A stretch of 33,889 nt of DNA from NCBI GenBank assembly GCA_030620155.1, contig JAUXFF010000008.1:1-33889 (forward strand). Direction: 5' to 3'. Positions within the stretch are counted from its first letter, which is position 1, and each line of letters starts with the position of its first letter. The translations under genes and the position numbers were made by a program. The DNA comes from Candidatus Cloacimonadota bacterium (lineage in GTDB: Bacteria > Cloacimonadota > Cloacimonadia > Cloacimonadales > TCS61). This document shows positions 1 to 33,889 of this stretch, piece after piece. The notes under the pieces were generated by a model, which saw nothing but the letters and a program-made list of their open reading frames with translations, ran no database searches and was not told the origin of the DNA.

Positions 1-27
1 ATAAATTAGTGTCAAGCTAATAAATAC

Positions 28-58
28 CTTGCAAAAAAGTGCGAGATAATTTTTTTTT
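28..58 (+). terminator. Rho-independent terminator upstream of hutI
   Basis: A 6-bp stem (CTTGCA with TGCGAG, one G-T pair) closes a 6-nt A-rich loop and is followed by ATAA and nine T. It lies 35 bp before the hutI start, so it most likely ends a transcript from a gene left of the window. It could also act as an attenuator if the hutI promoter lies further upstream. Confidence 0.55.
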
Positions 59-92
59 GTAGAATAATAGTATAAATTTAACGGAGAAATCA

Positions 93-1337
93 ATGAATAT
101 ACTAATAACAAACGCCAGGCAATTAATAACATTAAAAGGTCCTGCCAAAGCCAGAGCCGGAAAAGAAGCAGATGAATTATTTATCATAGAAAATGGGGCA
201 GTCGCTATTAAAGGTGAAAAGATATTGGCTGTGGGGACAACCGAAGAAATAAAAGCAAATTATATTTCTGACAAAACAATAGACGCATCAAATAAAGTGG
301 TGATGCCTGGTTTTGTTGACCCCCATACGCATCCTGTTTTTGTGAATACAAGGGAACACGAATTTGAAATGCGCATAAAAGGAAAATCCTATGTGGAAAT
401 TTCACAGAGTGGAGGAGGAATTCGTTCCAGCATAAAAGCTGTGAGGGAAGCATCTGAAGATGAATTATATGAACTCTCAGAGAAGAGAATTAAGCGAATG
501 ATTTCCAATGGAACTACAACTCTCGAAGCAAAAAGCGGTTATGGACTTTCCACAGAAAGCGAAATTAAAATGCTGAAAGTTATCAAGCGGTTAGATGAAA
601 ACCTTCCAATAGATATTATTCCCACCTTTATGGGGGCACATGAATTTCCAATAGAATACATAGATAATCATGAGGAATATATCCGCATTCTGAAGGAAGA
701 GATGATGCCGGAAGTTAAAAAACAGAATTTAGCTGAGTATTGCGATATTTTTACTGAAGAGCATGTATACAATATTGAGCAATCAAGAGATATTTTAAAT
801 CGTGCAAAAAACCTTGGTTTCAAAATCAGGATGCATGCAGATGAGATTAAACCGATAGGTGGTGCAGAACTTGCTGCAGAAGTAGGTGCAGTTTCTGCGG
901 ATCATCTTGGAGCCGCTTCCGATAAAGGAATAGAAGCCATGAAGAATGCAGGTGTGATAGCTACTCTTTTACCCGGTACGATTTTCAGTCTGGGGATGAA
1001 ATCTTATGCCAGAGCAAGAGATATGATAGATGCTGGTCTACCTGTTGCTCTTGCTACAGATTATAATCCGGGAAGTTGTAATTGTGACAGTATGCAATTT
1101 ATTATAACTCTAGCTTGTTTACAGATGAAGATGACGGTTGCAGAAGCAATCACAGCTTCGACTATAAATGCAGCTTATTCACTTGAAATGGGTGATAAGA
1201 TTGGAAGTCTGGAAGTTGGAAAATATGCTGATATTCTAATTATGGATATGCCTTCTTATCAATATTTACCATATCATTTTGGCTCGAACAATGTGGAAAC
1301 TGTTATTAAGAATGGTAAGGTGATCGCCTCTCCCTAA
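93..1337 (+). CDS. hutI: Imidazolonepropionase
   Basis: Cytoplasmic amidohydrolase of histidine degradation that opens imidazolone-5-propionate to N-formimino-L-glutamate. The 414-residue length is normal for HutI. Metal-binding HxH is in DPHTHP (His78 and His80). Further family motifs are the GYGLSTESE segment, EEHVYN, HADEI and, near the C-terminus, ATDYNPGSC carrying the catalytic-site Asp. The ATG has a good ribosome-binding site (CGGAGAAATCA before it). No hutH, hutU or hutG is visible beside it, although the window begins only 92 bases upstream, so an operon partner may lie to the left. Downstream is a long repeat-rich spacer, so it is probably the last gene of its transcript. Identification is firm from motif order and full-length similarity to the family. 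Confidence 0.95.
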   Translation: MNILITNARQLITLKGPAKARAGKEADELFIIENGAVAIKGEKILAVGTTEEIKANYISDKTIDASNKVVMPGFVDPHTHPVFVNTREHEFEMRIKGKSYVEISQSGGGIRSSIKAVREASEDELYELSEKRIKRMISNGTTTLEAKSGYGLSTESEIKMLKVIKRLDENLPIDIIPTFMGAHEFPIEYIDNHEEYIRILKEEMMPEVKKQNLAEYCDIFTEEHVYNIEQSRDILNRAKNLGFKIRMHADEIKPIGGAELAAEVGAVSADHLGAASDKGIEAMKNAGVIATLLPGTIFSLGMKSYARARDMIDAGLPVALATDYNPGSCNCDSMQFIITLACLQMKMTVAEAITASTINAAYSLEMGDKIGSLEVGKYADILIMDMPSYQYLPYHFGSNNVETVIKNGKVIASP

Positions 1338-1355
1338 CCCTCGTCAGTGGAGAGG
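1327..1355. repeat. Inverted repeat at the hutI 3' end
   Basis: CCTCTCC at 1327-1333 pairs perfectly with GGAGAGG at 1349-1355 around a 15-nt loop. The left arm lies in the last hutI codons. There is no T-tract after it on the plus strand, so it is not a classical terminator, but it could protect the mRNA 3' end. It also resembles the edge of a dispersed repeat. Confidence 0.45.
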
Positions 1356-1543
1356 GAACAAAGCTGCGGATTTACGCGAATGAAGTAGTTTGTTAGCAAC
1401 AAATTAAAACTGTTTTTACAGAATTTGTAGTATCAGAACATTGTTTTGTCTATGGTAGTGAGACTGTTTTTTGTTATCCTTCGATACGATTCTAACGCAT
1501 CACTCAGGATGACAGACATACTTATTCAGGAATACCATAATAT

Positions 1544-1565
1544 CCTTCTCCTTGTTAGGAGAAGG
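1544..1565. repeat. Perfect 8-bp inverted repeat
   Basis: CCTTCTCC (1544-1551) and GGAGAAGG (1558-1565) flank the 6-nt loop TTGTTA. The element continues into a GC-richer stretch (GAGCGCAGCGAAGTCGGATG) unlike the AT-rich surroundings, which fits a dispersed intergenic repeat rather than a gene-specific signal. Confidence 0.5.
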
Positions 1566-1600
1566 TGGCTGAGCGCAGCGAAGTCGGATGAGGTGGGTAA

Positions 1601-1950
1601 ATAGCAGAGATTCATCTTTCAGCAGCGTCTTATGTTTTCTCTATTTGAATGAAACGCTAAAGAAAGGGAAAAAAAGGATGAGTTCAGTTAGCGAAATGGG
1701 AGTTTCGTTTCAAAATAATATTCCCAATCAGGGGATTTGGAACAAGAATATGCAATCAGGGGATTGGGAACAAGAATATAATTCTAGCAGATTTCTTTCA
1801 AAGGCATCTCATGTTCCCTTTTGATAAAAGGGAATAGCAGGGATTCATCTTGCAGCAGCATCTCATGTTCCCTTTATTTGAATGAAACAAAGTCGAGAAG
1901 CACAGCAATATGAATTCAGTTGGAGAAAAGGGAATTTCGCTTCAAAATAA
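1601..1950. repeat. Two diverged direct repeats of about 117 bp
   Basis: Copy A spans 1601-1718 and copy B 1834-1950. Both begin ATAGCAG(A/G)GATTCATCTT, share TATTTGAATGAAAC in the middle and end TTCAAAATAA, with a poorly matching section of about 25 bases between the conserved blocks. A third partial copy is visible around 1785-1822 (CATCTCATGTTCCCTTT). No open reading frame is conserved between copies. Confidence 0.6.
1725..1780. repeat. Tandem duplication, 2 x 28 bp
   Basis: Units at 1725-1752 and 1753-1780 both start CAATCAGGGGATT and differ at only two positions. The pair lies between the two larger direct repeats. No function is apparent. Confidence 0.75.
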
Positions 1951-1996
1951 ATAGAAAAACCTTGTGGAGTCCGGTAATATCTGGATACACAAGGTT
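1951..1996 (-). terminator. Terminator of the MarR/redox operon
   Basis: Read on the minus strand, AACCTTGTG and CACAAGGTT form a perfect 9-bp stem. An inner TCCAG/CCGGA pairing with one G-T pair extends the hairpin, and TTTCTATTTATTTT follows. It begins 12 bases after the stop of the DUF2147 gene, the last gene of the operon. Confidence 0.7.
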
Positions 1997-2008
1997 ATTT
2001 CTAAATTT

Positions 2009-2476
2009 CTATTCTACTTTTTCCCAGTATTGTGTTCTTCCTAATAATGAGAGCCCTAAGAATCCTCTGATTTTTAGTTTATTTCCGTTTTCAATTACTT
2101 CGAGTTTACAACCATAAATTTTTCCATTCTCAGGGTCTAATATTTTTCCACCTGACCATTTATCATTTTTTTTCTTCAAATTCCACAATATGGTCATTCC
2201 GATGATCTGTTCATCCTTTCTTTCTCCTTTACATTCATCACAAAGGGGATTTTGATCTTCATCAGGTGAAAGAAATAGACTATCTATTTTCCCTGTTAAT
2301 TTTCCATCTTCTACTATGATTTCTACAAGAGACTTTTCATCTCTTGTTTGATCATCAAATGTTTTCCACAATCCAATCGGTGGCCCATCGTAAGAGTAAA
2401 CTTCTATCCATAAGAGAAGAAAAAGAGAAACAAATATAATTAGCTTTAAAAACGTATTACATTTGCTCAAAGTCAT
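2009..2476 (-). CDS. Secreted DUF2147 family protein
   Basis: This 155-residue protein has an N-terminal hydrophobic segment (about residues 10-28) that looks like a signal peptide, so the mature domain should be periplasmic. The body shows the DUF2147 pattern in order: GLWKTFDDQT near residue 36, a CDEC pair around residue 79, IIGMTILW, GGKILDPENGKIY, and the closing RGFLGLSLLGRTQYW. The function of the family is not established; it is predicted to be a small beta-rich exported protein. The start overlaps the end of the preceding thioredoxin-like gene by 20 bases, which implies translational coupling. It is the last gene of the redox operon and a terminator follows at once. The family call is confident, the role unknown. 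Confidence 0.8.
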   Translation of the reverse strand: MTLSKCNTFLKLIIFVSLFLLLWIEVYSYDGPPIGLWKTFDDQTRDEKSLVEIIVEDGKLTGKIDSLFLSPDEDQNPLCDECKGERKDEQIIGMTILWNLKKKNDKWSGGKILDPENGKIYGCKLEVIENGNKLKIRGFLGLSLLGRTQYWEKVE

Positions 2477-2945
2477 AATTTGAGATATATTTTTTTAAAT
2501 GATTAACATAATTAACAGCACCACCGGGTTGATAACCGGTACGGGCTACAACATTATTATTTTTGTCTAATAAGAGGATTGTTGGAAAGCCTTTGATCCC
2601 AAATCTCTGCATTATGTTATAATTATATAATTTTGTTTCATAAGGTTGAGGAGTATTGTTTGGAAAATCCAGTTCTAAGAGTATAAGATTATTGTTAGCG
2701 TATTCAATAAATTCATTATGGGAAAAGACTTCTTTTTTTAATTTTTTACACCATCCACACCAGTCCGAGCCAGTGAAATTTATTAAAATTACTTTACCAT
2801 TTGATTGTGCAATATCAAAAGCATCCTCTAAATTTATTAACCAGATTAATTGATTTCCTTTATCGCGAACTTCCTTATTCCCAGATGAAAAAACAGAACC
2901 AAACAACAACAACTGAATTATCAAAATAGCAGCTATTTTTTTCAT
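2457..2945 (-). CDS. Exported thioredoxin-fold protein
   Basis: This 162-residue protein has an N-terminal signal peptide (MKK followed by a hydrophobic run to about residue 20, no lipobox Cys) and a thioredoxin fold. The redox motif WCGWCKK has its cysteines at positions 63 and 66, and the cis-proline is in GFPT (Pro121). The WCGWC motif and the FTGSDWC lead-in resemble DUF255/thioredoxin_7-type or DsbD-gamma-like proteins more than housekeeping thioredoxin. It probably reduces or oxidises disulfides in the periplasm. It starts three bases after the OsmC stop and overlaps the DUF2147 gene, so it belongs to the same transcript. Its substrate cannot be read from the sequence. Confidence 0.85.
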   Translation of the reverse strand: MKKIAAILIIQLLLFGSVFSSGNKEVRDKGNQLIWLINLEDAFDIAQSNGKVILINFTGSDWCGWCKKLKKEVFSHNEFIEYANNNLILLELDFPNNTPQPYETKLYNYNIMQRFGIKGFPTILLLDKNNNVVARTGYQPGGAVNYVNHLKKYISNYDFEQM

Positions 2946-2948
2946 TTA

Positions 2949-3368
2949 TTAATTTTCATTATTTACTGTAATTTTTGTATACAAATTCGCTGATTTTTTT
3001 AACATAATTGAAACACCGCAATATCTAGTTTCTGATAATTCAACAGCTCTTTTTAACTTTTCTAGAGGTAAATTCTTTCCGGTAAAAAGATATTCAATAT
3101 TAATTGTGTGATAGATTTTGGGATGTTCATCAGTCAACTCTCCGCTGACATTTATCTGTAGGTTAAAATCTGTAATCTTCATTTTTTTCAGGATTGAGAC
3201 AACATCCATTCCTGTACAGCCACCTAAGCTACTTAAAAGTAACCCCTTTGGACGGCAGCCTTTATTTTTACCTCCAAATTTCTTTTCCGCATCTATGAAA
3301 AAATGAAAATCGTCAAGTTCAACATCAAAAGCCATGTCTCCCGACCATTTTATTGAGGTCATACTCAT
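2949..3368 (-). CDS. OsmC/Ohr-family protein (YhfA-like)
   Basis: OsmC-family proteins act on peroxides or other small electrophiles through two reactive cysteines. Both are present here: Cys51 in LGGCTGMDV and Cys117 in ETRYCGVS (numbering from the ATG at 3368). The CxGMDVVSILKK helix is typical of the YhfA branch. The open frame extends 21 codons further upstream, but that part overlaps marR. The ATG at 3368 forms an ATGA overlap with the marR stop, so I place the start there; a second ATG at 3362 is an alternative. It sits between the MarR regulator and an exported thioredoxin-like protein, which supports a thiol or peroxide stress role. The exact substrate is unknown. Confidence 0.88.
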   Translation of the reverse strand: MSMTSIKWSGDMAFDVELDDFHFFIDAEKKFGGKNKGCRPKGLLLSSLGGCTGMDVVSILKKMKITDFNLQINVSGELTDEHPKIYHTINIEYLFTGKNLPLEKLKRAVELSETRYCGVSIMLKKSANLYTKITVNNEN

Positions 3369-3823
3369 CGTAATTTGTCTTCTTTTTCCTTTAATGCTGC
3401 ACGATAAGCTTCTATATAAACAAGCATACATTCATAAATATCGTTAGCTTTTCCTTCAGGTAAACGGCTGATTAGATCATTCTGGATATTCATGAAATCT
3501 AGAATAGTCTGCTGATTTGCTTTTTTTCCTTTTTCTGTGATTTCTGCAAGCCAACTTCTTCTGTCTTTCTTGGATGGAAAACGTTTTACAAGTTTTTTTC
3601 TAACAAGTGTATCAATGATTCTTGTTATTCTGCTGTGAGAAACTTTCATTTCAATTGATAGATCATTCATGCAAACAGCCTTGTCTATTGTATTAAGATA
3701 ATTGAGAAGATCACATTCCATTCTTCCCAGGCTTAAGCATTTTCTTCTAATTAATTCCTTTTTTGAGCATAGATTATAAAGCTCTTTACTTAAGTTCGCG
3801 TACTTTGCAACAATTTTTTCCAT
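3365..3823 (-). CDS. MarR-family transcriptional regulator
   Basis: A 152-residue winged-helix regulator. The DNA-binding region runs from about residue 35 to 100, with recognition helix segment MKVSHSRITRIIDTLV and wing KRFPSKKDRRSWLAEIT, and long N- and C-terminal dimerisation helices. Several cysteines lie in the N-terminal half, so redox sensing as in OhrR is possible but not shown. The start has a clear ribosome-binding site (AGGAG, about 8 bases before the ATG). Translation is coupled to the OsmC gene by an ATGA overlap. An imperfect palindrome at 4025-4038 in the operon leader is a candidate binding site, suggesting autoregulation. The ligand is unknown. Confidence 0.9.
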   Translation of the reverse strand: MEKIVAKYANLSKELYNLCSKKELIRRKCLSLGRMECDLLNYLNTIDKAVCMNDLSIEMKVSHSRITRIIDTLVRKKLVKRFPSKKDRRSWLAEITEKGKKANQQTILDFMNIQNDLISRLPEGKANDIYECMLVYIEAYRAALKEKEDKLR

Positions 3824-3836
3824 TTTAATCTCCTAT

Positions 3837-4007
3837 TCAAATAATAATAAAACAATTTTTTACTTTCATAAAACCAAGAACAGGATAATCATCTATCCAG
3901 ATTTCAGGAAACTCCTGTTTTTCGGTTTTTCTTACCATATCTCTTGCAGCATATTGATCCTGAGAGACGTCGACATCTTTAAATCTAACATTTTTTTTAG
4001 ACAACAT
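3837..4007 (-). pseudogene. Truncated glutaredoxin remnant
   Basis: An open frame of 56 codons encodes the C-terminal two thirds of a glutaredoxin: NVRFKDVDVSQD, AARDMVRKTEKQEFP (with the cis-Pro) and WIDDYPVLGF, the usual IDxxxxxGF ending. The N-terminal strand and the CxxC active site are absent. Upstream, in a shifted frame starting at the ATG 4069, the sequence reads VLVFYTLVYCWFRKK, which resembles the missing VxVYTxxxCxxC start. A deletion of roughly 8-10 bases near the A-run at about 4008-4016 would explain both halves. The first half also lacks the second active-site Cys. There is no good ribosome-binding site before 4007. It precedes marR by 13 bases. The glutaredoxin assignment of the visible part is strong; the frameshift explanation is inference. 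Confidence 0.6.
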
Positions 4008-4024
4008 TTTTTTCTAAACCAACA

Positions 4025-4066
4025 ATACACTAATGTATAAAAAACTAAAACATTTTTTATTGTCAA
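4025..4066 (-). promoter_or_regulatory. Candidate promoter and operator of the redox operon
   Basis: TTGACA (minus strand, 4061-4066) is followed at about 19 bp by TTTATA. An imperfect palindrome, ATACACTAATGTAT (12 of 14 positions symmetric, 4025-4038), sits at the presumed -10/+1 region, where a MarR dimer could block transcription. The same bases overlap the shifted upstream part of the glutaredoxin remnant, so the promoter call is tentative. Confidence 0.35.
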
Positions 4067-4142
4067 CATAATTATTCTAAAATTTTATACAATATCAAAT
4101 TTTATGAAAAAATAACTTTTTTTTAAAATTGTGCAAATTGTT

Positions 4143-5129
4143 TTATTTTATTTCACTAACTAGTTTTGTTACAACATCTCTGGATTTTAATCCTTCAGCT
4201 TCAGCAGCGAAAGAAATTAATACACGATGTTGTAACACAATACTGGCGATACTTTCTACATCCTCTATTGAAGGAGTGAGCCGATTATGAAGAGCAGCTC
4301 TGGTTTTTGCAGCCAAAATCAGATATTGTGAAGCTCTTGGTCCAGCTCCCCAATTGACCCATTTCTTTATAAAATCAGGTGCTTCTTTGTAAACTGGTCT
4401 TGTCGACCTGGCTAATTTTACTGCAAAATCTAAAACATGTTCACTGACAGGAATTTGTAAAACAGCCTTTTGAATTTCAATTATTTCTTTTGCTGTTAAT
4501 ATTGCATCGATTACTGTTGATTGTGAAGTTGTAGTTTGTTTTACAATTTCTTTTTCCTCTTCATAATTGGGATAATCGATATAGATATTAAACATAAATC
4601 TATCCAACTGCGCCTCTGGAAGAGGATATGTACCTTCTTGTTCAATTGGGTTTTGTGTGGCAAAAACCAGAAATGGTTGATCCAGTTCAAATGTTTTATT
4701 CCCTGAAGTAACTTGATATTCCTGCATAGCTTGTAAAAGGGCAGATTGTGTTTTCGGTGGTGTCCTGTTAATTTCATCAGCTAAAATAATATTAGCGAAA
4801 ATAGGACCTTTTAAATATTCAAAATATCTCTTACCATCAGATTTATTTTCTGCTAAAATATCTGTACCTGTGATATCAGACGGCATTAAATCGGGGGTAA
4901 ATTGTATTCTGCTGAATTTCATATTCAATACCTTAGCCATAGTCGAAATCAGTAATGTTTTAGCAAGTCCGGGAACTCCTTCAAGAAGACAATGACCATT
5001 GGCAAAAAGAGCTATAAGAAATTCCTCAATAACCTTTTCCTGTCCTACTATTACTTTTCCAATTTCTTTTAAAATTTTCTCTTTAGCTTCAGTTAATTCT
5101 TCTAAAACAACAATATTTTCTTTAACCAT
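4143..5129 (-). CDS. MoxR-family AAA+ ATPase
   Basis: MoxR ATPases are AAA+ chaperone-like proteins that usually activate von Willebrand factor A-domain partners. This 328-residue protein has Walker A GVPGLAKT (residues 51-58), Walker B IILADE (about 114-119) followed by the MoxR signature NRTPPKTQSALLQAMQE, sensor segment FATQNP, and arginine-finger region PEAQLDRFMF. Length and motif order match the family. The ATG has a ribosome-binding site (AGGGG about 6 bases upstream). The usual partners, a DUF58 protein and VWA-domain membrane proteins, are not next to it: the flanking genes are the redox operon and the lipid operon, both on the same strand but separated by 135 and 397 bases. It therefore seems to be a lone gene with partners elsewhere. 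Confidence 0.93.
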   Translation of the reverse strand: MVKENIVVLEELTEAKEKILKEIGKVIVGQEKVIEEFLIALFANGHCLLEGVPGLAKTLLISTMAKVLNMKFSRIQFTPDLMPSDITGTDILAENKSDGKRYFEYLKGPIFANIILADEINRTPPKTQSALLQAMQEYQVTSGNKTFELDQPFLVFATQNPIEQEGTYPLPEAQLDRFMFNIYIDYPNYEEEKEIVKQTTTSQSTVIDAILTAKEIIEIQKAVLQIPVSEHVLDFAVKLARSTRPVYKEAPDFIKKWVNWGAGPRASQYLILAAKTRAALHNRLTPSIEDVESIASIVLQHRVLISFAAEAEGLKSRDVVTKLVSEIK

Positions 5130-5526
5130 ATTTTCCCCTATAGTAAATTTTTATAAGATATATTATTCATTCAATCCTAATAAAAAAAGGATTGGGGTTC
5201 AATCCCTCAAAATTTGGATTATTTGTCAAAGGTTACTTTATTAAAACACATGTTTTCATAAAAAATGTTTGTCTGTTCTTAATTGTAATATGTAAATTCA
5301 AGGTAATTACATTCTATTACAGATTTAATAATTTACGATATAATTATAATTGGACCTTGTAGGAACTGAACAACAGTCTGGTAATCACATTTTAAAAAAC
5401 TATAAAAATAGCATATTGAAACCAGTTTTTGGGGAACAAATTAGCTTCAATTGATTTAATAAAGAAAATAAAATCATTCTATCCTAGATGTTTATCAATA
5501 ATGGTATTTCAAAATATTTAGAAGTT
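5130..5526. other. Long spacer between moxR and the lipid operon
   Basis: This 397-base AT-rich gap has no credible open reading frame on either strand. It holds the hairpin structure at 5172-5205 and, on the minus strand near 5224, a TTGACA-like hexamer that may serve moxR. I see no clear T-tailed terminator for the lipid operon just after 5527. Confidence 0.5.
5172..5205 (-). terminator. Terminator or attenuator in the moxR leader
   Basis: On the minus strand GGATTG and CAATCC form a 6-bp hairpin with a 5-nt loop, followed directly by seven T, the shape of an intrinsic terminator. A second GGATTG (5172-5177) lies just beyond the T-tract and could compete for the same CAATCC arm. It is 43 bases before the moxR start, so it may end read-through from the lipid operon or attenuate moxR. 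Confidence 0.5.
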
Positions 5527-6516
5527 TTATTTTTTTAATTTCAAAATATCTGTAAATCTGATTTTTAAAGCAAATAAAGAAAACATACCAACAAAAAATA
5601 TAAGTACTGTTGTCAATAAATGAGAAAAAGTCACAGCAGCACTTGTCAGATTTTCATTTACACCGAGTGCGAATGAAAAAATCAGAACCCACATGAATTG
5701 ATTGGATCCGATCTGAGCAGGTGGAGTTGGTAGTATATAAGTAAGGTTCATTAAGGTATAACCGAAAAGAATTTTAAAATAGCTTATTTGAGCTCCAAAA
5801 GCTTTAAATAGTACCCATATATAAATTGCTTCAGAAAAAACAGCTAAAAGAGTGATCAATGTTGCCAGGATAGTTTCAGGGAATCTGTTCTTCATAATGG
5901 TCATACCGTTTACGAAATTCAGTATGAAACCACTTAATTTTTCCCTGAATTTTACAGGGAATATTTTTAAAAAGAAGTTCAGGATATTCACTGCTTTCTC
6001 TTTATGGTTAGTAGAAAAGAACAGAAACCCAAGAAATAACATAAAAATAAGGAATAATAATAGAATAACAGCGTATAAATAGTAGTTACTTCTAATTGAT
6101 ATCAGGGGGATAAGTACAAGAATTATGACTATGGGGAACAAGTCAGCAAGTTTATCTATAAAAATGGAAGGTAGGCTTTGTGAAATGGGAATTTTGTGCT
6201 TGTTTTTCAGAATTATTGATTTTGCTAACTCTCCAGCCCTGACAGGAATAAGGTAATTAATAACTAAACCGGTCATGAATATAGAATAACTTTCTATTAC
6301 TTTCATTTCATAGATAGGTTTGAGGATTATTTTCCAGCGAAGACTTCTAAGGAAATAGGCCAGAAGATAAAAAACAGAAAACACAAGAACCAGCTTTAAA
6401 TTGAAATTTTTTAAATAATTGATAAATTCTTGCCAATCTATTATTTTGAGCCAGATTATAAGAAAAATAATTCCAAGGAATATACTGAGAATTAAATTTA
6501 ATTTTTTATTTTTCAT
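5527..6516 (-). CDS. Integral membrane protein, LPG-synthase TM / flippase-like family
   Basis: The product (329 residues from the ATG at 6516) is a polytopic inner-membrane protein with about eight hydrophobic segments and belongs to the lysylphosphatidylglycerol synthase TM family (AglD/MprF N-terminal type). Family marks are RSLRWKIIL near residue 60, NYLIPVRAGELAKSI near residue 90, and PTPPAQIGSNQF in the C-terminal third. Members move or help move lipid-linked substrates. A TTG start at 6534 is possible, but the ATG at 6516 has an AAGGG site six bases upstream and overlaps the methyltransferase end by only 11 bases. It is the last gene of the nine-gene lipid operon, so transport of that operon's product is a reasonable guess. 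Substrate is not determinable here. Confidence 0.85.
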   Translation of the reverse strand: MKNKKLNLILSIFLGIIFLIIWLKIIDWQEFINYLKNFNLKLVLVFSVFYLLAYFLRSLRWKIILKPIYEMKVIESYSIFMTGLVINYLIPVRAGELAKSIILKNKHKIPISQSLPSIFIDKLADLFPIVIILVLIPLISIRSNYYLYAVILLLFLIFMLFLGFLFFSTNHKEKAVNILNFFLKIFPVKFREKLSGFILNFVNGMTIMKNRFPETILATLITLLAVFSEAIYIWVLFKAFGAQISYFKILFGYTLMNLTYILPTPPAQIGSNQFMWVLIFSFALGVNENLTSAAVTFSHLLTTVLIFFVGMFSLFALKIRFTDILKLKK

Positions 6517-7363
6517 ATTTCCCTTCAGGAACAAAAATAAAAAATTTATGATGTGCCCAGAAATATTTCATGTAAGAGGGTAAAATTTTCTCAAGCCACA
6601 TATATTTCAACATTTTTTCATCAAAATGTATATCTCTTTCGGAATAATAATCTAAAACAGAAATAAAATGTGTATTTTGTCGAGAAGAACCGGGAATAAG
6701 AAATTTCAGACCGAACATTTTAAAGAATTCTTCTTTGCTCATACCGATATCAGGCCAGGGTGGGCAATCAAAAAAACCTTTATCGAGCAACCTCCAACTG
6801 TTTTCTCCCATCTTTCCTATGAAATATTTAGGGATTATAAAATTTTCTCTTAAAAGGTCTTTCAATTTCAATTTGGAAAGATATTTCTGTGAAAGGTAAC
6901 CCAATCCACTGCGATTCGGCACACAGAACATGATTACTTTTCGGATTACTCTTGTAAGTTCTTTCAAAAAAAGATCCAAATCTTCAAGAAACCAGAGGGA
7001 AGAATAGTTCCATGCAAAATCAATTTCCTTGTCAGAAAATGGAAGATGTTCAAGTTTCTCTTGATAAATTATGTTGGCTTTCAGATTCATTTCTTTCCAA
7101 ACTGATTTTATAAGATTAACTCTTATCCTGTGATTGTCGATTACATGAACATCCAGATTCTGTTTAGCCAACCACATTGAATTAATCCCAGAAATTCCAG
7201 TGAAACCAAAAGAAGGAACTTCAACACAGTTTTGAATACTGAAATCTTTAACCAATTCAGCAAGTTTCAGATTTATAACTATTCTTTCGTAACTGGAACC
7301 CAGTCCTTCATTCCGGTCTTCCATGAAGTATCTTTTCCAAGTCTCTATAATTGGTATAGCCAT
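6506..7363 (-). CDS. SAM-dependent methyltransferase, class I (divergent)
   Basis: This 285-residue protein has a Rossmann-type layout of a type-11 methyltransferase: motif I region CVEVPSFGFTGISG (about residues 46-59), an acidic residue after the second strand in VHVIDNHRIRVNLIK, LPFSDKEIDFAWNYSSLWFLEDLDLFLKE as motif II/III, and VIMFCVPNRSGLGY. Motif I is loosened compared with the usual E/DxGxGxG, so cofactor binding is likely but not certain. The C-terminal 120 residues are rich in aromatic and basic residues and match no family I can name. It starts six bases after the preceding SDR and overlaps the flippase-like gene. From the operon it may methylate a lipid or a polar head group; that is inference. 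Confidence 0.75.
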   Translation of the reverse strand: MAIPIIETWKRYFMEDRNEGLGSSYERIVINLKLAELVKDFSIQNCVEVPSFGFTGISGINSMWLAKQNLDVHVIDNHRIRVNLIKSVWKEMNLKANIIYQEKLEHLPFSDKEIDFAWNYSSLWFLEDLDLFLKELTRVIRKVIMFCVPNRSGLGYLSQKYLSKLKLKDLLRENFIIPKYFIGKMGENSWRLLDKGFFDCPPWPDIGMSKEEFFKMFGLKFLIPGSSRQNTHFISVLDYYSERDIHFDEKMLKYMWLEKILPSYMKYFWAHHKFFIFVPEGKYEK

Positions 7364-7369
7364 AATATA

Positions 7370-8374
7370 TCAAATCAGATTATTTTCTCTGAACCATTTA
7401 ATAACTTTTGTAGCACCTTGTTTCAGGTCTGTTTCCGGATGATAACCGATAGCCTTATCAAGATCCTGATGAATGTTACTGAATTTGCGATCAATACTCA
7501 AGTCTTTAATTCTTCTTCTGTTTAATGGAGGAGATTTATTAATTATTTTGCATAGTATCTCAACAGGGGTAATCAAAAATTGTCCAAACCAGACCGGGAT
7601 TTTAAGAGAGCCACCTTTTCTTCCAAGGATTTCTGAAATCGTTTTTACAAAATCATTGATAGTGAATTTCTCATTATTAGTACAAATAAATGTTCCGTTA
7701 ACCTTAGATCCCATAAATCGAAGGCAAATCATTAGAAGATCATCAAGATAGATTAGAGGGGACATTATATTGTTCCCGTTACCGAAAATTGGGAAAAGCC
7801 CTTTCTTGATCAATCTTACAGAACCAAGAAAATCAGAGCGTTTATCACCAATACCGTAAATCAAGCTGGGTCGTAAAATTACAACTGAGATATTATGGTT
7901 GGAAGAAATTTCATTCAGTTTTATTTCACTTTGTTTTTTTGATTCTCCATATAATGTATCAGGATTTAGAGGTGAATAATTCGTAACAGTTTTTTCTCTC
8001 TGAAAGCCCATACAGGCCAAACTGCTGAAATAAATGAATTTTTTCAAATTTGGATTTTTCTCTTTCACAGCAAGGTAGATATTACAAGTTGCATCTACAT
8101 TTGTATCAATCATTTTATTCATTGCTCGTTGAGAAACTGCAGAAAAATCTACATGGGCTGCTAAATGAAATACAATATCGAGATTATTGGGAATTATCTT
8201 AAGGCTTTCTTTTTGTGTTAAATCTGCTTCCAATAGAGATACCGGTAAAGTTTTTAAATATTTAACATTACTAGATTTTCGTATAATACAAATAACATTA
8301 TGGTTTTCGGTCACAAGACGTTGGACCAAAGCGCTTCCGATGAAGCCGGTTGCACCAGTTACCAGAATATTCAT
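7370..8374 (-). CDS. Extended SDR, NAD(P)-dependent epimerase/dehydratase
   Basis: An extended short-chain dehydrogenase of about 334 residues. The N-terminal MNILVTGATGFIGSAL carries the intact TGxxGxxG nucleotide-binding motif. FHLAAHVDFS, FSSLACMG (catalytic Ser) and YGESK (catalytic Tyr142 and Lys146) follow in standard order, then the LRPSLIYG motif. A GTG at 8380 is an alternative start, but the ATG at 8374 is better spaced from AAGGTG. Such enzymes oxidise, reduce or epimerise nucleotide sugars or, in some branches, isoprenoid and sterol alcohols. It follows the other SDR by nine bases and precedes the methyltransferase. Its substrate cannot be assigned; sugar or prenyl lipid is equally possible from context. 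Confidence 0.88.
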   Translation of the reverse strand: MNILVTGATGFIGSALVQRLVTENHNVICIIRKSSNVKYLKTLPVSLLEADLTQKESLKIIPNNLDIVFHLAAHVDFSAVSQRAMNKMIDTNVDATCNIYLAVKEKNPNLKKFIYFSSLACMGFQREKTVTNYSPLNPDTLYGESKKQSEIKLNEISSNHNISVVILRPSLIYGIGDKRSDFLGSVRLIKKGLFPIFGNGNNIMSPLIYLDDLLMICLRFMGSKVNGTFICTNNEKFTINDFVKTISEILGRKGGSLKIPVWFGQFLITPVEILCKIINKSPPLNRRRIKDLSIDRKFSNIHQDLDKAIGYHPETDLKQGATKVIKWFRENNLI

Positions 8375-8383
8375 TTCCACACC

Positions 8384-9358
8384 TTATTTTTTAAGAGATT
8401 CAAGACAATGTTTCCAAATAGTTAAAGTATCAACTTGTTTTGAAGTCAACCGGATCCCTTGAGTTTCTGTAGAAAAATATTTACTATTCATAAGGAAATT
8501 CATTATTTCAATAGATTTATTCAGTTTTAAGAAGTGAGCAAGTTTGTAATAAATTTCCATTTTCTTTCTACCTAAAGTTTTATGAAGAGGGAGGTTCCGA
8601 TTCAAATATATTTGATAAATTAAATCCACAAGTTCTTGTATTTTTACTGGTTGTGGATCAAGAGCATTAATGATAGTACCGGGTTTAATTTCAGAATCTA
8701 TCGCTTTTAATATTGTTTGAATAAAAAGATCAATATGTGTCATTTGAATAAAAACGTCTTCTTTTGTTATAAAGAGAAGGTGTTTTCTAAGGAGTTTTAA
8801 TAAGTCATTAATAATCCCGGGTAAACCATTTCCATACATATAAGATGTTCTGATGATAACAGAGTTAAGTCCTTTCAGTACATAGTTTTGAATCATGACT
8901 TCAGCTCTATTTTTTGTGAGATGATAGAAACTGTCATTTACACGTTCTGATTGTTCATCCAAAGGAAGTTTAATCGGTCTAACTCCAAATACGTCTATTG
9001 TGGAAAAATATATGAATTTAGATTGATATTCCAAAGAATGATTAATGAATTGTTCGGTAGCGTTTATATTAAAATCAAACATTCTCTTTTTACTGAATTT
9101 CCTGGTGGAGTAATCTCGAAGTTCAGAGTTATGTACTATGATATCGAAATGGTTATTACTAAGAAAATTTTTAAGAGATTCTATCTTTGCTAAATCCAGT
9201 TTGATGATTTTTTTATTTTCTTCCAGGTGTTCTTTGTTAAATTCAGGAGTATTGGATCCTATAATAATGGTTAAGTTATATTTTTTTTTAATTATATCAT
9301 TAAATAATCTTAAATCTACCTGATTATTCAGTCCTGTAATTAGAAGATTTTTACTCAT
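8384..9358 (-). CDS. Atypical extended SDR with altered nucleotide-binding loop
   Basis: A 324-residue SDR-fold protein in the same operon as a more canonical paralogue. The first strand is present (NLLITGL) but the glycine-rich loop reads GLNNQVD rather than GxxGxxG. Catalytic-site features are kept: IVHNSELRDYS for the NNAG-like region, YFSTIDVFG with Ser119 or Thr120, YHLTK with Tyr145 and Lys149, and IRTSYMYGNG. Thus the active-site Tyr and Lys are intact while dinucleotide binding may differ. It starts 29 bases after the PHP gene. It could be a catalytic enzyme with unusual cofactor binding or a partner subunit of the second SDR. No substrate is assigned. Confidence 0.8.
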   Translation of the reverse strand: MSKNLLITGLNNQVDLRLFNDIIKKKYNLTIIIGSNTPEFNKEHLEENKKIIKLDLAKIESLKNFLSNNHFDIIVHNSELRDYSTRKFSKKRMFDFNINATEQFINHSLEYQSKFIYFSTIDVFGVRPIKLPLDEQSERVNDSFYHLTKNRAEVMIQNYVLKGLNSVIIRTSYMYGNGLPGIINDLLKLLRKHLLFITKEDVFIQMTHIDLFIQTILKAIDSEIKPGTIINALDPQPVKIQELVDLIYQIYLNRNLPLHKTLGRKKMEIYYKLAHFLKLNKSIEIMNFLMNSKYFSTETQGIRLTSKQVDTLTIWKHCLESLKK

Positions 9359-9387
9359 TTTTATTTTTTCATTAAATTATTGATTTT

Positions 9388-10107
9388 TTAAAAAAGTTGA
9401 ATATTTTTATTTTTTAAGAGTTTATCAGGATTTATGACACATAACAATTTAGCGAAATCTTTCCCCAGATTTTTCTTGATAACTTTATAAGCCAGAGGTA
9501 GTAAATATTCATCATTATTACAATGAGTGTCTGAAGCCAGAAAATGAACATGACCTCGGGAAAGAAGCTTCCAAGCGGTTTTCGATACTCGTTTTCCATA
9601 TAAACCAATCAAGCTGCCTGCATTAATTTGAAAGTAGACATTTCGATAGATTAGATCTTCAGCAAGTGTTGGATTTTGAATGATATCAGGGTAACGTTCA
9701 GGGTGAGCAAGAATAGGTTTATAATTATTTTTAACTAATTTATACAGTATCTCTAAAAGATTTTTCGGGAAACCGCTTAAATTGGTTTCAACCAAAATGT
9801 AATCTGAGTTATTGATATTGAAATTTTCACTCTCTATATCTTCAAAAATATTTTCATCAAGATAAACTTCCGCTCCTTTGTATAATGTGACTGGAATTTT
9901 CTGTTTTTCAACTTCATTTTGTAAATAATTAAATTTTGATTCAATGACATCCGTATGATTATTATAGACATTTCTTATAAAGTGAGGTGTTAAGACAATG
10001 TCTGTAACTCCTGCATTTATCATTTTCCTGATTTCTGTTATGGAAGTTGATAAATTATCAGCACCATCATCACATGCAGGTAAAATATGTGTATGAATAT
10101 CAATCAT
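9388..10107 (-). CDS. PHP-domain phosphatase, CpsB/YwqE-like
   Basis: This 239-residue protein is a polymerase-and-histidinol-phosphatase (PHP) family metal-dependent phosphoesterase of the CpsB/YwqE type. Metal ligands are visible in MIDIHTHILPACDDGAD (His5, His7), LTPHF, GAEVYLD, LAHPERY and SDTHC, in the order expected for the family. CpsB proteins dephosphorylate tyrosine kinases in capsule synthesis, but no such kinase gene or polysaccharide polymerase is nearby. The ATG overlaps the stop of the GGGP synthase gene in an ATGA arrangement, so it is translationally coupled to lipid synthesis. A phosphatase acting on a lipid phosphate in this operon is an open possibility. The family is certain, the substrate is not. 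Confidence 0.88.
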   Translation of the reverse strand: MIDIHTHILPACDDGADNLSTSITEIRKMINAGVTDIVLTPHFIRNVYNNHTDVIESKFNYLQNEVEKQKIPVTLYKGAEVYLDENIFEDIESENFNINNSDYILVETNLSGFPKNLLEILYKLVKNNYKPILAHPERYPDIIQNPTLAEDLIYRNVYFQINAGSLIGLYGKRVSKTAWKLLSRGHVHFLASDTHCNNDEYLLPLAYKVIKKNLGKDFAKLLCVINPDKLLKNKNIQLF

Positions 10108-10853
10108 TTTCGTTTTATATTATGAATTGAGTTTGCAAATTCCCTGATTAGTTTGGAGTCCAGATTTTTTTCAAGGATGTTTCCGGTTACTATAAAATCA
10201 GCACCGGCAGCAGCTTTTTGTGCAGCTATTTTTGGGTTTGTAATCCCTCCACCAAGTATAACAGGCAATGATATGTTTTTTTTAATTTCCCGGATCATAT
10301 CATCTGGAACCGGATATTCAGCACCACTACCGGCATCAAGATAAATAATTTTCATTCCCAGATATTGACTGGCTAAAGCATGCGCAACTGCTATATCATT
10401 TTTTGTTCTGGGAATTGGGAAACTGCTACTCATAAAATTTACAGAAGTATTTTGACCTGAGTCAATAAGCATATATGCGGTTCCAATGGCTTCCAGGTTG
10501 TATTGTTTTATTTGAGGAGCTGCTCGAACTTGTTCGCCTATTAACATTTGAGGATTACGGCTGGAAACCACAGAAAGAAGCAATATTGCATCTGCATATT
10601 TCGATACAAAGTTGAATATTCCTGGAAAAATTATAACAGGGATGTTTACATTTCCTTTGATGACTTTCAAATTAGATTCAAAATTATTTGTCAGCATAAG
10701 ACTACCGCCAACAAGAAGACCATCAGCACCATTTTCTTCACATGTTTTGGCATATTGAACAGCTTGTTTTTCATCAATTTTATCAGGGTCTATCAAGCAT
10801 AAATAATTGGCTCTTTCTTTAGCCATTTTTAAAAGTTTATTGTATGTTTTCAT
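10104..10853 (-). CDS. Geranylgeranylglyceryl phosphate synthase (group II type)
   Basis: GGGP synthase joins a prenyl diphosphate to sn-glycerol-1-phosphate, the first committed step of archaeal ether-lipid formation; it is a cytoplasmic TIM barrel. The 249-residue length fits the group II branch shared by some archaea and FCB bacteria. Visible phosphate and glycerol-binding motifs are CLIDPDK (residues 19-25), GLLVGGS (45-51), SSRNP (97-101), YLDAGSGAEYPVP (171-183), VILGGGITNP (198-207) and the VTGNILEK loop (222-229). The related PcrB (heptaprenylglyceryl phosphate synthase) differs, and the neighbours support C20 chemistry, but chain length cannot be proved from sequence. It overlaps the UbiA gene by 17 bases and the PHP gene by 4, so all three are coupled. 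No G1P dehydrogenase is in view. Confidence 0.93.
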   Translation of the reverse strand: MKTYNKLLKMAKERANYLCLIDPDKIDEKQAVQYAKTCEENGADGLLVGGSLMLTNNFESNLKVIKGNVNIPVIIFPGIFNFVSKYADAILLLSVVSSRNPQMLIGEQVRAAPQIKQYNLEAIGTAYMLIDSGQNTSVNFMSSSFPIPRTKNDIAVAHALASQYLGMKIIYLDAGSGAEYPVPDDMIREIKKNISLPVILGGGITNPKIAAQKAAAGADFIVTGNILEKNLDSKLIREFANSIHNIKRK

Positions 10854-11676
10854 AATTTCCCATCCATAGAATAATTAATAAAATAAGCATGTCAACTTTC
10901 ATGAGAGAGGATATTTTCAAGAATTTTCCTTTATCATTGGAATGATTTATTAGATAAATTATAAATATTATCAACGGTAACGAAACAAATAAATTCATAA
11001 AAATGAATGTATTCGGATATAAAAATCTTAAGTGGAATAGATAAAAAATAAATAGAACAATGACCAGAGAAGGAATAATGGAGACCAGAACTGTTTTTTT
11101 TCTTCCAAAATGAATTGCAAGTGTATGGGCTCCTGATTTAGAATCTCCTTCAATATCTTCAGCATCTTTGATGAATTCACGTATAAGAGTATAGAGAAAT
11201 GCAAAGATTGCAATAAATAAGCTATTTTTAAAGTTATTATTACATAAACCTCCAAAGATAAAAGTAGAGGCTGCTGCATATGAAACTATTAAATTTCCTG
11301 ATAAAAATCTCATTTTATAGAATTTAGCGTAATAAAACAGTGCTAAACTGTTAAAAATCGCAATAAAAACACAATATACATTTTTGGTTAAGAAACTTAT
11401 TATTATTCCAGTTAAAAATAGTGAAACCGAATAAATGTAGGCTGTTTTAGGATTCATTTTTCCTGATGGTAAAACCCGGTTCGGTTTGTTAATTATATCA
11501 ATAGTTAGGTCAAAAAAGTCGTTCATAATATAACCTGCTCCGGTAATTAGAAAAGCAGAGATAGCTGCATATAAGACAGAATAATTAAATAATGAATTTT
11601 TATAAAAAGCTCCAAAAAAAACGCAAATTACTACAAAGAAGCAATTATAAGGACGAAGAATTTTTAAAAAAGACAC
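10837..11676 (-). CDS. UbiA-family prenyltransferase, probable digeranylgeranylglyceryl phosphate synthase
   Basis: A 279-residue integral membrane prenyltransferase with eight to nine hydrophobic helices. The two Asp-rich motifs are NDFFDLTID (residues 52-60, followed by NKPNRVLPSG) and KDAEDIEGD (171-179). This pair, with the PxRxLPSG tail, resembles archaeal DGGGP synthase, which adds a second geranylgeranyl chain to GGGP. The alternatives are heme, quinone or chlorophyll branch UbiA enzymes, but gene order (prenyl synthase, UbiA, GGGP synthase) favours the ether-lipid role. The start is GTG, five bases after the prenyl synthase stop, with only a weak ribosome-binding site, which suggests reinitiation. 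The 3' end overlaps the GGGP synthase gene by 17 bases. Confidence 0.88.
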   Translation of the reverse strand: MSFLKILRPYNCFFVVICVFFGAFYKNSLFNYSVLYAAISAFLITGAGYIMNDFFDLTIDIINKPNRVLPSGKMNPKTAYIYSVSLFLTGIIISFLTKNVYCVFIAIFNSLALFYYAKFYKMRFLSGNLIVSYAAASTFIFGGLCNNNFKNSLFIAIFAFLYTLIREFIKDAEDIEGDSKSGAHTLAIHFGRKKTVLVSIIPSLVIVLFIFYLFHLRFLYPNTFIFMNLFVSLPLIIFIIYLINHSNDKGKFLKISSLMKVDMLILLIILWMGNYENIQ

Positions 11677-11681
11677 AGGTT

Positions 11682-12569
11682 TTAGGGAAGCCTTTCTTTG
11701 ATCATGTTAACAAATTCAATCAGGATATCATTATTTTTCATATTTTTAATAAGATTATATGAATCTCTTAAAAGTTTTTCAGCAGTTTTTTTGGATTTTT
11801 CCAACCCCATAAGAGCAGAATAAGGAGCCTTGTTGTTCCTTGAATCTTCTCCCGGTTCTCTACCTAAGATATCAAAACTACCGACTTCATCAAGAATATC
11901 ATCAACAATTTGATAAGCCAGGCCTAAATTTAAAGCAAAATTACCAAGGGTAATGGTAACATTTTCTTCTGCTTCATAAATAGTACAGGCTAATTCCATA
12001 GATGCCTGAAGCAGAGCGCCGGTTTTTTTTAAATGAATATATCTGAGTGTGTTAAGATTAATTTTTCTTTTTGCTGATAAAATATCTACAGCTTGTCCTC
12101 CTATCATTCCTCGAGTAGAAACGGCTTGCGTTAATATATCAATACATTTTAAAGCAGTTTTTCTATTTTTAATTTCAGTAAGAATTTCAAAAGCCAAAGT
12201 TATCAAGGCATCACCAGCTAAAATGGCGGTTGCATCTCCGAATTTTATATGACAACTGGGTTTACCTCTTCTTTCACGTGAGTTATCTATAATTGGTAAA
12301 TCATCATGTATCAAAGAAGCCGAATGGATCATTTCCAATGAACATGCAGCGGGAAGTAGTCTTTCAAGTCTATTGATATTTTTCCTACCAATCAGCATTT
12401 CGTAAGTTGCAAAAAAAAGGATCGGACGAAGACGTTTTCCTCCATTAAATACAGCATATCTCATGGCTTCATGGAGTTGCTTTGTTTTTATATCTTCAGC
12501 AGATAAGAATTTATCTAAAGCCGTCTCAACCAAATTCTTTCTTGTATTAAAATATTCTTGAACTAACAA
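11682..12569 (-). CDS. Polyprenyl (probable geranylgeranyl) diphosphate synthase
   Basis: A 295-residue trans-isoprenyl diphosphate synthase, soluble and all-helical. It has GGKRLRP (43-49), the first Asp-rich motif DDLPIID (89-95) with RRGKP after it, GGQAVD (157-162), KKTGALL (181-187) and the second Asp-rich motif VDDILDE (222-228). The fifth residue before the first motif is Ala84; farnesyl synthases of this class carry a bulky Tyr there, and a small residue allows a C20 product. The first motif has the long DDx4D spacing of bacterial IspA/CrtE types. Start is TTG at 12569 behind an AAAGGGG site; there is no nearby ATG in frame. It would supply GGPP to the next two enzymes. Product length is inferred. 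Confidence 0.9.
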   Translation of the reverse strand: MLVQEYFNTRKNLVETALDKFLSAEDIKTKQLHEAMRYAVFNGGKRLRPILFFATYEMLIGRKNINRLERLLPAACSLEMIHSASLIHDDLPIIDNSRERRGKPSCHIKFGDATAILAGDALITLAFEILTEIKNRKTALKCIDILTQAVSTRGMIGGQAVDILSAKRKINLNTLRYIHLKKTGALLQASMELACTIYEAEENVTITLGNFALNLGLAYQIVDDILDEVGSFDILGREPGEDSRNNKAPYSALMGLEKSKKTAEKLLRDSYNLIKNMKNNDILIEFVNMIKERLP

Positions 12570-12582
12570 ATTATCCCCTTTG

Positions 12583-13617
12583 TTATGTTTTTAATGGAAG
12601 TGTAATCTTTCTACCGGTTTTCGCAGATTCATACATTGCAAGGATTAATTCTAACGAGTTTCTTCCACTTCTTCCATCTACTTCGGGTTTTGCATTACCT
12701 TGTAATACATTAACAACATTCTGCAGAAAACCAAGATGACCAAATCCATAAACACTTTTCGGGTTTGTATTACTCTGTTCAATATATTTATCATCATCGT
12801 CATAATCTTTAAATTCCCAGTGTTCTATTTTGTTAACGGCTATTCCTCCAATCTTTACAGATCCAAATTCACCCAGGATAGTAATAGATCCTTCATAATT
12901 ATGTGGATAAGTATTCATAGTAACTTCGATGACACCAATAGCACCATTGAGGAAATGGATAATGCCGGCTCCTTCATCTTCTGTTTCTATTTCATGATTT
13001 ATAGTGGTTGTAAAAGCCATTACAGATTCTGCGGAGCCCATTAACCATTGGATTAAATCAAAATAATGAGAGGCTTGATTCAAAAAGGCTCCCCCATCTA
13101 ATTCCCATGTGCCGCGCCATTTTGCCTGGTCATAATAACTCTGTGGACGAGTCCACCTTACTGTAGCATTAGCACTGAAAAGACGTCCAAATCTATTTTT
13201 AGAAATAGCTCTTTTCAAAAGCTGTATAGGAGGATTAAGACGGTTCTGTTTTACTACAAACAGCTGAACCAGGTTGTCATCACAAGTTTTTATAAGGTCA
13301 TCAGCGGATTTCAAATTTATAGCCATGGGTTTTTCAGTTATTACATGTATTTTCATTTTAGCAGCTTCAATACCCATCTTGGGATGCAAACCACTGGGAG
13401 TACAAATCAAAACAGCGTCTATATCTTCATTTTCAAGCATTTTTTTATAATCAGTGTATACTGATTTTATTTTATATTTCTCACTTGCCTTCACAGCTCT
13501 TGATTTAATAATATCAGCACAGGCTATAATTTTAGAATTTTCTATCTGCTCAATGGCTTGAAAATGTTTTTCAGAAATTCTACCACAACCTATTAATCCA
13601 AATTTTATTAATCTCAT
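12583..13617 (-). CDS. Gfo/Idh/MocA-family dehydrogenase, WlbA/WbpB-like
   Basis: A 344-residue NAD(P)-dependent dehydrogenase. The Rossmann motif is FGLIGCGRISEKH (residues 6-18), EKP at 95-97 holds the catalytic-loop Lys, and the C-terminal dimerisation domain has VRWTRPQSYYDQAKWRGTW (153-171) and GGAFLNQASHYFDL. The last two stretches closely recall WlbA/WbpB, which oxidise UDP-N-acetylglucosaminuronate at C3 in polysaccharide synthesis. I do not see the partner aminotransferase or acetyltransferase of that pathway here. It is the first gene of the operon, 13 bases before the prenyl synthase, behind a TTGACA/TATTTG promoter. A sugar-nucleotide role that supplies a lipid head group is one reading; another is simple co-transcription of unrelated genes. 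Confidence 0.85.
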   Translation of the reverse strand: MRLIKFGLIGCGRISEKHFQAIEQIENSKIIACADIIKSRAVKASEKYKIKSVYTDYKKMLENEDIDAVLICTPSGLHPKMGIEAAKMKIHVITEKPMAINLKSADDLIKTCDDNLVQLFVVKQNRLNPPIQLLKRAISKNRFGRLFSANATVRWTRPQSYYDQAKWRGTWELDGGAFLNQASHYFDLIQWLMGSAESVMAFTTTINHEIETEDEGAGIIHFLNGAIGVIEVTMNTYPHNYEGSITILGEFGSVKIGGIAVNKIEHWEFKDYDDDDKYIEQSNTNPKSVYGFGHLGFLQNVVNVLQGNAKPEVDGRSGRNSLELILAMYESAKTGRKITLPLKT

Positions 13618-13673
13618 TAATTTCCTTTTTAATAATTCTTTTTAAGGTACTGATATTATGAAAAAATCTTATC

Positions 13674-13702
13674 CAAATAATAAACAATGTATTTAATGTC
13701 AA
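13674..13702 (-). promoter_or_regulatory. Promoter of the lipid operon
   Basis: On the minus strand TTGACA (13697-13702) is followed after exactly 17 bases by TATTTG (13674-13679). The dehydrogenase start is at 13617, which gives a leader of roughly 50 bases. This is the only strong promoter-like site before the nine-gene run, whose internal gaps are at most 29 bases. Confidence 0.55.
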
Positions 13703-13844
13703 TAAATTTAATGGATTCAAATATTAGTTTTATGGTATTAAAAACTTTTATTTTATTTATTCTATTTTTTAGACAATTGCAAGAAGTTAAACAGGTAATA
13801 GACTAATTTTAAGGCAGCGTTTTTATTTGTAACATTTTAATTTT

Positions 13845-13857
13845 ATGTAAGTTACAT
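13845..13857. promoter_or_regulatory. Perfect palindrome upstream of the HU promoter
   Basis: ATGTAA-G-TTACAT is a perfect 13-base palindrome, 9 bases before the -35 hexamer of the HU gene. A related half (TTGTAACAT) lies at 13827-13835. The position fits an activator or repressor site. No cognate regulator is known to me. Confidence 0.4.
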
Positions 13858-13866
13858 AAAAAGTCC

Positions 13867-13895
13867 TTGACAGAAATCTGGTTATTTTGAATTAG
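13867..13895 (+). promoter_or_regulatory. Candidate HU promoter
   Basis: TTGACA at 13867-13872 is followed at 17 bases by AATTAG, a weak -10 box. A leader of about 30 bases would precede the HU ATG at 13933, which has a strong AAAGGAGAT ribosome-binding site. The -35 match is good and the -10 poor. Confidence 0.4.
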
Positions 13896-13932
13896 GAGTT
13901 CCTGTATAAACAAAATTAAAGGAGATATCAAG

Positions 13933-14229
13933 ATGACAAAAGCAGATTTAGTAAGAAATGTTTCATCAGAAACTGGTATTATACGTAAAGATGTTGCTTT
14001 AGCTGTTGATGCCTTTTTAGAAGCAGTCAAAGATGCAATGAAAGATGGCAAACATATTGAAATAAGAGGATTTGGAACTTTTAAACTTAAAGTTCGTAAA
14101 GAAAGAATTGGAAGAAATCCCAAAACTGAAGAAAAAGTAAAAGTTCCTTCTCGAGTGGTTCCGACTTTTAAATTCTCCAGAGCTTTTAAAGACTCAGTTA
14201 ATGACTCTAATAAGCATAAAATAAAGTAA
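13933..14229 (+). CDS. HU/IHF-family DNA-binding protein
   Basis: A 98-residue nucleoid protein that bends and compacts DNA as a dimer. It has the N-terminal helical dimerisation region (MTKADLVRNVSSETGI), the IEIRGFGTFKLKVRKER strand-turn, and the DNA-binding arm RNPKTEEKVKVPSR, whose Pro inserts into DNA; the arm has EE where many HU proteins have GE. The lysine-rich tail is slightly longer than in E. coli HU. The ATG is preceded by an excellent ribosome-binding site. It is followed 16 bases later by the small basic ribosomal protein gene, and both share a terminator. A palindrome upstream suggests regulation. The HU rather than IHF choice is by general resemblance only. Confidence 0.93.
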   Translation: MTKADLVRNVSSETGIIRKDVALAVDAFLEAVKDAMKDGKHIEIRGFGTFKLKVRKERIGRNPKTEEKVKVPSRVVPTFKFSRAFKDSVNDSNKHKIK

Positions 14230-14245
14230 AGACAATGGAGGATTA

Positions 14246-14341
14246 ATGCCCTGCGGTAAAAAAAGGAAACGTTATAAAATTTCTAATCATAAGAGAAAAA
14301 AGAGACTTCGAAAAAATCGGCATAAAAAAAAGGGTAAATAA
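14246..14341 (+). CDS. AURKAIP1/COX24-domain mini ribosomal protein
   Basis: A 31-residue, extremely basic peptide (MPCGKKRKRYKISNHKRKKR is the first 20 residues, and it ends in KKKGK). It matches the AURKAIP1/COX24 (DUF1713) family, known in Bacteroidota and relatives and as mitochondrial mS38, where it lies in the small ribosomal subunit. The MPCGKK(R/K)(R/K) start and NHKRKKRLRKNRHKKK core are diagnostic. The ATG is preceded by GGAGG with ideal spacing. It is too short for ordinary gene finders and lies in the same transcript as HU, just before a terminator. Confidence 0.85.
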   Translation: MPCGKKRKRYKISNHKRKKRLRKNRHKKKGK

Positions 14342-14358
14342 ATAATATTTATTTTATC

Positions 14359-14392
14359 GGTCGGAATTCTATGAGGATTTCGACCTTTTTTT
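14359..14392 (+). terminator. Rho-independent terminator of the HU operon
   Basis: GGTCGGAAT (14359-14367) pairs with ATTTCGACC (14377-14385) in a 9-bp stem with one G-T pair and a 9-nt loop, followed by seven T. The last codons of the converging DUF2809 gene lie inside the loop and right arm. Confidence 0.85.
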
Positions 14393-14779
14393 ATTTAAAA
14401 AAATCATCCACAACCAACCAATTATAGCCCCTACAAAATAATAAGCAAAATCACTCCAATTAAAAGAATTGCCCAGGATTGTTCTCCCTAAAAAGCTATT
14501 TCGAAGATATTCAAGAAAGGGTGGATGCCACAATTGAAGGAATTCCATTAAACAAGTAATAATAAAAACTAAAGCAGCAATAGTCCAGGATTTTAATTGA
14601 GAAAATATCAAGAAAAAAATCAGACACCAGAAAATTTCGTAAAATACACCACCAAGTGAATTATTGACCCAGGAGAATGCAGGACCATGGTAAAATTTAC
14701 TATAGAACCCGACTGGGATTATGACAATCAGTGAGATTAATGCCCATAGTTTTTTCTTTTTCCCCATATTAAAGGTCAT
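14369..14779 (-). CDS. DUF2809 family membrane protein
   Basis: A 136-residue membrane protein with four hydrophobic helices. It matches DUF2809: a WVNNSLGGVFYEIFWCLIF helix near residue 37, then CLMEFLQLWHPP with a polar Glu and Gln inside the membrane, then LGRTILGNSFNWSDFAYYFVGA. The spacing is as in that family and VanZ-like proteins, whose roles are unknown or linked to teichoplanin resistance. The first ATG (14779) overlaps the DUF523 gene by 11 bases; a second ATG four codons later begins one base after the DUF523 stop and is equally plausible. The 3' end extends into the HU terminator. No biochemical role can be given. Confidence 0.75.
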   Translation of the reverse strand: MTFNMGKKKKLWALISLIVIIPVGFYSKFYHGPAFSWVNNSLGGVFYEIFWCLIFFLIFSQLKSWTIAALVFIITCLMEFLQLWHPPFLEYLRNSFLGRTILGNSFNWSDFAYYFVGAIIGWLWMIFLNKKRSKSS

Positions 14780-15182
14780 CTTCTGTTATTATTTCAATAC
14801 CATATCCAAATAGTTTTTCTGCAGTAATTCCATTTCCTTTTATTTGCTTATTGGAGTGAGATCCATCATAAATTTTGCCAAAACCACATGATGGAGAACC
14901 TTGTTTCAATATAGCTTTTTTACAATTTGTGAGCCTGGCAATTCGTAAGGTTTCACAAGCACCTTTTATAAAATTTTCAGTAACATCTTCACCATTTTTA
15001 TTAAAAACTTTGTTATTAATAATTTCCGAAGTAATTCTTGGAGTTGGCAGACCACCTAATTGTTCCGGACAAACAGGTATTGCTTTGCCTTGTTTAACAA
15101 GATTCATCACAGTTTGGTGAGCATTATCTTTTCCATCATATCTACATTTTATTCCTGCTAAACATGCGCTGACAATTATCAT
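14769..15182 (-). CDS. DUF523 family protein (YbbK-like)
   Basis: A 137-residue protein that matches DUF523 throughout. The N-terminus IIVSACLAGIKCRYDGK holds two conserved Cys (residues 7 and 13), CPEQLGGLPTPR follows, and KQGSPSCGFGKIYDG carries a third. The cysteines and PEQ motif suggest metal or thiol chemistry, but the family has no assigned activity that I know of. It follows mutS by 51 bases and overlaps the DUF2809 gene. Its position in a run containing mutS and rho does not reveal its function. The ribosome-binding site before the ATG is weak. Confidence 0.88.
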   Translation of the reverse strand: MIIVSACLAGIKCRYDGKDNAHQTVMNLVKQGKAIPVCPEQLGGLPTPRITSEIINNKVFNKNGEDVTENFIKGACETLRIARLTNCKKAILKQGSPSCGFGKIYDGSHSNKQIKGNGITAEKLFGYGIEIITEDDL

Positions 15183-15233
15183 TGTTAGTATTCTTTTAAA
15201 ACATGGTAAGTTTCGGAAAGATAAGTTTTTTCA

Positions 15234-17864
15234 CTACAATTTTTTTTGTAAATCCAATAATTTCTGGATTGCTTCAATAGGTGTTAGGTTGTTTATATCC
15301 AGGTTTTTAATTTCATCCAATAATTCGTTTTTTTTCTCCATTTTATCGAATATAGCATCAAAGATATCTAATTGACCAGAGTTAGAAGCAAGTTGTTTTC
15401 TGGCGGTAGCCGTAAGTCCCTGTGGACTTAATTCATGTTCTTCAAGATTTTGTAAAATCTGTTTAGCTCTATGAATGACCTTAAAAGGAATTCCTGCTAA
15501 TCGTGCTACCTGAATACCATAACTTTGGTCAGCACAACCACGTTCAATTTTTCTTAAGAAAATTATTTTATCATTCCATTCCTTAACAATTATGTTAAAA
15601 TTTTTCACTCCATATAATACATTTTCCAGTTCAGTCAGTTCGTGATAATGAGTAGCAAAGAGGGTTTTGGAGCATATTTCGGGATTGTTGTGGATATGTT
15701 CAACGATTGCCCAGGCAAGACTAAGACCGTCAAATGTGCTGGTTCCACGTCCTATTTCGTCTAAAAGAATTAGTGATTCTGGAGTAGCAGAATTTAGAAT
15801 ATTCGCTGTTTCTATCATTTCAACTAAGAATGTGCTTTGTCCCATAGCTAAGTTATCAGATGCACCTACTCGTGTAAAAATTTTATCAAAGATAGGTAGA
15901 TTTGCAGATTCTGCAGGGACATAAGAACCCATTTGGGCCATAATTGAGATAAGACCGAGTTGTCTTAAATATGTAGATTTACCTGCCATATTCGGTCCGG
16001 TGATTAAGGCTATTTTTGTGTCACTGTTATTTAAATATCCATTATTTGGTATAAATTCTTCATTTTCAAGTAATCTTTCTATAACAGGATGACGGCAATT
16101 CTTAATTTCCAATAAACCTTCTGAATCAAAAACAGGTTGAACATAATTATTTTTATAAGCTATATAAGCAAAATTACTCAATACATCCAGTGTTGAAATA
16201 ATTTCAACATAATCTTGCATTAATTCGACTTTCTCATATAGATTTGTACGAATAGAAGTAAATATCTCATACTCCAGGTTTTTAATTCTTTCTTCTGCTC
16301 CCAGAACTTTGGATTCATATTCTTTTAATTGGGGACTGATAAAACGATCCGCATTAACAAGTGTTTGTTTTTTAATGTAATGTTCGGGGATTTTATCTTT
16401 ATGTTTTTTAGTAATTTCAATATAATAACCGAAAACTTTATTATAGCTAACTTTTAATGAAGAGATTCCTGTTTTTTTTCTTTCTGATTTTTCCAGTCTT
16501 GCAATCCAGCTTTTTCCATTATTTCTTATTTCTTTTAATTCATCCAAATGTGTATTATAATTATCTTTGATAATATTACCTTCTGTTATGAGGTTTGAAG
16601 GTTCTTCCCGTATTGAGTTATTAATGATTTTCAGGATTCCGGAATAGTCCTTTATATTTTCTTTTAATGAATGGATGAATGAATCATCAAATTCATCAAG
16701 GATTTCTGCTATTTGAGGGGCTGTTTCCAGATAGTTTCTTAAAGCGATTAAATCTCGCGGAGTAACTCTTAATGAGCCTATTTTACTGATGATCCTGCTC
16801 AAATCACCAATATTGTTTAATAATGATCTCAAATCTTTGGTAAAAGCAAAATTTTCTTTAAATGATTTTACTACTTCGAGACGATTATTAATTTCTTTTT
16901 TATCTAAAAGAGGATTAAGTAACCAATTTAATAGTTTCCTCGCACCCATAGGTGTTTGGGTTTCATCAAGGATAGATATAAGACTCCCAAAACGATTTCC
17001 ATAACGTATAGATTGAGTTAATTCTAAATTCCTCCTGGTAACTTCATCTAATTGCATATAATTATCAAGGGAGTAAAAACGAAGTTTGTTGATATGCTTC
17101 AGATTATCTGTTTTTAAGGATTTTAAATAGGCTAATGCAATTCCAGAAGCGGTCTGACCTAAGGGTTTGTTAATTACACCATATCCCTCAAGGGTTGTTA
17201 CCTGGAAATGATCCTTTAACATTCTTTCTGCTTCTTTAGGGTCAAAATACCAGGAATCAAATATTGTAATTGTGGGTTCATAATTCAGCTCAAATTTCTT
17301 TATTTTATTTTCTATATCAGTATTCTTAACAATAATTTCTGATGGATGTAAACGCATTATTTCATTAGGGATCTGATTTATTGGTAATTCAGTATATAGA
17401 AAATCACCTGTGGAAGCATCTATTACAGAAAAACCCGAATCCTGTTGATTTTTATCAAAAAATAATGCAGCCAGGAAATTGTTCTCGACTTTATCAAGCA
17501 GTCTTCCATCTATAATTGAACCGGGAGTGATGATATCCACAATGTCTCTTTTTACAAGCCCTTTTGCTTTTTTAGGATCTTCAGTTTGTTCGCAGATAAC
17601 AACCTTGACCCCTGTTTTTACAAGTTTATCCAGATAATTATCCAAAGCGTGATAGGGAAATCCAGCCAGAGGTATGGGGTTTTCCGCTTTTTTATTACGA
17701 GCAGTAAGAGTTATTCCCAATATTTTAGATGCGATTTTTGCATCGTCGAAAAAGGTTTCGTAGAAATCTCCCATTCTGAACAAAATTATTTTATCAGGGT
17801 GCTTAGACTTTATGTCTAAAAACTGTTTAAGCATAGGGGTGATTTTAGAATTGATTGTCATCAT
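15234..17864 (-). CDS. mutS: DNA mismatch repair protein MutS
   Basis: MutS recognises mispaired or unpaired bases and starts mismatch repair with MutL. At 876 residues it is slightly longer than E. coli MutS. The mismatch-binding motif FYE is at 34-36 (GDFYETF). The connector, lever and clamp regions follow without gaps. The ATPase domain has Walker A GPNMAGKST (623-631), Walker B ILLDEIGRGTS, and the ATHYHEL motif. The C-terminus keeps a helical tail. Its ATG overlaps the stop of the TPR-SPOR gene (ATGA), with a second ATG as the next codon. It belongs to the rho-U32-TPR/SPOR-mutS run. MutL is not in the window. This is MutS1, not MutS2: it has the N-terminal FYE domain and no Smr domain. 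Confidence 0.97.
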   Translation of the reverse strand: MMTINSKITPMLKQFLDIKSKHPDKIILFRMGDFYETFFDDAKIASKILGITLTARNKKAENPIPLAGFPYHALDNYLDKLVKTGVKVVICEQTEDPKKAKGLVKRDIVDIITPGSIIDGRLLDKVENNFLAALFFDKNQQDSGFSVIDASTGDFLYTELPINQIPNEIMRLHPSEIIVKNTDIENKIKKFELNYEPTITIFDSWYFDPKEAERMLKDHFQVTTLEGYGVINKPLGQTASGIALAYLKSLKTDNLKHINKLRFYSLDNYMQLDEVTRRNLELTQSIRYGNRFGSLISILDETQTPMGARKLLNWLLNPLLDKKEINNRLEVVKSFKENFAFTKDLRSLLNNIGDLSRIISKIGSLRVTPRDLIALRNYLETAPQIAEILDEFDDSFIHSLKENIKDYSGILKIINNSIREEPSNLITEGNIIKDNYNTHLDELKEIRNNGKSWIARLEKSERKKTGISSLKVSYNKVFGYYIEITKKHKDKIPEHYIKKQTLVNADRFISPQLKEYESKVLGAEERIKNLEYEIFTSIRTNLYEKVELMQDYVEIISTLDVLSNFAYIAYKNNYVQPVFDSEGLLEIKNCRHPVIERLLENEEFIPNNGYLNNSDTKIALITGPNMAGKSTYLRQLGLISIMAQMGSYVPAESANLPIFDKIFTRVGASDNLAMGQSTFLVEMIETANILNSATPESLILLDEIGRGTSTFDGLSLAWAIVEHIHNNPEICSKTLFATHYHELTELENVLYGVKNFNIIVKEWNDKIIFLRKIERGCADQSYGIQVARLAGIPFKVIHRAKQILQNLEEHELSPQGLTATARKQLASNSGQLDIFDAIFDKMEKKNELLDEIKNLDINNLTPIEAIQKLLDLQKKL

Positions 17865-18814
17865 CTATATTTTTGAATTAGAAAAGAATTAAAGCCTTTT
17901 TTTTCCAGAGTCTGTTTAGCTTTATTAAGGCTTTTATCATTTTCATAGGGACCAAAGGCAACAATAAAAAGGTTTTTACTGTTTATAACTTTCTCGAAAA
18001 CGATGTATGAATGATTTAAAAAATTATTAATATCTAAAGCATGTTTCTGGGCATTTTTCCGAGTGCTGAAAGCACCGACTTGAAGGAATTTTTTCAGTTT
18101 ATTTTCTTGGTCAACCTTATTATTATTCAAGTTGTTATTAGGTTGTATGTCATTTGGAGCTATTTCTAATTTTTCGTTTCTGGTTAGATTAAAAATTCTA
18201 TCTTCGGCTGAATAGGAATATTGATGATATGGAAAATCTATTTTTAATTTTTGGTAAGATCTTAGAGCTTCTTCGTATTTCTTAATTTTCTCATTACAGT
18301 AACCGATTTTGAAATGCAAAAGGGGTATATTGTTATTGATAAATTCGGAATTCCTTAAGAATTCTAAAGTATTAAGAGCACGTTTGAACTTATTCTGTTG
18401 GATATAGGCTTCAATGATAATAAAATAAGCGGTTTCGATTTTTTCCTTATTTTCAGAATCAAAGATATAGTTTTGTGCGGAAATAATCGCACTATCATAA
18501 TTCTCTGATTTCAAATAGCACTTGGCAAGCCAATATTGTTTTGTTTCCACATCAGAATTATAGATTTTTTTCAGATAAATAATGGCTTGTTCGTAATTTC
18601 TCTTTAAAAGTTCAATTTTTGCTAATTCAAGAAGTGATAATTGACCGTAATAAGTGTCAGGATATTTTATGAAGATATCTTGGAAAGCTTGTTTGAAATC
18701 ATTTTGTTCAATTTTTGCTTTTGCGTTTTTATAAAGTTTTTCTAGATCCACTTCTTCCGGAAAAAGAAGTGTTAATGAGATCATCAAAAATAAAATAAAT
18801 AAATATTTTTTCAT
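17861..18814 (-). CDS. Exported TPR protein with C-terminal SPOR domain
   Basis: A 317-residue protein with an N-terminal signal peptide (MKKYLFILFLMISLTLLF), several tetratricopeptide repeats across about residues 25-205 (patterns such as AIIYLKKIY, YWLAKCYLKSENYDSAI and HFKIGYCNEKIKKYEEALRS), an Asn-rich linker near 220-235, and a SPOR domain from about 240 to the end (FLQVGAFSTRKNAQKHA and VAFGPYEN). SPOR domains bind denuded peptidoglycan glycan strands at division sites, so a periplasmic cell-envelope role is likely. It resembles YbgF/CpoB-like proteins in layout but not in sequence detail. It is coupled to mutS by ATGA overlap and follows the U32 gene by six bases. Confidence 0.85.
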   Translation of the reverse strand: MKKYLFILFLMISLTLLFPEEVDLEKLYKNAKAKIEQNDFKQAFQDIFIKYPDTYYGQLSLLELAKIELLKRNYEQAIIYLKKIYNSDVETKQYWLAKCYLKSENYDSAIISAQNYIFDSENKEKIETAYFIIIEAYIQQNKFKRALNTLEFLRNSEFINNNIPLLHFKIGYCNEKIKKYEEALRSYQKLKIDFPYHQYSYSAEDRIFNLTRNEKLEIAPNDIQPNNNLNNNKVDQENKLKKFLQVGAFSTRKNAQKHALDINNFLNHSYIVFEKVINSKNLFIVAFGPYENDKSLNKAKQTLEKKGFNSFLIQKYR

Positions 18815-18820
18815 ATTTTT

Positions 18821-20020
18821 CTAAATCAACTTTTTCCTAATGATACCGTGTAAAGGAATTTTTTGTTCCAAATCAATTTTTACAATAGTATTGGGTTTTG
18901 TAAAGTTTAATGATTCATCATCTTCTTTTCGAATATTTCTAACTTTGAATTTAATATCTTTTTCAATTTCAGGGAATATTATTTCTAGTTCATCATTTAA
19001 ACTGAATTTTGCTTTAACTTCAATATGTATTGTTTTTCCTTTTTGTTGGAGAATTTTACCGATGAATTGGTAATTTCTTATATATGAAGATGATTCATAA
19101 TGTTGAGAGAATGAGGAATCGAAATTTTCAAAGAATCCTTCAGTATAAACGCGATGACTGACTTTATCCAATTCTTTTTTAAGATTATATGAAGGCTTTT
19201 TCCTGTTTTTTAAATCAGTAATTGCCGTCTTATAAGTTCTTGTAACATTTGCCACATAGTAAAGACTTTTCATTCTGCCTTCAATTTTTATGCTGTTTAT
19301 GCCAGTATGAATAATTTCAAGCAGTTTATCAAATAAACACAAATCTTTTGAATTAAGTATATAAGTTCCTTTACTGTCTTCTTCTATAGGAAAATATTCT
19401 CCTGGTCTTGATTCTTCAATAAGATTGTATTGCCATCTGCAGGGCTGGGAGCAGTTTCCCCTATTTGCATCTCTTGAATTTAAAAAAGAACTTAATAAGC
19501 AGCGACCCGAATAAGACATACACATAGCACCATGTACAAACATTTCCAATTCGATTTCAGGAATTTCAGTTTTGATTTTCTTAACTTCATTTATACTTAA
19601 TTCTCTTGCTAAAATTATTCTCTTGGCTCCCAGTTTAAACCAGAATTCAGCACTTTTCCATGAAGTTACATTTGCTTGTGTACTTATATGGATTGGTATT
19701 AAAGGAGCATAATTTTGTGCTAATGAAAAAATAGCAGGATCAGATATTATTATAGCATCAACACTGATTTCTTGCAGAAATTTAAGGTATTTGGGGAGAA
19801 TAGCAATATCTGTATTATGAGCAAAAATATTAACTGCAATATATAACTTAACATTATTCTGATGACAGAATTCGACTGCTTGTTTCAGTTCTTTTTGTGA
19901 TAAATTTATACTTTTTGCTCTTAAACCGAATTGTTCACCAGCAGTATAGACAGCATCAGCACCATAATAAACGGCATACTTTAGTTTTTCAAAGCTTCCG
20001 GCTGGAGACAGTAATTCCAT
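18821..20020 (-). CDS. U32 family protein, TrhP/RlhA-like
   Basis: A 399-residue cytoplasmic protein of the U32 family. The start [25 protein letters not shown], the SISTQAN-like segment (HISTQANVTSW), and the cluster FVHGAMCMSYSGRCLLS ... GNCSQPCRW are characteristic; Cys167, Cys174, Cys190 and Cys194 form the likely Fe-S site. Despite the peptidase name, characterised members such as TrhP and RlhA hydroxylate tRNA U34 or 23S rRNA C2501 using prephenate. This protein is closest in length to TrhP, so tRNA wobble hydroxylation is my preferred reading. Its ATG shares the A of the rho stop codon (TAATG). The C-terminal beta domain after residue 310 is complete. Confidence 0.88.
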   Translation of the reverse strand: MELLSPAGSFEKLKYAVYYGADAVYTAGEQFGLRAKSINLSQKELKQAVEFCHQNNVKLYIAVNIFAHNTDIAILPKYLKFLQEISVDAIIISDPAIFSLAQNYAPLIPIHISTQANVTSWKSAEFWFKLGAKRIILARELSINEVKKIKTEIPEIELEMFVHGAMCMSYSGRCLLSSFLNSRDANRGNCSQPCRWQYNLIEESRPGEYFPIEEDSKGTYILNSKDLCLFDKLLEIIHTGINSIKIEGRMKSLYYVANVTRTYKTAITDLKNRKKPSYNLKKELDKVSHRVYTEGFFENFDSSFSQHYESSSYIRNYQFIGKILQQKGKTIHIEVKAKFSLNDELEIIFPEIEKDIKFKVRNIRKEDDESLNFTKPNTIVKIDLEQKIPLHGIIRKKLI

Positions 20021-21291
20021 TAACGACTCATAGTTTTTAAGAAGTCAGAGTTATTCTTTGTAGCTCCCATTTTTGTTCTTAATAATTCGATTCCCTGGAT
20101 GGGACTCATGTTTTTAAGGTATTTTCGTAGTACGAACATGCGATTTACTTCTTCTTTAGTAAGTAATAGTTCTTCTCTTCGTGTGCCTGATTTCACAAGG
20201 TCAATTGCCGGGTATAATCTTAAATCGCTGATGGTACGATCCAAAACTAATTCCATGTTACCGGTTCCTTTAAATTCTTCAAAAATCACTTGGTCCATCC
20301 TGCTGCCCGTATCAACAAGTGCAGTTGCAATAATTGTTAAGCTTCCTTTCTCAAGTGTATTTCTTGCAGAACCGAAGAATTTTTTAGGTTTATGTATCGA
20401 GTTTGAATCCAACCCACCGGAAAGAACCTTACCACTTGATGGTGTAACCATGTTATATGCTCGAGCCAGACGGGTAATACTATCCAGCATAATAACTACA
20501 TCTTTTCCCAGTTCAACCATTCTTTTGGCTTTTTCCAATGCCATTTCAGCGACCTGGATATGATTTCTGGGTGTTTCGTCAAAAGTTGAGCTTACCACCT
20601 CAGAATTTTGTGGGATCAATATTCTTTTCATTTCTGTTACTTCTTCTGGACGTTCATCCACTAAAAGTACAATAACATATACATCATCGTGATTTGTTAA
20701 AATCGAATTTGCTATGTTTTGCATAAGAACAGTTTTACCTGTTCTGGGTGCAGCTACGATTACACCTCTTTGACCTTTTCCTACAGGTGTGAAAAGGTTA
20801 ATAACTCTGGTTGAAATAATTTTGGGATCAGTTTCGAGATTTAATCTCTCTTCCGGATAATAGGGTGTTAACCGATCAAAATATTTTGTATCTCTTACTT
20901 CTGCAGTAGATTCATAATTAACTGAATCCACTCTGATCAAAGCGAAATACTTTTCTTCGTCTTTAGGTGCTCTTGCAGGTCCTGATACTATGTGCCCTTT
21001 TCTCAAACCGAATTTTTTTATTTGTGAACTGGATACATAGATGTCGTTTCTCCCGGGAGTATAATTATTTTTTTTAAAACGTAAAAATCCATAACCGTCA
21101 TCAACTATTTCGATACAACCTGATACAAAAACAAGACCCTCCTGCATTGCATTCATTTCCAAAATTTTATGAATGAGCTCGTTTTTCTTTAGCCCCTTGA
21201 TATCGGTTATATCAAATTCTTTGGCAATTTTTTTTAACTGGGGTATGGTTTTTTCGAAAAGGTTATTCATTCCATTTTCTTCATTTTTCAT
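20020..21291 (-). CDS. rho: Transcription termination factor Rho
   Basis: Rho is a hexameric RNA-dependent ATPase that ends transcription. The 423-residue product has the N-terminal helical domain ([17 protein letters not shown]), an RNA-binding cold-shock fold ([26 protein letters not shown]), Walker A APRTGKT (about 181-187), Walker [16 protein letters not shown] and the Q/R loops ([17 protein letters not shown]). I start at the ATG 21291, which has an AAGGAG site six bases upstream; an in-frame codon at 21324 has none. No insertion is seen in the cold-shock domain. The stop overlaps the U32 start. It is the first gene of the run; a TTGACA hexamer at 21377-21382 on the minus strand may be part of its promoter, but no good -10 follows. 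Confidence 0.97.
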
Positions 21292-21324
21292 ATTAGCTCC
21301 TTTTAATTGTATAAATACATTCAT

Positions 21325-21643
21325 AGACTATCTATCTAAATAATGTGGGGTTAGAAAACTTTTTTATCTCTTTGAGTGTCAAGTATTTTTCAAAAATTAG
21401 ATAATTTTATTTAATTATAAGGTTAACAATTTAAATATTCGACTTCATTCCTAAACAGGTTTGGGACTTAGTCGGGATAAAATACAGACCTTGATAGGGT
21501 AATTCCCTGAGAAATAATCTTTTGAATTTCACAAGGTTCATCCTGTGGAATAGGATCTGAGATTTTAAAACAAATCATTATTTTAAAGGATTTTTTAATA
21601 AACAGTCTCGTCTTATCTGATTAAAGATATAAAGGTAAAAATC
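21325..21643. other. Intergenic region between rho and the plus-strand run
   Basis: The gap between divergent genes is 447 bases (21292-21738). It holds no credible open frame. It contains the rho -35-like hexamer at 21377-21382 (minus strand), an imperfect hairpin around 21535-21557, and the promoter for the small membrane protein gene at 21644-21672. Confidence 0.5.
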
Positions 21644-21672
21644 TTGACATTTAATTGATTGTAATAATATAT
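21644..21672 (+). promoter_or_regulatory. Promoter of the small membrane protein gene
   Basis: TTGACA (21644-21649), 17-base spacer, then ATATAT at 21667-21672 within an AATATATACT run. A leader of about 60 bases follows to the ATG at 21739. Confidence 0.5.
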
Positions 21673-21738
21673 ACTCGTCTGGAAAAGTTATTTAATGTGG
21701 AAAAAAATTATAAACATTTGAATATTATGGAGTTTCTT

Positions 21739-22056
21739 ATGAAAAAAAAAATAAAAACAATATTGATATTGGGGTTTCTTACGGGAATAAGTTATTTTAT
21801 TTATAAGAGTTATCTTAAAGCAAAAGCAATGATAAATTTGTATAAAACATTGCCATTATATTTAGAGAACATATGTGAAGAGAGGCCAGAACTAGACCTT
21901 AATATGAGTTTGCATGGAACTTCGTTACAAATAGGATTTTGCAGTGATATCATTGAAAAATATCCTGATATGAAGGCGATGGTAAAGGAATATTTAGAAG
22001 ATTTTTACCCGGTTCTGATTGGAAAGAGATTAACGATTGAGATTTATAAAAAATAG
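21739..22056 (+). CDS. Small protein with one N-terminal membrane helix
   Basis: A 105-residue protein I cannot assign to a family. It starts with a Lys-rich stretch and a hydrophobic helix (ILILGFLTGISYFIYKSYL, residues 8-26), so it is probably an N-in single-pass inner-membrane protein. The rest is a mixed alpha/beta soluble domain with ELDLNMSLHG and GKRLTIEIYKK strands at the end. The ATG at 21739 has GGAG six bases before it; upstream in-frame starts lack this. It has its own promoter-like site and lies 145 bases before the SNF2 gene. The open frame, ribosome-binding site and amphipathic pattern support a real gene. Function unknown. Confidence 0.65.
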   Translation: MKKKIKTILILGFLTGISYFIYKSYLKAKAMINLYKTLPLYLENICEERPELDLNMSLHGTSLQIGFCSDIIEKYPDMKAMVKEYLEDFYPVLIGKRLTIEIYKK

Positions 22057-22201
22057 AATAAATCTTCTGAAAATAATGAATATTAACAAAAGAATATAAG
22101 CCAATTTTGGATTTGAAAGTTACATTTGATAATTTTAATAAGAGTTTTAGAAAAGAATTATGATTAATAATTGATTATTTTTTTTATTTAGATAGGAAAA
22201 T

Positions 22202-25200
22202 ATGGCTAGACTATTTGGGAAAGAGTTTCATGAACATTCTAATTCATGGTATTTTAAGAGTAAAATTAGCAGTTTTGAAAAAGGTGATTTATCATTTCGA
22301 AAATACCTTGATGAAAATGGGAATGTAGTTTTTAAATTTGAAGTTTCAGATAAAGAAAGCAAATTATTTACTCCCAAGGTGGAAATAGTATATGATAAAA
22401 TTAATAGAGAGATTTTGTCTCATTACTGTTCGGAAGATGGACAAGAAATTTGCAGGCATTATTTATCAATTATAAATTATGCATATAAATATTATTCAAC
22501 AGGAATATTAGATACAGATGTAATTCAAACATATCAAACCAGACTTCTGGAATACAATGAATACTGGCAAAGGATTGTACTTAATGCAAAAATTGAAATA
22601 GGAGATATTTTTAACGAGAAAAATAATAAAATTAGATTTTACTTTAGGAATTATGCTCCGATGAACATACGTCTTATTTCGATATTATCTGCAGATAAAG
22701 AATATAAGGAAGAGGATAAGTCGGATATTGAACAGGCTCGAAAGCAAGCAAAAGCGTTATCAGAGTTAGAACTTGAATTATTAATATTATTGCAGAATCA
22801 GAAATGCTCTTTCAGCAGAAAAGGTTTTTTCTTTACGGTCTATAAATCTAAATTGATAAAATTCTTCCCGATTTTGAGGAGTTTAAGTCACAAAATTTTC
22901 ATTAAAGAAACCGGTGATAAAATAAAATTTCCGGATGAAGAATTCCGGATCAATTTCCAAGTGAATAAATATAAAGATGATTTGTATAAATTAGAAGTGT
23001 CGGCTGGAGAACAGATTTCAGCAACCTTTGTAGGAAGGACAACCTATTTTTTCAAGCAGAATAACATTTATTCCCTTAATTTACCATTTGATCAAAAAAT
23101 TACAAAACAGGTTTTTTCAGAAGGGTATATAATAAAGAAAACTGACCTTGTTTATCTTTCTTCAATTGTAGCACGTCAACTTGGTTTGATAAAATGTTAT
23201 ATTGACTTCGCAGAAGATATTGAATTCCCTGAAGTATATCATAATACTCCTATCATTACATTTAATTTACACAAGGAAAAAAACAAGATAGTGATGAAAG
23301 GACTTCTGGACTATTCTCATGATCTTACTATTCCCATGTCTGTTGTCAGGTTTTCAACTGAACTTGTCCGTTATGACCAGGATGAGGAAATTAGCTGGTT
23401 TTATATTCCACCACAGACAAAATACCAGATTTTTGATTTTGTTCAAAAGTTACCTGATTCTCAGAAACAAAGATTAGAAGAAAAATCGCAGCTTGTTTTT
23501 GAAGGTGAGGAAAATATTGAAGCTCTTAAGAAAATTATTTTTGAACAGGCAAATCCAGAATGGAATATTATCCTTTCAGAAGAGCTGAAAAAAGAATTTG
23601 TTTATAAGGTAAATCTTCAACCTTTAATACGAGCTAAAAAAACTAATCAAATCAATTGGTTTGAATATGAAATTGAATATAAATTTAAAGACATCAGTTT
23701 TACCCATCGGGAACTGAAAAAATTCTTTAATACAAAGGAAAAATTCCTAAAGCTTGATGATGGAAGATTACTCTTTTTCGAGAATAAAATTGCTTTTCAA
23801 AAGGTTGATGATCTTCTGAAAAAGAGCGAAAAATTGTCTTCCAATGCATATAAATTATATGTTTATAATATCCCTTATGTTTATCAATTAAGTTCAATCC
23901 AGTCGGGAATAAAAATTTTTGGAGATAATTATTTGGAAGAAATGTTTTCCTCGATTTTGAAACGTAAATTGAGAAAAAATCCCCCGGTTCCAAAATTTTT
24001 ACAACCTGTGATGAGAACTTACCAGAAAAAAGGATTTCATTGGCTTAAAATGTTACAGCATTATGGGCTATCTGGAATTTTAGCAGATGACATGGGCTTG
24101 GGTAAAACAATTCAAGCTATATCAATTTTATCTGATCTCCCATCTAATGTATTATCTATTGTTATCTGTCCTAAAACTCTGCTATTTAATTGGGCGGTAG
24201 AAATAGAAAAATTTAATCGGAATCTTTCATTTATTATTTATGAAGGCAATCAGAAAGAAAGAAGGAATATTTTAGATAATTTGAATGTGGATGTTCTTCT
24301 TGCTTCATACTCTATAATTCAAAATGATATTGAGTATCTTTCGGAAATTGATTTCGAGTATATAATCCTGGATGAAGCACAACATATCAAAAACGCAGAG
24401 GCTCTGAGGACACAAGCAGTAAAAAAATTAAAATCTAAGCATAAAATGGTTCTTTCCGGTACTCCGATAGAAAACAATCCTTCTGAGCTCTGGTCCATAT
24501 TTGATTTTTTAATGCCGGGATATTTACCGTCTTTAAGAAGATTTAAGAATGAATTCATGGTTTCTTCAGATGTGAATAAAGAAACTCAGACAAAATTAAA
24601 AGCACTTATTTCACCATTTATTTTAAGAAGAAAAAAGAAAGATGTACTGATAGAACTTCCTGATAAACAAGAACAAATATCTTATTGTAAAATGATTCCT
24701 ATCCAGGAAAAAATGTATCTTCAAGTTATAGAAAAAGTTAAAAAGAACATATTGATAAAATTTGATGATTCCGGACAAAATTTTATCCATGTTTTAGCTG
24801 CCTTAATGAAATTAAGACAAATTTGTGACCATCCTTTTCTGATAAACAAAAGTATTCATCAAAGAGTTGAATTTTCAGGGAAAACAGAACTATTAAGGGA
24901 AATTATTGTTGATGCTGTGGAGAATGATAAAAAAATTCTGATTTTCAGCCAGTTTGTTAAGATGCTTCAAATTTTAAGAAAAATGCTGAAAGAATTAAAG
25001 ATTGCTTTCGAATATATGGATGGATCAACAAAAAATAGACAGAAAGTAATAGATAATTTTAACAATAATAATAGCATCCGTGCTTTCTTAATAAGCTTAA
25101 AAACCGGTGGTTTTGGTGTGAATTTAACAGCCGCGGATACTGTAATAATAGTCGACCCATGGTGGAATCCGATGGGTGAGACCCAAGCAATAGACAGGGC

Positions 25201-25384
25201 ACATAGAATTGGTCAAACAAAAAAAGTGATGGTATATAAAATAATTACAAAAGGATCCATAGAAGAAAAAATTCTTGATTTACAGCAAAATAAAAGAGAG
25301 ATGTTTGAAAATTTGATCGAAGAGGGTCAAAGTGTCTTTAAAAAGTTAACTTCAGAACAACTTCGAAATCTATTTGAGTATTAA
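22202..25384 (+). CDS. SNF2-family DEAD/DEAH helicase
   Basis: A 1060-residue SNF2-type ATPase. The C-terminal half holds the motor: Walker A DDMGLGKT (about 629-636), motif II DEAQH (about 725-729), the motif III region [20 protein letters not shown], and the helicase C lobe with [32 protein letters not shown] and the motif VI region [11 protein letters not shown]. The first 600 residues form the long, poorly conserved bacterial SNF2-associated region, with a SWIM-like Cys/His cluster [15 protein letters not shown] near residue 80 that may bind zinc. Such proteins are thought to remodel DNA or transcription complexes; the role is not established. The YigZ gene follows 14 bases later. The organisation is standard for the RapA-unrelated bacterial SNF2 group. 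Confidence 0.93.
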   Translation: [1060 protein letters not shown]

Positions 25385-25398
25385 ATAACATAATTGAA

Positions 25399-25998
25399 AT
25401 GAATTACTTTTCCATTGATAGAGAAATACAGGATAAAACTAAGATAAAAAGATCGGTTTTTATTACACATTTGATTTATGTTGAATCTATGAAGCAGGCT
25501 AAAGAATATATTTCAAAAATCTCGGGAGAACATAAAACAGCCAGCCATAATTGTTGGGCTTATATTATCGGTAAAAAAGGTGAAATTTTTCATTCGTCAG
25601 ATGCGGGAGAACCTTCGGGAAGCGCAGGCAGACCGATTCTTAATGTTTTGCAAAAACATGGAATGACCAACATTGTTGTTGTGGTTACTCGTTATTTTGG
25701 TGGTGTGAAGTTAGGTATCAGAGGTTTAATTAATGCATATTCGGAATGTGTTGAAAAAGCAATAAACATATCATCTTTAAAAAGAATATTAGAAATAAAG
25801 CATTATAAAATTATTACTTCGTATGGTTTTTTTGAAACTCTGAAGTTTAAATTTAAAACCCGTTCTGTTGAAATAATTGATGTGAAATATTCCGAAAAAA
25901 TAATCTTGACCATTGCAATAGAGGTAGAGCAAATTAAAAAAATGGAAAATTATTTAACCGAATTAGAAAAATCAGGGAAAATTGAACTGATATATTAG
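25399..25998 (+). CDS. YigZ/IMPACT family protein
   Basis: A 199-residue protein of the UPF0029 (IMPACT) family. N-terminal features are KRSVFITHLIYVES, ASHNCWAYIIG, the invariant DAGEPSGSAGRPIL, and VVVVTRYFGGVKLGIRGLINAYS, all in order. The C-terminal ferredoxin-like domain from about residue 130 is present. The eukaryotic relative IMPACT regulates the kinase GCN2; the bacterial role is uncertain. It is 14 bases after the SNF2 gene and 18 bases before the PPDK-like gene, so it is in the same transcript. Length is normal. Confidence 0.92.
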   Translation: MNYFSIDREIQDKTKIKRSVFITHLIYVESMKQAKEYISKISGEHKTASHNCWAYIIGKKGEIFHSSDAGEPSGSAGRPILNVLQKHGMTNIVVVVTRYFGGVKLGIRGLINAYSECVEKAINISSLKRILEIKHYKIITSYGFFETLKFKFKTRSVEIIDVKYSEKIILTIAIEVEQIKKMENYLTELEKSGKIELIY

Positions 25999-26016
25999 AT
26001 ATTAACGGAATTTAGT

Positions 26017-28671
26017 ATGATAGGGAATTATATTTCTAGTTTTGAAGTAAGAGGAAATTATCCTAATTTAAATCTGATCAAATTTTCCATAATGAACAGG
26101 ATAAATCACAAAGAGCTTAATCCCCCGATTGGTTATTTACCTCCGGAAGTTGAATACTGGATAAAAGATAAAAAAAAGTCGTATGAACTGAATGTTAGAT
26201 TTGAAGATATACATTTTTTAATACAAAAAGATGAAATTAAAGCTACTGAATATTTGGAAAATATCCTGGAAGCAAGAAAAGGAAATACTCAAACTGGGAA
26301 AAAAATAAAGCAGCAAACCTCCAAATTCTTAAATAAGAAAAATAGATTTTATTTACCTGTAAAGTTTTATGAGGATGATTTTGTAATACCTTCTACCTCG
26401 AGAAATAAATTCGACAATAACCAAATCAGTCATAAAGGGACCATGCTTCTTGATTTATATCAGGAAGGTTATCCTGTGCCCGATTTTTGTATACTATCTT
26501 CAAAAACTCATTTACTAGACCAGGAAGAACGGAAATTTTATTTGGGAAAAGCAATTAAAAACCTGGAGAATATGACTTGCCAGCAGCTTGGTTCCTCGAA
26601 ATCTCCTCTTGTTTTTGCTATTAGATGTGCAATGCCTTTTTATGTTCCCGGGTTAATGCCAACCTACTTAAATGCAGGTGTTACCAGGACAAGTATTAAA
26701 GCATTAATTAGAATTTATGGGAATGAAGTAGCAAATAAAATTTAACTTCATAAACTTAAAACAAACTATTCATTATTATACCCGGATAAAGAGATTCCAG
26801 ATTACAACAGCTTAACTGCCAATATAAATAAAAGTATAAAATTTTTCTATGATAGTATTTCGGAAAAGGATTATCAATTACTTATAGATACTTATTATCA
26901 AGTATCTTTTTTTATAAAACAAATCCACGGATTTTATAATCGTAACCAGGATTTATTATTCACGTTTGTGAAAAAGGGTGAACATTATCCTTCTATCATT
27001 CTTCAGAAGATGGTTTGGACTGTTCGTGATAGTGATTCTTATCCTGGGGTTCTTTACTCACGTCATTCCCGGACTGGTCTGGGCACTCAAATAGAAAGTG
27101 TAAGAAATATTTTTGGTGAAGATATAATGACAGGTATAACTCAAACAGACGATACTGAGTATTTCCATCGCAACGAAATAAAGGAAAAATTTCCTGAAGT
27201 TTATCATTTTGATCCTTTATTAAAATTATTGGAACATAAGATAAAATCACCTGCCACAATTGAGTTTGCAGCCGAATCAGGTGAAAGAATCAATTATTTC
27301 GCAATTTTACAACTGAATATGTCTGCTGTTACAGGCAGAGCAATGTTGCTTTCAGCCGTTGATTTATACCAAAATAAAGTTATTACTTCTAAAAGAATGA
27401 TAGAATTGATCCATCCCTATCATTTAACTCAGATATTTTCAGATAGTATAGATGATAACTCATTTAAGGACTTGGAATTTTTTAGTAGAGGAGTATCAAT
27501 TTTACCTCGTACAGCTGTTACTGCCAAGGCATATTTCTCTGCTACAACTGCTTTGGCAGCCAAAAAAAAAGGTGAAAAGGTATGTTTCTGTAAGGAGAAT
27601 TTCATTCCTTCTGATACTATTGTGATGGGTGAAGTTGATGCAATAATAAGTTTAACTCCTGCTGCAATTCATGTTGTTACTGCATGTCGTGGTTTTGGAG
27701 TTCCTGCATTTCTGAATTTAGAAGATTACGGTGTTAAATTGGTTAGCAACAAGTTTATTAACTCAAAAGGACTGGAGATACGGGAGGGGGATTGGATAAC
27801 AGTAACAAGTAAAAGGCAGATGATTTTTATCGGAAAAGCTAAATATATTCCAGCAAGATTCAGGAAGTATTTGAAGGGTCAAAAATTCAAACTTGAACCA
27901 AAAGAAGCAAAAGTTTTTGAAAATATGTCAAAAGTTTATATGGAATATCAGGAAATCGTAAATTCACTTAAACTTGAGGAGATAGTAGAGCTTAATGATT
28001 TGGTAAGATTAATTCAGACTGACCTTAAAGATGTTCCTCAAAAGGCAAAAGATTTTCTTAATACATGGTTTGATAAATACACGGATATATATGTAGACCA
28101 AATTTTAAAAAGTGAGTTGGGAACACACCAGGACCAACATATGCTTTATAAAATGTTGACTTTAGACAGGAAAGTGGACCTTTTCAAAAAAATTACAAAA
28201 GTATGTTTAGAGAAGAATTTAAAAGGTTTTACAGCAGGAGCTTTTATGCTGGGTAGATTCATCTGTTTACCACATCCGATATCTTTTTGGAAATCATTAA
28301 ATTCACGTGAGATTGCTTTCCTGTTAAATGAATCTGTACTGTTTGAAAAATATATGAAAGTTTTAGATAATGTTGGAGAAAGGCGAATAAACAGGGCACG
28401 GAAAAAGATATTAGATGAGGGTTTAAGAAATATTCAACTCAAGATTGAGAATGCACAGATATTTATGAGTCTGAAATTAATAGTGAAAAATTGGATAGAT
28501 ATCCAGAATTCTTTACCTCCCGATTTTGATGAAGAAACAAAATATTTAATCGAAATACTTAAAAAACCTTTCAATTATTTCTATGATTATAAAACCTCAT
28601 GGTCAAAATGTGAATTACAAGACCTGTGTGATAAAGAAGGTATTCCTCTTCCTGACCCTGATTCAGTATAG
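26017..28671 (+). pseudogene. PPDK-like protein interrupted by an in-frame TAA
   Basis: One reading frame runs from 26017 to 28671 with a single TAA at 26743-26745; no other stop falls between. Joined, it would be about 884 residues. The first part has the nucleotide-binding fold of pyruvate phosphate dikinase (SHKGTMLLDLYQEGYPVPDF with the ATP-site Lys, and AIRCAMPFYVPGLMPTYLNAG). After the stop come YPGVLYSRHSRTG, GEDIMTGITQ and IEFAAESGE, then a swivelling phosphohistidine domain (AAIHVVTACRGFGVPAF, His near codon 552). The QTR ATP-binding triplet of PPDK reads QLN, and the usual TSH is AIH. The PEP/pyruvate TIM barrel is replaced by about 270 helical residues I do not recognise. GTG at 26968 could restart a 567-residue product. 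It may be a recent nonsense mutation, a split gene or a sequence error. Confidence 0.75.
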
Positions 28672-28681
28672 ATCTACTTAT

Positions 28682-29323
28682 TTAAACTCCGGACCTTTCT
28701 GAATCCCAGATATATTTATGAAGTTGCAATTGTAATCTAATATTTAATTTGTCCTTAATTATCCATTCTGCAAGATCTTGTGAATTAAGAATAGAAAAAA
28801 CAGGTGAAAATAAAATTCTATATTTATTTAAATTTAAGATATCAATTTTTTCTTTTGACCAATTATAGTCATTCTTATCGGATATCACAAATTTGATTTC
28901 ATCCTTATTTTGAGATAAAAAGTTCAGATTTTTTTCATCAAAACTATCTTTAAATCCACTACTGGGACACTTGATATCAATGATCTTAGTAACATATCCG
29001 GGAACTTTTTTCAGATTTATAGAACCGTTGGTTTCCAATAAAATTTTATAATGACTTTCATGTAGCAATGTAATCAATTCATATATTTCATCTTGCAGCA
29101 AAGGTTCCCCACCAGTTATCTCAACTAATTTTACAGGAAGGAATGATCTTATGGACTCTATAATCTGGTTTGGAGTATTTTGGAATCTGGTTTTGTAACT
29201 GTATTTAGTATCGCAATATTTACAACGAAGATTACATCCTGCTAGTCTTATAAATATGCAGGGTAATCCGGTATAACTTGATTCTCCCTGGATACTGAAA
29301 AAAATTTCCGAAAGATTTAACAT
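28682..29323 (-). CDS. queE: 7-carboxy-7-deazaguanine synthase
   Basis: QueE is a radical-SAM enzyme that makes 7-carboxy-7-deazaguanine, the ring-forming step of queuosine and other 7-deazaguanines. The 213-residue protein begins with the typical IFFSIQGESSYTGLPCIFIRLAGCN and has the cluster C30-x3-C34-x2-C37 (CNLRCKYC). EITGGEPLL binds SAM, LETNGS and DIKCPSSG match the family, and the C-terminus is complete. The ATG shares a base with the stop of the amidohydrolase gene (TAATG), so it is translationally coupled. QueC and QueD are not in the window. Its 3' end is 10 bases from the converging PPDK-like gene. Confidence 0.93.
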   Translation of the reverse strand: MLNLSEIFFSIQGESSYTGLPCIFIRLAGCNLRCKYCDTKYSYKTRFQNTPNQIIESIRSFLPVKLVEITGGEPLLQDEIYELITLLHESHYKILLETNGSINLKKVPGYVTKIIDIKCPSSGFKDSFDEKNLNFLSQNKDEIKFVISDKNDYNWSKEKIDILNLNKYRILFSPVFSILNSQDLAEWIIKDKLNIRLQLQLHKYIWDSERSGV

Positions 29324-30531
29324 TAAAATGGTAAATATGGAAAATCTTTATGGTAACCTAAAATTGAATCTATTTCCTGAGTGATTCTTTCCGGATGACC
29401 GATTACAAATTTTTTAGTTTTACCCAGCTCAAAGAAGAAATAATTTTCAAGTTTTATATCAAAAGCATTTAAAAAATCTTGATTCCCATAAATAGGAGAA
29501 CCCTGATGTAATAATAACTCGATATCTTCCATTTCGGTCTCTAAAAGGTTATCAAAAGGATCTTCATTTTTTTTCTTGATTAAAAGAACATGTGAAGTTT
29601 CATTATTCAGCTTTCCGTAAGAATCAGGCAGGAAAAGTGCTTTTTGCGCATTGGACGTAAACAATTTGAAAATCTTTTTCATAGGAATTTCCGGGAATTG
29701 TTTTTTGAATATTTTTATTTCAGACAGGATATTAGGACTACCTGACATAGTAGAATCTGTGCCAAGAACAAGATTAACATTGAATTCAAAACATGTTTTT
29801 ATATCAATAGTCCTTCCTATCAGGAATAAATTGGATTCGGGACAGCAACATATTGATGTTCCAATTTCAGAACATTTCTTTATGTCTTCTTTTGTTAATG
29901 CGATACCATGAATTATTAAAGTGTTAGGTTGTAGTAAATTGAGTTTTTCTAGTTCAACGAAAGCAGATCTTGCCTTTTCATTGGTTCCTTCTGCAAGATG
30001 AAGAATAAAAGGCATTTTCCCCTTTGTGGCTTTCAATTCTTCAACAGCAGATTTTCCTCCCCACCAGTTACCCATAGATAAAGAATGACACTGCTTATAT
30101 TTTTTTATTACTTTAATGGGGAATCTTTCATAATACTCATCTTTTTGGTTTGGGGCATGGTCTTGAATTGTTGAGCATCCAGAAAAGATATTCTTATAGA
30201 TTCCTAAGGAGGTTAAGAGATTTGCATTCCCTTTGGTTAAATCAAATTTTCCATCATTAAACCAAACCCTATTCCTTTCGAGATAAGATTCAGATTGCTT
30301 CATCTCTTCAACCCATATATCTGTTGTGGGATAAGGATTGTTTGTACCAGCCCTGGGAACCCAATTCCCCACTAAATGGTCATGACTGTTTATAAAGGGA
30401 GAATATGCGATCAATTCTTTACAATCAAATTCGGATTTCTGGTGATTTAAATGTGAGGATTTAATTTTGATAATTGCGTCCTGAGAAATTGTATCTGAAT
30501 CATAAACGCATGTATTGACTTTAATTTTCAT
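29323..30531 (-). CDS. Amidohydrolase (TRZ/ATZ or deaminase-like)
   Basis: A 402-residue metal-dependent hydrolase of the amidohydrolase superfamily. Ligands are SHDH (His50 and His52), HLAEG (His178, Glu181), IIHGIAL (His208) and LGTDST (Asp259), the arrangement of the deaminase and chlorohydrolase branch acting on purines, triazines or pterins. The N-terminal segment upstream of HxH is short and the C-terminal beta part is present. It follows the etfA stop by 28 bases and its stop overlaps the queE start. The coupling suggests a pterin, guanine or deazapurine substrate related to queuosine metabolism, but the sequence does not settle that. Family call is confident. Confidence 0.85.
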   Translation of the reverse strand: MKIKVNTCVYDSDTISQDAIIKIKSSHLNHQKSEFDCKELIAYSPFINSHDHLVGNWVPRAGTNNPYPTTDIWVEEMKQSESYLERNRVWFNDGKFDLTKGNANLLTSLGIYKNIFSGCSTIQDHAPNQKDEYYERFPIKVIKKYKQCHSLSMGNWWGGKSAVEELKATKGKMPFILHLAEGTNEKARSAFVELEKLNLLQPNTLIIHGIALTKEDIKKCSEIGTSICCCPESNLFLIGRTIDIKTCFEFNVNLVLGTDSTMSGSPNILSEIKIFKKQFPEIPMKKIFKLFTSNAQKALFLPDSYGKLNNETSHVLLIKKKNEDPFDNLLETEMEDIELLLHQGSPIYGNQDFLNAFDIKLENYFFFELGKTKKFVIGHPERITQEIDSILGYHKDFPYLPF

Positions 30532-30559
30532 TTTTCCCTTCTTAGGAAGAAATTAAGCT

Positions 30560-31738
30560 TTATTTTACTTTTTTTATAAGCTGAGGAACTATTTCAAATA
30601 GATCACCAACTAATCCGAGATCAGCAACTTTAAAAACAGGAGCATCAGGGTCTCTATTAATTGCTATAATGTAATCCGCGGACTGCATACCTGCTAAGTG
30701 TTGAATAGCACCTGAAATCCCGATAGCAATGTATATTTTTGGTTTGATGGTCTTACCTGTTTGACCCACTTGATGAGGATATGATATCCATTCTGAATCA
30801 ACAGCAGCCCTGGAAGCTCCAACAGCAGCATTAAGATTTTTTGCCAATTCTTCGATTAATACAAAATTTTCCTTATTTTTTACACCTCTTCCACCTGAAA
30901 TAACAAAGTCAGCTTCTGTTAAATTGATGGTTTGTGTGTCATCTTTAACGAATTCCAGATATTTTGAATCATGATTTAAGTTTGAAAAATCGATGTTTTC
31001 TTTTATAATTTCACCCTTTCTTTTATCATCTCTTATCAACGGATCCATTACCTTGTGCCTAACAGTAGCCATCTGGGGGAGATGATCAGGGGTGATGATT
31101 GTGGCCATTATATTTCCGCCAAAAGCTGGTCTTGTTTGTAAAAGTCCTTTGGTCTCTTTATCTATTTCCAATCCTGTGCAATCAGCAGTAAGACCGGTTT
31201 CCAATTCGATTGCTACACGAGGGATAAACGATCTTCCTGTAACCGTAGCACCTGAAATGATTATCTCAGGTTTGTATTTTCTTGCTAAAATGGAAAACGC
31301 TTTTGTGTAAGGAATATCCAGAAAATCTTTCAAAACAGGGTCATCAACAAATATGACTTTATCCGCACCATAGGCAATTAATTCTTCAGTCTTTTCTTTA
31401 ATATTATGCCCCAGGAGTACTGCAACAAGCTCTGTGCCCCGTTTTTCAGCTAATTCTCTACCTTTCCCAAGTAGTTCAAAAACAACAGACGCGATTTCAC
31501 CATTTTTCTGTTCCGCAAAAACCCATATGCCATTATATTGATGACGATTAACAGTTTTCTTACCGGATTTTTTTATAACAATAGCATTGAATTTACATAC
31601 ATTTAGACAAGCTCCACACAAAGTACATTTATCCAAATCTATTTTCGCAATATTATCTTCCATTATAATTGCGTTATAAATACAGGGTTTTATACAAAGC
31701 TCGCATCCAACACATTTTTCAACAATAACTTCAATCAT
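30560..31738 (-). CDS. etfA: Ferredoxin-fused electron transfer flavoprotein alpha subunit
   Basis: A 392-residue protein in two parts. Residues 1-55 are an 8-Cys ferredoxin domain (Cys9, 12, 15, 19 and Cys38, 41, 44, 48), which would hold two 4Fe-4S clusters. From about residue 67 it is EtfA, with GIWVFAEQKNGE at its start and the FAD-binding C-terminal region SRAAVDSEWISY, QVGQTGKTIKPKIYIAIGISG, IQHLAGM and INRDPDAPVF. Such fused subunits occur in anaerobes, often with bifurcating enzymes. EtfB, the required partner, is not adjacent in the window: the next genes are an amidohydrolase downstream and divergent lepA upstream. A promoter (TTGACG, 16 bp, TATCCT) and AGAGGA ribosome-binding site precede it. 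Confidence 0.93.
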   Translation of the reverse strand: MIEVIVEKCVGCELCIKPCIYNAIIMEDNIAKIDLDKCTLCGACLNVCKFNAIVIKKSGKKTVNRHQYNGIWVFAEQKNGEIASVVFELLGKGRELAEKRGTELVAVLLGHNIKEKTEELIAYGADKVIFVDDPVLKDFLDIPYTKAFSILARKYKPEIIISGATVTGRSFIPRVAIELETGLTADCTGLEIDKETKGLLQTRPAFGGNIMATIITPDHLPQMATVRHKVMDPLIRDDKRKGEIIKENIDFSNLNHDSKYLEFVKDDTQTINLTEADFVISGGRGVKNKENFVLIEELAKNLNAAVGASRAAVDSEWISYPHQVGQTGKTIKPKIYIAIGISGAIQHLAGMQSADYIIAINRDPDAPVFKVADLGLVGDLFEIVPQLIKKVK

Positions 31739-31768
31739 TTAGTTCCTCTTATAAAAATTTGAAGATTT

Positions 31769-31796
31769 AGGATAAAAACATCGAATTTCACGTCAA
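31769..31796 (-). promoter_or_regulatory. Promoter of etfA
   Basis: On the minus strand TTGACG (31791-31796) is followed after 16 bases by TATCCT (31769-31774). The etfA ATG lies 31 bases further on, with AGAGGAAC as ribosome-binding site. Confidence 0.5.
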
Positions 31797-31896
31797 GGAT
31801 AAATTATCTAATACAAAAAATTAAATAGGGTTACTGTTTAGCCACGAATGTTCGCTAAGAAACGTGAAAAAATCGTGAATTTGTTTTATGAAAAAG

Positions 31897-31925
31897 TTGA
31901 CATATAACCTCTATTTAGATTTTGA
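31897..31925 (+). promoter_or_regulatory. Weak candidate promoter of lepA
   Basis: TTGACA (31897-31902), 17 bases, TTTTGA (31920-31925). The transcript start would fall only about 12 bases before the lepA ATG, just at the CGGAGGA ribosome-binding site, so another promoter further upstream is possible. Confidence 0.3.
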
Positions 31926-31943
31926 AGAAATCTCGGAGGATAA

Positions 31944-33743
31944 ATGAAACATGAATTGATCAGGAATTTTTGTATCATAGCCCATATAGATCATGGGAAA
32001 TCAACCTTGGCAGACAGACTGCTGGAGTTCACCCATGTTATTGATAAAGGTGCTCATGAAGCTCTTATTCTTGATGATATGGATTTGGAAAAGGAACGTG
32101 GAATAACCATTAAATCTCATGCTATTCGTATGGAATATAAGCATGAAGGTGAAACATATATTTTGAATCTCATCGACACACCTGGTCATGTTGATTTTTC
32201 TTATGAGGTTTCCCGCAGTCTTGCATCCTGCGATGGAGCCTTGCTTTTGATCGATGCTTCCCAGGGAATCGAAGCACAAACAATGAGTAATCTTTACCTG
32301 GCAATGGATAATGATCTGGAGATTATCCCTGTGATAAATAAAATCGATTTATTAAAAGCAGATGTTGAAGGAACCGAGCATGATATTATTAACAATATCG
32401 GAATAACCTCTGAAATGATTTTTCAGATAAGTGCTAAAGAAGGAACAGGCATTGATGATTTACTGAAGGGTATAGTTGATCATATTCCTTCACCGAAAGG
32501 CAATATTAACCTCTCGGCAAAAGCTCTTATCTTTGATTCCTATTTTGATATTTATCGGGGAGTAATTGTACTTGTGAGAATTTTTGATGGGAAATTAAAA
32601 AAAGGAGATATGATAAAATTTTTGTCTTCAAATAAAAATTTTACCATAGAAGAAATCGGTTATCTCGGGTTAAATAAAATTGAAACAAATGAACTTTATG
32701 CCGGGGAAGTAGGTTATATTATTGCCAATATAAAAGATGTATCCAATGCCAGGGTCGGAGATACTATTACAACTGAAAAAGGTGCGTGTACAGAAGCTTT
32801 ACCTGGTTTTAAGGAACCAAAACCTATGGTTTACAGCGGAGTGTTCCCACTTGATAAAGAAGATCATGAAGACTTGCGGGAAAGTTTGGGAAAATTAAAA
32901 CTTAATGATGCGGCACTCACTTATGAGCCGGAAAGTTCGCTTGCGTTGGGGTTTGGATTCAGATGTGGTTTCCTGGGAATGCTTCATCTGGAAATCGTGA
33001 AAGAAAGATTACTTCGCGAATATAACATTCCCATTATTATTACCACACCAAGTGTAAGGTTCATCATTAATCTTAACAATGGTGCACGCAAAATCATATA
33101 CAATCCAGTGGATATGCCCGATCCTGTAAATATTGATTCTATTGAAGAACCGGTTATGGATTTGGAGATTATCGTCCCTACAGAATTTGTTGGTAATATT
33201 ATGAAACTGGTTCAGGAACGACGCGGAATTCAAAAAAATATGCAGTATATTGACGAAAAGCGACTTTCCATTCATTATGAAATGCCTTTAATCGAGATTA
33301 TATTCGATTTTTATGATAAACTGAAATCAGTGAGTCGCGGGTATGCTTCTCTGGATTATTCTTTTAAAGAATACCGGATTTCAGATGTGGTAAAAGTCGA
33401 TGTGCTTATAAATGGTGAGAAAGTTGATGAAATGTCATTCATTTGTCATGAGGGAAAAGCCTTTCAATGGGGAAAAAGTGTTACTGAAAAACTAAAGGAA
33501 GTTATACCCCGCCATTTATTTAAAATTGCCCTGCAGGCTAGTATAGGTTCAAAAATTATCGCACGCAGCACAATTAATGCCCTTCGAAAAAATGTTACGG
33601 CTAAATGCTATGGTGGAGATATTACCAGGAAAAGAAAACTTCTGGAAAGACAGAAAGAGGGAAAGAAACGGATGAAAGAGATCGGTTCGGTCTCAATTCC
33701 TCAGGAAGCATTTATGGAAGTACTGAAAGCGGATAGAGGCTAA
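31944..33743 (+). CDS. lepA: Elongation factor 4
   Basis: LepA is a translational GTPase that acts on stalled or assembling ribosomes. The 599-residue length is normal. GTPase motifs are AHIDHGKST (G1, 13-21), the RGIT switch I, DTPGHVDF (G3) and NKIDLLKAD (G4), then SAKEGTGIDDLL (G5). Domain II, the EF-G-like domains and the LepA-specific C-terminal domain (SIGSKIIARSTINALRKNVTAKCYGGD, given here as two adjacent blocks SIGSKIIARSTINALR and KNVTAKCYGGD, and the terminal SVSIPQEAFMEVL) are present. The ATG has a CGGAGGA ribosome-binding site. A 64-bp stretch of its coding sequence (33492-33555) recurs at the window end. It is divergent from etfA. Confidence 0.97.
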   Translation: MKHELIRNFCIIAHIDHGKSTLADRLLEFTHVIDKGAHEALILDDMDLEKERGITIKSHAIRMEYKHEGETYILNLIDTPGHVDFSYEVSRSLASCDGALLLIDASQGIEAQTMSNLYLAMDNDLEIIPVINKIDLLKADVEGTEHDIINNIGITSEMIFQISAKEGTGIDDLLKGIVDHIPSPKGNINLSAKALIFDSYFDIYRGVIVLVRIFDGKLKKGDMIKFLSSNKNFTIEEIGYLGLNKIETNELYAGEVGYIIANIKDVSNARVGDTITTEKGACTEALPGFKEPKPMVYSGVFPLDKEDHEDLRESLGKLKLNDAALTYEPESSLALGFGFRCGFLGMLHLEIVKERLLREYNIPIIITTPSVRFIINLNNGARKIIYNPVDMPDPVNIDSIEEPVMDLEIIVPTEFVGNIMKLVQERRGIQKNMQYIDEKRLSIHYEMPLIEIIFDFYDKLKSVSRGYASLDYSFKEYRISDVVKVDVLINGEKVDEMSFICHEGKAFQWGKSVTEKLKEVIPRHLFKIALQASIGSKIIARSTINALRKNVTAKCYGGDITRKRKLLERQKEGKKRMKEIGSVSIPQEAFMEVLKADRG

Positions 33744-33745
33744 CG

Positions 33746-33785
33746 AAATGTAAAATGGAAAATGTAAAATGTAAAATGTAAAATG
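33746..33785. repeat. Heptanucleotide tandem repeat
   Basis: Five consecutive units of (T/G)AAAATG fill 33751-33785, with a partial unit AAATG before. It starts three bases after the lepA stop. No coding function is apparent; it is the left part of an intergenic repeat element. Confidence 0.75.
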
Positions 33786-33797
33786 GAATCCGTCTTC

Positions 33798-33815
33798 GTC
33801 CGGCAGCTGCCGGAC
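33798..33815. repeat. Perfect 18-bp GC-rich palindrome
   Basis: GTCCGGCAGCTGCCGGAC is its own reverse complement. It lies in a GC-rich island (33790-33826) strongly unlike the AT-rich surroundings, which fits a dispersed REP-like intergenic repeat. There is no T-tract, so a terminator role is doubtful. Confidence 0.7.
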
Positions 33816-33825
33816 TACGCCGTGG

Positions 33826-33889
33826 CTAAAGGAAGTTATACCCCGCCATTTATTTAAAATTGCCCTGCAGGCTAGTATAGGTTCAAAAA
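33826..33889 (+). repeat. 64-bp exact copy of an internal lepA segment
   Basis: Bases 33826-33889 equal 33492-33555 of lepA at all 64 positions (offset 334), starting CTAAAGGAAGTT and ending GGTTCAAAAA at the window edge. The identity stops exactly at the window end, so its true right limit is unknown. It may be a real duplication or, more likely, an assembly edge artefact. Confidence 0.85.

Follow-up and report, generated by a model that had tools for sequence, protein, structure and literature searches.

Do the genes that lie directly behind GGGP synthase (GGGPS) in a bacterial genome tailor and export the ether lipid that this enzyme helps to build, or do they serve the cell envelope in another way? 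The question is raised by a stretch of 33,889 nucleotides from the metagenome-assembled genome (MAG) of a Candidatus Cloacimonadota bacterium (contig JAUXFF010000008.1), referred to here as the window. A preliminary description, made from its sequence alone, had proposed that a phosphatase, two oxidoreductases, a methyltransferase and a transporter encoded there would dephosphorylate, modify and translocate an isoprenoid-glycerol lipid or lipid-linked sugar.

Ether-lipid genes and their neighbors in the window

The first part of the operon encodes a trans-prenyl diphosphate synthase (11682..12569, minus strand; PF00348, 184.4 bits), a UbiA prenyltransferase that is a probable DGGGP synthase (DGGGPS; 10837..11676, minus strand; PF01040, 123.8 bits), and GGGPS (10104..10853, minus strand). 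GGGPS scored above the curated cut-offs of both TIGR01769 (220.6 versus 161.55 bits) and NF003198 (280.5 versus 247 bits). The best NCBIfam model for DGGGPS was NF009521 (GGGP geranylgeranyltransferase), at 196.9 bits under its cut-off of 296, and DGGGPS activity has been demonstrated only for a relative (PMC7852524). By motif the operon prenyl synthase is GGPP-type, with an Ala at position -5 of DDLPIID, and the same genome encodes a second prenyl synthase elsewhere (G000:C115). Together, the three enzymes of this first part would produce an unsaturated archaeol-type core.

A PHP phosphatase, two SDRs, a divergent methyltransferase-like protein (MT) and a flippase-like protein (FLIP) follow GGGPS on the minus strand, tightly spaced, just as had been described. 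The phosphatase is of the CpsB/CapC/YwqE type (PHP; 9388..10107, minus strand; PF19567, 186.9 bits) and its gene overlaps that of GGGPS by 4 bp. After a gap of 25-29 bp comes SDR1 (8384..9358, minus strand; PF01370, 54.8 bits), the ortholog of the extended SDR found in this block in other genomes, followed after 3 bp by a second extended SDR, SDR2 (7370..8380, minus strand; PF01370, 123.7 bits), and after a further 6 bp by MT, a divergent class I protein (6506..7363, minus strand; PF08241, 35.6 bits). The last gene encodes FLIP, an integral membrane protein of the LPG_synthase_TM type (5527..6516 or 6534, minus strand), which scored above the family cut-offs of PF03706 (136.4 versus 33.4 bits) and TIGR00374 (96.9 versus 43.2 bits). 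Judging from its relatives, an ATG start at 6516 is more likely than a TTG at 6534, and would give an overlap of 11 bp with MT. Neither RNA families nor tRNAs were found in the window, and there was no glycosyltransferase among the Pfam matches of the operon genes.

MT had no NCBIfam match, but its family has a clear signature (DEGLGSSYER, LExPxFGFTGxSGINS, DCPPWPDIG, and AHH), with 26 invariant columns in alignment A1. Where a class I SAM methyltransferase is expected to have a Gly-rich motif I, this family has the altered LExPxFGFTG. An AlphaFold model made from two rows had a mean pLDDT of 36. No solved structure matched FLIP in profile searches, and LPG_synthase_TM proteins are known as a flippase-related part of MprF and as a predicted flippase in gpgSDF (PMC5898192, PMC12713373).

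Conservation of the gene order in the Cloacimonadota

We surveyed 107 genomes, of which 50 carry GGGPS and 57 do not. The order prenyl synthase, DGGGPS, GGGPS, PHP, SDR1, MT, FLIP was found in most GGGPS-containing genomes of the window's order, and also in another order of the class. In the GGGPS-containing loci, adjacency was nearly complete at every step (GGGPS to PHP in 47/48, PHP to SDR1 in 44/45, SDR1 to MT in 38/41, and MT to FLIP in 35/36), and the median overlap between GGGPS and PHP was 1 bp. As this seven-gene order recurs in two orders, the linkage is not due to chance; the expectation that linkage to GGGPS would be conserved was thus borne out in nearly every GGGPS-containing genome of the window's order and in the second one. 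The expectation of five conserved families held in part: all five were identified in the window, but only four recur in most genomes, while SDR2 was seen in three genomes only (the window, L049, and L099) and the window's SDR1 is degenerate. A scan of the genome contigs with a single GGGPS query returned only two loci, and no relatives of the block genes were found at the one Bacteroidia GGGPS locus (L032).

Conserved order could also mean co-transcription only, that is, an old operon whose envelope genes have separate functions and have stayed together through vertical descent in one phylum. The surroundings of the operon are indeed syntenic within family f1 as well, with MutS, U32, and Rho upstream and MoxR, MarR, and OsmC downstream. 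Within the window's order, the adjacency of FLIP to the MoxR-type AAA ATPase gene (4143..5129, minus strand in the window; PF07726, 210.8 bits) is as strong as that between block genes (33/35 and 8/8 loci). We considered MoxR as a member of the block and set it aside as probably a mere neighbor, as it adjoins FLIP in only 1/5 loci of other orders. In those other orders (families f12 and f13), either the full seven-gene order (L118, L119, and L123) or SDR1-MT-FLIP by themselves are present. Against co-transcription only, SDR1, MT, and FLIP remain neighbors in f13 loci that differ both in their surroundings and in GGGPS (L121, L122, L124, and L126), as well as in split loci (L096 and L097).

The fate of SDR1 also speaks against this reading. 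The window's SDR1 has TGLNNQVD in place of the glycine motif TGxxGxxG and sits on a long branch; its Tyr and Lys are kept, but it looks catalytically dead. Both TGxxGxxG and YxxxK are intact in SDR1 of nearly all complete relatives. SDR2 has intact motifs (TGATGFIG and YGESK in its translation) and probably now acts as the catalytic SDR of the window in place of SDR1. Of five SDR1 sequences with a degenerate glycine motif, four (the window, G081, G060, and G061) are accompanied by an intact SDR adjoining MT, so that two lineages besides the window's show this pairing, and the fifth genome (G052) has no MT. SDR1 decay therefore coincides with another intact SDR beside MT or with the absence of MT. 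In view of this and of the f13 and split loci, we consider it quite improbable that these genes merely share a transcript. One exception to the SDR-MT rule is G086, in which an intact SDR1 adjoins a truncated MT. We also considered a single origin of the degenerate SDR1 and did not retain it: the tree groups four of the copies, all on very long branches, and joint and separate decay are not separable there.

Retention of the block without ether-lipid enzymes

GGGPS is absent from all genomes of the 50-genome family f2. Strong DGGGPS matches occur in exactly the 50/107 genomes that carry GGGPS, while UbiA matches in f2 are weak only (up to 133 bits). A geranylgeranyl reductase (GGR) model matched 48/50 GGGPS-containing genomes and 7/57 of those without it, and the operon prenyl synthases of f2, f4, and f9 have lost the third Asp of DDxxxxD. 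The four block genes nevertheless persist, with PHP in 49/50 genomes with GGGPS and 52/57 without it, SDR1 in 47/50 and 51/57, MT in 47/50 and 48/57, and FLIP in 44/50 and 51/57. In the loci read from genomes lacking GGGPS, they are still adjacent and lie behind the prenyl synthase with the damaged motif; in f2 the block follows it directly in 8/8 loci, with adjacency of PHP to SDR1 in 9/9, SDR1 to MT in 9/9, and MT to FLIP in 8/9. The PHP metal ligands and R138 are retained in complete f2 and f4 copies, as are most invariant residues of MT and FLIP. Separation of these genes from GGGPS in the majority of relatives, for example in capsule loci, had been named as evidence against the original proposal; we found them apart from GGGPS in about half of the genomes, not in capsule loci but still behind a prenyl synthase.

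Because f12 and f13 loci contain the full seven-gene order, the GGGPS-containing arrangement is probably ancestral and its absence from f2 probably a loss, a polarity that rests on the f13 gene order and not on a tested species tree. A block retained without GGGPS and DGGGPS cannot have the ether lipid as its only substrate, and the four genes are therefore probably not a dedicated ether-lipid tailoring kit, as had been suggested. In a dedicated route, PHP would dephosphorylate GGGP or DGGGP, the SDR and MT would modify the glycerol or the chains, and FLIP would export the product. Such a route would fit the seven-gene order kept across two orders and the tight coupling of GGGPS and PHP. Their adjacency survives where DGGGPS has relocated (L053 and L078), which favors a link between PHP and GGGP, and in Bacillus the dephosphorylation and acetylation of heptaprenylglyceryl phosphate offer a precedent for a phosphatase step after a GGGPS homolog (PMC9179154). 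We nonetheless consider this route unlikely, as the 57/107 genomes without GGGPS and DGGGPS mostly keep the block, PHP matches protein-tyrosine phosphatases, and Cloacimonadota GGGPS and DGGGPS made a PG-archaeol phospholipid in E. coli without any block genes (PMC7852524).

It should be noted that the f2 genes may have taken on a new role once GGGPS was gone; if so, the block in the window could still act on ether lipids. Re-purposing is possible given that S62, W118, and N119 of MT, invariant in GGGPS-containing genomes, are altered in many f2 copies. In one version of this idea, PHP, SDR, MT, and FLIP would constitute a bacterial pathway for the head groups and the export of archaeal-type ether lipids, with dephosphorylated (D)GGGP rather than CDP-archaeol as its substrate, and the Cloacimonadaceae-like f2 would later have switched to another lipid after losing GGGPS and DGGGPS; this seems improbable to us.

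A possible tyrosine kinase partner for PHP

The best profile matches of PHP were YwqE and CpsB, with a match over its full length to the YwqE structure 3qy6 (E 4e-54), although it is not a Cps4B equivalog (NF041488, 125.1 bits versus a cut-off of 400). PHP carries the metal ligands and an HPERY motif, and H5, H7, E80, E107, H135, R138, D193, and H195 are invariant in alignment A4. The window protein is 239 aa long versus about 256-265 in most relatives and lacks the C-terminal tail. In nearly every genome PHP is the sole CpsB-type PHP protein. A Wzc-type BY-kinase is encoded by 91/107 genomes; where its loci were read, that of the window's genome included, it has a C-terminal Tyr cluster and there is no phosphatase beside it. 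In Porphyromonas gingivalis, Php1 dephosphorylates Ptk1 and requires a conserved Arg (PMC6759763). With PHP of the CpsB/YwqE type and a BY-kinase encoded elsewhere, the lipid dephosphorylation step of the preliminary description is doubtful; PHP is more likely to serve the Wzc-type tyrosine kinase of its genome than to dephosphorylate a lipid.

This pairing is central to a possible, though not favored, explanation of the whole operon as a surface-glycan locus, in which PHP would serve the BY-kinase, the SDR and MT would make a modified (methylated) lipid-linked sugar, FLIP would flip it, and the prenyl synthase and ether-lipid genes would supply isoprenoid or lipid anchors. The resemblance of the SDRs to sugar-nucleotide SDRs and to HpnA is consistent with this, SDR2 having HpnA as its best NCBIfam match without being an equivalog (115 versus 367.65 bits). 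Yet the block contains no glycosyltransferase, Wzx, or Wzy, the BY-kinase is in a separate locus (in the window's genome on another contig, G000:C131, not adjoining PHP), LMW-PTP domains are also found in most genomes, often within frames of about 370 aa, and a few near-complete genomes, such as G008 and G086, encode PHP but show no clear match to a BY-kinase.

Proposed role and relation to known systems

Our preferred explanation, to which we assign a probability of roughly 0.5, is an old operon with two separable parts, the second of which would act in the envelope, modifying and flipping a lipid-linked group or lipid head group shared across the phylum. This second part (PHP, SDR, MT, and FLIP) would be a phylum-wide module that still works where the first part has been lost. 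The SDR would most likely oxidize, reduce, or epimerize a head group or sugar borne by either a membrane lipid or an isoprenoid carrier, MT would methylate the product, and FLIP would carry it across the inner membrane; we infer this chemistry, along with the substrate, the direction of transport, the function of PHP, and the membership of all four proteins in a single pathway. A sugar as the substrate is unsupported by the gene content, given that the block lacks a glycosyltransferase.

The papers that we searched contained no account of the block, in agreement with the view that the combination is undescribed, and a search on DUF362 in relation to lipids gave no useful result. The closest known system is the GGGPS-DGGGPS pair described by Villanueva et al. 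(PMC7852524) in the same phylum, also an adjacent pair, with prenyl synthases, and with the geranylgeranyl reductase gene at a separate location. Searching the main text of that study gave no hit for phosphatase, methyltransferase, flippase, or operon, whereas here the pair makes up the half that varies in a longer conserved operon. As in gpgSDF/hexSDF and MprF (PMC12713373, PMC5898192), cytosolic lipid-modifying enzymes occur beside a PF03706/UPF0104 flippase-like protein, and the logic of modifying and then flipping a lipid may be common to all of them; unlike those systems, the block has no glycosyltransferase, deacetylase, or aminoacyl-transferase domain, but an SDR and MT linked to isoprenoid genes. 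PHP is like the CpsB, YwqE, and Php1 phosphatases in its full-length profile, metal ligands, and HPERY-type motif, but its gene has GGGPS or a prenyl synthase as its neighbor and not its kinase. In Bacillus, the product of the GGGPS homolog PcrB is dephosphorylated and then decorated through acetylation by YvoF; the window's operon has no acetyltransferase, and DGGGPS would perform a second prenyl transfer instead.

These findings are a warning that the function of genes neighboring bacterial ether-lipid enzymes cannot be assigned from gene order alone. They also offer a testable pairing of a BY-kinase with PHP. Finally, they provide a natural contrast, in which one family without GGGPS and DGGGPS, and with the reductase mostly gone, keeps the four neighbors, separating the lipid core from the envelope module and naming genes and species pairs for comparing the roles of archaeal-type lipid enzymes in the Cloacimonadota.

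Gene content and conservation of the operon

The window corresponds to contig C132 in the genome of a Cloacimonadota bacterium. On its minus strand, in order of transcription, lie genes for a Gfo/Idh/MocA oxidoreductase, a prenyl synthase, a UbiA prenyltransferase that is probably DGGGP synthase (DGGGPS), GGGP synthase (GGGPS), a CpsB/YwqE-type PHP phosphatase (PHP), two extended SDRs (SDR1 and SDR2), a divergent methyltransferase (MT), an LPG_synthase_TM flippase-like protein (FLIP), and MoxR. The five genes that the preliminary description had placed behind GGGPS, namely the phosphatase, the two SDRs, the methyltransferase, and the flippase-like protein, are all present as claimed; the overlap is 4 bp between GGGPS and PHP and 11 bp between MT and FLIP, the latter when the ATG at 6516 is taken as the FLIP start. 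FLIP and MoxR are separated by 397 bp without an ORF (5130-5526), a spacing that in relatives is mostly a few bases or an overlap, and no RNA family match was found in this gap. Downstream of MoxR, genes for MarR, OsmC, a thioredoxin-like protein, and a DUF2147 protein (2009-3823) make up a second conserved group in family f1.

We mapped the window proteins onto the fetched loci of relatives and counted adjacency wherever the contig allowed it. GGGPS was found in 50 of the 107 genomes of the order, and in the loci of these genomes it is followed by PHP in 47 of 48 cases, PHP by SDR1 in 44 of 45, SDR1 by MT in 38 of 41, and MT by FLIP in 35 of 36. Three loci from families of the same class but outside the order (L118, L119, and L123, from f12/f13) have the identical seven-gene order, and other loci of these families keep only SDR1, MT, and FLIP together. 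The linkage between GGGPS and the PHP-SDR1-MT-FLIP block is old and not a product of chance.

Some loci depart from this arrangement between SDR1 and FLIP. A DUF362 gene lies between MT and FLIP in four of them (L118:7833-8948, L121:8279-9454, L125:1653-2783, and L053:12937-14055), which belong to two distant groups, f13 and f5; ferredoxin domains are present in three of the four cases, and the DUF362 protein is possibly a redox partner of the module. Elsewhere, a second MT subtype with 24-32% identity to the window MT occupies the same position (L043, L045, L051, L061, and L062), and its occurrence there even within genus g7 suggests replacement.

Retention of the block without ether-lipid genes

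The genes behind GGGPS had initially been proposed as a possible lipid-tailoring and export module, with a neighborhood survey of relatives named as the test. This survey upheld the linkage to GGGPS but not a dedication to ether lipids, as PHP, SDR1, MT, and FLIP, counted from the match lists, are about as frequent in the 57 genomes without GGGPS as in those with it. Strict tailoring of ether lipids by the block would fit the conserved linkage, but given this similar frequency we regard it as improbable. The 57 genomes are the same ones that lack a strong DGGGPS match, and a geranylgeranyl reductase model matched 48 of the 50 genomes with GGGPS versus 7 of the 57 without it. In the window genome itself, the matching sequence is fragmentary and lies at the end of a contig (G000:C97, locus L135).

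In family f2, UbiA matches are weak only, and the gene order is prenyl synthase-PHP-SDR1-MT-FLIP-MoxR, which looks like the operon with GGGPS and DGGGPS excised. The third Asp of the DDxxxxD motif is gone from the operon prenyl synthase of f2, f4, and f9, and most genomes encode a second prenyl synthase. At individual loci of GGGPS-less families (L081-L090 and L101), the first Asp-rich motif of the operon prenyl synthase is without its third Asp, yet the ORF is retained at full length. Most of the invariant residues of PHP, FLIP, and MT are retained in the families without GGGPS. Because the block and its invariant residues persist without GGGPS and DGGGPS, we conclude that the ether-lipid core was probably lost while the block was kept under constraint. 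In genomes without GGGPS, the block is not ether-lipid-specific; in the window's own genome it may serve ether lipids.

Proposed coupling of the SDR and the methyltransferase

In relatives, SDR1 is conserved as an extended SDR with the motifs TGISGFIG and YHFTK, while in the window the glycine motif is replaced by TGLNNQVD. Decay of this motif was seen in five rows, those of the window, L049 (genome G081), L079 (G060), L090 (G052), and L101 (G061), all of which are on long branches in the tree; SDR1 of L117 was left out of this set, as it is merely cut by the contig end. SDR2 is located between SDR1 and MT in the window and in L049. An intact SDR adjoins MT at a second locus in G060 (L096) and in G061 (L093), and G052 has no MT in its genome. 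Across the five cases, any MT present alongside a decayed SDR1 thus adjoins another intact SDR. From this sequence pattern we infer that an SDR and MT would work together; G086, in which SDR1 is intact and MT is truncated, is an exception.

Candidate role of the phosphatase

In a profile search, PHP aligned along its length with YwqE and CpsB, and the metal ligands and Arg typical of bacterial PHP tyrosine phosphatases are present in the alignment of the window protein (PMC6759763). Wzc-type BY-kinases are encoded away from the block in 91 of the 107 genomes. Within the loci read, no phosphatase gene adjoins the BY-kinase gene, which is preceded by an SLBB gene wherever upstream sequence exists, and a C-terminal tyrosine cluster is present in all three kinases read, including that of the window genome. 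The BY-kinases at L127:9225-11513, L130:2-1312, and L131:9600-11879, which have a strong cluster of this kind, are followed by a GHMP kinase gene. LMW-PTP domains also occur in most genomes, often inside frames of ~370 aa. We consider it at least as likely that PHP is the phosphatase of the BY-kinase as that it acts on a lipid.

Proposed function of the block

No description of the block was found in the papers searched, which were open-licence papers only. Its mode of action would be like that of known operons that combine a modifying enzyme with a flippase. The gpgSDF/hexSDF systems, however, include a glycosyltransferase that is absent from the block, which we therefore do not count among their members. 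The best-supported picture is that of a modify-and-flip envelope module, in which the SDR and MT would modify a head group or lipid-linked sugar and FLIP, a PF03706 protein related to the MprF flippase, would translocate the modified product. Support for an archaeol-type lipid as the product of GGGPS and DGGGPS comes from work on a relative (PMC7852524).

Follow-up and report, generated by a model that had tools for sequence, protein, structure and literature searches.

The window analysed here is a stretch of 33,889 nucleotides from the genome (2.5 Mb, 92.7% complete) of a Candidatus Cloacimonadota bacterium. On the minus strand it carries three consecutive open reading frames that encode, in order, an operonic geranylgeranyl (C20) diphosphate synthase (GGPPS), a DGGGP synthase of the UbiA superfamily (DGGGPS) and a group II GGGP synthase (GGGPS) (Table 1). 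The first and second reading frames are separated by a 5-bp gap, and the second and third overlap by 17 bp. Spacing is also tight in related loci, with median intergenic distances of 6 bp between GGPPS and DGGGPS (at most 150 bp in 36 of 37 loci), -8 bp between DGGGPS and GGGPS (31 of 33) and -4 bp between GGGPS and the adjoining PHP-type phosphatase gene (34 of 34). Because these distances are so short in locus after locus, the linkage of the four genes is not due to chance. A first-pass annotation of this DNA had described three coupled genes in one operon, with which the spacing agrees, but the boundaries it drew (10104-12569) are too narrow. The co-directional run extends upstream to 13617 (Gfo/Idh/MocA oxidoreductase, GFO) and downstream, from PHP to MoxR, to 4143, and it is ended by an HU gene on the opposite strand (13933-14229). 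A sigma-70 promoter scan gave no more matches than were found in shuffles.

Table 1. Genes of the co-directional run and the evidence for their assignment
Gene product	Position	Strand	Basis
Gfo/Idh/MocA oxidoreductase (GFO), first gene of run	12583..13617	-	5' of GGPPS in 27 loci, 25 of them within 150 bp
Geranylgeranyl (C20) diphosphate synthase, operonic paralog	11682..12569	-	PF00348 184 bits; NF045485; motif comparison with housekeeping paralog L124
DGGGP synthase (UbiA superfamily)	10837..11676	-	NF009521 best; 37-ortholog profile; AlphaFold model
Group II GGGP synthase (PcrB/GGGPS family)	10104..10853	-	TIGR01769 over cut-off; 4mm1; 37-ortholog alignment
PHP-type phosphatase (CpsB/YwqE family)	9388..10107	-	PF19567; YwqE 3qy6 E=1.5e-37; adjoins GGGPS in 34/34 loci
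SDR (epimerase/HpnA-like), conserved cluster member	8384..9358	-	Domain/family models, locus comparison
Second SDR, HpnA-like	7370..8380	-	Extra copy; among compared loci common only to G003
SAM methyltransferase, conserved cluster member	6506..7363	-	PF08241; retained where ether genes lost
Flippase-like membrane protein	5527..6534	-	TIGR00374/LPG synthase TM region
MoxR-type AAA ATPase, last gene of conserved cluster	4143..5129	-	Domain models, locus comparison

Enzyme families of the operonic trio

In HMM scans, the GGGPS protein exceeds the cut-offs of the TIGR01769 equivalog (220.6 bits versus 161.55) and of NF003198 (280.5 bits versus 247). Its best solved relative is an archaeal group II enzyme (4mm1 from M. 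thermautotrophicus, E=5.6e-52, full-length alignment), and the GGG at 201-203 is invariant among 37 aligned orthologs. The protein resembles other group II GGGP synthases, among which are Bacteroidetes enzymes, while the source genome differs from those systems in having no G1P dehydrogenase. The heptaprenylglyceryl pathway of Bacillus (PcrB/AraM) uses the same superfamily for the first ether bond; here the enzyme is of group II, the donor would be C20, DGGGPS would add a second chain, and there is no AraM.

The top model for the UbiA protein is the DGGGP-synthase model NF009521 (196.9 bits, under that model's cut-off of 296), and the scores on the ChlG, UbiA_proteo and heme O synthase models are 72, 39 and 31 bits. 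The NDxxDxxxD and KDxxDxxGD motifs are present as NDFFDLTID and KDAEDIEGD, and residues N52, D53, D56, D60, N63, R67, R166, E167, K170, D174 and D178 are invariant in the 37 orthologs. Against the PDB, a profile of these orthologs scores 219.8 bits with 6m31 (M. jannaschii DGGGP synthase), 77 with ChlG and less than 46 with other UbiA structures. The AlphaFold model (pLDDT 95.7) has 6m31/7bpu as its top PDB match (E 5e-14), with other UbiA structures far poorer. The M. jannaschii enzyme and the window protein share the fold, both Asp motifs and a full-length alignment, although identity is 30% and the host of the latter is bacterial. A scan of genome contigs with the UbiA protein recovered a single distant locus only, from Acidobacteria. 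The small margin over the generic model PRK12884 (181 bits), together with the functional breadth of the UbiA superfamily, would suit an enzyme of another kind (for quinones, heme or other aromatic substrates) that lies next to GGGPS by coincidence. Such an identity is highly improbable, given the closeness in fold and sequence to the M. jannaschii enzyme, the invariant catalytic residues, perfect co-occurrence with GGGPS (see below) and the reported activity of the orthologous pair in E. coli (PMC7852524). By model, profile and fold the protein stands apart from quinone and heme prenyltransferases; it is a DGGGPS-type UbiA enzyme, predicted to transfer GGPP to GGGP.

The operonic GGPPS belongs, by family models and solved relatives, to the bacterial short-chain prenyl synthases. 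It has intact aspartate motifs (FARM DDLPIID and SARM DDILD), passes NF045485 in the HMM scan and carries Ala at position -5 (HSASLIHDD). Positions -4 and -5 are established determinants of chain length, and a bulky residue there halts elongation at C15 (PMC7261888). Ala occupies -5 in all 37 operonic copies from genomes with both GGGPS and DGGGPS. Nearly every genome encodes a second, unlinked prenyl synthase, a housekeeping paralog with Tyr or Phe at -5 in each of the 17 copies read, a count that excludes a third, divergent synthase (L142). Classified by these residues, the operonic enzyme is of the C20 type, its Ala being compatible with longer products, and the unlinked paralog is of the C15 type. 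HMM models and PDB relatives thus bear out the initial assignments of a C20 prenyl synthase, a DGGGPS-like UbiA enzyme and a group II GGGPS. The divergent synthase L142 (G009:C143) has similar matches in G027, G028, G031 and G033, and is found in a few genomes of family f1.

Distribution and loss of the GGGPS/DGGGPS pair

The main comparison covered 59 genomes, the source genome and 58 relatives, out of about 100 relatives compared in all; a search of the phylum at a minimum completeness of 85% returned 88 genomes, which belong to one class. Among the 59, GGGPS and DGGGPS are always found together (45 of 45 genomes) or missing together (14 of 14). Two of the latter, G011 and G054, were rejected as losses since contig ends cut their clusters (the contig begins at PHP in G011 and stops after an intact GGPPS in G054), which leaves 12 genomes truly without the pair. 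DGGGPS is present in 13 of 13 genomes from other orders of the class, where the quartet GGPPS-DGGGPS-GGGPS-PHP is kept. The pair is absent from f10, the Cloacimonas-like family, and from f2, and because the outgroup carries it this absence is best read as loss. A quick tree built from five cluster proteins places f3 (G036) inside lineages that have the pair (support 80-90), so that, on the evidence of this tree, f3 represents a further loss. The pathway has by this reading been lost at least twice (in f2 with f10, and in f3), and G046 (f4) may be another loss. In 2 of about 38 f10 genomes (G060:C2 and G066:C128; L168 and L167) there is a UbiA protein, but it is distant, encoded away from the cluster and of another subtype, with PRK12884 as its closest model.

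A geranylgeranyl reductase (GGR) encoded elsewhere in the genome follows the pair. It is found in 44 of the 45 genomes with the pair versus 1 of the 12 truly without it (Fisher p=8e-10, a value that ignores shared ancestry). The exceptions are G006, which has the pair and no detected GGR, and G035, which has GGR and no pair. In the source genome, the search of the remaining contigs for this enzyme found a fragment (G000:C97, 113.7 bits, model positions 1-154) that a contig end truncates and that for this reason scores under the curated threshold; most relatives with the pair encode a full-length GGR.

Across the 40 fetched regions the genes usually follow the order (GFO)-GGPPS-DGGGPS-GGGPS-PHP-SDR-methyltransferase-flippase-MoxR, with the cluster spread over two contigs in G037, G038 and G041. 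In f10 and f2 the order is unchanged except that DGGGPS and GGGPS are missing. The segment from PHP to MoxR (window 4143-10107) is widely conserved with or without ether-lipid genes. Since PHP, SDR, methyltransferase, flippase and MoxR outlast the ether genes in families without the pair, these five have a role of their own and the cluster as a whole is not specific to ether lipids. This retention weakens the notion of PHP, SDR, methyltransferase and flippase as dedicated tailoring enzymes. It also bears on the possibility that the pathway ends at, or diverts from, DGGGP, with PHP removing the phosphate and SDR, methyltransferase and flippase yielding a glycosylated or methylated non-phospholipid diether. 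PHP is the tightest neighbor of GGGPS, the SDR-methyltransferase-flippase genes come next in most loci and CarS (CDP-archaeol synthase) is absent, all of which would fit. Diversion of this kind is nonetheless unlikely: the substrate of genes kept in order without GGGPS and DGGGPS cannot be an ether lipid alone, and PHP is closest to tyrosine phosphatase.

The altered operonic synthase of lineages without the pair

In 46 of 46 operonic GGPPS copies from genomes that have the pair, or in which a contig end hides it, the catalytic Asp motifs are intact, outgroup orders included; where the pair has been lost they are altered in 33 of 33 copies. Genome-level counts such as these correlate with ancestry; at the family level, the contrast is 10 intact versus 3 altered families (p=0.0035). 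The copies of lineages without the pair are still full length. Those of f10 sit in the old ether-lipid operon in 30 of 30 loci examined (L108:6402-7313 and loci L169-L198), and in all 30 the first motif reads DDxxxxM or DDxxxxK (two have NDxxxxM) and the second is EDIxxD-like. The changes in G035, G045 and G036 differ from these. The changes in f3 and in f2/f10 are separate and different, which argues that supplying the ether pair was the main function of the operonic GGPPS. The first-pass annotation took linkage of all three genes as a strong functional hint. This holds insofar as the trio does lie in one operon, but linkage of the prenyl synthase is not purely an ether-lipid matter, as a cluster with an altered synthase survives without GGGPS and DGGGPS.

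The altered synthase is maintained. In a comparison of two species from a single f10 genus, dN and dS are 0.11 and 1.05 for the altered copy and 0.08 and 1.18 for the housekeeping copy. The resulting dN/dS of about 0.1 (one measurable pair) is near that of the housekeeping copy, and nearly all f10 genomes retain the gene, which argues for maintenance. Thus the altered f10 protein, whose structure model in the Cloacimonas type has a pLDDT of 83, is under purifying selection and apparently a pseudoenzyme, probably without prenyl-synthase activity. The chances are about even for the fuller scenario, in which the ancestor of Cloacimonadota made ether lipids, the capacity disappeared on at least two occasions, and the Cloacimonas-type GGPPS thereafter became a non-catalytic protein of prenyl-synthase fold that is kept by purifying selection in the old operon for a second role in envelope lipid or glycan biology. 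In one genome without the pair, a GldA-type glycerol dehydrogenase gene lies directly 5' of the altered prenyl synthase (G055:C21, L107:6266-7357).

A probable archaeal-type ether-lipid pathway and its glycerol phosphate

Villanueva et al. described a Black Sea Cloacimonetes scaffold on which a polyprenyl synthase gene accompanies those for GGGPS and DGGGPS, and showed activity in E. coli (PMC7852524). The locus had been recognized as an instance of a known phenomenon, and the window is confirmed as a case of this published archaeal-type system of FCB bacteria. In the Black Sea Ca. Cloacimonetes NIOZ-UU genomes, as described in that report, GGGPS and DGGGPS are likewise neighbors on a scaffold that also has a polyprenyl synthase, GGR lies elsewhere, egsA/araM and carS are lacking and bacterial lipid genes are present too (PMC7852524). 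The NIOZ-UU3 scaffold carries the marker gene priA with the same genes, as do f13 loci, where PriA is directly 5' of the quartet, whereas the cluster in the window starts after Gfo/Idh and runs into PHP-SDR-methyltransferase-flippase-MoxR. New here are the co-occurrence of the pair, the longer cluster, the split at residue -5 between paralogs, the decay of the Asp motifs and the co-loss of GGR; no account of the last two, as seen where the pair is missing, was found in the main text of PMC7852524.

It is very likely that the trio constitutes a pathway for ether-lipid cores of the archaeal type, passed on by inheritance within Cloacimonadota and completed by an unlinked GGR and, probably, bacterial head-group enzymes. 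The operonic synthase would make C20 GGPP, which GGGPS would couple with glycerol phosphate; attachment of a second chain by the UbiA enzyme would then give unsaturated DGGGP, whose chains GGR would saturate. The second, unlinked prenyl synthase would supply housekeeping C15 FPP, and after loss of the pathway the operonic GGPPS would have lost its catalytic aspartates. Retention or loss of these genes as a unit, together with two further enzymes, is good evidence, at the level of comparative genomics, for one working pathway, and the gain and loss pattern of GGGPS, DGGGPS, the GGPPS active site and GGR provides independent support for it. Enzyme families, catalytic residues, linkage, co-occurrence and co-loss are apparent in the genomes themselves; from these we infer the enzyme activities in the source organism, the use of G1P or G3P and the head-group route. 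Operation of the enzymes in reverse, degrading archaeal lipids scavenged from the environment, has been proposed for FCB bacteria without G1PDH (PMC6431249), but is very unlikely in this case, as synthesis better accounts for the dedicated C20 synthase and for a reductase tracking the pair. Natural mixed archaeal/bacterial membranes in bacteria would bear on the lipid divide and on the sources of archaeal biomarkers in anoxic waters, and the comparison names sister families with and without the pathway.

The pathway differs from the canonical archaeal phospholipid pathway in that neither a G1P dehydrogenase nor CarS occurs in the 59 genomes. For G1P dehydrogenase (EgsA/AraM), NF002022 is over its cut-off in 0 of 59 genomes. 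The strongest matches were rejected as GldA or ErcA-like alcohol dehydrogenases, and the source genome's own match is an ordinary Fe-ADH. The Gfo/Idh oxidoreductase is unsupported as a hidden source of G1P: it is missing 5' of GGPPS in several loci with the pair and present in G050, which has no pair. No sn-glycerol-1-phosphate source was thus found by this search in the source genome or its 58 relatives, and the sn-1-glycerol core first proposed for the products stays a prediction. The absence agrees with the report of Villanueva et al. (PMC7852524) and differs from a study that lists Cloacimonetes with G1PDH orthologs (PMC6431249). It does not refute ether-lipid synthesis, because the whole lineage shares it and the orthologs are functional in E. 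coli in the absence of egsA/araM (PMC7852524). It narrows the G1P problem, since a dehydrogenase missing throughout the lineage is no assembly gap. A core built on G3P, giving archaeol-like lipids of bacterial stereochemistry, is a tentative alternative, somewhat less likely than not. The missing EgsA/AraM and the acceptance of G3P by a Cloacimonetes GGGPS in vitro (PMC7852524) point that way, but the same report describes GGGPS as strongly G1P-selective and finds that G1P is made in E. coli by an unknown route.

The search for CarS found none (PF01864, 0 of 59 genomes), and because of this absence a route by bacterial CdsA/PgsA-type enzymes is proposed as the probable source of the head group. 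The presence of PlsY leads us to expect ester lipids as well. The source genome encodes three acyltransferases of this family (G000:C169:7388-7936, C15:3137-3661 and C39:6509-7048), which are of interest given that PlsY is reported to accept both glycerol-phosphate stereoforms (PMC13400652).
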